Assembly (NCBI RefSeq): GCF_900113135.1
Contig: NZ_FOOH01000001.1
Coordinates: 1 to 64,000 of the forward strand
Length of the DNA stretch: 64,000 nt
Direction of reading: 5' to 3'
Source of the DNA: Salegentibacter agarivorans
GTDB taxonomy: Bacteria; Bacteroidota; Bacteroidia; Flavobacteriales; Flavobacteriaceae
The notes under the pieces were generated by a model. That model did no database searches and had not been told where the DNA came from. It was given only the letters and a program-made list of their open reading frames with translations. Below, one piece after another: positions 1 through 64,000 of this stretch. Numbering within the stretch: position 1 is the stretch's first letter; every line of letters begins with the position of its first letter. Both the position numbers and the translations under genes were made by a program.

Positions 1-3
1 AAG

Positions 4-48
4 AGGGATGAAGATAATAAATGCTCAAATATTTATTATCTTCACCCT
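4..48. repeat. Long inverted repeat / hairpin 3' of the YceI gene
   Basis: Positions 10-22 and 31-43 form a perfect 13-bp AT-rich stem around an 8-base loop. The stem extends through 4-9 and 44-48 with one bulged base. It lies 30 bases beyond the stop of the minus-strand YceI gene, so it probably ends or stabilises that mRNA. Neither strand has a good T-tract, so a classical intrinsic terminator is not certain. Confidence 0.6.
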
Positions 49-77
49 ACTTGATTGTATTCAAATTTTGAATCTTC

Positions 78-746
78 TTAAGCTTTAGTAGCTTTAAGAT
101 TAACTTTTAAAGTAATATCGTCACTTACAAAGTTGTCTCCAAGTCCGTCAAAAACAGATTTAGAACCAAAATTCACATTCCAGTTTGTTCTATCTATAGT
201 GAATTCTTCGCTGGTGATTTCAATACTATCATCAGATTGGTTAATGCTAACCGGGAAAGTAACGTTTTTAGTTTCCTCTTTTATTGTAAGGTTACCAGAT
301 AGCATTTTCTGGCCGTTTTCTTCAGTAATTTCAGTTACTTCAAAAGTAGCTTCCGGATATTTTGTAGCGTTAAAGAAATCTCCTTCTTTACCTTCTACAG
401 TTCCCATTAAATGAGCTTCAAGATCTTTTTTATCGTCTCCTTCAAGATCGGTTACATTAATAGACTGCATATTAATCACGAAATTTCCGCTTTCAATAAT
501 GCTGTCATTAGCACTAAAAGTACCTTCAGCAAGTTTAATAGTACCAGTATGCTCACCTGTAGGTTTGCTACCTTTCCACTCAATAGTAGAAGCCGAAGTA
601 TCTACTGAAAACTCCATAGCTTCAGCTTGAGCAGTAGCTGCATCTTTAGCTTCAGAAGTTTCTGCTTTATTTTTATCGTTTTTACATCCTACAACCGCAG
701 TTAAAAAAGCTGCAATTACAAAAGTGCTTAAAATTGATTTTCTCAT
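78..746 (-). CDS. YceI-family lipoprotein
   Basis: 222 residues. The N-terminus is a lipoprotein signal with the lipobox ending at Cys21 (AVVGC), followed by a charged, Ala-rich linker to about residue 45. Residues 46-220 match the YceI-like fold: it starts with a strand containing STIEWKGSKPTGEHTG and has the family pattern of a threefold HL/FF-type core (DFFNATKYPEATFEV). YceI proteins are lipocalin-like beta-barrels that bind long isoprenoid or fatty molecules; the ligand here is unknown. The lipobox indicates anchoring in an envelope membrane. The gene is monocistronic, with a Bacteroidetes-type promoter just upstream and a hairpin downstream. Family confident, role inferred. Confidence 0.9.
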   Translation of the reverse strand: MRKSILSTFVIAAFLTAVVGCKNDKNKAETSEAKDAATAQAEAMEFSVDTSASTIEWKGSKPTGEHTGTIKLAEGTFSANDSIIESGNFVINMQSINVTDLEGDDKKDLEAHLMGTVEGKEGDFFNATKYPEATFEVTEITEENGQKMLSGNLTIKEETKNVTFPVSINQSDDSIEITSEEFTIDRTNWNVNFGSKSVFDGLGDNFVSDDITLKVNLKATKA

Positions 747-777
747 TTGTGTTAAAATTTAGTTTTATTTTAGTCTG

Positions 778-785
778 CAAAATTA
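778..785 (-). promoter_or_regulatory. -7 promoter element of the YceI gene
   Basis: On the minus strand this reads TAATTTTG, a perfect match to the Bacteroidetes -7 box TAnnTTTG, 31 bases before the ATG at 746. The -33 region is weak. Confidence 0.6.
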
Positions 786-871
786 CATAAACTTCATACA
801 CCCTAATGCTAAATATTTACTAAATAATTTTAAGAATTATTGCGTAGTGACATTTTGACACCGAATCATAA

Positions 872-888
872 TTGGCAATGATTTTGAC
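872..888 (+). promoter_or_regulatory. Candidate sigma-54-like promoter of grpE-dnaJ
   Basis: The sequence TTGGCAATGATTTTGAC has GG at 874-875 and G at 886, the 11-base spacing of a -24/-12 sigma-54 promoter. The -12 element is GA instead of the usual GC. A direct repeat TGACA lies just upstream at 848-860. No perfect TAnnTTTG box was seen between it and the grpE ATG. This is a motif match only. Confidence 0.35.
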
Positions 889-917
889 CCGTTGAGGCTG
901 TATTAAAATGCATAAAA

Positions 918-1511
918 ATGAGCAATAAGAAAGAAGATATAAGAGAAGAGCAACAGGACCAACCTGTTAAAGATCAAATTGAAGATGCTATAGATGAAGC
1001 TATAGACGAGGTAGAAGGTGAAAAGGAAAACGAGGATAACAATGACGACTCGCCTGAATTTACTGAGGAAGAAAAGCTAAAAGAAGATCTTCAAAAAGAA
1101 AAAGATAAATTTTTACGTCTTTTTGCAGAGTTTGAAAATTACAAAAGAAGAACTTCTAAAGAGCGTTTAGAGCTTTTTAAAACTGCCAACCAGGAAGTAA
1201 TGACCGCCATGTTGCCAGTTTTAGACGATTTTGACAGAGCTTTAAAAGAAATTGGAAAATCTGGTGATAAAAATTTAGTACAGGGCGTAGAACTTATTCA
1301 CAATAAATTTAAAGAAACGCTTAACAGTAAAGGGCTTGAGGCAATGAATGTGAAAGAAGGCGATGCCTTTGATTCCGAAATTCACGAAGCTATTACCCAA
1401 ATACCAGCACCTAAAGATAAGCTTAAGGGCAAGATAGTTGATGTAGTAGAGCGAGGTTACAAATTAGGAGATCGTATTATTAGGTATCCAAAGGTTGTAA
1501 CCGGCAAATAA
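918..1511 (+). CDS. grpE: Nucleotide exchange factor GrpE
   Basis: 197 residues, normal for GrpE. Residues 1-60 are very acidic and probably disordered; about 55-105 form the long dimerising helix (KLKEDLQKEKDKFLRLFAEF); the C-terminal beta domain includes the conserved end EVVERGYKL-type sequence, here DVVERGYKLGDRIIRYPKVV. GrpE drives ADP release from DnaK in the cytosolic Hsp70 cycle. It sits 30 bases upstream of dnaJ and is surely co-transcribed with it; dnaK is not in the window. An in-frame upstream start is not available, and the ATG at 908 is in another frame. A sigma-54-like motif lies upstream. Confidence 0.97.
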   Translation: MSNKKEDIREEQQDQPVKDQIEDAIDEAIDEVEGEKENEDNNDDSPEFTEEEKLKEDLQKEKDKFLRLFAEFENYKRRTSKERLELFKTANQEVMTAMLPVLDDFDRALKEIGKSGDKNLVQGVELIHNKFKETLNSKGLEAMNVKEGDAFDSEIHEAITQIPAPKDKLKGKIVDVVERGYKLGDRIIRYPKVVTGK

Positions 1512-1541
1512 AAGCTTTTTTAGAATTCGCAAAACGAGACC

Positions 1542-2669
1542 ATGAAAGAAGATTATTACGACATATTAGGCATTAGTAAGAATGCTTCAACCGCCGAAAT
1601 AAAGAAAGCATACCGAAAAATGGCCATTAAGTATCACCCAGATAAGAATCCGGGAGATGCTGAGGCTGAAGAAAAGTTTAAAAAATCGGCTGAAGCTTAC
1701 GAAGTACTTAGCAACGAAGATAAACGAGCCCGTTACGACAGGTTTGGCCACCAGGCATTTGAAGGTGGCGGCGGAGGCGGAGGCTTCGGCGGAATGGATA
1801 TGGACGATATATTCAGCCAGTTTGGAGACATCTTTGGAGGTGGCTTCAGTGGTGGCGGAGGCTTCTCTGGTTTTGGTGGCGGTTTTGGCGGTGGCCAAAG
1901 ACGTGCTAAAGGAAGCAACCTTAGAATTAGGGTGAGTCTTACTTTAGAAGAAATTGCTAATGGTGCCGAGAAAAAGATTAAGGTAAAAAGAAAAGTCCAG
2001 GCTCCCGGTACAACTTATAAAACATGTACTACCTGTAAAGGTACAGGCCAGGTAACTCGTGTAACCAATACGATATTAGGAAGAATGCAAACTGCATCGC
2101 CTTGTACAGCTTGTAGCGGTTCTGGACAGATTATAGACCATAGACCGCCAGAGGCTGATGCGCACGGATTGGTACAAAAAGAAGAAACTGTTTCTATTAA
2201 AATCCCATCTGGTGTTGAAGATGGAATGCAGTTAAAAGTTGCCGGAAAAGGAAACGATGCTCCGGGTAATGGAGTTCCAGGAGATTTATTGGTAGCTATT
2301 GAAGAAAAAGAGCACCATAGCCTGCAACGTGAAGGAGATAACCTGCATTACGATTTGTACATTAGTTTGTCTGAAGCTGTTTTAGGTTCTTCAAGAGAAA
2401 TAGATACTGTAACCGGTAAAGTGAGAATAAAGGTTGAAGAAGGCGTCCAATCTGGAAAAATTCTTAGACTTAGAGGAAAAGGAATTGGAAATCTTAACGG
2501 CTACGGCAAAGGGGATTTATTGGTCCATGTAAATGTTTGGACCCCGAAAAATTTAAATAAAGAACAACGCGATTTCTTTGAGAAAATGGCTGAAGACGAG
2601 AACTTCCAGCCGAATCCGGAGAAAAGTGATAAGTCATTCTTTGAAAAAGTTAAAGATATGTTTTCTTAG
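1542..2669 (+). CDS. dnaJ: Chaperone DnaJ with a reduced zinc domain
   Basis: 375 residues. The J domain (1-70) has HPD at 32-34; a Gly/Phe-rich linker spans about 74-120; C-terminal substrate-binding domains follow to the end ([10 protein letters not shown]). It stimulates DnaK ATPase and delivers unfolded clients. The middle domain keeps only two CxxCxGxG motifs, at 162-169 and 188-195, instead of four. By position these are motifs 2 and 3, which form zinc centre II, while motifs 1 and 4 of centre I are replaced by sequence without cysteine (VQAPGTTYK and [10 protein letters not shown]). I recall this as common in flavobacterial DnaJ rather than a local mutation. The gene follows grpE and ends at two terminators. 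Confidence 0.96.
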
Positions 2670-2702
2670 AACCCCGGTTTTAAGAAAAAATTTATATATT
2701 TG

Positions 2703-2740
2703 ATTATCACTAAGTCTTTTAGTGATAATTTTTCTTTTTC
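2703..2740 (+). terminator. Intrinsic terminator after dnaJ
   Basis: An 11-bp perfect stem (2703-2713 with 2719-2729) and a 5-base loop are followed by a T-rich run. It lies 34 bases after the dnaJ stop. Confidence 0.85.
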
Positions 2741-2754
2741 ATAGCAATTTTTTT

Positions 2755-2791
2755 CCCATCCTTAATTTATTAAGGGTGGGTTTTGTTTTTT
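2755..2791 (+). terminator. Second terminator after dnaJ
   Basis: An 11-bp stem with one G-U pair (2755-2765 with 2770-2780) is followed by TTTTGTTTTTT. With the preceding hairpin it gives a double stop for the grpE-dnaJ operon. From here to the ABC gene at 2977 I see no further gene. Confidence 0.8.
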
Positions 2792-2976
2792 AGAGCAATC
2801 TGGAAAGTTATAATTTCTTCTTAATCCAAAACATCTCTCGGGTGATTTCAATATATTTACTCGATAATGAAGATTAACATTAGCCATAATTGCCCGGAAA
2901 ATTAAACAGCTGTTTGCTATGAATGCCCGGTGAATTATCTCTCGAGCTATTTTATTTTTTTTACCAACACTTTTAT

Positions 2977-3906
2977 ATGGAAAATCTTTTAGTAGCAGAA
3001 AATATCTACAAACAATTTGGCAATTTTACTGCACTAAATAATGTCTCAATAGCCATTCCGCGTGGTAGTATTTTTGGTCTTTTAGGCCCTAATGGTGCAG
3101 GAAAAACCACTTTGCTACGTATAATTAACCAAATTACCATGCCAGATAAGGGCCAGGTTTATCTAGACGGCAAACCTTTACAGCCCAATGATATTGCGCA
3201 TATTGGTTACCTGCCGGAAGAACGCGGACTTTATAAATCTATGAAAGTTGGGGAGCAGGCACTTTACCTGGCTCGATTAAAAGGACTTTCTAAAGCTGAA
3301 GCCAAAGAACGCCTGGAATACTGGTTTAAGAAATTACAAATTGAAGGATGGTGGGATAAAAAGATCCAGGAACTTTCTAAAGGGATGGCGCAAAAAATCC
3401 AGTTTATTATCACCGTTTTACACAGGCCTAAGCTGTTAATTTTTGATGAGCCATTTAGTGGTTTTGATCCTGTAAATGCTGGTTTAATTAAGAACGAAAT
3501 CCTTCAGCTTAAAGAAGAAGGAGCAACTATACTTTTTTCTACCCACCGAATGGAAAGTGTAGAAGAATTATGTGATTATATGGCTTTAATTCATTTGTCC
3601 AATAAATTATTAGACGGAAAAGTTTCAGAAATAAAACGGGAATATAAATCTAACACCTATGAAGTAGGTTTGGAAACAGAAAATGATACCGCTCTTTTAG
3701 CAGAATTAAAAGAAAAATTCGTGGTTGGTAATACTAATTTTAAAAGTATAAACGACGATCTTAAATTAACCATTCAGCTTAAAGAAGGTGAAACTCCTAA
3801 CCAATTATTAAATTATCTTCTTGCTAAAGCCAAGATAAATCATTTTGTAGAAGTTATTCCATCAGTAAACGATATTTTTATAAAAACCGTAACTCAACAT
3901 GCGTAA
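2977..3906 (+). CDS. ABC-2 exporter ATP-binding protein
   Basis: 309 residues from the ATG at 2977. An in-frame ATG at 2923 would add 18 residues (rich in Phe and Tyr) ahead of the normal ABC N-terminus MENLLVAENIYKQF, so I prefer the later start. Walker A GPNGAGKT is at 37-44, the signature LSKGM at 133-137 and Walker B LLIFDEP at 153-159; residues from about 220 match the DUF4162 tail typical of NatA/DrrA-type ATPases. It would energise the permease whose gene overlaps by 8 bases. Substrate unknown; Na+ export or a drug/lipid are possibilities for the family. First gene of a compact five-gene run. Confidence 0.93.
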   Translation: MENLLVAENIYKQFGNFTALNNVSIAIPRGSIFGLLGPNGAGKTTLLRIINQITMPDKGQVYLDGKPLQPNDIAHIGYLPEERGLYKSMKVGEQALYLARLKGLSKAEAKERLEYWFKKLQIEGWWDKKIQELSKGMAQKIQFIITVLHRPKLLIFDEPFSGFDPVNAGLIKNEILQLKEEGATILFSTHRMESVEELCDYMALIHLSNKLLDGKVSEIKREYKSNTYEVGLETENDTALLAELKEKFVVGNTNFKSINDDLKLTIQLKEGETPNQLLNYLLAKAKINHFVEVIPSVNDIFIKTVTQHA

Positions 3907-5191
3907 TTTAAAGCTTATAATTCAGCGGGAATATTTGGCGCGGGTAAGGAATAAAACCTTTATTATCATGACTTTTTTAAGTCCGCTAATTCTGGTTGGG
4001 ATGTTCGCACTTATCGCTTATTTAAGTATGCTGAATAGCAGCGAACAACGTATTATTGGTTTGTATGATGAGACTGAAATGTTTGCTTCAGAATTTAAAG
4101 ATCAGGAACAGGTTCAATATTTAGACCTTTCTGGAAAGAGCTTTAAAGAAGCAAAACAAATGGTTAATGAACAGGATTATTACGGGCTTATATATATTCC
4201 TAAAAATATTAATAGAGATCTTCAAGGCGTTCAGTTTTTTGGGAAAGAATCTCCCGGTTTAGGAACTATCCAGGCTATAGAAAAAACCATTGCCGATAGG
4301 CTTACACGTGAAGAACTTATTGAGCGAGGTATTGATGTAAACCAATTAAACGAAGCTAAAACCGAGGTTAGAATTGAAATTCAGAATTTCTCTGGAGAGC
4401 GTACGTCCAAAATGTCTAATTATATAAAAATGTTTTTTGGTGGCGCTGCGGGTTATTTATTAATGATGTTTATTATCATTTATGGTAACATGGTAATGCG
4501 CAGTGTTATTGAGGAAAAAACAAATAGAATTATTGAAATTATTGTTTCTTCAGTAAAACCCATTCAACTTATGATGGGAAAGGTTTTAGGTACCTCTTTA
4601 GCAGGAATCACGCAATTCACCATTTGGGTACTATTAGCTGGAGTTTTAGCAATGACTTCGTTTTACGTGTTAGGCATTGATATTTTTACTGTTCAGAAAT
4701 CACAATTAGAGACGGTTGAGCAAATTGCACAACCCGAAATAGCGCAGCTGGTAATGGATGTGCTTAATTTACCAATTCTTAAATTAATTATATTTTTCCT
4801 TATTTATTTTATTGGTGGTTATTTCCTTTACAGTTCTATTTACGCTGCAATTGGTGCGGCGGTAGATAGTGAAACCGATACCCAACAATTTATGTTTCCG
4901 GTAATTTTACCTTTAATGTTAGGTATTTATGTGGGTTTCTTTTCGGTAATAGAAAATCCGCATGGTACAGTTTCTACTATTTTTTCAATGGTGCCTCTTA
5001 CTTCTCCAATAGTTATGTTAATGCGTATACCCTTTGGAGTGCCGTGGTGGGAACTCGCAATTTCTGTAGCACTTTTAATTATTACCAATTTTATAGTAAT
5101 TTGGATAGCAGCTAAAATTTATAGAGTAGGAATTCTTATGTATGGTAAAAAAGCCAGTTACAAAGAACTATTCAAATGGCTCAAATATTAG
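3899..5191 (+). CDS. ABC-2 exporter permease (NatB-like)
   Basis: 430 residues. One membrane segment lies near the N-terminus (about 22-43), followed by a large extracytoplasmic loop (45-175) and a cluster of five or so hydrophobic segments from about 178 to 410. This is the layout of the ABC-2 permease family that includes NatB/YhaP. The motif EEKTNRIIEIIVSSVKP (about 203-219), just after the second segment, is characteristic. It forms the channel for the ATPase encoded just upstream (8-base overlap). Its stop is 3 bases before the MscS gene. Substrate cannot be told from sequence. Confidence 0.92.
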   Translation: MRNLKLIIQREYLARVRNKTFIIMTFLSPLILVGMFALIAYLSMLNSSEQRIIGLYDETEMFASEFKDQEQVQYLDLSGKSFKEAKQMVNEQDYYGLIYIPKNINRDLQGVQFFGKESPGLGTIQAIEKTIADRLTREELIERGIDVNQLNEAKTEVRIEIQNFSGERTSKMSNYIKMFFGGAAGYLLMMFIIIYGNMVMRSVIEEKTNRIIEIIVSSVKPIQLMMGKVLGTSLAGITQFTIWVLLAGVLAMTSFYVLGIDIFTVQKSQLETVEQIAQPEIAQLVMDVLNLPILKLIIFFLIYFIGGYFLYSSIYAAIGAAVDSETDTQQFMFPVILPLMLGIYVGFFSVIENPHGTVSTIFSMVPLTSPIVMLMRIPFGVPWWELAISVALLIITNFIVIWIAAKIYRVGILMYGKKASYKELFKWLKY

Positions 5192-5194
5192 AGA

Positions 5195-6136
5195 ATGCAG
5201 GAACAGCAAAAATCAGAAACATCAGAGGCGATCTTAGAAGTGGTGGAAGAAGATATCTGGGGTAGCCTGGTGGACTTTTGGAATCTTATCCTTTTCAAAT
5301 ATGAGGTTAGTGGTACGCCAATAGAAATAACTGTAGGGCTTATTTTACTGGTAGTTATCGCATTTATTGTGACCAGTGTTGTTCTTAGGTTAATTAGATC
5401 TTTTATTACAAGTAAACTGGCCAAGGGAGACAAACAGAAGTTTATAAGCGTTTTTAAGTTTATAAAATATTTTGTCTATTTAGTGGTAATCTTAATCACC
5501 TTAAGCTCTGCCGGAATAAATATTACCATACTTTTAACAGCTTCGGCTGCACTTTTTGTTGGTATAGGTTTAGCTTTACAAGAGCTCTTTCAGGATATTA
5601 TTGGAGGGGTTTTTATAATTATAGATAAATCGCTCTTAGTTGGAGATGTTATTGAAATGGAAGGCAGGGTAGGCCGTGTTTTTGAAATTAAACTAAGAAC
5701 CACCCGTGCCCTTACCAGAGATGATAAGGTGATGATTATTCCCAATCATAAATTTATTAGCGATGTAATTTATAATTATACCCAAAACCATGCAACTACG
5801 CGGGAAGGCGTTCAGGTTGGTGTGGCCTACGGGAGTGACACCCAAAAAGTAAAAGATATTTTGTTGAAATGTGCCAGTGAAAACGAAAGTATTGTGAAAA
5901 GCCCTGAATCATTTGTTCTCTTTGACGATTTTGGAGCATCTTCTTTAGTGTTTTCACTCCATTTTTACGTAACCGATAGCTTTGTAGATCCAAAAATTAA
6001 AAGTGAGCTTAGATTTAAAATAGATGAAGAATTTAGGAAAAATAACATCACAATTCCGTTTCCACAGCGGGATGTGCATTTTTATCCTACCCAAAACCTA
6101 ACCCAAAATTTATCAAAAAATGATGAAGACCTTTAA
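5195..6136 (+). CDS. Small-conductance mechanosensitive channel (MscS family)
   Basis: 313 residues. Hydrophobic helices are at about 45-68, 88-107 and 110-140. The third is the pore-lining helix, Ala/Gly-rich (ASAALFVGIGLALQELFQD), and runs straight into the MscS beta domain with VGDVIEMEGRVGRVFEI. A C-terminal alpha/beta region follows to about 300. The protein would sit in the inner membrane and release solutes on hypo-osmotic shock. Its gene is 3 bases after the permease and overlaps the next gene by 17 bases, so the channel, exporter and outer-membrane protein are probably made together. Family clear; gating role inferred. Confidence 0.93.
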   Translation: MQEQQKSETSEAILEVVEEDIWGSLVDFWNLILFKYEVSGTPIEITVGLILLVVIAFIVTSVVLRLIRSFITSKLAKGDKQKFISVFKFIKYFVYLVVILITLSSAGINITILLTASAALFVGIGLALQELFQDIIGGVFIIIDKSLLVGDVIEMEGRVGRVFEIKLRTTRALTRDDKVMIIPNHKFISDVIYNYTQNHATTREGVQVGVAYGSDTQKVKDILLKCASENESIVKSPESFVLFDDFGASSLVFSLHFYVTDSFVDPKIKSELRFKIDEEFRKNNITIPFPQRDVHFYPTQNLTQNLSKNDEDL

Positions 6137-7028
6137 AATTATAGCTTTCCTGATGTTAGGAGCTGTAACTTTTCCGGCAACGTCCCAAACTACAGATTTA
6201 GCCCGAATAGAATATACTTATTTTCCGCAGTCAGATTCAGATAATTCATTTCGTAGATTTAGAACCTTTGTTAATTTACCCATTAAATTAAATGGAAAAG
6301 GAGCCTATTTAATTCCGGGAGTAGAATATAGAAACGTAAATTTTAAATATAAAAATAGCGAAGCTTTTACCACCAATAACCTGGATAGGTTTCAATCTTT
6401 TACAGGTAAAATAGGCTACACATTTAAAATGAACGAGTTATGGCGTTTTGGCGCTGAGACCGGGGTGAAAATTGCTTCTAACTTCGCTACCAGTGAGTTG
6501 GTTAAAGATGATTTTATTTACACCGGGTCGGTTTATTTTATAAAAATTAAAGAAGATGAGCGTTACATAGAACCCTGGCGGCTTATTTTGGGACTTAGTT
6601 ATTCTACCACAACCGGTTTTCCGTTTCCATTGCCTGTAATAAATTATTATAAGCGTTTTGATGAAAATTGGTCTTATGGGCTTGGAATACCTAAAACCAA
6701 CCTGAAATATTATTTTAACAACAAACATGAAGTTCAGGGATTTGTAACATTAGATGGGTTTTTTGCTAATATTCAGCAAAACTTTAATCCTTATCCGCAA
6801 ACAAATCCTGGTGCAAACCGGCTTGCAGAAAGTATGTCTATGACCATAGTTTTAAGCGGTTTGGGATACCAGTATAATATCACAGATAATATAGCATTTT
6901 ATACCTATGCCGGTTATACGGTTATGAATGATATTAGATTAAGAGATAAAGACAGGGAGGACCTGTATACAATAGACGAAAACAATACATTCTACGCCCG
7001 TGGCGGCTTAAAATTTAGTATTTTATAA
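6120..7028 (+). CDS. Predicted outer-membrane beta-barrel protein (DUF6268-like)
   Basis: 302 residues with a cleavable signal peptide (about 1-22, ending TFPATSQ). The rest consists of alternating strands rich in aromatic residues (GAYLIPGVEYRNVNF, KIGYTFKMNELWRFGAETGVKI) and ends in FYARGGLKFSIL, a beta-signal-like C-terminus with a terminal hydrophobic residue. This matches a small outer-membrane barrel of about 12 strands; I recall the DUF6268 label for such flavobacterial proteins but cannot test it. The gene overlaps the end of the MscS gene by 17 bases and stops 1 base before the response regulator. Function unknown; it may complete an envelope stress or export unit. Confidence 0.75.
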   Translation: MMKTFKIIAFLMLGAVTFPATSQTTDLARIEYTYFPQSDSDNSFRRFRTFVNLPIKLNGKGAYLIPGVEYRNVNFKYKNSEAFTTNNLDRFQSFTGKIGYTFKMNELWRFGAETGVKIASNFATSELVKDDFIYTGSVYFIKIKEDERYIEPWRLILGLSYSTTTGFPFPLPVINYYKRFDENWSYGLGIPKTNLKYYFNNKHEVQGFVTLDGFFANIQQNFNPYPQTNPGANRLAESMSMTIVLSGLGYQYNITDNIAFYTYAGYTVMNDIRLRDKDREDLYTIDENNTFYARGGLKFSIL

Positions 7029-7029
7029 T

Positions 7030-8196
7030 ATGGCACGTATTTTATTAATAGAAGATGAAGCAGCAATTAGAAGGGTTTTAGTTAAAATCCTTACCGAAGA
7101 AAATGATAGTTATGAAGTTGAAGAAGCAGGAGATGGCCTGGAAGGAATTGAAAAGATAAAAGACGAAGATTATGATCTTGTACTTTGTGATATTAAAATG
7201 CCCAAAATGGATGGAGTAGAAGTCCTGGAGGCAATCATGAAAATAAAGCCTGAAATTCCCGTGGTAATGATTTCTGGTCACGGAGATTTGGATACCGCCG
7301 TGAATACAATGAAAGTAGGCGCTTTTGATTATATCGCAAAACCACCAGATCTTAATAGACTGCTTAATACCGTTCGCAATGCACTAGACCGCAAAGAGCT
7401 TGTTGTAGAGAATACACGGCTTAAGAAAAAAGTTAGTAAGAATTTTGAAATGGTAGGCCAATCAGAAGGGATTGAGCGTATTAAAGAACTTATTGAAAAA
7501 GTAGCTCCTACAGATGCCCGGGTGCTAATTACCGGGCAAAATGGTACAGGGAAAGAATTGGTGGCTCACTGGATACATCAAAAAAGTGAACGTTCAAAAG
7601 GGCCAATGGTAGAGGTAAATTGTGCTGCAATCCCTTCAGAATTAATAGAAAGTGAACTTTTTGGTCACGTTAAAGGGGCGTTTACTTCAGCAAATAAAGA
7701 TCGTGCCGGTAAGTTTGAAGTTGCCAATGGAGGTACAATTTTTCTTGATGAAATTGGTGATATGAGTCTTTCGGCGCAAGCCAAAGTATTAAGAGCGCTT
7801 CAGGAAAATAAAATCTCCCGCGTGGGTAGCGGCAAAGACATAAAAGTAGATGTTCGGGTTGTTGCAGCAACCAATAAAGACTTAAAAAAAGAAATAGAAG
7901 ACAAAAAGTTTAGGGAAGATTTATATCACAGGCTTGCGGTAATTTTAATAGAAGTACCCTCGCTAAATGAACGCCGGGAAGATATTCCTTTACTTATAGA
8001 TTATTTTAGCGAAAAGATTTCTGCGGAACATGGTTCGGGTAAAAAAGAATTTACCGAAGATGCCTTAAAAACTCTTAAAGAATATGACTGGCGCGGAAAC
8101 ATACGTGAACTTCGTAATGTTGTAGAACGGCTCATTATTTTAGGGGGCGATAAAATTACTGAAGAAGACGTAAAACTCTTCGGAAGCAAATTTTAG
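7030..8196 (+). CDS. NtrC-family sigma-54 activator lacking a DNA-binding domain
   Basis: 388 residues. A receiver domain (1-120) has phospho-acceptor Asp54 ([10 protein letters not shown]), acidic residues at 8-9 and Lys104. The AAA+ domain (about 140-375) has Walker A GQNGTGKE at 169-176, the sigma-54-contact loop GAFTSA (216-221; consensus GAFTGA) and Walker [10 protein letters not shown] (236-244). The chain stops after the AAA lid (DVKLFGSKF), without the Fis-type helix-turn-helix that ends classical members of 440-480 residues. It should therefore activate sigma-54 from solution or through a partner. It ends the exporter-MscS-barrel run; the cognate histidine kinase is not adjacent. Confidence 0.93.
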
Positions 8197-8201
8197 AGAA
8201 T

Positions 8202-8801
8202 TTAATCGATTTTTTTCGGCGGCGGATTATATCTTAAAAAATACATAGTATCTCCGCTTGGGTGTTGCCATTCGTGGAATAATTCAAATCCAAATCGCTG
8301 ATATACCAGTGCGTTTTTACGCATTCTGGTTTCGGCATATAGTGGAATTTGATATTCTATTGCCTGGCGGTAAAATTCGTCTTTCATTTCTTTACCAACC
8401 TGGGTATCTGCACCGCGAGATTCAGCCAAAATACCCCAGAACCAGCAGTAAAGATATTCCCCGGTTTGTGGGCGTTGTTTTTTAATATAATTCTGGTTTT
8501 TTACAATGCGATAAGCGTTTTTTATTCCGGTAACATTTAAAACCAAACCAATTTGGCTCCAAATATCTTTCAGAAAGTTATCGTCTTTTTTGCTGGTTTT
8601 AAATAAAATAGCAATTCCCATTCGGTTTTCAGAAATAATAAGAGCATCTTTTTCAATCGCCTTCTCCACCATATGTGTGGCGAGATATTCAAAACGTTTG
8701 TGACGGTTGCCTCCCTTTTTTACAATATCCATAGAGGACGGGATTTCCTTTAAAAGGCTGGTAACTTTGGTAATTATCTCTTCTTTTTCTGCTTTGTTCA
8801 A
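8202..8801 (-). CDS. GNAT-family N-acetyltransferase-like protein
   Basis: 199 residues, cytosolic, no signal. The C-terminal part has the GNAT pattern: WFWGILAESRGADTQVGKEMKDEF resembles the strand 4/helix 3 region (with Q/R-x-x-G-type acetyl-CoA loop degenerate), and ETRMRKNALVYQRFGFEL is the usual 'N..A...Y...GF' motif. It ends in a strand with YFLRYNPP. The substrate is unknown. It is encoded convergent to the sigma-54 activator, 5 bases apart. Family call moderately sure. Confidence 0.75.
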   Translation of the reverse strand: MNKAEKEEIITKVTSLLKEIPSSMDIVKKGGNRHKRFEYLATHMVEKAIEKDALIISENRMGIAILFKTSKKDDNFLKDIWSQIGLVLNVTGIKNAYRIVKNQNYIKKQRPQTGEYLYCWFWGILAESRGADTQVGKEMKDEFYRQAIEYQIPLYAETRMRKNALVYQRFGFELFHEWQHPSGDTMYFLRYNPPPKKID

Positions 8802-9033
8802 ACTGCTATAATTTAGCGGCGAAGATATAAAATTTATCTTTTTTTAGGTTTAAAGTAAGTCGATTAAAATTCTGCAAATTCAAATACTTTTAAGGCATAT
8901 TCTTTGTTATCACACAGGTAGCTAGAAATTGTTTCCTAAATTTTATAGAAACTATAAAGAATTAAAACAGAAGCTTCCAAAGGAATATTTATTTTAGCAG
9001 TTAAAACATGAAAATTTAAATCCTATTTTCCCG

Positions 9034-10452
9034 ATGAAATTATACATTTTCGCCTTTTTTGGCCTTTTTCTTACACTAAATCTTAATGCACAGGCTCCTG
9101 AAACTAAAGAAGATTCTCTTAAAATTAGGGAGATATATTCTGCTGCGCTGGTAAATGGTAAAGCCTACAATTGGCTGGACCATCTTTCTAACAAAATTGG
9201 AGGTAGGTTATCGGGTTCGTTAAATGCGCAAAAAGCGGTAGAATATACTAAAACACAGTTAGAAGAACTGGGTCTTGATAAGGTTTGGCTACAACCGGTT
9301 ATGGTTCCAAAATGGACGCGTGGAGCTCGTGAACACGCTTATATACAAACCGGCCCGGGAATGACTACAGAAGTAAGTATAACAGCTCTTGGGGGCTCTG
9401 TTGCCACTGCTACCGGCGGTTTAAAAGCAAATGTTATAGAAGTGCAGGGAATTGAAGATTTAGAAAATTATAAAGATGAAATAAAGGGCAAAATTGTTTT
9501 TTATAATCGCCCAATGAATCCTGAACTTATTCAAACTTTTGAGGCGTACGGCGGGTGTGTAGATCAGCGTTATTCGGGGGCTGAAGCCGCTGCTAAATAC
9601 GGTGCTGCCGGCGTAATTGTACGTTCTTTAAGTCATAAAATAGATGAAAATCCGCATACGGGTTCAATGAGCTATGGCGATTTACCAAATAGTAAACGAA
9701 TTCCAGCTGCGGCGATTAGTACTAAAGATGCCGAATATCTTTCCGGAATTTTGAAGCTGAAAAAAGACCTTGAATTTTATTTTAAATTGAGTTCAGAAAA
9801 TCACGGCGAAGTACAATCTTACAATGTAATTGGGGAAATAACAGGTAGCGAATTTCCGGAAGAAATTATGGTAGTTGGCGGCCACCTGGATTCCTGGGAT
9901 TTGGGAGATGGTTCTCACGATGATGGTGCGGGTGTAGTGCAATCTATGGAGGTTTTGCGCTTATTTAAAGAAACCGTCTATAAACCTAAAAGAACCATTA
10001 GGGTGGTACTTTTTATGAATGAAGAAAACGGTTTACGCGGCGGGAATAAGTATGCCGATGTAGCACATAGTAAAAACGAAAATCACATTTTTGCTTTAGA
10101 AAGTGATGCCGGAGGATTCACTCCTCGCGGATTTTCTTTTGAAGCCGATGATGCTCAATTTGCGCAAATTGAAAGTTGGAAACCACTTTTTGAACCTTAC
10201 CTGATTCATTATTTTGAAAAAGGTGGAAGTGGAGCCGATATTGGTCCGTTGAAAAAGGGAGATATTGTACTTGCGGGATTAAGACCAGATTCACAAAGAT
10301 ATTTTGACCATCATCACGCGGCAACTGATACCTTTGAACACGTAAACAAACGTGAGCTGGAACTTGGAGCTGCTACAATGACTTCATTGATCTATTTAGT
10401 AGATAAGTATGGAATAAAGCGAATTAATCTGGAAAAAGATCAGAAACTTTAG
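9034..10452 (+). CDS. Secreted M28-family metallopeptidase (carboxypeptidase Q-like)
   Basis: 472 residues with a signal peptide of about 19 residues (LTLNLNAQ). A protease-associated domain is inserted at roughly 130-250, then the M28 catalytic domain. Zinc and catalytic residues are visible: GGHLDSWDLGDGSHDDGAG (His and two Asp), MNEENGLRGG (Glu-Glu pair), ESDAGG (Asp) and the His of HHHAATDTFEHV. Members are aminopeptidases or dipeptidases acting in the periplasm or outside; this one most resembles plasma glutamate carboxypeptidase/CPQ. Monocistronic, with 230 bases of unremarkable AT-rich DNA upstream. Confidence 0.92.
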   Translation: MKLYIFAFFGLFLTLNLNAQAPETKEDSLKIREIYSAALVNGKAYNWLDHLSNKIGGRLSGSLNAQKAVEYTKTQLEELGLDKVWLQPVMVPKWTRGAREHAYIQTGPGMTTEVSITALGGSVATATGGLKANVIEVQGIEDLENYKDEIKGKIVFYNRPMNPELIQTFEAYGGCVDQRYSGAEAAAKYGAAGVIVRSLSHKIDENPHTGSMSYGDLPNSKRIPAAAISTKDAEYLSGILKLKKDLEFYFKLSSENHGEVQSYNVIGEITGSEFPEEIMVVGGHLDSWDLGDGSHDDGAGVVQSMEVLRLFKETVYKPKRTIRVVLFMNEENGLRGGNKYADVAHSKNENHIFALESDAGGFTPRGFSFEADDAQFAQIESWKPLFEPYLIHYFEKGGSGADIGPLKKGDIVLAGLRPDSQRYFDHHHAATDTFEHVNKRELELGAATMTSLIYLVDKYGIKRINLEKDQKL

Positions 10453-10509
10453 ATTTAAAATTTAATTATTCTTTATCGCAATTTAAATTTTAGAGCAGCA
10501 AAATCCTAC

Positions 10510-10517
10510 TATCTTTG
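10510..10517 (+). promoter_or_regulatory. -7 promoter element of the MATE gene
   Basis: TATCTTTG matches the Bacteroidetes -7 box perfectly. It lies 17 bases before the TTG at 10535, which supports that start codon and a very short leader. Confidence 0.6.
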
Positions 10518-10534
10518 CCGCCTAAAATTATGTT

Positions 10535-11905
10535 TTGCAGCTAAGCGCCTACACACAAGAATTCAGCAAAAATTTAAATATCGCCTTTCCCGTAATGCTC
10601 GGGCAATTAGGCCATGTATTAGTTGGGCTGGTAGATAATTTAATGATTGGCCAATTAGGGCCGGCACCACTAGCGGCGGTTTCCCTGGGAAATTCGCTGG
10701 TTTTTATAGCCCTCTCTTTAGGAATTGGTTTTTCTTTCGCCATTACACCTTTAATTGCTGAAGCCGATGGCGCGCAGGATATAAACAAGGGCAGAAGCTA
10801 TTTTCACCACGGTGTAATTTTATGTACTATTAATGGAATTCTTCTTTTTCTCACCTTACTCATAGCGAAACCGGTATTGTATTATTTAGACCAACCGCCA
10901 GAGGTGGTAGAACTTGCCATTCCCTATCTTAATATCGTGGCGTTTTCAATGATTCCCTTAATGATTTTCCAGGCATTTAAGCAATTCGCTGACGGACTCT
11001 CGCAAACAAAATATGCCATGTATGCCACTTTAATTGCTAACGTGGTAAACGTGATTTTTAATTATCTCTTAATCTACGGAATCTGGATTTTTCCAAGACT
11101 GGAATTAGAAGGAGCAGCAATTGGTACCTTGATTTCCCGATTCTTTATGTTATGGTTTGTTTGGGAAATTTTGAGACGAAAAAAGAAATTTGCCGAATAT
11201 TTCAAATGGGGAAAAAAGGAATCTCTAAACTCTGATGTATTTAAAAGATTATTAAACCTCGGTTTTCCAACGGCGCTGCAAATGCTTTTTGAAGTTGGGA
11301 TTTTTACCGCTACCGTATTCCTTGCCGGTTTGTTGGGTACTAATCCACAAGCGGCAAACCAAATTGCTTTGAATCTCGCTTCAATGACTTTTATGATTGC
11401 TGTTGGACTTGGAGTTACAGCTACTATTAGGGTAGGAAATCAAAAAGGTCTTGCTAATTTTAAAGATTTACGTAGAATTGCATTTTCAACATTTCTGCTT
11501 GTATTTTTAATTGAAGCAGTATTTGCTTTAGGCTTTATTCTGCTTAAAGATTGGCTGCCTACATTTTATATAGATAATGCCGAGGTGATTTTACTTGCTG
11601 CCCAATTATTAGTTGTAGCTGCGTTATTTCAGCTTAGTGACGGTTTGCAGGTGGTTATTCTGGGAGCTTTAAGAGGTCTTCAGGACGTGAAAATTCCCAC
11701 GGTAATTTGTTTTATTTCTTACTGGATTATTGGCTTTCCTGTTTCCTGGTATTTTGGCAAAGCCGAAAATCTTGGAAGTATGGGAATCTGGCTTGGGCTC
11801 CTTGCCGGGCTCTCTGTTTCGGCATTAATGTTGTACATTCGATTTAACTATTTAACAAAAAAACTTATTTTGCAAGAGTCTAGTCTTGTTCAATCAAAAA
11901 TATAA
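10535..11905 (+). CDS. MATE-family multidrug/Na+ efflux transporter
   Basis: 456 residues with twelve hydrophobic segments in two repeated halves. The start of each half has the MATE pattern (NIAFPVMLGQLGHVLVGLVDNLMIGQLG at 15-42 in pieces; LGFPTALQMLFEVGIF in the second half). It exports cationic drugs or metabolites in exchange for Na+ or H+ across the inner membrane. The start codon is TTG at 10535: the ATG at 10530 is in another frame and closes after four codons, and the promoter box ends at 10517. The stop is 2 bases before the 76-residue gene, so the three genes to 12707 form an operon. Confidence 0.93.
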   Translation: MQLSAYTQEFSKNLNIAFPVMLGQLGHVLVGLVDNLMIGQLGPAPLAAVSLGNSLVFIALSLGIGFSFAITPLIAEADGAQDINKGRSYFHHGVILCTINGILLFLTLLIAKPVLYYLDQPPEVVELAIPYLNIVAFSMIPLMIFQAFKQFADGLSQTKYAMYATLIANVVNVIFNYLLIYGIWIFPRLELEGAAIGTLISRFFMLWFVWEILRRKKKFAEYFKWGKKESLNSDVFKRLLNLGFPTALQMLFEVGIFTATVFLAGLLGTNPQAANQIALNLASMTFMIAVGLGVTATIRVGNQKGLANFKDLRRIAFSTFLLVFLIEAVFALGFILLKDWLPTFYIDNAEVILLAAQLLVVAALFQLSDGLQVVILGALRGLQDVKIPTVICFISYWIIGFPVSWYFGKAENLGSMGIWLGLLAGLSVSALMLYIRFNYLTKKLILQESSLVQSKI

Positions 11906-11907
11906 TT

Positions 11908-12138
11908 ATGGATTTCCCTAAATTTCTTCTCGGTGATAATACCGACTATCCCACTGCTATCTTCGTAATACATACCGAATTCCCACGATTTATCATTAAT
12001 CTTGAGAACGATGAAGTAGAATGGCTGGAAGAATTTGATCAGCACGATGAAGAAGAACTAGAAAATGAAACCGAAAACCTTATTAAAGAAGCTTCAGAAT
12101 TTTACGATAGGGAAATTGCAAGATACGAGGACGATTAA
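11908..12138 (+). CDS. Small acidic conserved protein
   Basis: 76 residues, no signal peptide or membrane segment. An N-terminal strand-rich part (YPTAIFVIHTEFPRFIINL) is followed by an acidic helix (WLEEFDQHDEEELENETENL) and ends in YEDD. I do not recognise a named family; similar small acidic proteins occur beside PAP2 or MATE genes in flavobacteria. It is held between MATE (2-base gap) and PAP2 (1-base TAATG overlap), so translation is probably coupled. Confidence 0.75.
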   Translation: MDFPKFLLGDNTDYPTAIFVIHTEFPRFIINLENDEVEWLEEFDQHDEEELENETENLIKEASEFYDREIARYEDD

Positions 12139-12707
12139 TGGAGAAATTAATAGAGTTAGATCATAAATTATTTCTTTGGCTAAATAATCTCGGTAATGAA
12201 ACCTGGGATTGGCTTTGGTTGCTCATTACCGATAAATGGACAGCAATCCCGCTATACGCTTTACTTTTATTCCTTATTTTCAGGAAATTCGGTTGGAAAT
12301 CAAGCCTGGTCACGGTGGTATTTATAACCTTATTAATTACCGCTACAGATCAATTAGGAAATGTTTTTAAAGATGCTTTTGAACGTTTAAGACCCTGCCG
12401 GCAGGAAGGCATTATGGAATATACCCGGTTTGTGGCGGTTCGTTGCGGTTCTTATGGTTTCTTTTCAGCACACGCTTCTAACTCGATGGGCGTTGCTATT
12501 TTTCTTGGATTATTATTTAGAAAAGTCTTTCCTAAAATGATATTTTGGTTAGTTGCCTGGGCTTTACTTGTAGCTTATAGTCGGGTTTATCTAGGAGTGC
12601 ATTATCCGGGAGATATACTTGTAGGAATGTTGATTGGTGGGCTCTTAGGCTTTATTTTCTATAAACTTCACGAATGGGCACAGCAGAAAATTTTCAAAAA
12701 GAATTAA
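12138..12707 (+). CDS. PAP2-family membrane phosphatase (first copy)
   Basis: 189 residues with five to six membrane segments. The acid phosphatase signature is present as [10 protein letters not shown] (KxxxxxxRP), FFSAHASN (usually SGH, here SAH) and [12 protein letters not shown]. Such enzymes dephosphorylate undecaprenyl pyrophosphate, phosphatidate or lipid A at the membrane; the exact substrate cannot be told. The Ala for Gly change in the SGH motif is the one oddity. It overlaps the preceding gene by 1 base. A paralog lies at 38126-38683. Confidence 0.9.
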
Positions 12708-13792
12708 TCCAGATTTTCAAACTTTTCAATTAATAAATCGGCTGCGGCGAAAGCGGTTATCTTATTATTTTCTATAGCTTTTAATTGAATTTCAAGTTCG
12801 TTTTTCATCACAGGATTTTGGTAAAAGCGGTTTTTTAGATGTTCGTTTATAGTTTGTAGAAGCCAGAATTTATTCTGCTCTTTTCTGTTTTTCAGGAAAA
12901 AACCATTTTCTTTTCCTAGCTTTTCAAATTCTTTAATCAGTTCCCAAACACTATCAATTCCCGTTTGCTTTAAAGCACTGCTAAGAGCAACTTTTGGTTT
13001 CCAGCCGCTTTCTTTGCTTGGGTAAAGTTGCAGCGCACGGTTAAACTCCAGTTTTGCCTCCCTTGCAGCTTTTATATTGTCTCCATCAGCTTTGTTGATC
13101 ACAATTGCATCGGCCATCTCTATAATTCCTCGTTTTATGCCTTGTAGTTCGTCTCCGGCTCCGGCCAGTTTCAGCAATAAAAAGAAATCGGTCATACTGT
13201 GCACCGTGGTTTCACTTTGGCCAACCCCAACGGTTTCAATAAGCACAACATCAAAGCCTGCAGCTTCACATAGAATAATGCTTTCGCGGGTTTTTTTGGC
13301 CACCCCACCAAGAGAAGAACCCGAAGCCGATGGCCGTATAAAAGCATTTTCTTCTTTTACAAGGTTTTCCATCCTGGTTTTATCACCTAAAATACTTCCG
13401 TGGGAAACACTACTACTGGGGTCTACCGCCAGTACCGCTACTTTTTTTCCTTGTTCGATTAAATATGAGCCAAAACTTTCTATAAAAGTACTTTTGCCCA
13501 CGCCGGGCACGCCTGTAATTCCAATTCGAATAGATTTTTGAGAATAGGGCAGGGCGCCTTCCAATAACTGTTGCGCCTTTTTTCTATGTGAAAATTGATT
13601 ACTTTCTACCAAAGTAATTGCACGGCCTAATGCAGTCTTATTTCCATTTAGAAGTTGCTGAAGCAAATCTTCTTCCTCAAATTTATTTTTTCGGGAAGCT
13701 CTAATCTTTTGAGCTGATTTTGGATTCACATTCGCCGAGGCCGGCTTACTGCCAGATTCACTTAATGCCGATTTTTGGTTCTTCTCGCTCAA
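12704..13792 (-). CDS. meaB: Methylmalonyl-CoA mutase-associated GTPase MeaB
   Basis: 362 residues. A basic N-terminal tail (1-35) leads into a G3E-type GTPase domain with Walker A GVPGVGKS (about 94-101), the MeaB signature [20 protein letters not shown] and [12 protein letters not shown] (switch II), and NKADGDN as the base-recognition motif. A C-terminal dimerisation arm follows. MeaB protects and reloads adenosylcobalamin-dependent methylmalonyl-CoA mutase; the mutase is not in the window. The 3' end overlaps the PAP2 gene end by 4 bases in convergent orientation. The cobalamin adenosyltransferase at 22880 fits the same pathway. Confidence 0.95.
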
Positions 13793-13887
13793 ACTATACT
13801 TATTTATGACAAATTTATGAATTCGATCTTTGGGAGCCTTGTTTATGCTTGGTATATTCAGGCCTAATTAATGTAACTTAAATAACG

Positions 13888-14322
13888 ATGAAAAATTTGT
13901 ATAAAACAACGGTAACTACAAAAGGAGCAAGAAAAGGCCACGCCAAAAGTGATGATGGAATATTGGACGTAAAATTAAGTATGCCAAAATCTATGGGCGG
14001 TGAAGGCGGAAATTATACCAATCCGGAGCAATTATTTGGAGCGGGGTATTCTGCTTGTTTTGGAGGTGCATTGCAGTTAGCTGCTAAGAATCACGGTATA
14101 GATATAGATGAAAATGTTAGTGTGAGCGCAGTAGTAAAATTAGGCCTGACTGATGAGGAAGAAAATTTACAACTATCTGTAGTATTAGACTGCTATTTAC
14201 CAGGTGTAGATGTTGAAACTGGTGAAAAAATTGTAAATGAAGCCCACGAGATTTGCCCTTATTCTAGAGCCACAAGAGACAATATAGATGTGACGCTTAA
14301 TCTTTTAGTAGACGAAGATTAA
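13888..14322 (+). CDS. OsmC/Ohr-family organic hydroperoxide reductase
   Basis: 144 residues, the usual Ohr length. The two redox cysteines are Cys57 (GYSACFGGAL) and Cys123 (ICPYSRATR), and the region GNYTNPEQLFGAGY is Ohr-typical. It reduces organic peroxides using lipoylated or small-thiol electron donors in the cytosol. No OhrR-type repressor gene is adjacent. It is transcribed alone and ends at the terminator at 14425. Confidence 0.93.
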   Translation: MKNLYKTTVTTKGARKGHAKSDDGILDVKLSMPKSMGGEGGNYTNPEQLFGAGYSACFGGALQLAAKNHGIDIDENVSVSAVVKLGLTDEEENLQLSVVLDCYLPGVDVETGEKIVNEAHEICPYSRATRDNIDVTLNLLVDED

Positions 14323-14348
14323 GGTGATATTTTCGAAATTTCGTTATC

Positions 14349-14416
14349 GTCATGCTGAACTTGTTTCAGCATCTAAGACTTTAAGAAATTAGACACTGAA
14401 ACAAGTTCAGGGTGAC
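14349..14416. repeat. REP-like palindromic element
   Basis: CTGAACTTGTTTCAG (14354-14368) and its exact reverse complement (14396-14410) are separated by 27 bases. Outer arms GTCA and TGAC pair as well (14349-14352 with 14413-14416). The GTCATGCTGAAC...GTTCAGGGTGAC pattern is one I recall as an interspersed repeat in many Bacteroidota genomes. Only one copy was noticed in this window. Confidence 0.7.
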
Positions 14417-14424
14417 TTAAATTA

Positions 14425-14467
14425 TAAACCTCACAGGATTTTATGACCCTGTGAGGTTTAATTTTTT
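14425..14467 (+). terminator. Intrinsic terminator of the Ohr gene
   Basis: A perfect 13-bp stem (14425-14437 with 14448-14460, core CCTCACAGG) with a 10-base loop is followed by ATTTTTT. It lies directly at the 3' end of the convergent DUF2911 gene. Confidence 0.85.
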
Positions 14468-15029
14468 ATGCTTTTTCAGGTTTTATAGGAACACTAACCA
14501 GCGTTTCGGCCCAGGCCAGGTTTAAATTTATAAATTCATTTTCTTCATTAAAAGCTATAGTAAATTGTTCAATAGTTCTTTGTAAATCTTTGGTAGGAAC
14601 TTCCAGTACCAGCGCATCAAACTCAGGATCACGATAAGCTTTTTCCTCCATATCAATTCCCCAGGGATACATATTTTTATTAAAAATCACCTTCCAGGAA
14701 TCTTCCATGGGGATGGTCCACAAGGTGTATTTCCCGGCTTCTAAAAGGGAACCATCTACCATTATATCTTTATTGGTTTCAAAAGTAGTGGCTTCGTTGG
14801 CACCGGTACGCCATACTTCATTATAAGGTACCAGTTCACCAAAAATCACCCGTTCTTTTTTATAAGGGCGGTTATAAAAAACTTCTATTTTCAAATCACC
14901 CTGTGTATAATTTACGGTGGCTTCGGGACTATGAGCTTTAGTACTGTAGCGCATTATAAATACCACTACAGCGGCTAAGACAATAATAATTCCGCCAATC
15001 TTTAAAAACGTTTTTACCGGTTTTTTCAT
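14466..15029 (-). CDS. DUF2911 membrane-anchored protein
   Basis: 187 residues. One N-terminal membrane helix (about 9-27) is followed by a beta-rich DUF2911 domain with the family hallmarks VFYNRPYKKERVIFGELVPY, VWRTGANEATTF and KYTLWTIP. The domain is exposed to the periplasm. Its biochemical role is unknown. Monocistronic and convergent with the Ohr gene. Confidence 0.9.
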   Translation of the reverse strand: MKKPVKTFLKIGGIIIVLAAVVVFIMRYSTKAHSPEATVNYTQGDLKIEVFYNRPYKKERVIFGELVPYNEVWRTGANEATTFETNKDIMVDGSLLEAGKYTLWTIPMEDSWKVIFNKNMYPWGIDMEEKAYRDPEFDALVLEVPTKDLQRTIEQFTIAFNEENEFINLNLAWAETLVSVPIKPEKA

Positions 15030-15183
15030 TATTATTTTATTTTGAAATACTACAGTTCAAAAAGCGTGCAAACTAATTTTTCAGGCTTTAAAAAGGAAAA
15101 AACGTATTTTCAGCTACAAAATAACAGAAGCTTGCAACATTGCAAAAATAGTTTCGTCTTTAAAGTACAACCAATCAAAGAAA

Positions 15184-15729
15184 ATGATACAGCATCAATT
15201 AATAGAAGCCTGTAAAAATAAAGATCGCAGGGCCCAGCTGAAGCTCTACAATCAGTATTGCCAGGGAATGCATTATGTGGCCTTGCGTTTTTTGAAAGAT
15301 CCTTATGAGGCAGAAGACGCGATGCAGGAAGCTTTTATAAAAGCTTTTGCAAAACTGCAACAATTTACGGGGGAAGTTACTTTTGGCGCCTGGCTTAAGC
15401 GTATTGTAATTAATAAGTGTATAGATAAATTAAAAGCGAAAAAGCTGGAATTAGTTGCTATTAATGAACAGGTATTGAGCACAGCCGAAGAAGACGATAA
15501 TTGGCAGGTAGACGATGGGATTGGAATGGAAGAAATAAAGCAAAGTATGGAAAAACTTCCCGAAAAATATAAATACCCACTGATGCTGTTCTTAATGGAA
15601 GGCTATGACCACGAAGAAATATCAGAGATTTTAAATATTAGGCCGGTAGCCTCGCGGACTTTAGTGCACAGAGGTAAGAAAAAATTGCAGGAAGAATTAA
15701 AGACTATAAAAAATGGCACAGGATATTAG
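15184..15729 (+). CDS. ECF-type RNA polymerase sigma factor
   Basis: 181 residues. Sigma region 2 (about 25-95: LRFLKDPYEAEDAMQEAFIKAFAKL) and region 4 (about 120-175: LPEKYKYPLMLFLMEGYDHEEISEIL) are clear. The final helix RPVASRTLVHRGKKKLQEEL is the -35 recognition helix. A near-perfect TAGTTTCG box sits at 15149-15156. The stop overlaps the next gene by 17 bases; that gene encodes a membrane protein that looks like the matching anti-sigma factor. The signal sensed is unknown. Confidence 0.95.
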   Translation: MIQHQLIEACKNKDRRAQLKLYNQYCQGMHYVALRFLKDPYEAEDAMQEAFIKAFAKLQQFTGEVTFGAWLKRIVINKCIDKLKAKKLELVAINEQVLSTAEEDDNWQVDDGIGMEEIKQSMEKLPEKYKYPLMLFLMEGYDHEEISEILNIRPVASRTLVHRGKKKLQEELKTIKNGTGY

Positions 15730-16333
15730 AGAAATGTTCAGGAACGAGAAGGAGCCTAAACCCAACACTTTACCCAAAGGGCACCAAAAGCGATTTGAAG
15801 ATCGCCTGGAGAAAGAATTTCCCGTAGAAAAGAAGAATAATACGTTCTTTTTTCTAAAGATCGCAGCGGTTTTAATTGTTGCGCTGGGCGTGGGATTCTT
15901 TTTTCTGAATTCAGGGGGAGATAATTTTACGAATGAGCCATCGGTAGCTGGCACTCCAAATCAGGAAAATTCAGAAGAAAAAGAAAATAAGCCGGGAACA
16001 ACTGAAAATAATTTTCAGCTAAGTGAAGTTTCACCTGAATTCAAGAAGATTGAAGATTATTATATGGCCAGTCTTAATATTGAACTTTCCAAGATCAATA
16101 TTACACCCGCAAATAAAGCCCTTATAGATTCTTTTATGAACCAAATGGCTGAACTGGATAAGGAATACCAACGCTTAAATACAGAAATTAAAGAAGCGGG
16201 GCCAAACGAGCAAACCCTGGAAGCGATGATAGCGAATCTTCAGCTTAGATTAGACTTGCTATATAAGCTAAAAAGCAAATTAAAGGAAATTAAACAATCA
16301 AAAGACAACGAATATGAAAACTACGAGGTATAA
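15713..16333 (+). CDS. Predicted membrane anti-sigma factor
   Basis: 206 residues. A cytosolic N-terminus of about 40 residues (DIREMFRNEKEPK...HQKRFEDRLEKEF) precedes one membrane helix (about 44-64, KIAAVLIVALGVGFFFL). A periplasmic part follows, helical from about 115 to 200 with Gln/Glu/Lys-rich coiled-coil sequence. No Pfam-type zinc anti-sigma motif (HxxxCxxC) is seen. The anti-sigma role is inferred from the 17-base overlap with the ECF sigma gene and the topology. It also overlaps the following gene by 20 bases, so the three are translated together. Confidence 0.75.
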   Translation: MAQDIREMFRNEKEPKPNTLPKGHQKRFEDRLEKEFPVEKKNNTFFFLKIAAVLIVALGVGFFFLNSGGDNFTNEPSVAGTPNQENSEEKENKPGTTENNFQLSEVSPEFKKIEDYYMASLNIELSKINITPANKALIDSFMNQMAELDKEYQRLNTEIKEAGPNEQTLEAMIANLQLRLDLLYKLKSKLKEIKQSKDNEYENYEV

Positions 16334-17711
16334 TTTAATAGTTGCGCTGCTGCTCTGCCTTCCGGTAACATTGAGCGCGCAAACAAAAAAGCTGGATAAA
16401 ACTTATAAAACCTCCGGCGATGTAGAAGTGAAAATTGATGCCAGTCACACCAATATTATTGTAGAATACTGGGATAAAAATGAAGTGCAAATTGAAGCCT
16501 CTCTGGAAACTGGTGAAATTGAAAAAAGTGAAATAAAAGATATTCTTGCGGCCTGGAAATTAAATACTTCCGGAAATGCTTCAGAAGTAAATATATCTTC
16601 AGGCGGGGGAATGCAGTGGAGCGGAGATATAGATCTAAGCGGATTGGAAAAACCACTGGCCAGTCTTCCGCAGATGCTGGAGCCATTAATGAATAATTTG
16701 GTGACGCCTTTGATGCAAAGTATGGGAGAAAGTATGGGAGCGCCGCTTCCGCCAGAATTCAGTGAAAAAATGGGCAATATCAAATTTGACTATGAAGCTT
16801 ATAAAAAAGACGGTGACAAATACATTGCGAAGTTTGAAAAGCAAATGGAAGCGAATTTTGGTGAAGATTTTGAAAAAGATATGGAAAAATGGGCTTCTCA
16901 GTTTGAAAAAAATGCCGAGAAATGGGAGAAGAATTTTGAAATGAAGATGGAAATAAATAGTGAAGAGCTTGAAAAGTCTATGGAAAAATGGGCCGAAAGT
17001 TTTGGTAAAGATATGGAAGCCTGGGGCGAATCTTTTGGAGCGCAAATGGAAGCCCGTTTTGGTGATGCAGAAAATGGAAAACCAAAAGTGATAGGTTTAA
17101 GTAATTCTAAGGCCAAAAAGACCATTAAAGTAAAAATGCCTAAAAACGCAAAGCTTAATCTTGATGTACGCCACGGGGATGTAAACCTTTCGGGTACAAC
17201 GAATAATCTTCACGCCGATCTTTCTCACAGTAAACTAACCGCCGATAGGATAAGCGGTAAAAGTACTAATGTAGAGGCAGCTTACACTCCGGTGAACATC
17301 AACTATTGGACTTATGGAATAATGGATGCCAGGTATGTAAAAAACTTTAAAATTAAGAAGGTTAAAAGCATCAAATTAAGTTCCAATTCCAGTAATGTAA
17401 ATATTGAGGAGCTTGAAGATACCGGGATTTTATCGGGAAATTTTGGGGAGTTGAATATTGCAAGAGTAGGGGCTAATTTTAAAAATCTAGATATTAATTT
17501 AGAGAATAGCGATCTGGAACTTGGTTTGCCTTCATCAGCTTTTAATTTTATGTATAGTGGCACCCAGAGCGATATTAAACATCCTGGTTCTTTAAAGGTA
17601 ACAAGTAGCGAATCTTACGATAATAAAAAACTTACGGGATTTCATAAAACTAAAGATTCGGGAGGGAATATTAGCATTCAAGCTAATTTTAGCGATGTCT
17701 TGTTAAATTAA
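16314..17711 (+). CDS. Secreted DUF4097-like protein with a charged Trp/Lys/Glu insert
   Basis: 465 residues with a signal peptide (1-22, ending LSAQ). Residues 23-110 and about 265-465 are short-strand sequence typical of DUF4097 'adhesin-like' beta-helical proteins (VKMPKNAKLNLDVRHGDVNL; NINLENSDLELGL). Between them, about 165-255, is an amphipathic segment built from loose 11-residue units such as FEKDMEKWASQ, AEKWEKNFEMK and LEKSMEKWAES. Function unknown. It is the last gene of the sigma/anti-sigma operon and is a likely output or sensor of that system. Confidence 0.75.
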   Translation: MKTTRYNLIVALLLCLPVTLSAQTKKLDKTYKTSGDVEVKIDASHTNIIVEYWDKNEVQIEASLETGEIEKSEIKDILAAWKLNTSGNASEVNISSGGGMQWSGDIDLSGLEKPLASLPQMLEPLMNNLVTPLMQSMGESMGAPLPPEFSEKMGNIKFDYEAYKKDGDKYIAKFEKQMEANFGEDFEKDMEKWASQFEKNAEKWEKNFEMKMEINSEELEKSMEKWAESFGKDMEAWGESFGAQMEARFGDAENGKPKVIGLSNSKAKKTIKVKMPKNAKLNLDVRHGDVNLSGTTNNLHADLSHSKLTADRISGKSTNVEAAYTPVNINYWTYGIMDARYVKNFKIKKVKSIKLSSNSSNVNIEELEDTGILSGNFGELNIARVGANFKNLDINLENSDLELGLPSSAFNFMYSGTQSDIKHPGSLKVTSSESYDNKKLTGFHKTKDSGGNISIQANFSDVLLN

Positions 17712-17767
17712 ATTTCAAGGTGTAATTTTAGCGATTCTTAAACGGCAAATCGTTTTAAAGATCGCTT

Positions 17768-18469
17768 ATGGGAACCACAAATTTTTCTGAATTTCTTTCG
17801 CAGTTAACACCGGGTTTTACCCAGGTTCTGGATGTGAATTTAAAAGAAGAAGATTATATAATTATAGATTTATCTGAAAACAATGTAGAGCTCGGGAAAG
17901 TAGATATTTCTTCTTCCCGGGCTTTTTCTAATTATATAGCCGAATATTTAAATGCCTTCGAAAAAAAGGTGGCTTTTGGAGGCTATTCTGAAGTACGAAA
18001 ACTTTATAAGAGAAGTGAGCTTTTTACAACTTCTGAAGATGAAGATTCTAACAGGAATATACACTTAGGCCTGGATTTTTGGGCTGATGCACATACCGAT
18101 GTTTTAGCGGTTTTAGATGGAAGAATTCATAGTTTTAATGATAATTCCAGTTTCGGAGATTACGGCCCAACCATAATTTTGGAACACGAATTTGAAGAAA
18201 AGAAGTTCTATTCCCTTTATGGTCATTTAAGTAAATCTTCATTAAACGGTCTTGTTCCGGGGAGTTCTGTGAAAAAAGGCGAAAAAATTGCTGAATTGGG
18301 AACACCTGAAGAAAATGGCGATTATGCACCACATTTACATTTTCAGATAATTGAAGATTTAGTTGAAAAAATAGGGGATTTTCCCGGGGTTACTTCCCGC
18401 CGGGAATTGGACTTTTATCTACAAAACTGCCCAGATCCCAATTATTTGCTCAAATTGAAAAATTCCTGA
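17768..18469 (+). CDS. M23-fold (LytM) protein without a signal peptide
   Basis: 233 residues. Residues about 98-215 form an M23 domain with the zinc motif HLGLD (His and Asp), the strand LYGHLS, and HLHFQI. The first 95 residues are not a signal peptide or membrane segment, so the protein should be cytosolic. It closely resembles, as I recall, the central M23 domain of three-domain proteins (aminoglycoside-phosphotransferase, M23, class III aminotransferase), including YGPTIILEHE and PHLHFQII. A peptidoglycan hydrolase role is thus doubtful. It lies 56 bases after the DUF4097 gene and is convergent with DUF4199, end to end. Confidence 0.8.
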   Translation: MGTTNFSEFLSQLTPGFTQVLDVNLKEEDYIIIDLSENNVELGKVDISSSRAFSNYIAEYLNAFEKKVAFGGYSEVRKLYKRSELFTTSEDEDSNRNIHLGLDFWADAHTDVLAVLDGRIHSFNDNSSFGDYGPTIILEHEFEEKKFYSLYGHLSKSSLNGLVPGSSVKKGEKIAELGTPEENGDYAPHLHFQIIEDLVEKIGDFPGVTSRRELDFYLQNCPDPNYLLKLKNS

Positions 18470-18946
18470 TTATTTTTTTCTTAAAATCAATGCAACAATA
18501 GCTGAGGTTACTACACCCATCATTAATGCACCGGCTATAGATTGTACTATATATGAGCTTAAGTTAAAATAAGCTTCAGCATCTTCCTGCTTCATAGCAT
18601 TTCTTTCTACGCTGCTTTCTATAGCGTTTTCAAAATATTCGGGAGAAATAAGATAGTGTGTAATTAGTTGGCCAATAGGAGAGAGTAAGGCAATAACAAT
18701 ACTTAAAATTACTCCCGAAACGAATCCCTGTCTCCAGCTCATTTTTCCGCGGAAAAAATTCTTTCTTTTATCATGAATGGCAAAGAAGTAAATTGCTATT
18801 GCAATTAAACCGAAAAAGTTGGTGTAAATAGCGTGTTTGGCAATGAGCACATCGTGCCAGCCCATGAGTTTCTCAAAATACATCCAAAGTAAAGATGCAG
18901 CGAAGAAAATTACGCCCCACTTTATTTCTATTTGGTAGTTTTTCAT
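18470..18946 (-). CDS. DUF4199 membrane protein
   Basis: 158 residues with four hydrophobic helices (about 7-24, 39-55, 73-92, 130-152). The order and the sequence between helices 3 and 4 (HYLISPEYFENAI) match the DUF4199 family of Bacteroidota inner-membrane proteins of unknown role. Its stop is adjacent to the stop of the M23 gene. Confidence 0.85.
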   Translation of the reverse strand: MKNYQIEIKWGVIFFAASLLWMYFEKLMGWHDVLIAKHAIYTNFFGLIAIAIYFFAIHDKRKNFFRGKMSWRQGFVSGVILSIVIALLSPIGQLITHYLISPEYFENAIESSVERNAMKQEDAEAYFNLSSYIVQSIAGALMMGVVTSAIVALILRKK

Positions 18947-18984
18947 TTTTTTGATGATTGGTTGAATGAAAAGCTAATGTACTC

Positions 18985-19041
18985 AAAAAAAGAAAGGGCT
19001 GTTTAAAAGTTCCTCTATTTAGGAGGTTTAAACAGCCCTTT
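18985..19041 (-). terminator. Intrinsic terminator of secA
   Basis: A perfect 15-bp stem (18993-19007 with 19027-19041) is followed on the minus strand by a TTTTTTT run. It lies 20 bases after the secA stop. Confidence 0.9.
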
Positions 19042-19060
19042 TGTATAATTTAAAATTAAA

Positions 19061-22000
19061 TTACTGATTCACAACAACCCAATCTCCTTTTTCAATAAGC
19101 GGAATAGCCTGTTTGTATTTAAGAGTTTTATTCTCGCCACTCATTACATTTTTTATAGTTACTTTATCATTACGGCCAATCTTTGGTTGGTCTCTGGTAA
19201 TGGTTTCGGTCACCTGTGGGCGGCGTTGCTGTTGGGTGTTCTCAGCAGCGCGACTTTGAGCAGCTCTTTCGTCTATATTAGGAATTTCATCTTTTTGAGT
19301 TTCTACTTTTTCTTTTTTGCGTTGTCTTGCTTCCTGGATATTTGAAACATTTCCTTCTGGAATTTCACCTTTGAAAAGGAAAGAAATTACATCCCGATTT
19401 ACGTGATCCAGCATAGATTTAAACAATTCAAAAGCTTCAAATTTATAGATCAATAATGGATCTTTTTGCTCGTGAACCGCTAATTGAACGCTCTGTTTTA
19501 ACTCATCCATCTTGCGAAGGTGGGTTTTCCAGGCATCATCGATTATTGCAAGACTTATATTTTTCTCAAAATCTTTAACCAACTGAACACCTTCGGTTTC
19601 GTAAGCTTTCTCAAGATTCGTAACTACCTGAAGCGTTTTTTGCCCGTCTGAAAATGGTACAGAAATTCTTTCAAAATTGTTGCTTTCGTCTTCGTAAACC
19701 TGCTTAATTACCGGGAAAGCCCTGGAAGCGCTGTGCTTCATCTTTTCCTGGTAATGCTGGTAGGCTTCTTTATAGACAATTCCGGCAATTTTTTGTACGC
19801 TCATTTTCTCGAATTCTTCTTCTGAAACCGGGGCACTCATAGAGAAATACCTAATCAGTTCAAATTCAAAATTCTTATAATCCTGGGCAACTTTATTATT
19901 TTCGGTAATCGCTTCAGAAGTATCAAAGATCATATTCGCAATATCAACCTTAAGCCTGTCGCCAAATAATGCGTGGTAACGACGTTTGTAAATCACTTCC
20001 CTTTGGGCGTTCATCACATCATCATATTCCAACAAACGCTTTCTAATTCCGAAGTTATTTTCCTCTACTTTCTTTTGGGCACGCTCAATGGATTTTGAGA
20101 TCATGGAATGTTGAATTACTTCACCTTCTTCCAGACCCATTTTATCCATTAATTTTGCGATCCTTTCAGAGCCGAATAGACGCATTAGATTATCTTCCAG
20201 AGAAACATAGAACTGAGAACTTCCCGGATCTCCCTGGCGGCCTGCACGACCTCTTAACTGGCGGTCTACACGCCGTGAATCGTGACGCTCTGTACCTACA
20301 ATGGCTAAACCACCGGCTTCTTTAACTTCTTTACTAAGTTTAATATCGGTGCCACGACCTGCCATGTTAGTGGCGATAGTTACAATACCAGATTTACCTG
20401 CTTCGGCCACAATATCGGCTTCTCGTTTATGTAGTTTCGCGTTAAGCACGTTGTGCGGAACATTTCTCAATTTCAGCATTCTTGAGAGTAATTCTGAAAT
20501 TTCTACAGAAGTTGTACCAATAAGTACGGGTCTTCCTGCAATAGAAAGCTGGGTAACATCGTCTATTACCGCGTTATATTTTTCTCTTTTGGTTTTGTAA
20601 ACCATATCGTCCTTATCCTTTCTGGCAATAGGACGGTTGGTAGGAATCTCTACCACATCTAATTTATAGATTTCCCAGAATTCTCCAGCTTCAGTTACAG
20701 CTGTACCGGTCATACCAGATAACTTGCTGTACATTCTAAAGTAATTCTGAAGCGTTACTGTTGCAAAGGTTTGGGTAGCATCTTCAATTTTTACGTTTTC
20801 CTTGGCTTCAATTGCCTGGTGTAAGCCATCGCTATAACGGCGCCCGTCCATAATACGGCCGGTTTGCTCGTCTACAATTTTTACTTTATTGTCTATAACC
20901 ACATATTCGTCGTCTTTCTCAAATAGAGTATAGGCTTTTAGAAGCTGGCGCAAAGTGTGAATACGTTCACTTTTTACGCTGTAATCTCTAAAAAGTTCTT
21001 CTTTTTTCTCGGCTTCTTCTTCTTTAGAAAGTCCTTCTTTTTCAATCTTGGCGATTTCCATTCCCATCTCTGGCATAACAAAGAAATCGGAATCCCCATC
21101 GGCAGAAAGAAACTCAATACCTTTATCGGTAAGGTCTATCTGATTGCTTTTTTCTTCAATAGTGAAATAAAGGTCTGCATCTACTTTTGGCATTTCACGG
21201 TTGTTGTCCTGCATGTAATGATTTTCGGTCTTCTGCAGTAACTGTTTTATACCTTCTTCACTAAGAAATTTAATAAGTGCTTTATTCTTTGGTAGACCTC
21301 TATAAACTCTTAGTAACAAGAATGCACCATCTTTGGTGTTTCCTTCTTTGATAAGTTTTTTAGCTTCAGCAAGAACCTTAGTAAGGTGTTTACGCTGAAG
21401 TTCTACAATATTAGAAATTGCAGGTTTGAGTTCGTTAAATTCGTGAACATCACCTTTTGGGATTGGCCCGGAAATAATTAAAGGTGTACGCGCATCATCA
21501 ATTAAAACCGAATCTACCTCATCTACAATGGCAAAGTTATGCGGGCGTTGTACGAGATCGTTTGGAGCGTGAGACATATTATCACGCAAATAATCGAAAC
21601 CAAATTCATTGTTGGTTCCGTAAGTAATATCGGCATTATAGGCTTTTCTCCTGGAGGCTGAATTTGGCCTGTGGTAATCTATACAATCTACACTTAAACC
21701 GTGAAATTCAAAAAGTGGCGCCATCCAGGCACTATCCCTTTTTGCCAGGTAGTCGTTTACCGTTACAAGGTGCACTCCGTTTCCGGTAAGAGCGTTAAGA
21801 TACATTGGTAAGGTTGCCACAAGGGTTTTACCTTCACCGGTTTGCATCTCGGCAATTTTTCCCTGGTGCATAGCCACACCACCAATTAGCTGTACATCGT
21901 AATGAATCATATCCCAGGTTACCGGTTTTCCGGCAGCATCCCAGGAATTGTTCCAGATTGCGTGATCGCCTTCAAGATTTACATAATCTTTTTCGGCAGA

Positions 22001-22420
22001 AATCTCGCGATCAAATTCTGAGGCGGTAACTTTAAGTTGTTCGTTATGAAAAAAGCGTTTTGCGGTTTCTTTTACCGTTGCAAAGGCTTCGGGTAGAATA
22101 TCGTTAAGAACCCCTTCAGAGATCTCATAAGATTTAGCTTTCAGCGCATCAATTTCAGCATAAATATCTTCCTTTCGGGTAATATCGTCACTGGCATCGG
22201 CCTCGGCTTCCAGCTCTTCAATTTGTTTATTTATATCTTTTAGAGCTTCAGCGATCTTCGCCTTAAAGCTTGCTGTTTTAGCCCTAAGTTCGTCTATAGA
22301 AAGGGCTTCAAACTCACCTTCCAGCGCCTTTATCTTATCGACTATAGGTTGTATTTCTTTGACGTCTTTTTTAGATTTATCGCCAACAAATACTTTTAAT
22401 ACAGAATTTAAAAAACTCAT
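19061..22420 (-). CDS. secA: Preprotein translocase ATPase SecA, long Bacteroidetes form
   Basis: 1119 residues, about 220 longer than E. coli SecA. The first ATPase domain has Walker A QTGEGKT (193-199) and DEVDSVLID (Walker B), the second has [11 protein letters not shown] and [13 protein letters not shown]. Extra length comes from a charged coiled segment near 60-95 and an insertion after the DEVD region (about 330-480). The C-terminus ends in KGDWVVVNQ and has no cysteine-rich SEC-C zinc tail, so SecB binding through that motif is not expected. SecA pushes secretory proteins through SecYEG. Single gene with its own terminator; the promoter overlaps the terminator of the gene upstream. Confidence 0.98.
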
Positions 22421-22445
22421 AATAGTTTTTGTTTAATACGGGGTT

Positions 22446-22453
22446 CAAATGTA
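22446..22453 (-). promoter_or_regulatory. -7 promoter element of secA
   Basis: Read on the minus strand, TACATTTG fits TAnnTTTG and lies 25 bases before the secA ATG. Its -33 region overlaps the upstream terminator and has no TTTG. Confidence 0.45.
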
Positions 22454-22460
22454 CGCAAAA

Positions 22461-22486
22461 AAAAAGCCTCACTTTGGAGACTTTTT
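22461..22486 (-). terminator. Terminator of the DUF2795 gene
   Basis: A 10-bp stem with one G-U pair (22461-22470 with 22477-22486) and a 6-base loop ends in a run of T on the minus strand. It separates DUF2795 from secA. Confidence 0.75.
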
Positions 22487-22508
22487 TCTATTTTTTGCGT
22501 GTTATTAT

Positions 22509-22730
22509 TTAATATTCATCCTCATTCCAAAGATAATCTTCATCAGTGGGATAATCGGGCCAAATTTCCTCAATAGAATCATACGAATCTCCTTCATCTT
22601 CAATCGCCTGTAGGTTTTCTACTACTTCTAGTGGAGCACCTGTTCTAATGGCGTAATCAATTAATTCGTCTTTAGTTGCAGGCCAGGGTGCATCACTTAA
22701 ATAAGATGCTAATTCTAAAGTCCAATACAT
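22509..22730 (-). CDS. DUF2795 small acidic protein
   Basis: 73 residues, acidic. The first 50 residues match DUF2795 (ELASYLSDAPWPATKDELIDYAIRTG), a small helical fold; the tail is Asp/Glu/Tyr-rich. Unknown function, though the gene is conserved upstream of secA in flavobacteria as I recall. It has a strong TTG-N19-TATTTTTG promoter and its own terminator. Confidence 0.88.
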   Translation of the reverse strand: MYWTLELASYLSDAPWPATKDELIDYAIRTGAPLEVVENLQAIEDEGDSYDSIEEIWPDYPTDEDYLWNEDEY

Positions 22731-22755
22731 GGGTTGCTCAGGTTTATTATTTTTG

Positions 22756-22785
22756 CAAAAATAAATTTTTTGTGGTAATAGCCAA
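22756..22785 (-). promoter_or_regulatory. Bacteroidetes promoter of the DUF2795 gene
   Basis: On the minus strand, TTG (22785-22783), 19 bases, then TATTTTTG (22763-22756). Both elements and the spacing fit the consensus. The -7 box is 25 bases before the ATG. Confidence 0.75.
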
Positions 22786-22879
22786 GAAAAAAATCTATTA
22801 TTTAATCAATACTGTTAAGAACATACGCTAAAATTATAGATTTTACTGAATAATTCTTGCTGAAGCCTTAAAATAAGAA

Positions 22880-23452
22880 CTAAGATTTTTCGGGAATCCA
22901 TTTTACCTCTTCGGCCTCTAATTTTTTAGACAACATCCGTGCCAGTACGAATAGATAGTCAGATAGTCTATTTAGATATTGTAAAACCTTATCGTCAAAA
23001 GCTTCAATTTCGTGTAAAGCTGTGGCAAGTCGCTCTGCACGCCGGCATACACACCGCGCAATGTGACAGAATGACACGCTTTGGTGGCCTCCCGGAAGCA
23101 CAAAATGAGTCATAGGAGGAAGTTCCTCATTCATTTTGTCCATTTCTTTTTCCAGCATTTCTATATCTTCTGCCGAAATTTTAGGAATATTTAATCGCTC
23201 TTTTCCGTTTTTTAATTTTTGTTTTTCAGGATCTGTCGCCAGGGTAGAGCCGATAGTAAAGAGCCTATCCTGAATTCTGCTTAAAACCTGTTTGGTATGT
23301 TCGCCGGTATCCTGATCGCGAACAAGTCCAATATGAGAGTTAAGTTCGTCTACAGTGCCGTAACTTTCTATGCGAATATGGTGTTTGGGAACCCTGGTGC
23401 CTCCAAAAAGGGCAGTAGTACCTTTATCACCGGTTTTTGTATATATCTTCAT
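22880..23452 (-). CDS. PduO-type cob(I)alamin adenosyltransferase
   Basis: 190 residues. The ATP-binding motif TKTGDKGTTALFGGTRV is at 5-21 and the family helix with CRRAERL is near 131-137, followed by FDDKVLQYLNRLSDYLFVLARM. The enzyme converts cob(I)alamin and ATP to adenosylcobalamin, the cofactor of methylmalonyl-CoA mutase. This fits the meaB gene 9 kb away. A promoter lies about 150 bases upstream, giving a long leader; I find no B12-box in it. Confidence 0.95.
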   Translation of the reverse strand: MKIYTKTGDKGTTALFGGTRVPKHHIRIESYGTVDELNSHIGLVRDQDTGEHTKQVLSRIQDRLFTIGSTLATDPEKQKLKNGKERLNIPKISAEDIEMLEKEMDKMNEELPPMTHFVLPGGHQSVSFCHIARCVCRRAERLATALHEIEAFDDKVLQYLNRLSDYLFVLARMLSKKLEAEEVKWIPEKS

Positions 23453-23601
23453 ATAAATGTTTTGTTTCTTACTGGATAATTGAAATTAAAATACTCAAAA
23501 TTCTTACTTGAATTCCAGGCTTTTTCAAATTAAATTTTTAGTCCCGGACCTAAATTATTTTACTTAAGACTTTGCCTTCCCTGGTAAAGTAATTTACTTT
23601 T

Positions 23602-23633
23602 CAAAAGTACAAAATGAAGAATTAAGGCGGCAA
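23602..23633 (-). promoter_or_regulatory. Bacteroidetes promoter of the adenosyltransferase gene
   Basis: On the minus strand, TTG (23633-23631), 21 bases, then TACTTTTG (23609-23602). It starts just after the stop of the 58-residue gene, implying a leader of about 145 bases. Confidence 0.6.
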
Positions 23634-23650
23634 TTAATGAGGCTAAGAAG

Positions 23651-23827
23651 TTAAATATTAGTTTCAGATTTTTCCTCTCTTCGGCGTTCCATATAGCGCC
23701 TTCTAAAATTTCTGTTCTTACGAGCCTTACGGTTCTTTTTTGCTCTACGGGAATTCCAAATAAAATAAACGAGAAAAGCCGCAATAAGCGCGAAGTAAAT
23801 CCAGGTTTCCTGGTCAAACTCAAACAT
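23651..23827 (-). CDS. 58-residue membrane protein with a basic tail
   Basis: Translates from the ATG at 23827 to MFEFDQETWIYFALIAAF and onward, ending ETNI. One membrane helix spans about residues 9-25, followed by a strongly basic Arg/Lys/Asn segment (26-50). Single-pass proteins of this kind occur near the adenosyltransferase gene in flavobacteria, as I recall. A longer open frame (23560-23823) overlaps it in another reading frame but has no recognisable features. Topology suggests a cytosolic basic tail that could touch RNA, ribosome or phospholipid heads; this is inference only. Confidence 0.75.
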   Translation of the reverse strand: MFEFDQETWIYFALIAAFLVYFIWNSRRAKKNRKARKNRNFRRRYMERRREEKSETNI

Positions 23828-23931
23828 GATAAACTGTTAATTTTTTACAAGATATGAAATTTTGAGTTTTTAAGGAATTAAATTAAATTTTTCAATAGAT
23901 GCATACTGAAGAGGAAGTTTATGTAAAAATT

Positions 23932-23966
23932 AAAGTCAGCATAGAAAATTTTTCTATGCTGACTTT
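23932..23966 (-). terminator. Terminator-like hairpin after the 23989-24768 gene
   Basis: A 17-bp perfect stem (23932-23948 with 23950-23966) with a minimal loop. T-runs follow it on both strands; the minus-strand gene ending at 23989 is the only one that reads into it. Confidence 0.75.
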
Positions 23967-23988
23967 TTTATAACTCATTTTTTAAATT

Positions 23989-24768
23989 TTAATCTTCGGT
24001 AGAAGTGGTTACCTGCGGGCCAATCCCACTTAGGTTTTGGTTATAAACCCAAAGTTCCTGAGAAGCGCCATTGGTAATATTCATCCAATCTTGTGTAAAA
24101 GAATTAAAAGAACCAGCCCCGTGAACTTCCTCAAACTTCTCTTTAAGCTTTTGATCTTTTCCCAGCCAGGCAAAATCATCGAAGAAATATACTACAGAAA
24201 GATCCTGGCCAGAGTTGGTAGACGAAAATTCATTGGTGTAAATTGCGAAAGGCGTTTCAGGTGATTTTTCCTTTAAAACTCCTGTTACCATTTCTAGCTT
24301 AGAAATCATATCTTCATATTTTCCTCTTGCTATGTCCCAAACGCTTACTCTAAGTTTGCTCATTTCAAAATTAGAAGGAAAATGAGATAATTTATTATGG
24401 AATCTCCAAAAAGTCACTTCCTCTTCGCTCTCTAAATAAGGGATCACATTATTGGTCCAGTCTTCATCATGTGCTTCCTGGGTAGGGCTGGCTTCATCAA
24501 AAGCACTCCACGGCATTGGCCCAATTACCGCCATATAATCATACGCATTTTGGCCATTCATGATTGTAAAAATTCGTACTCCCATAGCTCCTTCTGCATG
24601 AAACTGCTCATTGTGATTTTTCATACCTTCAGAAAACTCTTTTATTTTATCGCTTTTTGCTGAAAAAATAGTGGATCCAACAATGAGATATTCCTCATTG
24701 TTATCTGACTGATTTTGGGAAAATACCAAAAAAGGAATTAGCATCATCCAGTAAAAAATTGACTTCAT
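23989..24768 (-). CDS. Secreted protein of unknown function
   Basis: 259 residues with a signal peptide of about 17 residues (PFLVFSQ). The mature part has two similar halves of roughly 100 residues, each of mixed alpha/beta type (YLIVGSTIFSAKSDKIKEFSEGM; RVSVWDIARGKYEDMISKLEMV). This pattern recalls dimeric alpha/beta-barrel (NIPSNAP or antibiotic-monooxygenase-like) duplications, but no motif proves it. Trp-rich short stretches (WTNNVIPYL, FTQDWMNIT) may mark the two active or binding faces. It is alone in its transcription unit. Confidence 0.65.
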   Translation of the reverse strand: MKSIFYWMMLIPFLVFSQNQSDNNEEYLIVGSTIFSAKSDKIKEFSEGMKNHNEQFHAEGAMGVRIFTIMNGQNAYDYMAVIGPMPWSAFDEASPTQEAHDEDWTNNVIPYLESEEEVTFWRFHNKLSHFPSNFEMSKLRVSVWDIARGKYEDMISKLEMVTGVLKEKSPETPFAIYTNEFSSTNSGQDLSVVYFFDDFAWLGKDQKLKEKFEEVHGAGSFNSFTQDWMNITNGASQELWVYNQNLSGIGPQVTTSTED

Positions 24769-24882
24769 AACTGTGTATTTAAATGTTAGTAATGCAGCTA
24801 TGATAGATGAGGCTTCAATAAATAGGTTGTATAAGTTACTGAAAAATAGTGATATAAGAGGATGTAGTATAGGGTTTAAATT

Positions 24883-24907
24883 AAAAAACGCCCAAAAAGG
24901 GCGTTTT
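24883..24907 (-). terminator. Terminator of the FadL-like gene
   Basis: A 9-bp stem (24885-24893 with 24899-24907; core ACGCCC/GGGCGT) is followed by a T-run on the minus strand, 25 bases beyond the stop. Confidence 0.85.
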
Positions 24908-24932
24908 AAGTTAAAAACAAAAGATCGTTTTC

Positions 24933-26435
24933 CTACAAGCCGAAGCTAAGCGATAAAATCACTTTGGAGAGGTCTCTGTCTATATTTGCCGTATTGGTTA
25001 AACCAGTTTCATAAAGTCTTGCATTTTCCTCGTAATTTGCGTTGGTGTAGGCAAGGTCTAATTTCATACTTCCAAAATCGTAGCCAATACCACCCGAATA
25101 GCCGGTTAAATCGCCTACAGTAGATTCGTTAGCGTAGGGACTTTGCTCAAAACGATAACCGCCTCTTAAGCTCCAGTTATTGATTCTATATTCTCCACCC
25201 AATCTAAAAGTAGAAGCCGCCTGAAGTTCTTCTGAAATAAGACCATTTTGAAAATCGAATTCGGGATCATCTGTAGGTCTAAATTCAGTTGCTGAATAAT
25301 CTTTGTAGGAATAATCAAAACTAATTAATCCTTTGGTACCGAATAGTACAGCAAGGCTACCGGTAATTTTACCGGGAGTTTTAAGATTGTAATCAGGGTA
25401 GAGGTTTAAAACGTTGGGGTCTACAACCACCCGCTCATTCGCTTCGTTATTTGTTTCGAGATACTGGGTAGCCTCTTCCACGATACTAAACCAGGTGGGA
25501 GAGTGGTATGATGCGCCAACTCTAAATCTATCACTTACTTTGGCAATCGCACCTAACTGAAAAGAAAATCCGTCTCCGGTTGTGCTTAAGTTGTTATTAA
25601 AAATTACCTGATTGGTAGCACTACCTGAATTTCTGTTGTTTTCTCTAAACCTTGTACTACGGTCGTAGTTTAAAAAATGGGTATTTAGGTTAGCACCCAG
25701 GTATAAGAAATCTTTAAACTGTGTCCCAAAATTAAAAGAAAATTTTCCGTTTAAACCGGTAGCCACAGAACGATATTCCTGGTTAAAATTCCCGGGGCTT
25801 ATAAAGGAATTATACTCGGTGTTATCTGGTGAATCCTCTGCCTGATCTATAACATAGCCCTGGTATCCTAAAAATGCCTGTTGCGCTCCAAAACCTTCGT
25901 TTTCTCCTAAATAAGAATAAAGATCAGAGATGCTTTCATCTTCACGGGTTTGGAGTAAATCTAATGGTATGCCGTTAGCATAATTTAGAAAATACTGGTC
26001 TATAGAAGTCTGGCTTGTTCCAGTAGCCAAAAAAGCATCGTCAAAATTATTGGTCTGACTATAATTTAAACCTAAACTAAATTTTCTCCAGGGACTATCA
26101 CTTCTTGTATCAAAAACAAGTACACCACCGGCCTGATTAAAGTTAAAATCTGAATTTTCATTTGTAGTACCGGTTCCAAAATAATCTACATTTTTATTGG
26201 TAGAACGGTGAGACAAAGTCATAGTTCCAAAAGAATTAAGGAAAACGGCAGAACTGGCCGGGTTTACTGTAATGGCAGATAAGTCTCCCCCAAGTGCTCC
26301 AAAAGCACCACTAAGTGCCTGGAACCTGGCGGTTCCGTTCAGTTCTTCAGAACTGTATCTATAAGCATCGGTAATGTTTTGAGCCTGGGCGCTTCCTGCT
26401 AAAAGAATGCTCAATATTATAAATATCTTTTTCAT
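24933..26435 (-). CDS. OmpP1/FadL-family outer-membrane transport protein
   Basis: 500 residues with a signal peptide (1-18, ending SAQAQ). The N-terminus has the FadL-type hatch signature TARFQALSGAFGALGGDLSAITVNPAS (split here: TARFQALSGAFGALGGDLSA then ITVNPAS). About 14 barrel strands follow, ending in KVILSLSFGL with a terminal Leu. FadL homologs carry hydrophobic compounds through the outer membrane by lateral diffusion. The ligand is unknown. The gene stands alone, between terminators. Confidence 0.9.
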   Translation of the reverse strand: MKKIFIILSILLAGSAQAQNITDAYRYSSEELNGTARFQALSGAFGALGGDLSAITVNPASSAVFLNSFGTMTLSHRSTNKNVDYFGTGTTNENSDFNFNQAGGVLVFDTRSDSPWRKFSLGLNYSQTNNFDDAFLATGTSQTSIDQYFLNYANGIPLDLLQTREDESISDLYSYLGENEGFGAQQAFLGYQGYVIDQAEDSPDNTEYNSFISPGNFNQEYRSVATGLNGKFSFNFGTQFKDFLYLGANLNTHFLNYDRSTRFRENNRNSGSATNQVIFNNNLSTTGDGFSFQLGAIAKVSDRFRVGASYHSPTWFSIVEEATQYLETNNEANERVVVDPNVLNLYPDYNLKTPGKITGSLAVLFGTKGLISFDYSYKDYSATEFRPTDDPEFDFQNGLISEELQAASTFRLGGEYRINNWSLRGGYRFEQSPYANESTVGDLTGYSGGIGYDFGSMKLDLAYTNANYEENARLYETGLTNTANIDRDLSKVILSLSFGL

Positions 26436-26500
26436 AAACTATTTTTAAATCCTTTTACGGTTTACCGGGTTTTAGACCGGAGTATATTTATTGATTTCAG

Positions 26501-26531
26501 AAAAAACCTTACAGCGGGAAACTGTAAGGTT
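26501..26531 (-). terminator. Terminator of the RS-rich lipoprotein gene
   Basis: A 10-bp perfect stem (26505-26514 with 26522-26531) and a 7-base loop, then a TTTT run on the minus strand. Confidence 0.85.
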
Positions 26532-26571
26532 GATTCAATTTTTTTTAAAATACTTTCACGCCAGAAGTTGA

Positions 26572-27714
26572 TTATCCTCTACCGCCACCTCTGGATGAAG
26601 AAGAACGACTACTTCCGCCTGAACTTCTTGTACCAGAACTTCTGGAACTACTAGAGCTACTGCGAACAGTACCGCTACTTCTTGAAGAACTATTAGAAGA
26701 TCTATTATAAGTAGAGTTAGATCTTGAACTTCTATTAGACCTGTTTATAGCCGAATTTGTTCTTGAAGAAGAAGTGTTGATTCTAGATGGTTCGCTCCTT
26801 CTGCTAGATCGGGAATAAACGTTAGAATTATCTGAATTACTTCTGGTATAACTTCTACTTCTTGAAGCATTATCATTGCTTCTAATATTTCGAATGCTTC
26901 TGGAATAAGAAGATTCGTTAGTTCTAATACGGGAAACATTATCCCTTGAATTTGTACCATAATCTGAATAGCTGGCTCTTCTTCCGCTATTATAAGCTAC
27001 GTCTCTGTAATTGTTACGATAGCCATAATATGGGTTGTTTAAATATCCTCTTCCTATATATGGGTTATAAAAGCCTCCAAAGCCTCCATATCCAAATCCG
27101 AAGCCAAAGTGGTTACCCCAGCCCCATCGTGAGCCGTATGCAAAACCGCCACCCCATGGGCCAAATCCTCCGCCCCAGGGACCAAAACCGGCACCCCAAT
27201 AACCTGGACCATAAAATGGATCCCAGAAAAACGGATCATTCCAGTAACCTCCAAAACCGTAACCATATCCAAAACGATTCCATCTCCATGGATTGTAAAA
27301 TCCACCGTGGAAACCGGTATTGTAAATGTTTATAGTATATTGATCTGGATCTTCACCCCAGGGAGCTCTTCCGCCAACATAAGCTTGTTGGTCTTCATAA
27401 TAAACTTCATCCTCTCCGCCTTCTGCAGAGGAGTAAGATTCTACATCGGTAAAGATTATGTTATCGGCCATCTGGCCATAAAATTCTGATTTTTCTGAAA
27501 AAAGGTTCTTATAGTATGAATTTCCCTGATCCTGTTTATTATTATTAGCATATTGGGATGGCTCTTCAGAAGTTGATTGCTGTTGGTTAGAATCACCATA
27601 GATCCCATCCTCATAACCAGAATACTGGTAAGAACCGCAAGATGCTAACAATAGCAAGAACATAGGAGCAACAAATAGAATTGCTTTTTTGTGTAAGTCG
27701 TAATTGCGTATCAT
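26572..27714 (-). CDS. Low-complexity lipoprotein with an Arg/Ser-rich tail
   Basis: 380 residues. The lipobox ends at Cys26 (LLLLASC). Residues about 27-110 are polar, 130-235 are rich in Gly, Trp, Phe, Tyr and Pro with units like YGYGFGGYWNDPFFWDP and GFGPWGGGF, and 240-380 consist of Arg/Ser/Asn repeats ending SRGGGRG. Similar flavobacterial proteins are often labelled 'vitellogenin II precursor' by database habit; that name has no support here. The aromatic glycine block may be an adhesive or self-associating surface, the RS tail strongly basic and disordered (inference). Its promoter is back to back with that of proS. Confidence 0.8.
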   Translation of the reverse strand: MIRNYDLHKKAILFVAPMFLLLLASCGSYQYSGYEDGIYGDSNQQQSTSEEPSQYANNNKQDQGNSYYKNLFSEKSEFYGQMADNIIFTDVESYSSAEGGEDEVYYEDQQAYVGGRAPWGEDPDQYTINIYNTGFHGGFYNPWRWNRFGYGYGFGGYWNDPFFWDPFYGPGYWGAGFGPWGGGFGPWGGGFAYGSRWGWGNHFGFGFGYGGFGGFYNPYIGRGYLNNPYYGYRNNYRDVAYNSGRRASYSDYGTNSRDNVSRIRTNESSYSRSIRNIRSNDNASRSRSYTRSNSDNSNVYSRSSRRSEPSRINTSSSRTNSAINRSNRSSRSNSTYNRSSNSSSRSSGTVRSSSSSSRSSGTRSSGGSSRSSSSRGGGRG

Positions 27715-27742
27715 TAGCTTAGTATTTTATTGTTGAACATTA

Positions 27743-27750
27743 CAAAAATA
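27743..27750 (-). promoter_or_regulatory. -7 promoter element of the RS-rich lipoprotein
   Basis: Minus-strand TATTTTTG, a perfect TAnnTTTG match, 29 bases before the ATG at 27714. Confidence 0.6.
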
Positions 27751-27752
27751 GT

Positions 27753-27760
27753 TAGTTTTG
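27753..27760 (+). promoter_or_regulatory. -7 promoter element of proS
   Basis: TAGTTTTG fits TAnnTTTG. It is only two bases from the divergent -7 box of the lipoprotein gene, so the two polymerases would compete. The leader to the proS ATG is roughly 60 bases. Confidence 0.55.
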
Positions 27761-27824
27761 CGCTAACTAAACCTGCATTTAGATTGTGTTTAACAAAATA
27801 CAAGATTTATGCCAAATCCAGAGA

Positions 27825-29303
27825 ATGAGTAAAAAGTTAACCAAAAGAAGCGAAGATTATTCAAAATGGTACAACGAATTGGTAGTAAAAGCTGATTTAG
27901 CTGAAAATTCCGCAGTACGAGGTTGTATGGTAATTAAACCCTACGGATTTGCCATTTGGGAGAAAATGCAGGCCCAGCTTGATAAAATGTTCAAGGAAAC
28001 CGGACATCAAAATGCTTATTTTCCGCTTTTTGTTCCCAAGCATCTCTTTGAAGCTGAAGAAAAAAATGCCGAAGGTTTTGCGAAAGAATGTGCCGTGGTT
28101 ACTCATTACAGGCTTAAGACAGATCCTAATGATAAATCTAAATTAATAGTAGATCCTGAAGCTAAACTGGAAGAGGAACTTGTAGTTAGACCAACTTCTG
28201 AAGCTATTATCTGGAATACTTACAAAAACTGGATTCAGTCTTATAGAGATCTTCCTATTAAAATCAATCAATGGGCTAATGTGGTGCGTTGGGAGATGCG
28301 AACCCGATTATTCCTGAGAACTTCAGAATTTCTCTGGCAGGAAGGGCATACCGCCCACGCCACCAAACAGGAAGCCCTGGAGGAAACTGAATTAATGAAT
28401 AATATTTATGCCGAATTTGCCGAGAAATTTATGGCAATGCCGGTTATAAAAGGAAGTAAAACCGAAAGTGAACGCTTTGCCGGTGCTGTAGAAACTTATT
28501 GCATTGAAGCAATGATGCAGGACGGGAAAGCTCTGCAAGCAGGAACCTCTCACTTTTTAGGTCAGAACTTTGCAAAAGCTTTTGATGTAAAATTCACTTC
28601 TAAAGAAGGAAAATTAGAAAATGTTTGGGCAACCTCCTGGGGTGTTTCTACACGTTTAATGGGAGCGCTTATTATGACGCATAGTGATGATAACGGTTTG
28701 GTACTTCCTCCAAATTTAGCGCCTACTCAGGTAGTAATTGTTCCTATATATAAAGGAGAAGGACAATTAGAAGAAATTTCTAAGGTAGCCAACAAACTGG
28801 CTGATGATCTTAAAGAAGCCGGTATTTCGGTGAAATACGATGATAGAGATACGCAAAAACCAGGTTGGAAGTTTGCTCAATACGAATTACAAGGAGTGCC
28901 GGTAAGATTGGCTATTGGGCCAAAGGATCTTGAGAAAGGAAGTGTTGAACTTGCAAGAAGAGATACCCTCGCTAAAGAGTTTGTAAACCAAACAGAAGTA
29001 GTGGAGAAGGTGAAGCACCTTATGGTTGAAATGCAGGATACTTTATTTGATAAAGCTTTCAATTTTAGAAACGAACATATCACCGAGGTAGATTCTTTTG
29101 ATGAATTTAAAAAAGTTTTAAAAGAAAAAGGAGGATTTATTTCTGCCCATTGGGATGGAACTGCAGAGACAGAAAACAAGATAAAAGGGCTTACCAAAGC
29201 CACAATTCGCTGTATACCATTTAATTCCGAAAAAGAGTCGGGAAGCTGTGTGCTTACAGGGAAACCGTCTGAGCAAAGAGTGCTTTTTGCGAAGGCATAT
29301 TAA
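27825..29303 (+). CDS. proS: Prolyl-tRNA synthetase, type 3 (archaeal/eukaryote-like)
   Basis: 492 residues from the ATG at 27825. A GTG at 27786 would add 13 residues (FNKIQDLC...) not expected in the family. The short form without editing insertion and with the C-terminal domain ending FAKAY is the ProRS type 3 layout; class II motifs are visible as MWQEGHTAH-type sequence ([16 protein letters not shown]), RTSEFL and the motif 3 segment [20 protein letters not shown]. It charges tRNA-Pro. The tRNA-Glu pair and rpsT follow, but from a separate promoter. Confidence 0.96.
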
Positions 29304-29328
29304 TTTTTAAAATTTTTTTGTGGAACTC

Positions 29329-29358
29329 TTGCGGCATTCAAAAATAGTTGTATTTTTG
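29329..29358 (+). promoter_or_regulatory. Bacteroidetes promoter of the tRNA-Glu/rpsT run
   Basis: TTG (29329-29331), 19 bases, then TATTTTTG (29351-29358), a full consensus promoter. It precedes the first tRNA by 23 bases. Confidence 0.8.
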
Positions 29359-29381
29359 CATCCGCATTGAAACAAAAAAAT

Positions 29382-29453
29382 GGTCCGTTCGTCTAGGGGT
29401 TAGGACGCCAGGTTTTCATCCTGGTAACAGGGGTTCGATTCCCCTACGGACTA
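29382..29453 (+). tRNA. tRNA-Glu (anticodon TTC), copy 1
   Basis: A complete 72-base cloverleaf. Acceptor GGTCCGT pairs with ACGGACT, where the first pair is a G-U wobble; anticodon arm CCAGG-TTTTCAT-CCTGG gives TTC; T-loop TTCGATT; discriminator A at 29453. CCA is not encoded. Identical to the copy at 29520. After it, 29460-29485 forms a weak 7-bp AT-rich hairpin with T-run, probably too weak to terminate. Confidence 0.97.
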
Positions 29454-29519
29454 CAACAGAACACAAGTTTTAGTTTTGTGTTTTTAAAGTCCTGAAAAGG
29501 CAATTTGAAATAAATTAAT

Positions 29520-29591
29520 GGTCCGTTCGTCTAGGGGTTAGGACGCCAGGTTTTCATCCTGGTAACAGGGGTTCGATTCCCCTACGGACTA
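29520..29591 (+). tRNA. tRNA-Glu (anticodon TTC), copy 2
   Basis: Same 72-base sequence and fold as the first copy, 66 bases downstream, with no promoter box of its own. Processed from a shared transcript that probably continues into rpsT 29 bases on. Confidence 0.97.
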
Positions 29592-29620
29592 CTTTAAAAA
29601 ATAATTAAAGCAATTTTGTA

Positions 29621-29869
29621 ATGGCAAATCACAAGTCAGCATTGAAGAGGATTCGTAGCAATGAGACCAAACGTCTTAGAAACCGCTACCAGCATAAAAC
29701 TACCAGAAACGCAATTAAAAAGTTGAAGGAGTCTGAGAAGAAAGAAGCTGAAGCTCTTTTGCCTTCTGTTATCTCTATGGTAGATAAATTAGCAAAGAAA
29801 AATATTATACATGATAATAAAGCTGCGAACTTAAAATCGCAACTTGCTAAGCACGTAGCTGCGCTTTAA
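29621..29869 (+). CDS. rpsT: 30S ribosomal protein S20
   Basis: 82 residues, Lys/Arg-rich and helical, starting [20 protein letters not shown], the standard S20 N-terminus. It binds 16S rRNA in the small subunit base. It lies 29 bases after the second tRNA-Glu and ends at a strong terminator, so it probably shares the tRNA promoter. Confidence 0.98.
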
Positions 29870-29891
29870 TAATATTACAGTGTTCAATTAT

Positions 29892-29930
29892 AAAAAAATG
29901 CTTTCTGCGTTTGCGGAAAGCATTTTTTTA
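29892..29930 (+). terminator. Intrinsic terminator of rpsT
   Basis: A 9-bp stem (29897-29905 with 29916-29924) flanked by A7 and T7, 28 bases after the rpsT stop. Also usable by the convergent glsA gene. Confidence 0.9.
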
Positions 29931-29949
29931 TTTTTAATAATTTTTGGGT

Positions 29950-30864
29950 TTAAAAAACCGAAAGACCGGTTAGCGAAGTAAGGCGTTCTAAAGCCTTCAT
30001 TCCTAATTCTGAATTTCCTTTTTCATTTAAAATAGGACTCCAAACCGCTACTGAATACTGGTCTGGATGAATGGCTACAATACCTCCGCCAACACCACTT
30101 TTCCCCGGTAATCCTACTTCAAAACTAAATTCCCCGGCTTCATCATAGAAACCACAGGTTTGCATTAAAGAATTTATCCTTTTTACAGAGGTAGGCGTTA
30201 AAATTTCTTCATCTGTACTTAATATTTTACCCTTATTAGCGAAAATCATAAAGGCCTGGGCTAATTGTTTGCAGGACATTGCCAGAGAACAGAGGTGAAA
30301 GTAAAAATCTACAATAGGTTCAACTTCACATTTAATATTCCCCAATGCTTTCATATAATTTACCAGTGCTACATTTCTATATCCTGTAGAACGTTCTGAA
30401 GCTGCAATTTTGAGATCAAAATTAATGCTATTATCTTCGGTAATTTTCCTTACAAAATCTAATAATTCCTGTTTTGGATCTTCTAATTGATCTACTAAAA
30501 TATCTGAAATTACCAAAGCGCCGGCGTTTATAAAAGGATTTCGGGGCACACCGCTTTCGTATTCTAACTGGCTTAACGAATTAAATGGATCTCCCGAGGG
30601 TTCTACATCTACCCGGTCCCAAAGATCTTCACCCATAATACGCATAGCCATAGAAAGGCTAAAAACTTTAGAGATACTTTGAATAGAAAAAAGCTCTTCG
30701 CTATCTCCAAAACTAAAATGTTGCCGGTCTCCACAATAAACGTGCATACCAAATTTACGCGGATCTACTTTGGCGAGTTCAGGAATATAAGAGGCAACTT
30801 TGCCGGTTACATCCCGGTAACTCAGTTCGTCATTTATAGTATTTAGTATACTTTGGTAGTCCAT
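29950..30864 (-). CDS. glsA: Glutaminase
   Basis: 304 residues, the usual length for bacterial Gls. The serine nucleophile and Lys lie in SISK (63-66), followed by family motifs VPRNPFINAGALV, SERSTGYRN and the end GLPGKSGVGGGIVA. It hydrolyses glutamine to glutamate and ammonia in the cytosol. Its start is one base from the pepE stop, so the two genes are an operon read pepE to glsA. Confidence 0.96.
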   Translation of the reverse strand: MDYQSILNTINDELSYRDVTGKVASYIPELAKVDPRKFGMHVYCGDRQHFSFGDSEELFSIQSISKVFSLSMAMRIMGEDLWDRVDVEPSGDPFNSLSQLEYESGVPRNPFINAGALVISDILVDQLEDPKQELLDFVRKITEDNSINFDLKIAASERSTGYRNVALVNYMKALGNIKCEVEPIVDFYFHLCSLAMSCKQLAQAFMIFANKGKILSTDEEILTPTSVKRINSLMQTCGFYDEAGEFSFEVGLPGKSGVGGGIVAIHPDQYSVAVWSPILNEKGNSELGMKALERLTSLTGLSVF

Positions 30865-30865
30865 A

Positions 30866-31573
30866 TTAATTTAATTCGCTTAAGTCTGAATTGGTTTCTA
30901 TCTCGAAAGGTAATTTTTCTGATTTAAAAATGCGAGCGCTCAAGCTACCTTTTAACTCAATTTTATTATCTGAAACCAATATCCAGCTACCTTCCCTAAG
31001 TCCAATTACGGGTTGCGTATTTATAGTGTGGAATTCTTTTATTCGTGTCTCCCGGGTTTCTCCTTTATGCGTAGAATTTGAATCGGGATCTAAATAATGC
31101 GGATTAATATTAAAAGGAACTACTGCCAAAGTTTTAAAACTCGGCGGATAGACTATGGGCATATCGTTGGTGGTTTGCATTGTTAAGCCCGCGATATTCG
31201 TCCCTGCACTGGTGCCCATATAAGCTGCGCCATTTTGAATACTTTCTTTAAGCGGTTGCATTAATTTATTTCGGTAGAGCTCAGAAACCAGTAAAAAAGT
31301 ATTACCCCCACCGGTAAAAATTCCTTTAGCTTGAGTTATAGCTTCAGTCATATCTTCAAATTCGTGAATTCCACGTAAGTTAATTCCGGCTTCGTTAAAA
31401 GCTTCGGAAGCTTTTTTAGTGTATTCAGTGTGCGAAATTCCGCCGGGGCGGGCAAAAGGAATAAAGATCACTTCATCTATATTTTTAAAAAATACCTTTA
31501 ATTCCGGAATTAAATATTCCAGGTAGTCCTGCCCATGTAAAGTTGAGGTGCTGGCCAATAATGCTTTGCTCAT
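30866..31573 (-). CDS. pepE: Dipeptidase E (peptidase family S51)
   Basis: 235 residues. The catalytic Ser122 is in GTSAGTNIAG, His159 in NINPHYLDP, and the loop FTGGGNTF is conserved. PepE cleaves dipeptides with N-terminal aspartate in the cytosol. Together with glsA it would feed Asp and Glu metabolism. First gene of the pair; no perfect promoter box was seen upstream. Confidence 0.94.
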   Translation of the reverse strand: MSKALLASTSTLHGQDYLEYLIPELKVFFKNIDEVIFIPFARPGGISHTEYTKKASEAFNEAGINLRGIHEFEDMTEAITQAKGIFTGGGNTFLLVSELYRNKLMQPLKESIQNGAAYMGTSAGTNIAGLTMQTTNDMPIVYPPSFKTLAVVPFNINPHYLDPDSNSTHKGETRETRIKEFHTINTQPVIGLREGSWILVSDNKIELKGSLSARIFKSEKLPFEIETNSDLSELN

Positions 31574-31716
31574 AAATGCTTTTATTTTTCTAATGCTAGT
31601 ATAATATATATTGACTTAAAATTAGTCTAAATAGGGGTTTTAACAAAAGTTTACAAGCTGCTTTACTATAAATAAGGACTAAGAATTGTTACTTTATTAA
31701 TAGGAAAACCACAACT

Positions 31717-32514
31717 ATGTTAAAGAATACATTTTTTATTATTTTTATTTTATTCAGCAGTATTTTAATTGCCCAGGAGAAGGAACGCACTCTGGTAAAC
31801 GGTAAAATTATTGTTCCTGAAGAAGATACTCCAGAGGGAATGACCATTTTTAACCGAAACACCGCACGCGGTACCATATCTAATCCCGACGGGGAATTTA
31901 AGTTAAGTGTTGCGCTTAATGATACGGTAGTATTTTCTTCCATTCAATTTGAAGAATTTAGAGTAGTTGTAGAAGAAGGCGTTATAAATTCTGGTGAAAT
32001 GAATGTTTTTCTAACAGAATCTGTTACCGAACTGCCAGAGGTGCTGTTATCTGATAATAAACTTTCTGGAGATATTAGGGTAGATGTTAGTCGAATTGCT
32101 GTTAGTGACCCAGATGTTCCCCGGTATTCTGCAGCCGAATTGGAAGCCTTGAATGTTAGAAGACAACCCGATTCTTTAATGGGGCCCGGAAGAAATGCAG
32201 CTCTGGCTGCCGGAAATACCAGGCTGGTAAACGGACTCAACTTTGTGAACATCTTTAAATTCCTTGTAGGGGCTGAGGTTGAAAACAATCCTTTTACGAA
32301 ACAGGAACTCGACGAAAAATTACGGGATCTTTATGACGATGAGTTTTTTAGAACCAACCTGGATATTGAAAAAGATAAAATAAATGATTTTATTTACTAC
32401 GTTACAGATCACGGTTTAGATAATGACTTATTGGAAGACGGAAACGAATTAAACCTAATTGAATTTCTAATAGAAAAAAGTAAAGAATATAAAGCATTTC
32501 ACGCTCGGGAATAA
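31717..32514 (+). CDS. Secreted CarboxypepD_reg-like protein, array member 1
   Basis: 265 residues with a signal peptide (about 1-19, LIAQ). Residues about 25-105 form the beta-sandwich CarboxypepD_reg-like domain (MTIFNRNTARGTISNPDGEF; VVFSSIQFEE), the domain usually found at the N-terminus of TonB-dependent SusC receptors, here without the barrel. The last 70 residues share a helical region with the next three genes (DEFFRTNLDIEKDKINDFIYYV). It is the most divergent of the four. Function unknown. A 49-base gap separates it from member 2. Confidence 0.8.
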   Translation: MLKNTFFIIFILFSSILIAQEKERTLVNGKIIVPEEDTPEGMTIFNRNTARGTISNPDGEFKLSVALNDTVVFSSIQFEEFRVVVEEGVINSGEMNVFLTESVTELPEVLLSDNKLSGDIRVDVSRIAVSDPDVPRYSAAELEALNVRRQPDSLMGPGRNAALAAGNTRLVNGLNFVNIFKFLVGAEVENNPFTKQELDEKLRDLYDDEFFRTNLDIEKDKINDFIYYVTDHGLDNDLLEDGNELNLIEFLIEKSKEYKAFHARE

Positions 32515-32563
32515 TACTTAAAAACCTTCATCAATCATCATTATTCATCATCAACATCAATCA

Positions 32564-33334
32564 ATGAAATATTTTTTATCTATTTTATCGTGTTTTTTTG
32601 TACTTGCAGTAAGTGCCCAGGAAAAAATACAGCTCACCGGTAAAATTAAAGCCGATAGTATTGAAGCTCCTATTCACATCATTAACATAACACAAGAAAA
32701 GGGCAGTGTAAGCGATAAAGCGGGAAATTTTAAGATAGAAGTTTCAGAAAACGATTTGCTGTTAATTTCTTCGGTGCAATTTCAGCGAAAAGAAATAAAG
32801 ATTACTTCTAAAATTCTTAATGAAGAAACACTAAATATAAAATTACTTCCTGCCCTAACCGAACTCGAACAGGTAAGGGTTCATAATCTTAGTGGAAACC
32901 TGGAAGAAGATATTGCCAATATTAAGGTAATAAATATGCCGGTTATTAATGTGCCGCCTTCCCCTACTAGCGTGATTCCACGAGGTACGCCTAACGCAGC
33001 ATTTAATGCCAGCCAAACCCATGCACCGGCGGGAGCGAATATTTTAGGGTTGGTGGGATTAATAATAGGAAAACCAAATTTTGGCATAATAGGAGCCAAA
33101 TCTAAATCTCCTGCTAAAAGGGAAAAAGAGATTGTAAATAATCTGCGTAACAGGTTTGACGATTATTTCTTTAATAATCATTTAAAAATTGATACCCCTC
33201 ATATAATGAACTTTCTAACCTATATTTTTGAAAATGGTTTTCAGGAAAAATTTTTAAAAAAAGAACACGCTTTAGAACTTGTGGTGTTTCTGGAAAATAA
33301 AAGTGAATCTTACCGCAAACTTATAGCTGAATAG
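32564..33334 (+). CDS. Secreted CarboxypepD_reg-like protein, array member 2
   Basis: 256 residues, signal peptide 1-19 (LAVSAQ). The regulatory-like domain at 25-105 contains PIHIINITQEKGSVSDKAG and LLLISSVQFQRKEIKI, nearly the same as in member 3. The middle (about 130-185) is Pro/Gly/Ala-rich, with a hydrophobic GLVGLIIGK stretch, perhaps a membrane-associating piece. The C-terminal region (YFFNNHLKIDTPHIMNFLTYIF) is shared with the others. Its stop codon directly abuts the ATG of member 3. Confidence 0.8.
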   Translation: MKYFLSILSCFFVLAVSAQEKIQLTGKIKADSIEAPIHIINITQEKGSVSDKAGNFKIEVSENDLLLISSVQFQRKEIKITSKILNEETLNIKLLPALTELEQVRVHNLSGNLEEDIANIKVINMPVINVPPSPTSVIPRGTPNAAFNASQTHAPAGANILGLVGLIIGKPNFGIIGAKSKSPAKREKEIVNNLRNRFDDYFFNNHLKIDTPHIMNFLTYIFENGFQEKFLKKEHALELVVFLENKSESYRKLIAE

Positions 33335-34081
33335 ATGAAAAGCAGTTTCTTTCTTGTATTTCTACTTATTTTTTCAGCTCATTTATTTTCCCAGGATCGT
33401 GTACTACTAAAAGGGGAAATTCTTGCTGATTCTATTGAAGCACCAATTCATATTATAAATATTACTGCTGAAAAAGGCACGGTAACCGAAGCAAACGGTG
33501 AATTTTCTATAGAAGTAAGAGAAAATGATTTGCTATTATTTTCATCAGTACAATTTCAGAAAAAAGAAATTTTAATTACTGCTGAAATTTTATCTTCCAA
33601 AGTTTTAAAAGTTGAATTGCAAAAAGACCTTACAGAATTAGACGAAGTTAGGTTGCACCAATTAAGCGGAAACCTGGCAAGTGATATTGAAGAAATTAAA
33701 ACCTTTGATCCACGAATCATTGGTTTTGCCCTTTCTGATAGAGAACCACTAAGTATTGAAGAGCGCAAATTGGTTGCAATGAGCAGTCCTATGGATCCTG
33801 TTGGTCTCATTTTTGGAGCGCTTTCTGGAGAAAGGGAAAAACTTAAAAAAGCTATAGAAAATAACAGAGTAAGTGCACTGGTTTATAAGGCCAGGGAATT
33901 TGTGCCTGATGAGTACTTTACTGAAACCTTGCTTTTACCCTTGAATAAAATTATGGATTTTCTCTACTATTGTAGCTTAAAACCAAATTTTGAAGAATTA
34001 GTCAAAAAAAATGATCCCCTGGTTCTAATGGAATTTCTTAAAGAAAAGCTTCCAGAATATAATGAGTTTATCAAGGATTAA
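33335..34081 (+). CDS. Secreted CarboxypepD_reg-like protein, array member 3
   Basis: 248 residues, signal peptide 1-20 (AHLFSQ). The domain at 23-103 has PIHIINITAEKGTVTEANGE and LFSSVQFQKKEILI. A linker with GLIFGALSG follows, then the shared C-terminal helical region (DEYFTETLLLPLNKIMDFLYYC). It begins right after the stop of member 2 and overlaps member 4 by 20 bases, which points to coupled translation. Confidence 0.8.
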   Translation: MKSSFFLVFLLIFSAHLFSQDRVLLKGEILADSIEAPIHIINITAEKGTVTEANGEFSIEVRENDLLLFSSVQFQKKEILITAEILSSKVLKVELQKDLTELDEVRLHQLSGNLASDIEEIKTFDPRIIGFALSDREPLSIEERKLVAMSSPMDPVGLIFGALSGEREKLKKAIENNRVSALVYKAREFVPDEYFTETLLLPLNKIMDFLYYCSLKPNFEELVKKNDPLVLMEFLKEKLPEYNEFIKD

Positions 34082-34862
34082 AAGCATTAATTTTTTCTTT
34101 ATACTGTTGCTACCTTTTGCTGGGTTTTCCCAGCAAGAAACTATTTTTTCAGGCCAAATAATTACCGAAGAACCACTTTTATCTCCGGTTCACATAATTA
34201 ACATTACCCGGCAAAAAGGTGGAGTTAGTGAACTTTCAGGTCATTTTTCTGTAGCGGTAAACAAAGGTGATTCTTTAGTTTTTTCTTCGGTTCAATACAA
34301 AAAGAAAACGATTGTAATAGATCGTGAAAAACTTCAGCAGAACAATTTTACAATTAAACTGGAGGAAGATCTTACTGAATTAGATGAAGTAAAACTTCAT
34401 AAGCTCTCAGGAAGTCTGGCAAAAGATATTTCAGAAATTGAAACTTTTAATAAATTCGATTTAAATGCACCAATGCGCAGAAAACCGCCTCCATCTCAGG
34501 TAGAAAGGCAATTATATACCGCTACAACAGGTCCCGGTGGCACCAGGCTTAGTATTTTGGGGGTATTAACCGGAACGATACCTTTAGACCCGGTTATAAA
34601 CGGGATTAGTGGTAGAACGGCGTGGTTAAAGAAGAGAAAAACAAATGACGAATTTAAATTTACTATTGAAAAAGCCATTTATTTAATTCCTGAAAATACG
34701 CTAATTGAAGACTTCGGAATAGCGAAAAGTGCGGTGATGAATTTTGTGTATTATTGTGCAGAAAATTATGATTTGGAAATTCTTCTTGGAAATCCTTTAG
34801 AATTATATGAATTTTTTCAATCCAAATCAGTTGAATTTAAAGCTTTAGGTGCTTTGGATTAA
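34062..34862 (+). CDS. Secreted CarboxypepD_reg-like protein, array member 4
   Basis: 266 residues, signal peptide about 1-24 (PFAGFSQ). The domain has PVHIINITRQKGGVSELSGH and LVFSSVQYKKKTIVI. The C-terminus (GIAKSAVMNFVYYCAENYDL) matches the others. It starts inside the end of member 3 (20-base overlap) and is followed after 27 bases by the DUF6702 gene. Function unknown. Confidence 0.8.
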   Translation: MSLSRIKSINFFFILLLPFAGFSQQETIFSGQIITEEPLLSPVHIINITRQKGGVSELSGHFSVAVNKGDSLVFSSVQYKKKTIVIDREKLQQNNFTIKLEEDLTELDEVKLHKLSGSLAKDISEIETFNKFDLNAPMRRKPPPSQVERQLYTATTGPGGTRLSILGVLTGTIPLDPVINGISGRTAWLKKRKTNDEFKFTIEKAIYLIPENTLIEDFGIAKSAVMNFVYYCAENYDLEILLGNPLELYEFFQSKSVEFKALGALD

Positions 34863-34889
34863 TATTTGTTATAGAAGAGAAAAAGATTA

Positions 34890-35393
34890 ATGAGAAAAAT
34901 AAGCCTAATCCTGGCCAGCTTTTTTTTGCTTTCAGCATTTAAATCTGGCGCTCACGAGTTTTACCTAAGTGTTACAGAGATTGAATACAATAACGAGGAG
35001 CAAAGTTTACAAATTATTACCAGGGTTTTTATAGACGATTTTCAGAATGTTTTAAACGAACGTTTTGATGCCGATATTCAGCTTTCTCAAGAAGCAGAAG
35101 AAGGCGCCGTAACTGAACATATTTCTAAATATCTTAATCAGAAATTAAGGTTGAAAATAGATGGCGAAGAGCTTCAGCTTAATTATTTGGGAAAAGAATA
35201 CGATGCCGATCAACTGGTGCTTTATATTGAAGTGGAAAACGTAGCTGCTTTTGATGAAATTGAAGTCACCAACGAGATTTTAACCGATTTGTTTGATGAC
35301 CAGAAAAATGTGGTGCACGTAAAAGTAAATAACAAAACCAAAAGTTTATTACTTATGCGGCAGCAAGAGACAGAAAAACTCACATTTCCTTAA
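34890..35393 (+). CDS. DUF6702-like secreted protein
   Basis: 167 residues, signal peptide about 1-21 (FKSGAH). The mature protein starts EFYLSVTEIEYNNEEQSLQI and is beta-rich, a pattern I associate with the DUF6702 family that often sits upstream of M1 peptidases in flavobacteria. Role unknown. Likely co-transcribed with the array before it and the peptidase 55 bases after it. Confidence 0.75.
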   Translation: MRKISLILASFFLLSAFKSGAHEFYLSVTEIEYNNEEQSLQIITRVFIDDFQNVLNERFDADIQLSQEAEEGAVTEHISKYLNQKLRLKIDGEELQLNYLGKEYDADQLVLYIEVENVAAFDEIEVTNEILTDLFDDQKNVVHVKVNNKTKSLLLMRQQETEKLTFP

Positions 35394-35448
35394 GGAAAAC
35401 CTGATTAAAATATTTATTTTTAGCAATCTTTAAATTAAAACATAATTG

Positions 35449-37758
35449 ATGAACAAATTAAGACTCTTAAGTTTCGCTTTAGTGATGCTTTTTGTAAGCG
35501 GTCTTCAGGCCCAGGAATCGGAAGCCGAAGAGCAGCAACCAAAACAGGAAGGTCACGAGAATAACAATAAGTTTAAACAACTTTACGAGACTTTCGCAAC
35601 TCCCAATCAATACCGAACCGGTGCCGGAGCTCCCGGAGAAGCTTATTATCAAAACCAGGCCGACTATAAAATGGATATCGTTTTGGACGATAAAAATACC
35701 CGTTTAGATGGTGAGGCCGAGGTTACTTATTATAATAATTCTCCCGATAAACTAGAGTATTTGTGGGTGCAATTAGACCAAAACGTACGTAAGAAAGATG
35801 CACCGGCTTTAGAGCGAAATCCTAGTGGAATGAGTCCCGTGGCTACTCCACAACGTTTTGTAAGTCAGCATATGGAAGAGTCGTTTGACGGCGGTTTCAA
35901 TATTGTAGGTTTAACTCACGATGGCGATAAATTAAATTACACCATAAATCAAACGATGTTAAGAATAGATTTGGAAGAGGCTTTAGAGCCCGGTGAATCT
36001 TTTGAGTTTGAAATGAAATGGTGGTACAACATCAATAACCATATTACCGATAGGGCTAGAAGTGGTTATGAGCATTTTCCTAAAGATGGTAACAATGCTT
36101 ATGTAATTGCACAATTCTTCCCAAGAATGGCGGTTTATAACGATGTTGAAGGCTGGCAGAATATGCAATTTTGGGGCAGTGGTGAGTTTGCCCTTCCTTT
36201 TGGTGATTACGAAGTGAATATTACCGTTCCTGCAGATCATATTATGGAGGCTACAGGAGAACTTCAAAACCGCAAGGATGTTTATACCAAAGAAATGATG
36301 AGCCGTTATGAAAAGGCAAAGAAATCTTACGATAAGCCTGTAATAGTTAGAACTCAAGCTGAAGCCGAAGAAGCCGAAAAGTCTTTTTCTAATAAAACCA
36401 AAACCTGGAAATATAAGGCCGAAATGGTTAGAGATTTTGGATTCTCTACTTCAAGAAAATTTATTCTTGATATGATGGCTACAGATGTTGGTGGTAAAGA
36501 TGTAATGGCAGTTTCTTTATATCCTAAAGAAGGAAATCCACTTTGGGAAGAATGGTCTACAAAGGCAGTAGCCAGCACTTTAAAATCTTATTCTAAGCAA
36601 ACTTTTCAATATCCATATCATAAAGCGGTTTCGGTTCACGCTAGAAACCAGGGAATGGAATATCCAATGATTTGCTGGAATTATGGTCGTCCCGATGAGG
36701 ATGGAACGTATTCCGATAGAGTTAAATTTGGGATGATAAGTGTAATTATTCACGAAATTGGACATAACTTCTTCCCAATGATTGTAAACAGTGATGAACG
36801 CCAGTGGGGTTGGATGGACGAAGGTTTAAACACCTTTAGCCAGTATCTTGCCGAGCAGGAATTTGGAGAAAAATATCCCGAAGCTATTACTCCTTTAGAG
36901 CAATATCCATCTCGAAGAGGAATTCCGGCGAAAATTGTTCCTTATATGAAAGGGAATCAAAAGTATATCGCACCAATTATGTCTAATCCAGAGAATGTTT
37001 ACCAGTTAGGAAATAACGCTTACGGTAAGCCGGCAACCGCGCTAAATATTTTGCGAGAAACTGTAATGGGACACGAGCTTTTTGACCACGCCTACAAAAC
37101 ATTTGCTCATCGTTGGATGTTTAAACACCCCACCCCTGAAGATTTCTTTAGAACAATGGAAGATGCTTCAGCCGTAGATTTAGACTGGTTTTGGAGAGGA
37201 TGGTTTTATACTACCCATAATGTAGATATGGGAATTAAAGAAGTGAAGAAGCTTTATGTTACAGATAATGCTACGAAAGAAGGAAAAGAATTCCTGGAAC
37301 GTTACGGCGCAGATCCTGAAGAAATTGATGCAATTTATGTAGTAGAAGAAGATAGTGAAGAGTTTGATGAAAACTTAAAGGGAAAATCTGCTTTAGAGAA
37401 TTCATCTACTTTAAAAGAGTATGTGATGGATAATTTTTCTGAAGAAGAACGAAGGAAATTAAAAGATCCTAAATATTTCTACCAGGTAATTTTTGAAAAA
37501 CCGGGTGGAATCCCAATGCCTTTAATAGTAGAATTCACTTACGCCGATGGTTCTACCGAAATGAAAAGATATCCCGTACAGCTTTGGAGAATGAACGATG
37601 AGGTAGCTACAAAAGCTATTGCTACCAATAAGGAAATCGTAAAAATGGTGGTAGATCCAAATTTAGAAACCGCCGATGTTGATGTAAACAACAATACCTG
37701 GCCTAAAGAAGAAACTACCAGTAAATTTGAAGAATTCAAGGAGAGCCTTGGAAACTAA
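35449..37758 (+). CDS. Secreted M1-family zinc metallopeptidase
   Basis: 769 residues from the ATG at 35449; a TTG three bases earlier is the only alternative. Signal peptide 1-23 (GLQAQ). The N-terminal beta domain has the M1 saddle, the catalytic part has HEIGHNF (HExxH) and the third zinc ligand Glu in GWMDEGLNTF; the exopeptidase GAMEN loop is not seen as such, with QGMEYPMICW in its place. It would cleave peptides in the periplasm or at the surface. The operon ends at the terminator 37775-37804. Confidence 0.93.
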   Translation: MNKLRLLSFALVMLFVSGLQAQESEAEEQQPKQEGHENNNKFKQLYETFATPNQYRTGAGAPGEAYYQNQADYKMDIVLDDKNTRLDGEAEVTYYNNSPDKLEYLWVQLDQNVRKKDAPALERNPSGMSPVATPQRFVSQHMEESFDGGFNIVGLTHDGDKLNYTINQTMLRIDLEEALEPGESFEFEMKWWYNINNHITDRARSGYEHFPKDGNNAYVIAQFFPRMAVYNDVEGWQNMQFWGSGEFALPFGDYEVNITVPADHIMEATGELQNRKDVYTKEMMSRYEKAKKSYDKPVIVRTQAEAEEAEKSFSNKTKTWKYKAEMVRDFGFSTSRKFILDMMATDVGGKDVMAVSLYPKEGNPLWEEWSTKAVASTLKSYSKQTFQYPYHKAVSVHARNQGMEYPMICWNYGRPDEDGTYSDRVKFGMISVIIHEIGHNFFPMIVNSDERQWGWMDEGLNTFSQYLAEQEFGEKYPEAITPLEQYPSRRGIPAKIVPYMKGNQKYIAPIMSNPENVYQLGNNAYGKPATALNILRETVMGHELFDHAYKTFAHRWMFKHPTPEDFFRTMEDASAVDLDWFWRGWFYTTHNVDMGIKEVKKLYVTDNATKEGKEFLERYGADPEEIDAIYVVEEDSEEFDENLKGKSALENSSTLKEYVMDNFSEEERRKLKDPKYFYQVIFEKPGGIPMPLIVEFTYADGSTEMKRYPVQLWRMNDEVATKAIATNKEIVKMVVDPNLETADVDVNNNTWPKEETTSKFEEFKESLGN

Positions 37759-37774
37759 AATCTAAAATAAATTT

Positions 37775-37804
37775 AGCCGACTTTAACGAGTCGGCTTTTT
37801 TTAT
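37775..37804 (+). terminator. Intrinsic terminator of the M1 peptidase gene
   Basis: An 8-bp stem AGCCGACT/AGTCGGCT with a 6-base loop, followed by TTTTTTT. Confidence 0.9.
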
Positions 37805-37819
37805 ACCTAAATTTGTGGC

Positions 37820-37827
37820 TATATTTG
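37820..37827 (+). promoter_or_regulatory. -7 promoter element of tatA
   Basis: TATATTTG is a perfect -7 box only 7 bases before the tatA ATG, so the mRNA should be leaderless or nearly so. The -33 region overlaps the upstream terminator's T-run. Confidence 0.55.
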
Positions 37828-37834
37828 TTTTGCT

Positions 37835-38116
37835 ATGAACATCATACCTCTTTTTATTAGTGGTGCCGAAATTGCCTTTATCCTGTTTATTCTGGTAATG
37901 GTTTTTGGTGCCGATAAGATTCCCGACATTGCCCGTGGTATGGGTAAAGGGATGAAAATGCTTCGTAATGCCTCTAACGACATTAAAACAGAAATTCAGA
38001 AAAGTGCCGAAAAGCAAGGCATTGATACCGATATTTCTAAAGATGTGAGAGGAGAGATAGATAAAGTGAAAGAAGATATTGACGAGATTACCGGTTCAGT
38101 AAAACGTAGATTTTAA
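37835..38116 (+). CDS. tatA: Twin-arginine translocase subunit TatA/TatE
   Basis: 93 residues. One membrane helix near the N-terminus (about 9-24, AEIAFILFILVMVFGA) ends with the typical FGxxxxPxxxRxxG hinge (FGADKIPDIARGMG), then an amphipathic helix and a charged tail. TatA forms the pore for folded Tat substrates in the inner membrane. tatC is not in the window. It lies 9 bases before the PAP2 gene and is probably transcribed with it. Confidence 0.92.
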   Translation: MNIIPLFISGAEIAFILFILVMVFGADKIPDIARGMGKGMKMLRNASNDIKTEIQKSAEKQGIDTDISKDVRGEIDKVKEDIDEITGSVKRRF

Positions 38117-38125
38117 TTACTATTT

Positions 38126-38683
38126 ATGTTAGAACAGCTAAAACAATGGGACCGTGAGCTGTTTGTTTATCTCAACGGACTGGGAATTGAAACTTACGAT
38201 AATTTTTGGATCACCGTAACTACTATCCAAAACTGGATCCCGCTTTATATCACTTTTTTTATTCTTTATTTTGTGGCTTTTCACTGGAAAAAGGCACTTT
38301 TTACCACTTTTTTTATTCTTGCAACGGCGCTTTCAACTTATGGTTTTACCAACGTTGTTAAAAACTTTTTTTTACGTCTTAGGCCTAACAATCAACCCGA
38401 AATTGCTGATGTTATTAGAATCCTGCAAACTCCAGATAACTATAGTTTTTTCTCCGGGCATTCTGCGGTTTCTGCCGCTGCGGCCCTATTTTTCATCCTT
38501 TCACTAAAAGATAAATACCCCTGGATTTGGGTAGTACTTATCTGGCCGTTATTATTTATGTTGAGTCGAATTTATGTAGGCGTTCACTATCCCGGTGATG
38601 TATTAGTAGGTGCGGCTGTAGGAATTATTTTCGCAATTATTTTCTTTATGCTCTACCAACGTTCAGGAAAACGCTTTATTTAA
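38126..38683 (+). CDS. PAP2-family membrane phosphatase (second copy)
   Basis: 185 residues, about six membrane segments. The acid phosphatase motifs are intact: KNFFLRLRPN, FFSGHSAV and SRIYVGVHYPGD. It is a paralog of the protein at 12138, sharing the DRELFVYLNGLG-type N-terminus, but retains the canonical SGH. Its 3' end overlaps the convergent O-methyltransferase gene by 8 bases. Likely undecaprenyl-diphosphate or lipid phosphatase. Confidence 0.9.
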   Translation: MLEQLKQWDRELFVYLNGLGIETYDNFWITVTTIQNWIPLYITFFILYFVAFHWKKALFTTFFILATALSTYGFTNVVKNFFLRLRPNNQPEIADVIRILQTPDNYSFFSGHSAVSAAAALFFILSLKDKYPWIWVVLIWPLLFMLSRIYVGVHYPGDVLVGAAVGIIFAIIFFMLYQRSGKRFI

Positions 38684-39317
38684 CGCGCGTTAAAGTTAAT
38701 CCGTCGCGAATAGGCAAAATCACCGTTTCTACGCGTTCATCTTCCGCCAGCATTTTATTATATTTTAAAAGGGCTTGTGTAGATTCATCTTCAGCTTTAA
38801 CAGGTTCTACAACTTTACCGCTCCATAGAACATTGTCAGATAATATTACTCCGCCGGGATTCATTTTCTCAATAATTAAATCGAAATATGCGGGATAGTT
38901 AGGCTTATCGGCATCAATAAAAACTAAATCAAATTTCTCCTCAATTTGCGGAATTATTTCCTGAGCATCTCCAATATATTGCTTAATCTGATTTTTGTAT
39001 TCTGAAGCTTGGAAATATTTCTGCTGAAAATCGTATAATTCTTCATTGATATCTATGGTATGCAAAATTCCCTCTTTGGGTAAACCTTCAGCCAGGCATA
39101 AAGCCGAATAACCCGTGTAAGTACCAATTTCCAGGATAGTTTTTGGAGCTATTATTTTTGAAATAAGGCTTAAAATTCTTCCCTGATAATTTCCGCTTAA
39201 CATTCGTGGTTGCAAAACTTTTTGATTGGTTTCGCGATTAAGCTTTGCCAAAAACTCAGGTTCTTTAGCCGAATGTTCTAAAATATACTGGTCTATGGCT
39301 TCAGGAAGAAAATGCAT
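38676..39317 (-). CDS. O-methyltransferase, caffeoyl-CoA/catechol type
   Basis: 213 residues from the ATG at 39317; a TTG at 39326 would add three. The SAM-binding motif I is LEIGTYTGYSALCLAEG, and FDLVFIDADKPNYPAYF is the metal/SAM motif of class I CCoAOMT-like enzymes; SDNVLWSGKV follows. It transfers methyl to a hydroxyl, with divalent metal. The natural substrate in flavobacteria is unknown. Stand-alone gene. Confidence 0.92.
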   Translation of the reverse strand: MHFLPEAIDQYILEHSAKEPEFLAKLNRETNQKVLQPRMLSGNYQGRILSLISKIIAPKTILEIGTYTGYSALCLAEGLPKEGILHTIDINEELYDFQQKYFQASEYKNQIKQYIGDAQEIIPQIEEKFDLVFIDADKPNYPAYFDLIIEKMNPGGVILSDNVLWSGKVVEPVKAEDESTQALLKYNKMLAEDERVETVILPIRDGLTLTRVK

Positions 39318-39451
39318 AAGATTCAATTTTTACCAAATTTAGAGAATTTAATGTTTTTAAAATAATAGCTTTCTACACAAATACCAATTGGTTTTCACTT
39401 CGGGTGATTTCTGCCAATAAATTGTATTTTTACTTCAAACTAAAACCACAC

Positions 39452-40759
39452 ATGCAATTTCAAAATACACTTGAATATGCCCGGGAACTGGATTCCCAGG
39501 ATAAAATAGCATTATATCGTGACCAATTTATTTTCCCACAGCACGAAGGGAAAAATGTGATTTATTTCACCGGAAATTCACTTGGTCTTCAACCAAAATC
39601 AGCAAAAAAATATGTAGACGAAATAATGACCGATTGGGCAAATCTTGCCGTAGAAGGTCATTTCTATGCCGAAAAACCCTGGTGGGACTATCACGAAAGG
39701 TTTTCAGAAAAACTAGCTAAAGTTGTTGGTGCTAAACCAGCTGAGGTTACGGTAATGAATACCCTTACGGTAAACCTGCATTTACTAATGGTTTCCTTTT
39801 ATAGACCTGAAGGAAAACGCTATAAAATTATATGTGAAGAAAAAGCTTTTCCCAGTGACCAGTATATGATCTCGAGCCAGGTGCGTTTTCACGAGTATGA
39901 TCCCAAAGACGCTATTGTTGAAATTAGAAGGCGCGATGGTGAAAATAATTTTAGAACTGAAGATATTATAGCAAAGATCAATGAAGTAGGAGAGGAGTGC
40001 GCTTTGGTTTTAATTGGGGGTGTAAATTACTATACTGGACAGGTTTTAGAGATGGAAAAAATCACAAAAGCGGGACACGAAGTTGGCGCTTTTGTAGGTT
40101 GGGATCTTGCCCACGCCGCCGGAAATATTGAGCTTAAACTTAGTGAGTGGAAGGTTGATTTTGCTGCCTGGTGCAGTTATAAATATATGAATAGTGGTCC
40201 GGGAAATGCTTCCGGATGTTTTATAAATGAAAAATATCACAACCAAAAAGACATTCCGCGTTTTGAAGGCTGGTGGGGACATAACAAAGAACGTCGCTTT
40301 TTAATGGAACCAGAATTTCAACCCGAAAACGGTGCCGATGCCTGGCAAATTTCTAATGCCCCGGTTTTGGCACTTGCACCATATTTGGCTTCGTTAGAAA
40401 TGTTTGATGAAGTGGGAATGCCGGCTTTAATAGAAAAACGAAATAAGATCGTTGCGTACCTTGAATTTGTTTTACACGAAATTGACAAGGAAGTGGAGAG
40501 TAGTTTTGAGATAATTACTCCTTCGAATCAGGAAGAGCGCGGTACCCAGCTTTCGGTATTTTTACACGGGGAAGGAAGGGAATTATTTAATTATTTAATG
40601 GAAAACGGCGTAATAACTGACTGGCGAGAACCGAATGTAATCAGGCTGGCTCCAGCACCATTTTATTGTTCTTTTGAAGATATGTACCAATTTGGGCAAA
40701 TTTTGAAGAATGGAATTCTTAAAAAGACCAAAGAAGATAGAGTTTCGAAAAGAGATTAA
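39452..40759 (+). CDS. kynU: Kynureninase
   Basis: 435 residues from the ATG at 39452 (a GTG 48 bases earlier adds 16 residues of unlikely sequence). PLP-dependent class V fold; the Lys in AAWCSYKYMNSGPG is the PLP Schiff-base residue, and FTGNSLGLQPK near the N-terminus is typical. It splits kynurenine or 3-hydroxykynurenine into anthranilate or 3-hydroxyanthranilate plus alanine. kmo is in the same window at 46388 but in a different transcription unit. An imperfect promoter box TATTTTTA lies 24 bases upstream of the ATG. Confidence 0.95.
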   Translation: MQFQNTLEYARELDSQDKIALYRDQFIFPQHEGKNVIYFTGNSLGLQPKSAKKYVDEIMTDWANLAVEGHFYAEKPWWDYHERFSEKLAKVVGAKPAEVTVMNTLTVNLHLLMVSFYRPEGKRYKIICEEKAFPSDQYMISSQVRFHEYDPKDAIVEIRRRDGENNFRTEDIIAKINEVGEECALVLIGGVNYYTGQVLEMEKITKAGHEVGAFVGWDLAHAAGNIELKLSEWKVDFAAWCSYKYMNSGPGNASGCFINEKYHNQKDIPRFEGWWGHNKERRFLMEPEFQPENGADAWQISNAPVLALAPYLASLEMFDEVGMPALIEKRNKIVAYLEFVLHEIDKEVESSFEIITPSNQEERGTQLSVFLHGEGRELFNYLMENGVITDWREPNVIRLAPAPFYCSFEDMYQFGQILKNGILKKTKEDRVSKRD

Positions 40760-40812
40760 AAATGTTTTAAATTGAAATAAATTAACCTGGATTTAAAATA
40801 ATTCATTGCAAA

Positions 40813-41745
40813 ATGAGAAAGCTAATACTTACTACTCTTATAGCGATTTTTTTTATTGCTGAAAATATCGCTCAACAGGTTGAAGTTGATTCAATTCTTG
40901 AGCAGAAATTAGAAGAATTAACAGCATCATTTAAAGGTGATGTTGGTGTTTATGTGAAACACTTAAAAACGGGAAAAGAAGCTGCAATAAACGCCGATAG
41001 TATTTTCCCTACCGCCAGTATAGTAAAAGTGCCTATCCTGGTAAAGATTTTTGATAAAATTGAGGAGGGAGAATTAAGCTATAGAGATTCACTGGTTTAT
41101 TCAGAAGATAGAATTTATGGCGGTTCGGGTTTGATGCAGTTCTATAAAGATAGCACTACAACCGATCTTAGAACTTTGGTGGCCTTAATGATTAGTTACA
41201 GTGATAATGTAACTTCTTTATGGAACCAGGAACTTGCCGGTGGTGGAGAAGCTATTAATAAATTAATGACCGAACTTGGCCTAGAGCACACCCGGGTAAA
41301 CTCAAGAACAGAAGGTCGTGATAAAGACTGGGAAAAATATGGCTGGGGACAAACTACTCCGCGAGAAATGGCTTCAATTCTAGAACAAATTAGAAAACGA
41401 GAATTGGTAAGTGCTGCAGCAAGTGACGAAATGTATAGGTTGCTCGGTAATTCTTTTTACCAGGATTATGCTTTATCACAAGTGCCGCCTTATATACAGA
41501 TGGCGGCAAAACAAGGAATGGTCAATAAATCCAGGTCTGAACTTTTTATGGTTAATGGGCCTTCTGGAGATTATGTGTGTTATATAGCCACAAAGAATAA
41601 TGAAGATGAATCCTGGGATGACGATAACGAAGCCTGGCAATTACAAAGGGAGATTTCAAATTTATTATGGAACTATTTTGAACCCGATTCTAACTGGAAA
41701 CCGGCAGAAGGAGCCGGAGAAATTTTGAGCGGTTTAAAATATTAA
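40813..41745 (+). CDS. Secreted class A beta-lactamase-like serine hydrolase
   Basis: 310 residues, signal peptide 1-20 (NIAQQ). SxxK is Ser69-Ile-Val-Lys72; SDN is Ser130-Asp-Asn132; KxG is KQG at 233-235. The omega-loop has SRTEGRD: the Arg-x-Glu part of RxExxLN is present but not the LN. So the fold is that of class A enzymes, yet lactam hydrolysis is uncertain; such proteins are also found as transpeptidase-like or esterase enzymes. It follows kynU by 53 bases, but I would not call it part of that unit. It ends at a bidirectional terminator. Confidence 0.88.
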   Translation: MRKLILTTLIAIFFIAENIAQQVEVDSILEQKLEELTASFKGDVGVYVKHLKTGKEAAINADSIFPTASIVKVPILVKIFDKIEEGELSYRDSLVYSEDRIYGGSGLMQFYKDSTTTDLRTLVALMISYSDNVTSLWNQELAGGGEAINKLMTELGLEHTRVNSRTEGRDKDWEKYGWGQTTPREMASILEQIRKRELVSAAASDEMYRLLGNSFYQDYALSQVPPYIQMAAKQGMVNKSRSELFMVNGPSGDYVCYIATKNNEDESWDDDNEAWQLQREISNLLWNYFEPDSNWKPAEGAGEILSGLKY

Positions 41746-41765
41746 AACCTCTTTTTAGAAAAAAT

Positions 41766-41811
41766 AAAAAGCCACGAATTCAGCGATTAATGAGTTCGTG
41801 GCTTTTTTATT
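41766..41811. terminator. Bidirectional terminator
   Basis: A 13-bp stem (41766-41778 with 41795-41807) with A-run before and T-run after, between two convergent genes. Confidence 0.9.
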
Positions 41812-41818
41812 TCAATCT

Positions 41819-42493
41819 TTATTTTACTACAATATCGGTAAAGAACAATTCAAAGCTACCATCGGGAGATTTATGGGATTTAGAAATTTTTAAGCCCTGA
41901 AAATCTTCAAAATCTTCCCAGGTAGTAGGCATTTCCCGTTGCCCATCTGCAGATTTGTAGATCCATTCCTCTAATAAATAATCGTCTTCGTAATAAACTA
42001 CATAAGTGTCACCAGGAGTATAGCCGCCTTCATCTTTATAAGAAACCTCGAGATATTTCATCTCTTTTTTACTAATTGGTGCAAGGCCGGTTTTTTCTTC
42101 AGAAATTTCAGCGTCACTCCACACCATTTGGAATGGAAAGAGAAACCAGTAAGAATCATTGATAAACTTCTGGTCTATATCTTTATCCTCTTCAGCAATA
42201 TCGCCGGTTTTGGTGTAAGTGCGGCTAATATCACCTTCGGTAAGTCTAATCTCGTCGGTTTTGGGTTTCCAGGTCCATTCCCGGCTGGTTCTAAGTGAAT
42301 CCCCAACCTTTACATTAAAAGTAAATTGAATTTCCTCAACTTCTTCAAAATTATTTAATCCGTGTGCTTCGGCTATTTGTTGCTCAATGCTTTTTTCGGC
42401 TTCAGTATCAACTTCCTGTCCTATTTTGGTTTCGTTATTTTTACAGCTTATAAATACTGAAAATAGAAAAGTAACAAGTAGTAGTTTTTTCAT
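41819..42493 (-). CDS. Lipoprotein of unknown function
   Basis: 224 residues, lipobox ending at Cys17 (VFISC). The mature protein has beta-strand sequences (IQFTFNVKVGDSLRTSREWTW; TYVVYYEDDYLLEEWIY) of the kind seen in outer-membrane LolA/LolB-like or DUF6503-like lipoproteins, but no diagnostic motif. It is a conserved flavobacterial protein in my recollection. Single gene. Confidence 0.75.
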   Translation of the reverse strand: MKKLLLVTFLFSVFISCKNNETKIGQEVDTEAEKSIEQQIAEAHGLNNFEEVEEIQFTFNVKVGDSLRTSREWTWKPKTDEIRLTEGDISRTYTKTGDIAEEDKDIDQKFINDSYWFLFPFQMVWSDAEISEEKTGLAPISKKEMKYLEVSYKDEGGYTPGDTYVVYYEDDYLLEEWIYKSADGQREMPTTWEDFEDFQGLKISKSHKSPDGSFELFFTDIVVK

Positions 42494-42530
42494 GGTGTTG
42501 GTTTTCCATTAAAGATACAAAAAACTGGGT

Positions 42531-43289
42531 TTATATTGCATTAATGCTCATTCCACCATCTGCGATAATATTTTGCCCGGTGATATAAGACGATTTGTCC
42601 GTTGCCAGGAAAGCAATAATCGAAGCAATTTCGCCAGCTTCTGCAACTCGTTTTAAAGGAGTTCTTCTAATAATAGGATCCATTCTATCGCTCTCGCTTA
42701 AAAGTCCCTGGGTGAGTGGCGTAACCGTAAACCAGGGTGATACTGCGTTTACCCGAATTCCATCTGCGGCCCATTCTACTGCAAGACTTCTTGTTTGCTG
42801 TAATAATCCAGCTTTAGACATTGCATAAGGCGTACCAGTACCAACATCCTGCAGCGCTGCAGAAGACGCGACATTTACAATCTTTGCACTGCCACTTTTT
42901 TGAAGTAGGGAGTGAAGTTTTCGGCTTAGTTGAAAAGGAGCGTTAAGGTTTATTTCCATTACTTTTCTAAACTCTTCTTCAGAATAATTATTTGCTTTTT
43001 TCCTGATATTTATCCCGGCATTATTTACCAGAATATCCAATTTGCCCCAGACTTTATCAATAAAATTGTGCATTTTTTGCCGGTCTTCTGCTACGGTAAC
43101 GTCAGCTACCATTCCGTAGATTTTTTTATCGTATTCTTTTAATTCCTCTAAAACAAGGTCAATATCCTTTTGTGTCCTGGAAGTAAAGAGTACTTCTGCT
43201 CCCAATTCCAGGAATTCCAGAACTGCAGCTTTACCTATTCCTTTAGTGCCACCGGTAATCAGGGCATATTTATTATTTAAGTTCCACAT
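42531..43289 (-). CDS. SDR-family oxidoreductase (tropinone-reductase-like)
   Basis: 252 residues. Rossmann cofactor site TGGTKGIG (12-19), NNAG (89-92), catalytic Ser142/143, Tyr155 and Lys159 (YAMSK), and C-terminal GQNIIADGG. Reduces a ketone or oxidises an alcohol with NAD(P)H; substrate unknown. The sequence order and ARG-type residues after strand 2 (FTSRTQ) suggest NADP(H) preference. Monocistronic, next to a convergent hairpin. Confidence 0.93.
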   Translation of the reverse strand: MWNLNNKYALITGGTKGIGKAAVLEFLELGAEVLFTSRTQKDIDLVLEELKEYDKKIYGMVADVTVAEDRQKMHNFIDKVWGKLDILVNNAGINIRKKANNYSEEEFRKVMEINLNAPFQLSRKLHSLLQKSGSAKIVNVASSAALQDVGTGTPYAMSKAGLLQQTRSLAVEWAADGIRVNAVSPWFTVTPLTQGLLSESDRMDPIIRRTPLKRVAEAGEIASIIAFLATDKSSYITGQNIIADGGMSINAI

Positions 43290-43362
43290 ATTAGTTTTTA
43301 ATTTCGAAGATAAGGTTTAGCTGGTAAATAGGATATGGGAAAGCTTTTAGGATTAGATGATA

Positions 43363-43398
43363 AAACAAAAAAAACCCTTTGATGTTCTCAAAGGGTTT
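43363..43398 (-). terminator. Terminator of the small membrane protein gene(s)
   Basis: An 11-bp perfect stem (43372-43382 with 43388-43398; AAACCCTTTGA arm) with 5-base loop, then a T-run on the minus strand. It lies 23 bases beyond the stop of the lmo0937-like gene. Confidence 0.85.
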
Positions 43399-43421
43399 AT
43401 AAGATTCGAAAAAATTCTTAC

Positions 43422-43577
43422 TTACAGGCGGCGCCCGGTTAATAATTTATACAAAATTAGGATAACGGCTATAACAATTAGAATGTGGATTATGCTTCCC
43501 AAATCTGGAAATGCAAAATAGCCAATAAGCCATCCTATTACTAATAATACTACGATAAGCCATATTAAATCTCTCAT
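43422..43577 (-). CDS. Lmo0937-family small membrane protein, copy 1
   Basis: 51 residues from the ATG at 43577 (MRDLIWLIVVLLVIGWLIGY start). Two hydrophobic helices span about 4-23 and 28-45, ending in YKLLTGRRL. This is the Lmo0937-family pattern of tiny two-helix membrane proteins, linked in several bacteria to stress responses. It is 101 bases downstream of a close paralog. Confidence 0.85.
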   Translation of the reverse strand: MRDLIWLIVVLLVIGWLIGYFAFPDLGSIIHILIVIAVILILYKLLTGRRL

Positions 43578-43678
43578 ACTGGTTGGTTTTGTGTAGCTAT
43601 GCTACGTTGGTTAATTGTTTATACAAGTTAATAAATAAATTCGTGTTTTAAAAAGACTGAAAAATATAAATTTTTGGT

Positions 43679-43837
43679 TTACAGTCTTCTACCGGTCGCC
43701 AAACGATATAAAATACCAATTATGGCCAGGACTAATAAAATATGGATTAGGTTTCCTACGGCTTCCCCAAATCCAAAATATCCTATAAGCCATCCTATGA
43801 TAAGGATAACTACAATAAGCCAAATTAAATCCCTCAT
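43679..43837 (-). CDS. Lmo0937-family small membrane protein, copy 2
   Basis: 52 residues from the ATG at 43837, starting MRDLIWLIVVILIIGWLIGY and ending YRLATGRRL. About 70 percent identical by eye to copy 1 (same first ten residues, same GRRL end), so the pair is a tandem duplication. An imperfect promoter (TTTG, about 20 bases, TATTCTTT) lies about 65 bases upstream. Confidence 0.85.
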   Translation of the reverse strand: MRDLIWLIVVILIIGWLIGYFGFGEAVGNLIHILLVLAIIGILYRLATGRRL

Positions 43838-43985
43838 ATTATAGTTTTAATAATTAGCTATGAACGAATTTATAGAATATGTTACTTGAAAGAATAGCTT
43901 TTAACTAGTGTTTAACTCAAATGTTAAAATTTTTGAATAATATAGATATATAGGTAATCTGTGCAGTGAGTTTAATTAGAATTGG

Positions 43986-44636
43986 TTAGTCTTCTTTCCT
44001 AAAAAACGACTTGATCTCCTGGCCCGGCCTGGCGTAATGAAAGCGATCTAAAAGATTAGGAAGGGCATAACCATCTAAACCATTTATAGCCACAGTCTCT
44101 GCATCGTCCAACCTCAACCAGCCATCTGGCGCCTGTATACTTTCATCAAAATAAATATGCTTAATAGCGCCAATAAGCATTACCGTTTCATTTTCTTTAA
44201 TGTAGTATTCATTCACGTATTCGCATCCTAATTTTATATTAAACTGCTTAACATAGGGTGCAAAAAAATTGTCCAGATATTCTTCTTCCAGGCCGGTTTG
44301 CTGGAATTCAGAAATTTCTTCATCATATTTAGCAGCGGTTTGATGGGCGCTTTCTATCATATCCTTTTGAATATGATTTACCGTAAAATATTTATTCTCT
44401 TTAATATTTTTATAGGTATTCCGGGCTACCTCTTTAGTTGGCCGGGTAATAAAACCAAGTAATGCAGGGTTGCTTCCCAAATGAGTAACCGAACTAAAAA
44501 CCGCCACATTTACACCTTTTTCCTCTGATTTTGTAGCGATAAGATTAGCCGATTTATAACCGGTTACACTATTAATTAGATTGAGACGGAAAAGTTTTTC
44601 CATTTCCCCTATTTCTGCTGAAGTAATATGTTGCAT
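43986..44636 (-). CDS. Flavin reductase-like (FMN-binding split barrel) protein
   Basis: 216 residues. The split-barrel flavin domain is visible as NLIATKSEEKGVNVAVFSSVTHLGSNPALLGF, which carries the FMN phosphate-contact region, then RNTYKNIKENKYFTVNH. Members reduce free flavin with NAD(P)H or act as FMN-bound oxidoreductases. No signal peptide. A TAAATTTG promoter box lies 53 bases upstream, inside an inverted repeat (44656-44711). Confidence 0.88.
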   Translation of the reverse strand: MQHITSAEIGEMEKLFRLNLINSVTGYKSANLIATKSEEKGVNVAVFSSVTHLGSNPALLGFITRPTKEVARNTYKNIKENKYFTVNHIQKDMIESAHQTAAKYDEEISEFQQTGLEEEYLDNFFAPYVKQFNIKLGCEYVNEYYIKENETVMLIGAIKHIYFDESIQAPDGWLRLDDAETVAINGLDGYALPNLLDRFHYARPGQEIKSFFRKED

Positions 44637-44655
44637 AAGAATCTGTTTAATAAAA

Positions 44656-44711
44656 AAGATGACTAAAAATAAAAATACCTGTTATCGGCAAATTTATGCT
44701 TTAGTCATCTT
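44656..44711 (-). terminator. Long-loop inverted repeat: terminator or operator
   Basis: AAGATGACTAAA (44656-44667) and its exact complement (44700-44711) are separated by 32 bases. On the minus strand the second arm is followed by TTTTATT, as in a terminator for the 81-residue gene. However, the -7 box TAAATTTG of the flavin reductase (44689-44696) sits in the loop, so it could also be a binding dyad over a promoter. Confidence 0.5.
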
Positions 44712-44746
44712 AAGACTGGAATCATTAGCTTTTCTTTAAAAGTTGA

Positions 44747-44992
44747 TTAGCCTTGATTTTCCAGTTTATTAATTCTCATTTCATATTCTTCCATAGCCTC
44801 ACGAACCGCATCTACGTTATCTGAAGATTTTTGGTGCGCACTGTTCATTGCTTTCTCCAATTCTTTATCGGGATGTTGAAACAAATCGGTAATCACGTGA
44901 TTTATCTTATCAATAATACTTTCCTGGCTGTTTTTAATGTCTTCCAGCTTATTCAAAGTGGACCTCATTTGTTCAATTTTCGACTCATCCAT
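44747..44992 (-). CDS. Small coiled-coil protein
   Basis: 81 residues, no signal or membrane segment, no cysteine or aromatic cluster beyond one Phe and Tyr. It is predicted helical throughout: KIEQMRSTLNKLEDIKNSQESII then LEKAMNSAHQKSSDNVDAV and a final coiled segment. Unknown family; it might dimerise. Long overlapping frames on the other strand were rejected. Confidence 0.65.
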   Translation of the reverse strand: MDESKIEQMRSTLNKLEDIKNSQESIIDKINHVITDLFQHPDKELEKAMNSAHQKSSDNVDAVREAMEEYEMRINKLENQG

Positions 44993-45097
44993 ATTTTAAG
45001 TTTTATAGGGTTGAATATTAAATTTACTTTTTTCTGGTTAGACGTTTCGTGCAATTAACCTGCTTTTAAGGACATTTAATCTAAAATTAAGAATTTC

Positions 45098-46207
45098 CTA
45101 TTTAGGTTTTTCAGAATCGTATTCGGGATAATCTGTGTAACCTTTTGGGCCTGGCGTATAAAAAGTATCTTCATCCCATTCGGCCAAAGGTGCATTCTTA
45201 GAAAAGCGCTCTGGTAAATCGGGATTAGAAATAAAAAGTTTAGCGAATGAAACCATATCAGCATTACCTTCGTCAATAACTTTATTTCCTGATTCTTGAT
45301 CAAAGTCTGCGTTAATCATTAATTTTCCTTTATAAATAGGGCGGTAATGTTTCGCAATGTTTGTTTCCAGGTAATCTATCTGGCTAACATCTGTAAAAGG
45401 TTCAGAGAGATGTAAATACGCTAAATCGTAAGCATTTAATTTTTCAATTAGGTGATCAAAGGTTGCAATTGATTCTTCTGAAGCTGTAATTCCAAAGGCG
45501 TCGTTTAGCGAAGGATTAAACCTTACTCCAATTCTATTTTCTGGCCAAACTTCACTTATCGCTTCAAGAATTTCAAAAAAGAAACGTGCCCGGTTCTCGA
45601 TACTTCCACCGTAATCATCGGTTCTAATATTTGCATTTTTATTGAGAAATTGATGAATTAAATAACCATTAGAGCCGTGAATCTCTACCCCATCAAAACC
45701 GGCACGTTTGGCATTTTCTGCGGCGTGTTTAAAATCCAGGACGGTTTGTTTTATATCGGCTACACTCATCGCTTGTGGTTCTACAGTGTCTTCAAAGCCA
45801 TCTGGGGTATAAGCTTGCGTATTTGGATTCACGGCGCTTGGCGCCAATGGTTTTTCTCCATCGTGAAATTTAGGGTGAGAAATACGGCCGCAATGCCATA
45901 ATTGTAAAAATATCTTTCCTTCATTTTTGTGAACAGCTTCAGTTACTTTTTCCCAGCCTTTTACCTGGTTTTCGGTATAAATTCCCGGGGTATTTATATA
46001 ACCCACTGCGGCATCAGAAATTTGAGAACCTTCAGAGATTATAAGTCCGGCACCGGCGCGTTGCGCATAATATTCGGCGTGTAACTGGGTAGGTGCATTA
46101 TCTTTATTATCAGCGCGATTACGTGTCATTGGAGCCATAATAACCCGGTTTTTTAATTCCAAGTCTCCAATAGTAACCGATTTTAGTAAGGCTTGAGTAC
46201 TATGCAT
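45098..46207 (-). CDS. Old yellow enzyme (alkene reductase)
   Basis: 369 residues. FMN-binding TIM barrel of the NemA/OYE family: VIMAPMTRNRA near the N-terminus, GFDGVEIHGSNGYLIHQF (active-site HxxN: His and Asn), and GGSIENRARF with GVRFNPS. It reduces activated C=C bonds of unsaturated aldehydes, ketones and nitro compounds with NADPH. Likely role in detoxification. Stand-alone gene. Confidence 0.95.
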   Translation of the reverse strand: MHSTQALLKSVTIGDLELKNRVIMAPMTRNRADNKDNAPTQLHAEYYAQRAGAGLIISEGSQISDAAVGYINTPGIYTENQVKGWEKVTEAVHKNEGKIFLQLWHCGRISHPKFHDGEKPLAPSAVNPNTQAYTPDGFEDTVEPQAMSVADIKQTVLDFKHAAENAKRAGFDGVEIHGSNGYLIHQFLNKNANIRTDDYGGSIENRARFFFEILEAISEVWPENRIGVRFNPSLNDAFGITASEESIATFDHLIEKLNAYDLAYLHLSEPFTDVSQIDYLETNIAKHYRPIYKGKLMINADFDQESGNKVIDEGNADMVSFAKLFISNPDLPERFSKNAPLAEWDEDTFYTPGPKGYTDYPEYDSEKPK

Positions 46208-46387
46208 ATTAAATAAATTTTAATATTAAATTTAAGGGAAGCATATAGTAAGTGCTGTTAATTAAATGGTAAATAGGTTTTTCTTAAATAGCTGAGAGAG
46301 CCTTAAATTGAGTAGAAATAAGTAAATTCGTAACTTAAAATTGCATTTTCTAATAACCGTTTTCTGGAAAATGTACAGCAAGAATTT

Positions 46388-47749
46388 ATGCAAACACCCA
46401 AAAAAATCGCCATTGTTGGCTCAGGCCTGGTTGGATCTTTACTCGCTATTTTTCTTAGAAAAGCCGGCCATGAAGTTGAGGTATTTGACCGCAGAAAGGA
46501 TATTAGAAATGTAGAATTTTCCGGTAGGTCTATAAATTTAGCCATGTCTAACCGCGGCTGGAAATCTTTAAGGGCTGCCGGCATAGAAGATGAAATTAAA
46601 AAACTGGCGCTTCCTTTAGATAAAAGGGCGATGCACGTTAACGATAAACCGCTTTATTTTCAGAAATACGGAAAAGAGGAAGAAGCTATTTATTCTATTT
46701 CCCGTGGGGTTTTAAATCGAAAAATGATCACCCTGGCCGAAGATGCTGGGACCACTTTTAGGTTTGAAGAAAAAGTTTGGGATATAGATATGGCGGAAGC
46801 TAAATTGTATACCGGTGAGAGTGAAAAAGGGGAGTGGAAAGAATATAAATTTGATCTTATTTTTGGTGCCGATGGAGCTTTCTCCCGGGTTAGACATAAA
46901 ATGCAACGGCAAAGCAGGTTTAATTATTCGCAACATTTTATAAATGTTGGTTATAAAGAATTGCGCATTGCGCCCAACCCAGATGGAAGCCATAAACTGG
47001 ATAATGCCTCTTTTCATATTTGGCCTCGTGGGGAATTTATGCTTATTGCAATGCCTAATTTAGATGGTAGTTTTACCTGTACTTTATTTATGCCTTTTGA
47101 GGGCGAAAATTCTTTTGAAAGCATCAAGACCGAAACCGATGCCGAGCTATTTTTTCAGAAGCATTTTCCAGATATTAACCAGGAAATTGAAAATTTAAAA
47201 AAGGATTTCTTTAAAAACCCTACCAGCAGTATGGTTACCATAAAATGTTATCCCTGGTCTTATTGGGAAAAAGTGACTTTGGTTGGAGATTCAGCGCACG
47301 CAATTGTACCATTTTATGGGCAGGGAATGAATGCGGGTTTTGAAGATATTCTGGTATTAAACCAAAAAATGAAAAAATATGGGGACGATTGGGAAAGTAT
47401 TTTTGAAGAATACCAAAAAGCCCGAAAACCCAATACAGATGCCATTGCAGAACTTAGCTACCGTAATTTTATTGAAATGAGCAGCAAAACTGCAGATCCC
47501 GATTTTCTACTGCGGAAGAAGATTGAAAACTGGTTTTCTAACAAACATCCCAACACCTGGGTACCGTTATATTCCCGGGTTACTTTTTCTGATAAACCTT
47601 ATGCTGAAGCTCTGGCAATTGGGGATTATCAACGTAAAATTATGGATGAGGTGATGGAGATTTCAGGGATTGAAAATAAATGGGATTCTATTGAAGTTGA
47701 AAATAAAATTCTTAACCTACTGGATAACAAACCGGCTTTTTCATTCTAA
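46388..47749 (+). CDS. kmo: Kynurenine 3-monooxygenase
   Basis: 453 residues. FAD dinucleotide motif GSGLVGSLLAIFLRKAGHEV at 12-31, then SINLAMSNRGWKSLRAAG and the second FAD motif GDSAHAIVPFYGQGMNAGFED, all typical of KMO rather than general hydroxylases. It hydroxylates L-kynurenine using NADPH and O2. Together with kynU it yields 3-hydroxyanthranilate, a precursor of quinolinate and NAD. The 3' end overlaps the convergent antiporter gene by 9 bases. Confidence 0.94.
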   Translation: MQTPKKIAIVGSGLVGSLLAIFLRKAGHEVEVFDRRKDIRNVEFSGRSINLAMSNRGWKSLRAAGIEDEIKKLALPLDKRAMHVNDKPLYFQKYGKEEEAIYSISRGVLNRKMITLAEDAGTTFRFEEKVWDIDMAEAKLYTGESEKGEWKEYKFDLIFGADGAFSRVRHKMQRQSRFNYSQHFINVGYKELRIAPNPDGSHKLDNASFHIWPRGEFMLIAMPNLDGSFTCTLFMPFEGENSFESIKTETDAELFFQKHFPDINQEIENLKKDFFKNPTSSMVTIKCYPWSYWEKVTLVGDSAHAIVPFYGQGMNAGFEDILVLNQKMKKYGDDWESIFEEYQKARKPNTDAIAELSYRNFIEMSSKTADPDFLLRKKIENWFSNKHPNTWVPLYSRVTFSDKPYAEALAIGDYQRKIMDEVMEISGIENKWDSIEVENKILNLLDNKPAFSF

Positions 47750-49228
47750 TTTTTCTTCAAAATCTGGTTCTATATTCAGGCTTTCATAAACACCTTCCAT
47801 GGTTCTGTGATCTTCGGTTAAAACAACCAGCATATCATCTGCTTCAATAACCGTATTTCCGTTTGGAGTAATAAATTGATCGTCTCTTGAAATCATGGCG
47901 ATTATCGCTTTCTTTGGAAATTGTAATTCTACAATCCTTTTGCCTACCGAATGGTTTTGTTCGGGAATATTAATTTCTCTTAAAAAAGATTTAGCCCCAT
48001 CGGCCATAAATGCATCTACCGGTGATTTTTGTTTGGCCTTCATTGGTAAAGCCACGTGCAACCAACGTGCCACCACAGATAATGTAGTTCCCTGGATTAA
48101 TACCGAAGTTAGCGATACAAAAAATACGATGTTAAAGATCATATCGGCTTTTTCAATTCCCGCAAGTAGCGGATAAGTGGCAAATACAATAGGTACAGCC
48201 CCTCTAAGCCCCACCCAGGAAATATACCAACGGCGGCGCATTTTCATTTTAAAGAATATTAGACTTAAAAAAACGCCCAGAGGCCTGGCTATAAATATTA
48301 AAAACACAGAAATAAAAATACCCACGCCTATAACCGGAACAATGTGCGATGGATAAACCAGCAATCCTAAAGTAAGGAATAGTACAATTTGCATTAACCA
48401 CGCAAGCCCATCAAACATTCGCATGATTGTCTTTTTGTGAATAATGTTGTGGTTTCCAAGGTAAACTCCGCTTAAGTAAACCGCTAAAAATCCGTTGCCA
48501 CCAAGTGCATCAGTAGCAGAAAATACAATAAACATTAGCGCGATAGCGAGAACGGGATATAAACCTTCAAAATCTAATTTTATACGGTTAATTACCAATT
48601 TACTCAACTTTCCGAAGATAAATCCGAGAGCGGCACCAATTAAAATTTGCTGAAGAAAAAGCGGAATAATACTATAAATACTTTGATCCTGGTTCACCAC
48701 CAAACCTAAAAAGGCAATGGTAAGAAAATAGGCCATAGGATCGTTACTACCACTTTCTAGCTCCAGGGTTGGTCTTAAATTAGATTTTAAGGCAAGGTTT
48801 TTAGCCCTTAAAATGGAAAATACCGCGGCGGCATCTGTAGAAGAAACAATGGCGCCAAGCAATAAACCTTCGTAAATAGTAAAATCTGTTATGTACCAAA
48901 CAAAGGCGCCAACACTTACCGCTGTAAATAAAACTCCTAGAATGGAAAGAGAAATTCCCTGCCACATTACCGGTTTTATAGTTTTCCAGCTAGTATCAAG
49001 TCCCCCGGAAAATAAAATAAAATTAAGGGCAACAATTCCTATAAATTGAGCGAGTTGTGGGTCGTTAAAATAAATTCCACCAATTCCCTCTGATCCTGAG
49101 AGGATTCCAACTGCAAGAAAAAGTACTAAGGTAGGTACGCCAAAACGATAAGATGTTTTCCCGGCCAGGATACTAATAAATAACAACAGAGAGCCTATTA
49201 AGAGAATGTTTTCTATTGTTATGCTCAT
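47741..49228 (-). CDS. NhaP2-type K+/H+ or Na+/H+ antiporter
   Basis: 495 residues. About 12-13 membrane helices to residue 390 form a CPA1/NhaP2 antiporter core, including SSTDAAAVFSIL and ELESGSNDPMAY (the ND ion-binding pair). A cytosolic TrkA-C (RCK_C) domain follows, about 410-490 (VGKRIVELQFPKKAIIAMI; IEADDMLVVL). It exchanges monovalent cations for protons to set pH and K+ level. Likely gated through the RCK_C ligand. Monocistronic. Confidence 0.93.
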   Translation of the reverse strand: MSITIENILLIGSLLLFISILAGKTSYRFGVPTLVLFLAVGILSGSEGIGGIYFNDPQLAQFIGIVALNFILFSGGLDTSWKTIKPVMWQGISLSILGVLFTAVSVGAFVWYITDFTIYEGLLLGAIVSSTDAAAVFSILRAKNLALKSNLRPTLELESGSNDPMAYFLTIAFLGLVVNQDQSIYSIIPLFLQQILIGAALGFIFGKLSKLVINRIKLDFEGLYPVLAIALMFIVFSATDALGGNGFLAVYLSGVYLGNHNIIHKKTIMRMFDGLAWLMQIVLFLTLGLLVYPSHIVPVIGVGIFISVFLIFIARPLGVFLSLIFFKMKMRRRWYISWVGLRGAVPIVFATYPLLAGIEKADMIFNIVFFVSLTSVLIQGTTLSVVARWLHVALPMKAKQKSPVDAFMADGAKSFLREINIPEQNHSVGKRIVELQFPKKAIIAMISRDDQFITPNGNTVIEADDMLVVLTEDHRTMEGVYESLNIEPDFEEKLE

Positions 49229-49412
49229 TGTTTATCTGTTGTTTTAATCAGTTGGTGGTATTTAAAATACATCAGTGAACCGAAGTTTTTTAGCCGAAAG
49301 GTTTCCTGTTTTTTCCTAAACGATTTCTGTGGTAAAAATACATATTCGGCCCTATTAAATAAAGCCGAATATATTTATTATTAAAAAGCGTTTAGAAAAT
49401 TTAAAACGAAAA

Positions 49413-50075
49413 TTAATGCGAATTATCTTTCAGGATTTCGGGAAACTTTTCTTTAAAGCGGTTTAATCTTGGAATAGAAACCTTTTGAATATAGGGATTG
49501 TTAGGATTATTCTTTTCGTAATTTTGATGATAATCTTCTGCTATCCAAAATTTTTGAAACGGTAAAACTTCAGCAGCAATGGGTTGCTCATAATCTTTTG
49601 CTACTTCAGTTTTCACCTTGTTTATAATATCTTTTTGCTCCTTATTTTGATAAAAAATAATAGAACGGTACTGCGAACCAATATCGGGTCCCTGGCCGTT
49701 TACCTGCGTGGGATCTTGTGAACCAAAATAAACTTCTACCAAAGTTTCAAAACTTACTACTTCTGGGTTATAAATGACTTCTACAGCTTCAGCGTGACCG
49801 GTTTTGCCGGTATTGCTGGATTCGTAAGTTGGGTTTTTTGTATGCCCTCCGGCATAACCGGAAACAGCTTCCTTCACGCCTTCAATACTTTCGTAAACTG
49901 CCTCAACACACCAAAAACATCCGCTGGCAAAATAGGCTTTTTCATATCCATTTTCTGCCGGTACTTCCACAGGATCGGCGTTAGCAATTTCGGGTTTGGT
50001 AACTGTTTTTTGCTGGGCGTTATTTCCGCAGGAAATCAAAAGGAATATAAATGTAGGTAAGAAAAATCGTTTCAT
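49413..50075 (-). CDS. msrA: Peptide methionine (S)-S-oxide reductase, lipoprotein form
   Basis: 220 residues. Lipobox ends at Cys16 (FLLISC), so it is envelope-anchored. MsrA core: GCFWC at 52-56 with catalytic Cys53, then GYAGGHTKNPTYE and YNPEVVSFETL. It repairs oxidised methionine in envelope proteins. Its start is 3 bases after the stop of the lipoprotein gene upstream, so the two form an operon. Confidence 0.96.
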   Translation of the reverse strand: MKRFFLPTFIFLLISCGNNAQQKTVTKPEIANADPVEVPAENGYEKAYFASGCFWCVEAVYESIEGVKEAVSGYAGGHTKNPTYESSNTGKTGHAEAVEVIYNPEVVSFETLVEVYFGSQDPTQVNGQGPDIGSQYRSIIFYQNKEQKDIINKVKTEVAKDYEQPIAAEVLPFQKFWIAEDYHQNYEKNNPNNPYIQKVSIPRLNRFKEKFPEILKDNSH

Positions 50076-50078
50076 TAA

Positions 50079-50687
50079 TTATTGTTTTTTATAAGTTCCT
50101 TCAAGTGTTTTTTTGCCATAAATGGCGTAATCTACCGCAAGTTCACCATCTATGTAAAAACCTTTCCAGTCCAATTCTATATTACCATTTTTAGCGGGAC
50201 TTAAAACGGCAATAGGGGTATTGGTATCAAAATCTTCCCAGGGTAGATCTTTATTAGTGTTTTTGTTAGACGGGCTCACATAAAATATATTAACTGAATT
50301 CCCTGTTTTTGCATACCTGGCATTGATAAACATTTCATTTTCAGCCAGGCATAATTCTGTATTATTATTCATATCTAATTCCAGACAGTAGCAGCTACAA
50401 TTTGCATCGCTTTCATCTACTTTTATATAAGTAGCGCCGGGATCAATTAATATAGAAGAAGATGCTTCGGTTTCGTTGTTATTAGTATCTGACGCTTCTA
50501 AGGTTTCCTTTTCACTTTTATTATAATTTGAATTGGCTGAAGTAGAATTTTCAGTATTTACCTCTGTAGTGGTTTTATTTTCAGTTTGTTCCGTTTTAAA
50601 ATCAGGATCACTTTCCGGGTTTTTATCTTGGTTTTTACAGGATACTAACACTAAAATTAGGCAAAGTAGGCTTGCATAATATCTCAT
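50079..50687 (-). CDS. Lipoprotein of unknown function, upstream of msrA
   Basis: 202 residues, lipobox Cys17 (LVLVSC). A disordered Thr/Asn/Glu/Ser-rich linker (18-80) leads to a compact domain with the CSCYCLELD cysteine cluster and later beta strands ending FYIDGELAVDYAIYGKK. No family recognised. Co-transcribed with msrA, which suggests a periplasmic redox or repair link. Confidence 0.75.
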   Translation of the reverse strand: MRYYASLLCLILVLVSCKNQDKNPESDPDFKTEQTENKTTTEVNTENSTSANSNYNKSEKETLEASDTNNNETEASSSILIDPGATYIKVDESDANCSCYCLELDMNNNTELCLAENEMFINARYAKTGNSVNIFYVSPSNKNTNKDLPWEDFDTNTPIAVLSPAKNGNIELDWKGFYIDGELAVDYAIYGKKTLEGTYKKQ

Positions 50688-51046
50688 AATTAAGGGTTTT
50701 AGTTAGTAGAAATAAAGGTAGCTTTAAAATAGATTAAAAATGTGAAAAGCTTGTTAATCAATATAAAACCTTGAATTTTGGGTAATTTAAGAGGTGCAGC
50801 TTATTATAAAATTTAACTAGAATAATTTATTAAATGAATTTCAAATAAATTAACAAATTTTAATAGATTTACATAATAATCAATTGCTTATAGCTGGAAA
50901 TTTATAGAGACTGTTTAAAAATGAATTACATTAGAAGTATAGCATTACCCAGCCTGTAACTTCTAAAATTTTTAAGTTAGAAAAGCAGTGATCTAGCGAA
51001 AATTAACTGATTTAAAATAGAATAACTAATTAACACCAAAATCGAA
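50688..51046. other. AT-rich intergenic region
   Basis: About 360 bases between divergent lipoprotein genes. I see no coding sequence, RNA gene or strong promoter box. A short inverted repeat TTAGAAG (50931-50937) with CTTCTAA (50960-50966) has a 22-base spacer and is the only structure noted. Confidence 0.5.
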
Positions 51047-51685
51047 ATGAAAAAAATTACACAATCACTTTTAAGTATTTTAGTACTTAGCGTTATCCTG
51101 CATTCCTGCAGTACAGATTCTGAAGAAAATCCGGCTGCCAATCAGGAATTGGAAAAGGAGTTGGCTTTAGAAAATGACGGCGTTCTTAAGATCCAATCGG
51201 CTACTTATATTTTTAAGAACACCGGTGAAACCGCTAAATTTATTAGCCAGGATAGGGATTTTAATTTCAAATTCGTAAATGAGTTATCTTTTGAAGCTAG
51301 TCAAAACAAACACGCTGTAGAAGGACTTAAAATAACGAATCCTGAAACCGATGAGTATTTAATTTTTTTACATTTTGAAGAATTAAAAAACGGTTTCGTG
51401 AAATTTGATGCAGAATTAAGTACCGGGGAAGTGCTTAGATCATTAATGTATAAACCGGGTAACGCTAACGGCTCGCCAAACAAATGGCACGATGAACCCG
51501 CTATAGGTGTTACTCCTCCGGTGATAGGCGCTATGATAGAATACTCACAGCAAGAACAATTAAAAAATTGTAGGGCTGCTTTACAGGTTTGTGCTAATAC
51601 CAATGGTTTTCCTACAGTTGCTTTAACTAACGGTAAAGGTTGGTTTACATCAATTGAATCTTGCGCGATAGACTGTCACGATTAA
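51047..51685 (+). CDS. Lipoprotein with a C-terminal cysteine cluster
   Basis: 212 residues, lipobox Cys21 (ILHSC). The middle is beta-rich and unassigned (NTGETAKFISQDRDFNFKF). The last 40 residues have four cysteines in NCRAALQVCANTNGF and SIESCAIDCHD, likely two disulphides or a small metal site. No family recognised. Ends at a strong terminator. Confidence 0.75.
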   Translation: MKKITQSLLSILVLSVILHSCSTDSEENPAANQELEKELALENDGVLKIQSATYIFKNTGETAKFISQDRDFNFKFVNELSFEASQNKHAVEGLKITNPETDEYLIFLHFEELKNGFVKFDAELSTGEVLRSLMYKPGNANGSPNKWHDEPAIGVTPPVIGAMIEYSQQEQLKNCRAALQVCANTNGFPTVALTNGKGWFTSIESCAIDCHD

Positions 51686-51715
51686 AATAAATTCAGCTCA
51701 GCAATTATTAACCAT

Positions 51716-51746
51716 AAAAAAAGCCTCAAAATTGGAGGCTTTTTTT
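51716..51746. terminator. Bidirectional terminator
   Basis: AAAAAAAGCCTC (51716-51727) pairs with GAGGCTTTTTTT (51735-51746), 12 bp with a 7-base loop. It serves the lipoprotein gene and the convergent coiled-coil gene. Confidence 0.9.
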
Positions 51747-51767
51747 ATTGTATTTCTTTTCTGCTAA

Positions 51768-52547
51768 TTAAACTTTAGCGAAAAGATTTTGCATTTTTTC
51801 CTGCTCTTCTTTTGCAAGTTCTTCGTCTACCAGGATTCTACCGCTGTGTTCATCGGTAATAATTTTCTTTCTACCGGCAATTTCCATAATTACCTGTGGC
51901 GGAATGGTAAAATAAGAACCTCCAGAAGCACCACGTTCTACAGGCACAATAGCAAGTCCGTTTTTAACGTTGCTTCTAATTCTTTTATAGGCATTTACTA
52001 AACGATCTTCAATATTCTTCTCGAATTCTGCAGATTTCTTGATTAGTGCTTGCTCTTCTTTTTCAGTTTCGGCAAGAATCTCGTTAAGTTCGCTTTTCTT
52101 GTGCTCAAGGTGTTTTTTCCTTTCATCAAGGCGCTCCTTAGTTTGCTCGATAACCTCTTTTTTCTGCTCAATTTGAGCGCGGTATTCTTTGATGTGTTTT
52201 TCGGCAAGTTCTATTTCCAATTCCTGGAATTCGACCTCTTTGCTAAGCGCATTAAATTCGCGGTTGTTACGCACGTTTTTTTGCTGCTCAGCATACTTCT
52301 TCATGGTCACTCTAGACTCATCAATAAGATTCTTCTTGCTCTTTATATCGTTCTCTATTACCTCAATATCGGCATCCATTTTATCCAAACGCTTGCTCAA
52401 TCCGGCTACTTCATCCTCCAAATCTTCAACCTCCAGCGGAAGCTCACCGCGTACGTTTCTTATTTCGTCAATTCTGGAATCAACCAGTTGAAGGTCGTAC
52501 AACGCTCTTAACTTGTCTTCTACAGTAACATCGTTCTTTTTTGCCAT
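51768..52547 (-). CDS. Coiled-coil protein with a degenerate C4 zinc-ribbon
   Basis: 259 residues. A long antiparallel coiled coil (about 10-180) is followed by the domain which in homologs is a zinc ribbon (zf-RING_7 type, as I recall). Here NGLAIVPVERGASGGSYFTIPPQ and EHSGRILVD keep the fold sequence, but the four cysteines are Ser, Ala or other residues; no Cys occurs in the whole protein. The role of the family is unclear, perhaps RNA or ribosome related. The gene follows nif3 by 2 bases. Confidence 0.85.
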   Translation of the reverse strand: MAKKNDVTVEDKLRALYDLQLVDSRIDEIRNVRGELPLEVEDLEDEVAGLSKRLDKMDADIEVIENDIKSKKNLIDESRVTMKKYAEQQKNVRNNREFNALSKEVEFQELEIELAEKHIKEYRAQIEQKKEVIEQTKERLDERKKHLEHKKSELNEILAETEKEEQALIKKSAEFEKNIEDRLVNAYKRIRSNVKNGLAIVPVERGASGGSYFTIPPQVIMEIAGRKKIITDEHSGRILVDEELAKEEQEKMQNLFAKV

Positions 52548-52549
52548 AG

Positions 52550-53644
52550 TTATATATACTTGATTGGATTGGTGTTTGTCTCTCCTAAAATAAGTGCAAA
52601 ATTACTAATTTTTTTTGTAAGATAAGAATGTAATAAATCTTTTGTGTATTGCTCACTTTCGTAGTGTCCAATATCGGCTAAAATGAAGTCCTTATCACCT
52701 TTATAAAAGTCGTGATATTTTAAATCTGCAGTAAGGTAAATATCGGCTCCTGCAGCTTTTGCTTTACTTATAGCAAAACTTCCGCTACCGCCCAAAACTG
52801 CTACTTTTTTAATTGGTTTTCCGCGTAATTGAGAATGCTTTATACAGCCACAATTAAATTCGTTTTTTATGCGTTCTAAAAAGCTTTTTTCATCTTCAGG
52901 GCTTGCTAATTCCCCAAACATTCCCATTCCCAAATGCTGATTTTCGTTATCTAAAGCACTTACTTCATAAGCTACTTCTTCATATGGGTGAGCGCTAAAA
53001 AGTGCCTGAAGCAGCTTTTTCTCAATAATAGATGGATAAATAAGACTAATTTGTGTTTCTTCTTCCAAATGAACTTCCCCACGTTTTCCTATTACCGGAT
53101 TGGCTTCTTCATTAGGCTTAAAGCTGCCTTCTCCTTTTAAATTAAAGCTGCAATTATCATAATTTCCAATATTTCCTCCCCCAGCTTCAAAAAGCGCTTT
53201 TCTTACTGCTGAAGCCTGTTTATTGGGAACAAAAGTGGTAAGTTTTTTAATGCTGTCTTTCCGCGGAATTAAAATTTTCCGGTTTTTTAGCCCCACTTTT
53301 TCGCAAATCATATCGTTCACACCCTTGTATTGGTTGTCCAGCGCGGTGTGAATGGCATAAATAGCAATATCGTTTTTAATGGCCTTAATTACTGTTTTTT
53401 CTACATAGTCTTTCCCCGTAAGCTTTTTTAAACCCGAAAAAATAATAGGATGAAAGCTAATAATAAGGTTGCATTTTTTTTCAATAGCTTCATCTACCAC
53501 TGTCTCCAAGGTGTCTAAAGTGATAAGCGCGCCGGTTACATCAGCATTTTTATCGCCCACCAAAAGACCTACATTATCAAAATCTTCGGCGTACGTCGTA
53601 GGCGCAAAATCTTCAATTATATCAATAACTTCTTTTACAAGCAT
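52550..53644 (-). CDS. Nif3/DUF34-family dinuclear metal protein
   Basis: 364 residues, the longer form with a PII/CutA-like domain inserted in the middle (about 125-235). Metal ligands appear as ISFHPIIFSGLK and IHTALDN in the first half, and ADIGHYESEQ near the C-terminus. Nif3 proteins form hexameric toroids and may be GTP cyclohydrolase-like; the function is unsettled. Operon with the coiled-coil protein. Confidence 0.92.
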   Translation of the reverse strand: MLVKEVIDIIEDFAPTTYAEDFDNVGLLVGDKNADVTGALITLDTLETVVDEAIEKKCNLIISFHPIIFSGLKKLTGKDYVEKTVIKAIKNDIAIYAIHTALDNQYKGVNDMICEKVGLKNRKILIPRKDSIKKLTTFVPNKQASAVRKALFEAGGGNIGNYDNCSFNLKGEGSFKPNEEANPVIGKRGEVHLEEETQISLIYPSIIEKKLLQALFSAHPYEEVAYEVSALDNENQHLGMGMFGELASPEDEKSFLERIKNEFNCGCIKHSQLRGKPIKKVAVLGGSGSFAISKAKAAGADIYLTADLKYHDFYKGDKDFILADIGHYESEQYTKDLLHSYLTKKISNFALILGETNTNPIKYI

Positions 53645-53747
53645 CTTGTTTTTTGGTTTTTATAGACTTAGCAGAGTTGCTTTTTATTAATTTCGTAGTA
53701 GTTAATTTCAGCCCAACTTCAAATATAATTATTATAGCCTGCCCTGT

Positions 53748-54752
53748 ATGAAGATTTTACGAAAAATGCTACTTCCTTTTGCTTTGTTGTACGGATTTGT
53801 AACCTGGAGCAGAAATTTCTTTTATAACTCTGGAATTCTAAAATCTAAATCTTATAAATTTCCAGTGTTATGTGTGGGAAATCTTAATGCAGGAGGAACC
53901 GGAAAATCTCCAATGATAGAATATTTGCTGAAGCTTTTACTACCTGAATTTAAAGTGGCTACGTTAAGCCGTGGATATAAACGAAGCAGCAAAGGTTATA
54001 GATTATTAAGCGGAACGGAAACTGCCACAGAAGCAGGGGATGAGCCTTTACAATTTAAAAGAAAGTTTAAAAATGCACTTATTGCGGTAGATGCCGACAG
54101 GCGGAATGGGATTGAAAAGCTTCAGCAAGAAAATGCTGAAATTGTTCTACTGGACGATGCTTTTCAGCATAGAAAAGTACAGGCTGGACTCAATATTTTA
54201 CTCACCGCTTACGGCGATCTCTATGTAAACGATTTTATGCTGCCCACCGGATATTTACGCGAACCTACAGTAGGTGCAGAACGCGCAAAAATAGTAGTTG
54301 TTACCAAGTGCCCTCCAAATCTCACCAAGACTGAAATGGAATCGATTAGAGTTAGGCTTAAATTACAGAATTATCAGCAGCTTTATTTCAGTTTTATTGA
54401 TTATGGGGAAGAAATTATTTCTGAAACTACAATAGCTCCCTTAAGCAGTTTAAAGGATAAAAATTTCACCCTCGTTACCGGAATAGCGAACCCTAAACCT
54501 CTCACAGATTACCTGGAAGCACAAGAACTTGATTTTAAACACCTCGCTTTTAACGATCATCATAATTTCACCAATACCGAAATAGTGCGTTTACAAAAGG
54601 AATCACTGCTTTTAACCACCGAGAAAGATTATGTTAGACTACGCGAGAATTTCGAAAATGGACAGCTATTTTATTTACCAGTAAAAACTTCATTTTTAAA
54701 TAAAGAAGAAGTTTTTAAACAGGAAATTTTGAGTTTTGCACATAAAAAATGA
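53748..54752 (+). CDS. lpxK: Tetraacyldisaccharide 4'-kinase (lipid A synthesis)
   Basis: 334 residues. N-terminal amphipathic helix, Walker A GNLNAGGTGKSP (about 44-55), DDAFQHRKV (Walker B-like and substrate motif) and TEKDYVRL near the C-terminus. It phosphorylates the 4' position of lipid A disaccharide at the inner membrane. The stop codon is part of the terminator hairpin. Confidence 0.95.
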   Translation: MKILRKMLLPFALLYGFVTWSRNFFYNSGILKSKSYKFPVLCVGNLNAGGTGKSPMIEYLLKLLLPEFKVATLSRGYKRSSKGYRLLSGTETATEAGDEPLQFKRKFKNALIAVDADRRNGIEKLQQENAEIVLLDDAFQHRKVQAGLNILLTAYGDLYVNDFMLPTGYLREPTVGAERAKIVVVTKCPPNLTKTEMESIRVRLKLQNYQQLYFSFIDYGEEIISETTIAPLSSLKDKNFTLVTGIANPKPLTDYLEAQELDFKHLAFNDHHNFTNTEIVRLQKESLLLTTEKDYVRLRENFENGQLFYLPVKTSFLNKEEVFKQEILSFAHKK

Positions 54753-54775
54753 GGTGAGTTCACACCTCATTTTTT
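54744..54775. terminator. Terminator overlapping the lpxK stop
   Basis: AAAAAATGAGGTG (54744-54756) pairs with CACCTCATTTTTT (54763-54775), 13 bp, loop 6 bases. The lpxK stop TGA (54750-54752) lies in the 5' arm, so translating ribosomes could disrupt it. Confidence 0.85.
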
Positions 54776-54858
54776 ATTTTGGCTAATTCAAACTATATAT
54801 GTTTTTCTTTGATATATAATTCAATTAAGCCTGAATTTACAAAGCGCGTGCCAAAGGA

Positions 54859-57084
54859 TTAAACAGCACTTTCCCTAATTGCTAATTGTCTGTTAATTTT
54901 AAGGAAGAATTCTTCAGTTTTATAGGGTTTTGGGATAATATCACTAAAGCCATTTAAGAAAAATTCATCAAGGTTTTCATCTAAAGTTACTGCGGTTAGC
55001 GCAACGATAGGAATTTCAGAATTAAATTTCCTGATCTCTTTTGTAGCTTCAATCCCACTAATTCCCGGCATATGGATATCCATTAAAATAAGATCGTAGT
55101 CTTTTTCTTTTGTTTTTTCTATCGCGATAGTTCCATTATCTGCCACCTCACAAGTTACCCCTTGCTTTTCTAAAATCTTGCGGGTAATCATTTGGTTTAT
55201 CTTATTGTCTTCCACAATAAGAATATTTTTTCCATCTAATTTATCTTCTAGGGGCTCGGCTTCAATTCTTGGGCTGTTATTAAGTTGATTTTCAACCTCT
55301 TTTGCTTCAAATTTTAACTGAAAAGCAAAAGTAGATCCTTCGCCTAAATCGCTTTTTAATTCTATCTCACTACCCAGTAAACTTAGTAAGTTTTTCACAA
55401 TAGAAAGACCTAAACCTGTTCCTCCAAACTTGCGGTTAATTTGAGTAGAACCCTGGGTGAAATTTTCAAAAATAGCTTTCTGTTTCTCCTTACTTATGCC
55501 TTCCCCATTATCTTTTATTTCAAAATCCAGCAGCACAAAGTTCCCTTCCCGACTGTTTTTAGAAACATTAATCCAAATATCACCGTCTTCAGTAAATTTT
55601 ATGGAGTTCCCGATAAGATTTATAAGAATCTGGGAAATTTTTAGCGGATCGCCTTTTAATTCATGCGGAATAGAATCATCGTAATTAAAATGGATTTTGG
55701 TATTTTTTTCATCAGCCGAATTTTTTAGAGCTACCAAAACATCCGAAATTCGTTTTTTAAGATCAAAAGAAGCTTCCATAATCTCCACTTTGTTCGCTTC
55801 TAATTTGTTTAGATCTAATATATTATTGATAAGTGAAAGCAGGTATTCCCCAGAAAATTTTAGCGAATTAAGATGTTCTTTTTGATTTTCGGTAGGGCTT
55901 TCTTCTAACAATAAATGGGTGAGGCCCGTTACTGCATATAAAGGAGTTCTTAACTCGTGGGTAATTGTAGAGAGAAATTGCGCCTTAGCCAGCGAAGCTT
56001 TTTCGGCATTTTCCTTGGCTTTTGTAAGTTCAGCATTTTTCTTTTGCAGCAACTCATTAGCGCGGGCTCTTAAATTATTATTCTTATATAGGGAAAGAGT
56101 TAAAAGTGATAAAATAGTGATAAGAGCCACACTTAAAATTGTGGTTAGCTTATTCACTTTTAAATTTCTTTCCTGTTCTGCGTTTTGAAGACTTAATTCA
56201 TTTAGGCTACTTTGTAACGCATCTACACCGTACCTGGCATTAACCTGTTCGGCCAGTACTGCATTATTCATAGCGATTATAGAGTCCTTACGGGCAAAAC
56301 TTTTTTGTAAAAAAACTAATGAAGATTCAAAGTCTCCGGTTTCTTCGTATAGCTTACTCATTAGTTTATTGGCAGACATAATCATCCCGCCAAAATTTTG
56401 AGCATAGGCAATCTCTAAAACACGTTTATTATTTTCTTTGGCTAATGCATAATTTTTTAATTCTAAATGAGCCCGGGCAGTATAATAATAGAGGCGAGAA
56501 AGTTCATATTTCTTATCGGTCTCTGAAAGGGTGGTCCTTGCCTGCTGAAGAAGATTTAATGCTTTTGCTGGTTCATTTTCAGTATTAAGGATTATGATGG
56601 CACGGTTTAAATTTACAATACCAAGGTATACTTCGTTATCTAGTTTTAGATATATTTCTTCAGCAAGATTCAGGTAGCGATTGGCTCTTTCCTTATCTTT
56701 TTGCCCCATTAAAATCTTGGCAAAATTCACATAACTATATGCCAAACCATTTTGGTCTTCAATATCTCTTTGAATCGAAATTGCTCGTTGCAGCTCGGTA
56801 ATGGCTTTATCAAAATCGTGCCTTAAGTAATAAAGTTTGGCGAGAATACTGCTGGAGAGTGCAATAGCACGTTTATCGTTAATAGATTTTGAAAGTTCCA
56901 GGGAAGAATTTAACTGCTCAATAGCATTATCAAAATCTAGCATATTTACCGAAACTTCGGCATCGTTAAGTAATTGTTGAATTCTCTCGTTAGTTATTTG
57001 AGAATCTTCGGTTTCATCTTGCTGAATTGCATAAGCGAACGAGCACCAAAATGCGAGAAGTAGTATAAGAGTAAAGTTCTTCAT
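54859..57084 (-). CDS. Hybrid histidine kinase with periplasmic TPR domain
   Basis: 741 residues. Signal peptide 1-19, TPR repeats in the periplasm (about 30-270), one membrane helix (312-332), coiled-coil (340-370), HisKA with phospho-His376 (STITHELRTPL), ATPase with GNSIKF and GGTGLGLSIVK (554-564), and a C-terminal receiver with Asp669 (LMDIHMPG). The phosphate would pass from His376 to Asp669 and then to an unknown phosphotransfer protein. No output regulator is adjacent; the NtrC-like protein at 7030 is distant. Confidence 0.95.
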   Translation of the reverse strand: MKNFTLILLLAFWCSFAYAIQQDETEDSQITNERIQQLLNDAEVSVNMLDFDNAIEQLNSSLELSKSINDKRAIALSSSILAKLYYLRHDFDKAITELQRAISIQRDIEDQNGLAYSYVNFAKILMGQKDKERANRYLNLAEEIYLKLDNEVYLGIVNLNRAIIILNTENEPAKALNLLQQARTTLSETDKKYELSRLYYYTARAHLELKNYALAKENNKRVLEIAYAQNFGGMIMSANKLMSKLYEETGDFESSLVFLQKSFARKDSIIAMNNAVLAEQVNARYGVDALQSSLNELSLQNAEQERNLKVNKLTTILSVALITILSLLTLSLYKNNNLRARANELLQKKNAELTKAKENAEKASLAKAQFLSTITHELRTPLYAVTGLTHLLLEESPTENQKEHLNSLKFSGEYLLSLINNILDLNKLEANKVEIMEASFDLKKRISDVLVALKNSADEKNTKIHFNYDDSIPHELKGDPLKISQILINLIGNSIKFTEDGDIWINVSKNSREGNFVLLDFEIKDNGEGISKEKQKAIFENFTQGSTQINRKFGGTGLGLSIVKNLLSLLGSEIELKSDLGEGSTFAFQLKFEAKEVENQLNNSPRIEAEPLEDKLDGKNILIVEDNKINQMITRKILEKQGVTCEVADNGTIAIEKTKEKDYDLILMDIHMPGISGIEATKEIRKFNSEIPIVALTAVTLDENLDEFFLNGFSDIIPKPYKTEEFFLKINRQLAIRESAV

Positions 57085-57124
57085 TCGGGAAATTCAGCTA
57101 AAAGCTTAATTGAGATAAATATAG

Positions 57125-58135
57125 TTATTTATCATTAACGATAGAAATTAAATCGATAAGACGACTGGAATACCCGATTTCATTATCATACCAGCCAATT
57201 ATCTTAATTAATTTCCCATCAATTACCGACGTCATTTGAGCATCAAAAATACAGGAATGCGGATTATTATTAATATCAATAGATACTATTGGATCTTCGG
57301 TATAACTAAGAATTCCCTTTAACGAACTGTCTGACGCTTTTTTGAAGATTTTATTGATTTCTTCAATATTGGTCTGTTTGCTTACATTAATCGTCATATC
57401 GGTTAGAGAGCCATTAGGTACGGGAACTCTAATTCCGCAGCCACCAATAACATCACTAATATCAGGAAAAATGCCAGTTAAGGCTTTTGCTGCTCCCGTG
57501 GTTGTTGGGATTATAGATTGAGCGGCGGCCCGGCTTCTTCTTAAGTCGCGATGAGGTTTATCGTGTAAACTTTGGTCTGAAGTATACGAATGTATCGTGG
57601 TGATATAAGCCTGTTGGACTTTAAAATTTTCGTGAATTAACTTCAACATTGGCGCTGCGTTATTAGTGGTACAGCTGGCATTAGATATTATTTTTTCAGT
57701 GCCGTCCAGGATATGTTCATTTACTCCTAAAACCACCATTTTAATTTCTTCGTCTTCTGGTGGAACCGATAGAATCACTTTTTTCGCTCCATTTTCAATG
57801 TGATGCTGAAGATCTTTAGCGGTTTTAAACTTTCCTGTAGATTCTACTACTGTATCAACCTTATAATATGCACTCCAATCTATGTCTTGTGGATGAGCAT
57901 AATTTAAAAGTGGAATTGATTGCCCATTAACAATTATATTATTTCCTTCTGAAGAAATTTCCGCGGGAGAAACACCGTGAATACTATCGTATTTTAATAA
58001 ATGAGCAAGGGTTTTAGCATCGGTGAGGTCGTTTATTGCAACCACATTGATGCTCTTATTTTCGATTAAAAGTCTAAAAAGGCTACGTCCAATACGGCCA
58101 AAACCGTTTATGGCAATATTGATGCTTTTGTTCAT
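57125..58135 (-). CDS. gap: Glyceraldehyde-3-phosphate dehydrogenase, type I
   Basis: 336 residues. NAD site INGFGRIGR (9-17), catalytic Cys154 in SNASCTTNNAAP, where the more common CTTNCLAP second Cys is Asn, and HSYTSDQ. Asp after the second strand (INDLTD) suggests NAD use. Glycolysis or gluconeogenesis in the cytosol. It is 17 bases downstream of lipA, so they share a transcript. Confidence 0.95.
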   Translation of the reverse strand: MNKSINIAINGFGRIGRSLFRLLIENKSINVVAINDLTDAKTLAHLLKYDSIHGVSPAEISSEGNNIIVNGQSIPLLNYAHPQDIDWSAYYKVDTVVESTGKFKTAKDLQHHIENGAKKVILSVPPEDEEIKMVVLGVNEHILDGTEKIISNASCTTNNAAPMLKLIHENFKVQQAYITTIHSYTSDQSLHDKPHRDLRRSRAAAQSIIPTTTGAAKALTGIFPDISDVIGGCGIRVPVPNGSLTDMTINVSKQTNIEEINKIFKKASDSSLKGILSYTEDPIVSIDINNNPHSCIFDAQMTSVIDGKLIKIIGWYDNEIGYSSRLIDLISIVNDK

Positions 58136-58152
58136 TTATTTCAGAAAAAAAC

Positions 58153-59031
58153 TTAGTCGATATGTTTGTGTGCTTTGTAAGAAGAGCGAACCAAGGCGCT
58201 ACTTTCTACATGCCGAAATCCCAGATCAAGACCAATAGCTTCGTATTTCTTAAACTGGTCTGGTGTAATAAATTGCTTTACCGGTAAATGTTTTTTACTG
58301 GGCTGCAGGTACTGGCCTATAGTAACCACATCTACATCTACACTTCTAAGATCGTGCAGGGTTTGAATAACTTCATCTTCCTGTTCGCCGAGACCGAGCA
58401 TAATTCCAGATTTAGTTCTATTAACTCCCTGTTGCTTTAAGTATCTAAGCACTTCAAGACTGCGATCGTATTTTGCCTGGATCCTCACTTCACGGGTTAA
58501 TCTTTTTACGGTCTCCATGTTATGAGATACAACTTCTGGCATTACTTCTACAATTCTATCTAAATTACGCTCATTTCCCTGGAAATCTGGGACAAGGGTT
58601 TCAAGTGTGGTTTCAGGATTCATCCGGCGAATCGCCTTTACGGTTTCTGCCCAAATAATAGAACCCATATCTTTAAGATCGTCGCGGTCTACACTGGTTA
58701 CCACGGCGTGCTTAATACCCATAATTTTAATAGACCGGGCTACTTTTTCTGGTTCGTCCCAATCTACTGTTTCAGGGCGGCCGGTTTTTACACCACAAAA
58801 TCCGCAGGAACGGGTACAAACATTTCCTAAAATCATAAAAGTAGCGGTACCTTCACTCCAGCATTCCCCCATATTTGGGCAACTACCCGACGTACAAATG
58901 GTGTGCAAATCGTATTTGTCTACCAGGCTGCGAAGTTCGGTGTATTTTTTTCCGGTTGGAAGTTTTACCCTTAACCATTTTGGTTTGGCTTTTGGCTTTT
59001 CTTTTACTGGGCTTATAGTGTCTGTACTCAT
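58153..59031 (-). CDS. lipA: Lipoyl synthase
   Basis: 292 residues. Radical SAM cluster Cys72-x3-Cys76-x2-Cys79 (CTRSCGFC), auxiliary cluster Cys46, Cys51, Cys57, and the C-terminal RSSY that supplies the Ser ligand. It inserts two sulfurs into octanoyl groups on lipoyl domains, using two iron-sulfur clusters. Promoter box TATCTTTG at 59049-59056. Followed by gap. Confidence 0.97.
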
Positions 59032-59048
59032 AGCAAAAATCTAGGTTT

Positions 59049-59056
59049 CAAAGATA
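59049..59056 (-). promoter_or_regulatory. -7 promoter element of lipA-gap
   Basis: Minus-strand TATCTTTG, perfect -7 box, with a TTTA about 20 bases upstream. It is 17 bases before the lipA ATG. Confidence 0.6.
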
Positions 59057-59104
59057 CAATAATCTACCGAACTGCATAAATTAGAACGTTAAGTCGGTAA
59101 TAAC

Positions 59105-59677
59105 TTACACCGATTTTCGGGCTTCAATAATTTCAGCGAGTAACTTTTTAGCTCTCAGGAGTTTAATTTTCACATTGTTCATAGGTTCGTCAAGGCTCTG
59201 GGCTATTTCTTTATAAGATTTCTCCTGAAAATATCTAAGATTGATCACTTCCTGGTAATGAGGCTTCAGTTGTTTAATATCGGTAAGCAGTTGCGCTAAA
59301 TGTTGCTCGCTTATTAATTTATCTTCAATAGTAGGTGTTTCATCAGCAATACGGTACACCTTGTCATTTTGATCTGAAGTGGTTTGAGACCTTATAGAAG
59401 ACTTTTGCTTTCTAAGCATATCTACATGAATATTCTTTGAAATGGCAATAAGCCAGGTGCTAAAAGAATAATCTTCATCAAAGGTGTGAATTTTATTAAA
59501 TGCCTTGGAAAAAGTTTGAATGGTAATATCTTCAGATTCGTACGCGTTGCCGGTTTTTTTTAACTGAAAACCGTACACGTTATCCCAAAAGGTATCAAGC
59601 AAATAATTAAACGCTGATTGACTCCCTTTTTTGGCAGCTTTAATTTTGGTAAGTAGCAATTCGTGATTTATTTCCAA
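59105..59677 (-). CDS. Sigma-70 family (ECF-like) RNA polymerase sigma factor
   Basis: 190 residues from a TTG at 59677, MEINHELLLTKIKAAKKGSQ. A longer frame up to 59761 would overlap the glycosyltransferase by 94 bases and adds sequence (YPIWHIYSKQ) not expected in sigma factors. The TTG overlaps the glycosyltransferase stop by 10 bases (TTGGAAATAA). Region 2 has DNVYGFQLKKTGNAYESEDI; region 4 has LKPHYQEVINLRYFQEKSYKEIAQSL. No anti-sigma gene is adjacent. Third gene of its operon. Confidence 0.92.
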   Translation of the reverse strand: MEINHELLLTKIKAAKKGSQSAFNYLLDTFWDNVYGFQLKKTGNAYESEDITIQTFSKAFNKIHTFDEDYSFSTWLIAISKNIHVDMLRKQKSSIRSQTTSDQNDKVYRIADETPTIEDKLISEQHLAQLLTDIKQLKPHYQEVINLRYFQEKSYKEIAQSLDEPMNNVKIKLLRAKKLLAEIIEARKSV

Positions 59678-60771
59678 TGCGTAGGTTTTGAAACGCTGTT
59701 TGCTATAAATATGCCAAATTGGGTAAATATTAAAAATACTTCTAAAAACGGAAATAACCAAACCACATCTGTCTCCTCAAGTTTTTTTGCCGATTTAGCG
59801 TAGACCACCGCCTGTACCAGTAATATGAATACTGCAACTCCTAAAACAAGTTGCCATTGAAATTGAATTATTAATAATGCAGCTAATAAGATCCAGAAAA
59901 AGAATCTGGAAGCGTAAAATAAACCCAGTAAAACTTTATCTTTTGTTTTGTAAAAACCGGCTACTGAGGCGTGCCTTCTTTTTTGTTTAAACCAGGATTT
60001 TAAATCGGTTTTTGGGACACTTCGTGTGCTTGCTTCGGGATGATGACAAATAAAAGTATTCTCTTCGTTGCCTCCTTCATTTACAAAAAGATCATCGTCC
60101 CCGGAACGTAAGTGCAAATGATTAGCAAAGCCTTTTTGGTCATAAAACTGTCTGGAGGTATAAGCGAGATTTCTGCCTACACCCATATACGGATTTCCTA
60201 ATTTTGCATAAGAAAAATATTGAATAGCGGTGAGTAAAGTTTCAAACCGAATAAGCTTGTTAAGTAAAGATTTACTGTTTTTAAAATAACCACCGTAACC
60301 TAAAACAATACTTTTTTCTTCCACAAATCCGGCAGCCATATGGGTAATCCAGTTTCGGCTTTGTGGCGCGCAATCGGCATCGGTAAATATTAAATAAGGA
60401 TTTTTCGCTTTTTTAATTCCAAGCGTCAGTGCATACTTTTTATTAGCCCAAAAAGCTTCGTTATTCTGAACATCTACCAGTTTCACTCGGCCATCCAGGG
60501 CCTGGAAATTTTCAATAACTTCTAAAGTTTCATCGTGGGAAGCATCATTAATCACGATAACTTCAAAATCGGGATAATCCTGATCCAGGATAGGAGGAAG
60601 GAAGTTTCTAAGATTTTCTGCTTCGTTTTTTGCACAAACTATTACCGAAACAGGCAGGTTCAATTTCCCGGGCTTTTTGGGGGTGTTGTTGGCAAATGCG
60701 AAAAAGGCCAGGTAATAGGCCAGGATAATTAAGGAAAATAATAAGAAGAATCCCAGTAAAAGTGTTGCCAT
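59668..60771 (-). CDS. Membrane glycosyltransferase, family 2
   Basis: 367 residues. N-terminal membrane helix (about 5-27), GT-A domain from 38 with SVIVCAKNEAENL, the nucleotide-sugar Asp motifs VINDASHDETL and LIFTDADCAP (DxD), and C-terminal membrane helices (about 278-350). Such enzymes add sugars to lipid carriers or polysaccharide at the inner membrane; donor and acceptor unknown. Preceded by a small Cys-rich protein (5 bases) and followed by the sigma factor. Confidence 0.9.
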   Translation of the reverse strand: MATLLLGFFLLFSLIILAYYLAFFAFANNTPKKPGKLNLPVSVIVCAKNEAENLRNFLPPILDQDYPDFEVIVINDASHDETLEVIENFQALDGRVKLVDVQNNEAFWANKKYALTLGIKKAKNPYLIFTDADCAPQSRNWITHMAAGFVEEKSIVLGYGGYFKNSKSLLNKLIRFETLLTAIQYFSYAKLGNPYMGVGRNLAYTSRQFYDQKGFANHLHLRSGDDDLFVNEGGNEENTFICHHPEASTRSVPKTDLKSWFKQKRRHASVAGFYKTKDKVLLGLFYASRFFFWILLAALLIIQFQWQLVLGVAVFILLVQAVVYAKSAKKLEETDVVWLFPFLEVFLIFTQFGIFIANSVSKPTHWK

Positions 60772-60776
60772 TTAAT

Positions 60777-60986
60777 CTAATTAGCCGCTTTTTTTTCTCC
60801 AGAGCAATCAGACATTTCATCGGGTAATTTACCGCAAAAACTGCAGGCTTCACCTTCTTTATTTAAAAACGGACTTTGGCTTGCGCAGGTTCCTGCAAAT
60901 TTACCGTCCTTCTTTCCCCATATTTTTATGGCAATTCCGGCAAAGGCCAGTCCTAAAAGTACTATTGTTATTAATAATAATTTCAT
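60777..60986 (-). CDS. Small membrane-anchored Cys-rich protein
   Basis: 69 residues. One membrane helix (about 3-23, LLITIVLLGLAFAGIAIKIW) is followed by a short hydrophilic tail with four cysteines: GTCASQSP, EACSFCGKL and SDCSG. CxxC suggests a metal or redox site. Family unknown to me, though conserved in flavobacteria. First gene of the run to the sigma factor; promoter box TATTTTTG upstream. Confidence 0.75.
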   Translation of the reverse strand: MKLLLITIVLLGLAFAGIAIKIWGKKDGKFAGTCASQSPFLNKEGEACSFCGKLPDEMSDCSGEKKAAN

Positions 60987-61068
60987 AGCTATATTTTTCT
61001 AAAATCGCTTTTTTAGAGCAGATTTTTATTTTAATAATTCCCGAAAATTATCGGGCGTATTACTAATG

Positions 61069-61076
61069 CAAAAATA
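61069..61076 (-). promoter_or_regulatory. -7 promoter element of the small-protein/glycosyltransferase/sigma operon
   Basis: Minus-strand TATTTTTG with TTTT about 20 bases upstream. The leader to the ATG at 60986 is about 80 bases. Confidence 0.55.
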
Positions 61077-61217
61077 ACAATAAAATGACGTTTGGGAAAA
61101 TTAGAGCGCATATTAGTATAAGCTTTACATACTTTAACTAAAATTTAATCGTAAAACCCTAAAAATGTCGAGATTAGAGAATAAATTAGTTCGATTAAAC
61201 TACTAAAAACTAAATTT

Positions 61218-61838
61218 ATGAAAACTAAAATTTTAATAATTCTTCTGGCAGTTTTTGCTTTCAGTTTTACTTCTTGTGAAGATACCAAAAAGAAAGAAGA
61301 AGAAAAAGCTAAAATGGAGCAGCAGGAAGCCGAACGCCAGGCTGAAATGGCTGCAGAAGAAGAACGGATGGAAATGGAGTCTAACAGTATTGCTGCAAAA
61401 GCAATGGAGACCGATTCTTTAAGCACTCTTGTAAGTGCATTACAAAATGCTGATTTAGCTGATACTTTTACCGAAGATGAAGGCCCATATACGGTTTTTG
61501 CTCCCACCAATAGCGCTTTTGAAAAAGTTGACGAGGCTACAATGGATGAATTGATGAAGAGTGAAAATCAAGACCAATTAGCTACTGTCTTAAAATACCA
61601 TGTGATAGATGATGAAATAACAGCTTCAGATCTAAGCCAAATGATTGAAGATGGCGAAGGAGAAGCAAGTATTTCTACCTTGGATGGTGCTGAACTTAAG
61701 GTAATGAGGGAAGGGGACAATATTGTTTTGCAAGATGAAAATGGAAACAAAGCAACTATTATTGCTACAGATATTGAAGCCTCTAACGGAATGGTGCACC
61801 TAATAGATGGGGTGGTAATGAAGAAAAAAGAATCTTAG
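61218..61838 (+). CDS. Fasciclin-domain lipoprotein
   Basis: 206 residues, lipobox ending at Cys20 (SFTSC). A charged coiled linker (25-60, rich in Glu, Lys, Met) leads to one FAS1 domain, about 65-203, with the family boxes TVFAPTNSAFEKV and VHLIDGVVM. FAS1 domains mediate adhesion or ligand binding at the cell surface. Single gene, with its own terminator. Confidence 0.93.
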   Translation: MKTKILIILLAVFAFSFTSCEDTKKKEEEKAKMEQQEAERQAEMAAEEERMEMESNSIAAKAMETDSLSTLVSALQNADLADTFTEDEGPYTVFAPTNSAFEKVDEATMDELMKSENQDQLATVLKYHVIDDEITASDLSQMIEDGEGEASISTLDGAELKVMREGDNIVLQDENGNKATIIATDIEASNGMVHLIDGVVMKKKES

Positions 61839-61862
61839 TTAGATAAAAAGATTGATTTTGAA

Positions 61863-61901
61863 TAAAATCCACTGGTAATATTTTACCGGTGGATTTTTTT
61901 T
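61863..61901 (+). terminator. Terminator of the fasciclin gene
   Basis: A stem of about 15 bp with one mismatch (AAATCCAC...GTGGATTT) and a short AT loop, followed by TTTTTTTT. Confidence 0.85.
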
Positions 61902-61910
61902 GGAATTATT

Positions 61911-61952
61911 TTAAAAAAGAAAAGCTTCATTTTCTTTGCGGAAAATGAAGCT
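61911..61952 (-). terminator. Terminator downstream of the TPP riboswitch
   Basis: On the minus strand, a perfect 12-bp stem (61941-61952 with 61923-61934) with loop CGCAAA, then TTTCTTTTTT. A smaller hairpin, AAAGAC/GTCTTT, lies between it and the aptamer (61960-61980), as expected for a switchable terminator. Confidence 0.85.
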
Positions 61953-61984
61953 CTCTCTTAAAAGACAATAAAGTCTTTACAGAT

Positions 61985-62058
61985 TCAATATTTCCTACGC
62001 TGGGATTAACCAGATCAGGTTTTACGGGTATATCTCAGCCTAAGCACCCCGATATTGA
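61985..62058 (-). ncRNA. TPP riboswitch (THI element), orphan
   Basis: On the minus strand the conserved TPP aptamer is complete: GGGGTGC, GCTGAGATA, ACCCG, ACCTGATCTGG and CCCAGCGTAGGAAA, closed by a 7-bp P1 stem (62052-62058 with 61985-61991). A weak promoter-like box TATATTTA lies at 62064-62071. No gene follows on this strand for about 900 bases: next come its terminator, the fasciclin gene on the opposite strand, and only then the small-protein operon. So it is either a stand-alone RNA or part of the murB 3' UTR. Confidence 0.93.
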
Positions 62059-62159
62059 TTTTATAAATATAAGATTATTTTTGAATGTAAACTGCTAATT
62101 GTAAGTTAATTAAGGAAGTGGTTTTGTAGGGGAAGCGTTAATTTTTTTCCTACAAATAT

Positions 62160-63173
62160 TTAAAATACATTAACTTCAGGTTCAAGTTTGACATTGTAAT
62201 TTTTATAAATTTTATCCTGAATTTCCCTGGAAAGTGCTAAAATTTCTTCCCCGGTAGCGTTTCCATAATTAACCAATACCAACGCCTGGTTTTTATGAAC
62301 TCCTGCATCTCCCTGTCTGTAACCCTTTAAGCCAGCCTGGTCTATTAACCAACCTGCGGGAATTTTTATGTTATTTGCCTGCAAGGCATAAAAAGGCATT
62401 TCTGGGAATTTTTTTTGAAGTTTTTTAAATTCAGCCTCTTTTATCACCGGATTTTTAAAAAAACTACCGCTGTTTCCTAATTCCCTGGGATCGGGTAATT
62501 TTTGCTGCCTAATGCTTATAACAGCATCAGATACATCTTTAATGTTAGGTTTTTTAATTTGCTTCTTATCTAATTCAGCCTGGATGGCACCATATTCGGT
62601 TCTTAATTGATGATCTTTTTTGCTTAATCTAAAATTAACCGATGTGATAATATATTCTCCCTTCAGCTTATTTTTAAATACTGAATTACGATAATCAAAT
62701 TCACATTGTTGCAGGTTAAAAGTTTCAATTTCCAGGGTTTGTATTCGCATAGCCTCGCAAGATTCAAATGTATCTTTGAGTTCCACGCCATACGCTCCTA
62801 TATTTTGAACGGGTGCTGTGCCCACATTTCCAGGTATTAGGGAAAGGTTTTCTAATCCGCCGTAAGCCTTTTCTATACAATAAAGCACAAATTGATGCCA
62901 GTTTTCACCGGCACCAACTTTTAAAACTACTTCATCCCGACTTTCAGAAATAAGTTCTATTCCCTTAATGCCAATATGAACCACTGTTTTATCTATATCC
63001 TGGGTAAGCAACATATTGCTGCCGCCGCCAAGTACAAAAATTTCTGAGGCATAGGTTTGCTGTAAAACATCACGCAATTCATCAGTAGAATGCACCGAGA
63101 CGAATTTCCGGGCATTTACATCTACTCCAAAAGTATTGTGTTCTTTCAGTGAAAAATTTTCAGCAACCTGCAT
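62160..63173 (-). CDS. murB: UDP-N-acetylenolpyruvoylglucosamine reductase
   Basis: 337 residues, type I MurB. FAD-binding VLGGGSNML, NVGTAPVQNIGAYGVEL, the catalytic Ser in GNSGSFFKNP and the C-terminal Glu in LEPEVNVF. It reduces enolpyruvyl-UDP-GlcNAc to UDP-MurNAc with NADPH, a cytosolic step of peptidoglycan synthesis. The start is 3 bases after the aminotransferase stop. The TPP riboswitch begins about 100 bases after its stop. Confidence 0.96.
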   Translation of the reverse strand: MQVAENFSLKEHNTFGVDVNARKFVSVHSTDELRDVLQQTYASEIFVLGGGSNMLLTQDIDKTVVHIGIKGIELISESRDEVVLKVGAGENWHQFVLYCIEKAYGGLENLSLIPGNVGTAPVQNIGAYGVELKDTFESCEAMRIQTLEIETFNLQQCEFDYRNSVFKNKLKGEYIITSVNFRLSKKDHQLRTEYGAIQAELDKKQIKKPNIKDVSDAVISIRQQKLPDPRELGNSGSFFKNPVIKEAEFKKLQKKFPEMPFYALQANNIKIPAGWLIDQAGLKGYRQGDAGVHKNQALVLVNYGNATGEEILALSREIQDKIYKNYNVKLEPEVNVF

Positions 63174-63176
63174 AGC

Positions 63177-64000
63177 CTATTTATTATATTCTTCCAGGGC
63201 TATTTTTAGAATTTCTATGGCTTTTTCCAGGTTTTCTTTTTTCAAAACATAGGCAATTCGCACCTGGTTCATACCGGTATTTGGAGTAGAGTAGAAGCCG
63301 TTAGCAGGAGCTACCATTACTGTTTCCCCGTTATACTGAAAATCTTCAAGTAACCACTGAGCAAATTTATCGGCGTTTTCAATGGGCAATTCTGCGATGC
63401 AGTAAAATGCACCTTTGGGTTTTGCTACTTTTACCCCGGGAATTTGCTCTAAACCTTCAATTAAAAGGTTTCTTCGCTCGGTATATTCCTTATTTACTTC
63501 TTCAAAGTATTCATCTGGAGTATCTAATGCAGCTTCAGCGGCAATTTGAGCAAATGTAGGCGGGCTTAATCTTGCCTGAGCAAATTTCATCGCGGCAATC
63601 ATAACTTCCTTATTTTTTGAAACCAGGCAGCCAATTCTTGCACCACACATGCTGTAACGTTTAGAAACAGAATCTACCATAATAGCGTTTTGATCAAGAC
63701 CGGGAATGCTCATAATTGAATGATGCTTAACCCCATCGTAAGCGAATTCACGATAAACTTCATCTGCAACAATAAACAAATCGTGTTTTATTGCTAAATC
63801 TGCCAACTGCTGAATTTCATCACGCGTATAAAGATACCCGGTTGGGTTTCCAGGGTTACAAAGCAAGATCGCTTTAGTTTTATTGGTAATTAATTTCTCA
63901 AACTCTGAAATAGCAGGAAGCGAAAAATTATCTTCAATAGATCCTTTTATAGGCACGATATCAACTCCTGAAGCTGTAGCAAATCCGTTGTAATTTGCAT
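63177..64000 (-). CDS. PLP-dependent aminotransferase class I/II, cut by the window edge
   Basis: At least 274 residues; the N-terminal 120 or so residues are beyond position 64000. The frame stays open to the edge (ANYNGFATASGVDIV before the first Met-like GTG). Motifs: LCNPGNPTGYLY, VADEVYREF and the PLP lysine in VDSVSKRYSMCGARIG, typical of aspartate/aromatic aminotransferase family Igamma. Reaction: amino-group transfer to 2-oxoglutarate. Operon with murB. Confidence 0.9.
   Translation of the reverse strand, partial: ANYNGFATASGVDIVPIKGSIEDNFSLPAISEFEKLITNKTKAILLCNPGNPTGYLYTRDEIQQLADLAIKHDLFIVADEVYREFAYDGVKHHSIMSIPGLDQNAIMVDSVSKRYSMCGARIGCLVSKNKEVMIAAMKFAQARLSPPTFAQIAAEAALDTPDEYFEEVNKEYTERRNLLIEGLEQIPGVKVAKPKGAFYCIAELPIENADKFAQWLLEDFQYNGETVMVAPANGFYSTPNTGMNQVRIAYVLKKENLEKAIEILKIALEEYNK

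Follow-up and report, generated by a model that had tools for sequence, protein, structure and literature searches.

An apparently free-standing TPP-aptamer RNA gene conserved in Salegentibacter, with related elements in other Flavobacteriaceae

The murB-fasciclin intergenic region of Salegentibacter agarivorans

The window analysed here is a stretch of 64,000 nucleotides from the genome of S. agarivorans. Near its end two genes converge, murB (62160..63173, minus strand; Pfam MurB_C, 106.6 bits) and a gene encoding a fasciclin-domain protein (61218..61838, plus strand; Pfam Fasciclin PF02469, 117.1 bits). The interval between them contains, on the minus strand, a TPP aptamer with helices P1 to P5 at 61985..62058, where P1 is formed by pairing of 62058-62052 with 61991-61985. 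The Rfam search matched RF00059 over the full length of the model (1-105) at 61975-62061 with 72.2 bits (E 2.8e-12), which exceeds the gathering cut-off of 54.3 bits and places the element within this family. An earlier note made from the sequence of the window had described a complete aptamer with a P1 helix and had proposed this search as a check, and both the match and the paired core agree with that description.

The small hairpin that the note had placed after the aptamer was also present, at about 61956..61983 (minus strand), and consists of a basal UCU/AGA pairing and a stem. It is followed by an intrinsic terminator with a T-run at 61913..61955 (minus strand), the stem of which (GAGAGCUUCAUUUUC/GAAAAUGAAGCUUUU, with the core AGCUUCAUU/AAUGAAGCU) has 15 pairs at 61955-61920, the T-run extending to 61913. 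The terminator and T-run reported previously were therefore borne out, and only the stem length of 12 bp given for them was slightly short. No other terminator-like site was listed in 61600-62300 (mean of 0.3 in shuffled sequences), and by this sequence criterion the element carries the terminator expected of a transcription-attenuating riboswitch. Folding of the element (146 nt) gave -45.3 kcal/mol in comparison to -27.8 +/- 3.4 kcal/mol for shuffled sequences, a value that beat 200/200 shuffles (z -5.14).

Riboswitches are almost always cis elements. Past this one, a mechanical ORF list of the minus strand gave two TTG-start frames (60 and 121 aa) that lie around the fasciclin gene or antisense to it, and the next minus-strand ATG ORF (69 aa, 60777-60986), for which a Pfam search returned no family, starts roughly 930 nt beyond the T-run. 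Together with the convergent orientation of the fasciclin gene, this confirmed the previous statement that nothing is encoded after the aptamer. A second hairpin at about 61865-61896, just past the element and followed by a T-run on the plus strand, appeared by eye to be the fasciclin gene's own terminator; it was not listed by the terminator scan and would also obstruct antisense read-through. Elsewhere in the window, two identical tRNA genes are found in tandem at 29382-29453 and 29520-29591, whose anticodon appears by eye to be TTC (Glu).

The same genome contains three further TPP matches (threshold E 0.001), of which two score below the cut-off, at 44.8 and 33.4 bits. All three have the usual cis layout, with a methyltransferase and thiL-like gene pair behind one, an ORF resembling a TonB-linked receptor behind another and the gene of a PnuC-type transporter behind the third; among these genes only PnuC passed an NCBIfam curated cut-off. 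The match before the PnuC gene (L004, G000:C29:75753-75817; the 33.4-bit match) spans only 65 nt, and its 5' half seems either to have degenerated or to be interrupted by a long insertion such as that seen in the L054 leader. An RF00059 search of 41 genomes of the family at 1e-7 returned 25 matches in 19 genomes. The next ORF was on the same strand for 21 of the 25 matches and was by eye of the thiS/thiC, thiM/thiD, methyltransferase, receptor or PnuC type, one of the 21 (L173) being unclear and taken as thiS. The four matches without such an ORF comprised two elements of the kind described above, hereafter class A, and two of a second kind, class B. Cis TPP switches of the family, found before thiM and the methyltransferase-thiL-like operon (L058, L060, L067, L059 and L066), share the aptamer, hairpin and T-run with class A but differ in that a same-strand operon follows, with the ORF start 125-143 nt after CTGAGA.

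Distribution and conservation of the class A element

A whole-element covariance model (R1), built from 10 sequences, identified the whole class A element in 11 of 15 Salegentibacter genomes with scores of 112.1-169.0 bits, the next-best match scoring 49.6 bits; TPP matches of some kind were present in all 15. In 10 of the 11 genomes class A is located between murB and a convergent fasciclin gene, so that the regulated same-strand gene that a cis riboswitch would have close downstream is not found there. The genes murB and fasciclin were adjacent and the element was missing in G001, G003, G005 and G011, and class A is therefore dispensable in 4/15 genomes of the genus. At five murB loci of the genus that lack the element, an Rfam search at relaxed thresholds yielded three matches, which all scored below the cut-offs of their families and of which none was TPP. 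The presence of class A showed no obvious correlation with thiC, as thiC-type leaders occurred in five genomes with the element and three without it.

The eleventh class A element, in G012, is located at an unrelated locus and possesses the promoter-like box described below, the aptamer, the hairpin and the terminator core. Neither murB nor fasciclin adjoins it, the upstream ORF is on the opposite strand, and in this genome no fasciclin gene was found within 1.5 kb beside murB. Because an M15 peptidase gene follows on the same strand, with its start 335 nt past the T-run, the element may act in cis at this locus. The G012 locus also bears on whether class A could be the murB 3' UTR switch that the earlier note had considered, with murB mRNA as its target. 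Such a role would fit the distance from murB to the element, which was 98-101 nt in seven syntenic named genomes, but it is improbable in view of the G012 element, which lies away from murB behind an opposite-strand ORF, and of the promoter-like box that separates murB from the aptamer. The absence of both usual neighbours in G012 and the low identity of the sequence past the terminator (43%) likewise weakened the previous suggestion of an antisense transcript against the fasciclin gene.

When the G000 clade was compared with the clade of G010, G013 and G002 (21 pairs, not counting G012), sequence identity was 0.786 for the element, in comparison to 0.427 for the upstream flank (0.343 when shuffled) and 0.426 for the downstream flank; the 70 nt past the terminator were thus poorly conserved. 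For murB the same comparison gave 0.44 at third codon positions and 0.80 at first and second positions. The conservation of class A is about equal to that of murB first and second codon positions, indicating at the level of sequence that the element is under purifying selection.

Covariation was examined on two alignments. In the first (A6, 11 class A sequences fitted to the covariance model, and hence leaning towards it), 98.4% of cells pair and 10/46 pairs showed a compensatory change, with 17 compensatory cells where shuffles gave 5.4 and sliding of the partners no more than 5; further pair types showed no excess over shuffles (18 vs 17.3). The hairpin at 61956-61983 contributed eight of these, as 8/10 of its pairs had changed in a compensatory way in one or more of the 11 sequences. 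In the second (A1, a MAFFT alignment of 10 sequences not fitted to the model) covariation was weak, with four compensatory pairs vs 2.7 in shuffles (equalled by 120/500), 8 cells vs 3.1, and 3/10 hairpin pairs with a compensatory change. The terminator core AGCUUCAUU/AAUGAAGCU was invariant in the 11 sequences of A6, and P1 and this core neither support nor oppose the structure because they hardly vary.

These results are pertinent to the proposal that the element is the remnant of a lost thi gene or operon. The other TPP matches of this genome, ahead of thiamine-related genes, would be in keeping with such an origin, but the level of conservation and the compensatory changes led us to reject it. 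The synteny comparison that the earlier note had recommended also contradicted it, as fasciclin and not a thi gene follows the element in all 10 syntenic genomes, and of the explanations considered here we hold this one to be the least probable.

A promoter-like box and an intact ligand pocket

Passages of PMC9723704 and PMC7366714 give TAnnTTTG as the -7 consensus of flavobacterial sigma-A promoters, and a box resembling it (TATATTTA) is located at 62064..62071 (minus strand) of the window. A TAnnTTT[AG] box starting 13 nt upstream of P1 was found in 11/11 class A sequences (shuffles: mean 1.45, maximum 6) and in 0/11 in each of two other windows used as controls. The last base of the box is A in 10/11 and G, as in the consensus, in 1/11. 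A sigma-70 scan showed no excess over shuffles (3 vs 2.9), which was expected as the promoter would be of another type. A sigma-A-type promoter is thus predicted just before the aptamer in all 11 sequences and, with the terminator at the other end, class A would have both boundaries of an independent small RNA unit.

Class A sequences retained CUGAGA, CCUGA and G78 in 11/11, and C77 was replaced by U in three; the alignment columns that we take to be G60, C77 and G78 were assigned via the E. coli thiM sequence. According to passages of PMC7824784 and PMC3764141, C77 and G78 contact the pyrophosphate of TPP and G60 is situated beside it. The residues of the RF00059 pocket for both pyrimidine and pyrophosphate were accordingly found in class A, which should bind TPP.

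Proposed mode of action of class A

The reading that we favour, at a probability of roughly 0.57, is that class A is a standalone gene for a TPP-binding small RNA that probably acts in trans. Comparison of the sequences supports the aptamer, the terminator, the conservation of the unit and its independence of neighbours. The thiamine-dependent small RNA that the earlier note had listed among its possibilities is hence favoured by the conserved unit, the promoter-like box, the terminator and the second locus, and its dependence on thiamine would follow from the intact pocket. In this model the element, about 145 nt long, would be a small RNA gene in its own right, transcribed from the sigma-A-type promoter just before the aptamer to the predicted stop at the element's own terminator. 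The product is likely to be a short terminated RNA because the conserved unit consists of box, aptamer, hairpin and terminator and the 70 nt beyond it are poorly conserved. The 5' half of this putative RNA would be the TPP aptamer with its intact pocket, and the 3' half the hairpin and the terminator stem with its invariant core. Binding of TPP would most likely lock the aptamer and thereby alter either how stable the RNA is or how available its 3' part is, whereupon the RNA would act elsewhere in the cell, on an mRNA or a protein.

Alternatively, class A may be a transcription attenuator of the TPP-off type with a read-through product of functional importance, where without TPP the 3' strand of P1 (GGAAAU..UGAA) would form an antiterminator with the terminator strand UUCAUUUCC and a longer RNA would extend antisense into fasciclin or to the next minus-strand gene. 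This would explain the invariance of both P1 and the terminator core, and in truncated transcripts the forced alternative structure differed from the best fold by no more than about 2 kcal/mol in 7/9 comparable class A sequences (G006 and G007 left out). Against it, duplex strength surpassed shuffles at the 0.05 level in 0/11 sequences (P 0.057-0.464), and the cost of blocking P1 was at least the average for shuffled terminator strands in 10/11 (the fraction of shuffles that were equally or more favourable was 0.18-0.95), albeit in a test of little power that flagged 0/7 correctly parsed cis controls (0.23-0.83; L002 and L013 were misparsed). When applied to 16 of 25 class B sequences the same test gave fractions of 0.08-1.00. 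The sequence past the terminator, where a longer RNA would continue, is poorly conserved and different in G012, and we consider attenuation unlikely, although it is the strongest of the competing explanations.

Returning to the favoured trans-acting RNA, no long conserved single-stranded stretch that could serve as a seed was visible in class A, where invariant sequence falls within stems, and limited searches of its own genome (start-codon complement; duplex energies) found no target. The idea that the terminator strand AGCUUCAUUU pairs with AAAUGAAGCU at gene starts was tried and set aside. The sequence AAATGAAGCTYT occurs 19 times in the genome vs twice for a backward control, and two of the 19 occurrences are the element itself. 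Among 16 of the other 17 sites (L166 left out) none opens an ATG frame of more than 50 codons and nine fall within sense frames longer than 250 codons; codon usage is a likely cause of the excess over the control. Duplex energies with the starts of the methyltransferase, TonB receptor and PnuC genes ranked 11, 28 and 25 among 56 background starts, and one strong background duplex was discounted as its ATG lies inside an aminotransferase ORF.

Relation to known riboswitch RNAs

Class A has the aptamer sequence, fold and ligand residues of the RF00059 TPP riboswitch and differs from it in having no close same-strand gene behind and in being conserved as a free-standing terminated unit. To our knowledge, the trans-acting riboswitch examples known so far use B12 or SAM aptamers. 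The SAM riboswitch SreA of Listeria was reportedly proposed by Loh et al. in 2009, a study cited in PMC7266159, to act in trans on a distant mRNA, and the class A RNA would resemble it as a riboswitch RNA with a proposed action at a distance. Trans-acting riboswitches are called rare in a passage of PMC7266159, which adds that regulation of an adjacent gene by these RNAs also occurs at times; class A differs from these Listeria-type RNAs in that no adjacent gene is close behind it. EutX of Enterococcus and Rli55 of Listeria are described in passages of PMC7602753 as riboswitch-containing sRNAs that sequester EutV. The resemblance of class A to them is architectural, the aptamer being part of an RNA that would act in trans and not the leader of an adjacent mRNA. 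EutX and Rli55 sense B12 and carry an ANTAR-binding site (PMC7602753, same passages), whereas the class A aptamer is of the TPP type and the conserved RNA is nearly all aptamer, hairpin and terminator.

Riboswitch-containing sRNAs are already known, and class A would probably be a form of them with a TPP aptamer. No paper on a free-standing TPP-aptamer RNA was found among the matches listed for open-licence PMC articles, which is no proof of absence. A free-standing TPP-aptamer RNA gene appears to be conserved in this group of marine, salt-loving bacteria and, if true, such a gene without a close neighbour to regulate would add the TPP aptamer to the small trans-acting group. The first report of a trans-encoded RNA from Bacteroidota whose targets had been identified dates from 2020, according to a passage of PMC7366714.

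Class B elements in other Flavobacteriaceae

An R1 search of 299 Flavobacteriaceae genomes at 1e-6 gave matches in 39, with full-length class A scores in G000 and G010 only; the next match, of 70.6 bits, was ahead of a thiM-like ORF. Class B was first recognised at eight of 30 loci from this search, where a TPP-like aptamer is followed directly by the terminator stem CAAAGGGAA/UUCCCUUUG. Rfam RF00059 scored these eight loci at 47.9-65.0 bits, four of them above the cut-off. A second model (R2) made from the eight loci identified class B in 23/299 genomes of the family, at 25 loci, after three of 28 rows were left out as not class B (the class A aptamers of G000 and G010, and L108 of G200, which is directly before an ORF). 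A pattern scan of named genomes, with a pattern built on known sequences that favours these, gave 35 matches. These were eight class A, all from Salegentibacter, 22 class B (14 Aequorivita, 4 Gelidibacter, Marinirhabdus, Luteirhabdus, Pukyongia and one Flavobacteriaceae MAG) and five others.

The plan of class B comprises a -7 box, a TPP-like aptamer and a terminator conserved in sequence. The box was found at 19/25 loci (shuffles: mean 4.2, maximum 9), and 46 class B upstream sequences, three of which repeat others, contained 37 occurrences of GTTAAA at -60 to -51. The longer motif TGTTAAA, at a near-fixed distance upstream of most class B elements, may be a site for an activator or belong to a promoter of unusual type. 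For class B, an alignment fitted to R2 comprised 44 different sequences and showed compensatory changes in 27/38 pairs; the compensatory cells numbered 144, where shuffling gave 29.4 and sliding of the partners no more than 28.

No thiamine gene was recognised behind class B elements. The nearest downstream ORF, as given by a crude ORF caller, was convergent at 17/25 loci and at the other eight was on the same strand, 205-636 nt beyond the element. Pfam assigned one of six of these eight ORFs to fatty acid hydroxylase and one to GHL10, with no family for four, and the starts of the remaining two (L088 and L103) resemble two of the six. Two Gelidibacter elements from named records (L138 and L139) have a same-strand ORF only 81 and 88 nt after the T-run, that of L138 being nicotinate phosphoribosyltransferase. 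Neighbours differ between genera, with prfB beside L086 and the others named by eye only. The class B loci and the G012 locus of class A thus show conservation irrespective of neighbouring genes, as is expected of a trans-acting riboswitch-containing sRNA.

The pocket of class B is altered, as CUGAGA was kept in 42/44 sequences, G60 in 5/44 and G78 in 2/44, and judging from these residues most of class B may not bind TPP or may bind something else. This raises the question of whether the aptamer fold has been kept for a role other than TPP sensing in vivo, either as a constitutive structured sRNA or for another thiamine-related ligand. Class B would suit such a role, since most of its members lack the pyrophosphate-contacting residues and yet keep CUGAGA and most of the terminator sequence, but the pocket residues checked in class A are kept in 11/11 apart from C77; for class A we regard it as doubtful, on much the same footing as attenuation or slightly below it.

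A broader and more tentative proposal, which we consider possible though somewhat short of an even chance, is that Flavobacteriaceae possess a family of free-standing TPP-aptamer sRNAs that signal thiamine status in trans. Class A would sense TPP, class B would sense another thiamine-related ligand or none, and the CAAAGGGAA/UUCCCUUUG stem would be a sequence-specific effector module. With its pocket changed and its RNA conserved, class B would represent a natural experiment in aptamer repurposing. With regard to a possible small peptide, the ATG-led frames in the class B terminator differed among three sequences compared by eye.

Further features of class B were noted. In L086-L113 and L115-L148 the CCUGA...CGUAGG segments are replaced by forms such as CUUCG...CAGAAGG, with the pairing compensated, and the sequence of the terminator stem is nearly constant while the aptamer changes. 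Class B is present twice, at separate loci, in each of the genomes G222 (L105 and L112) and G278 (L106 and L113).
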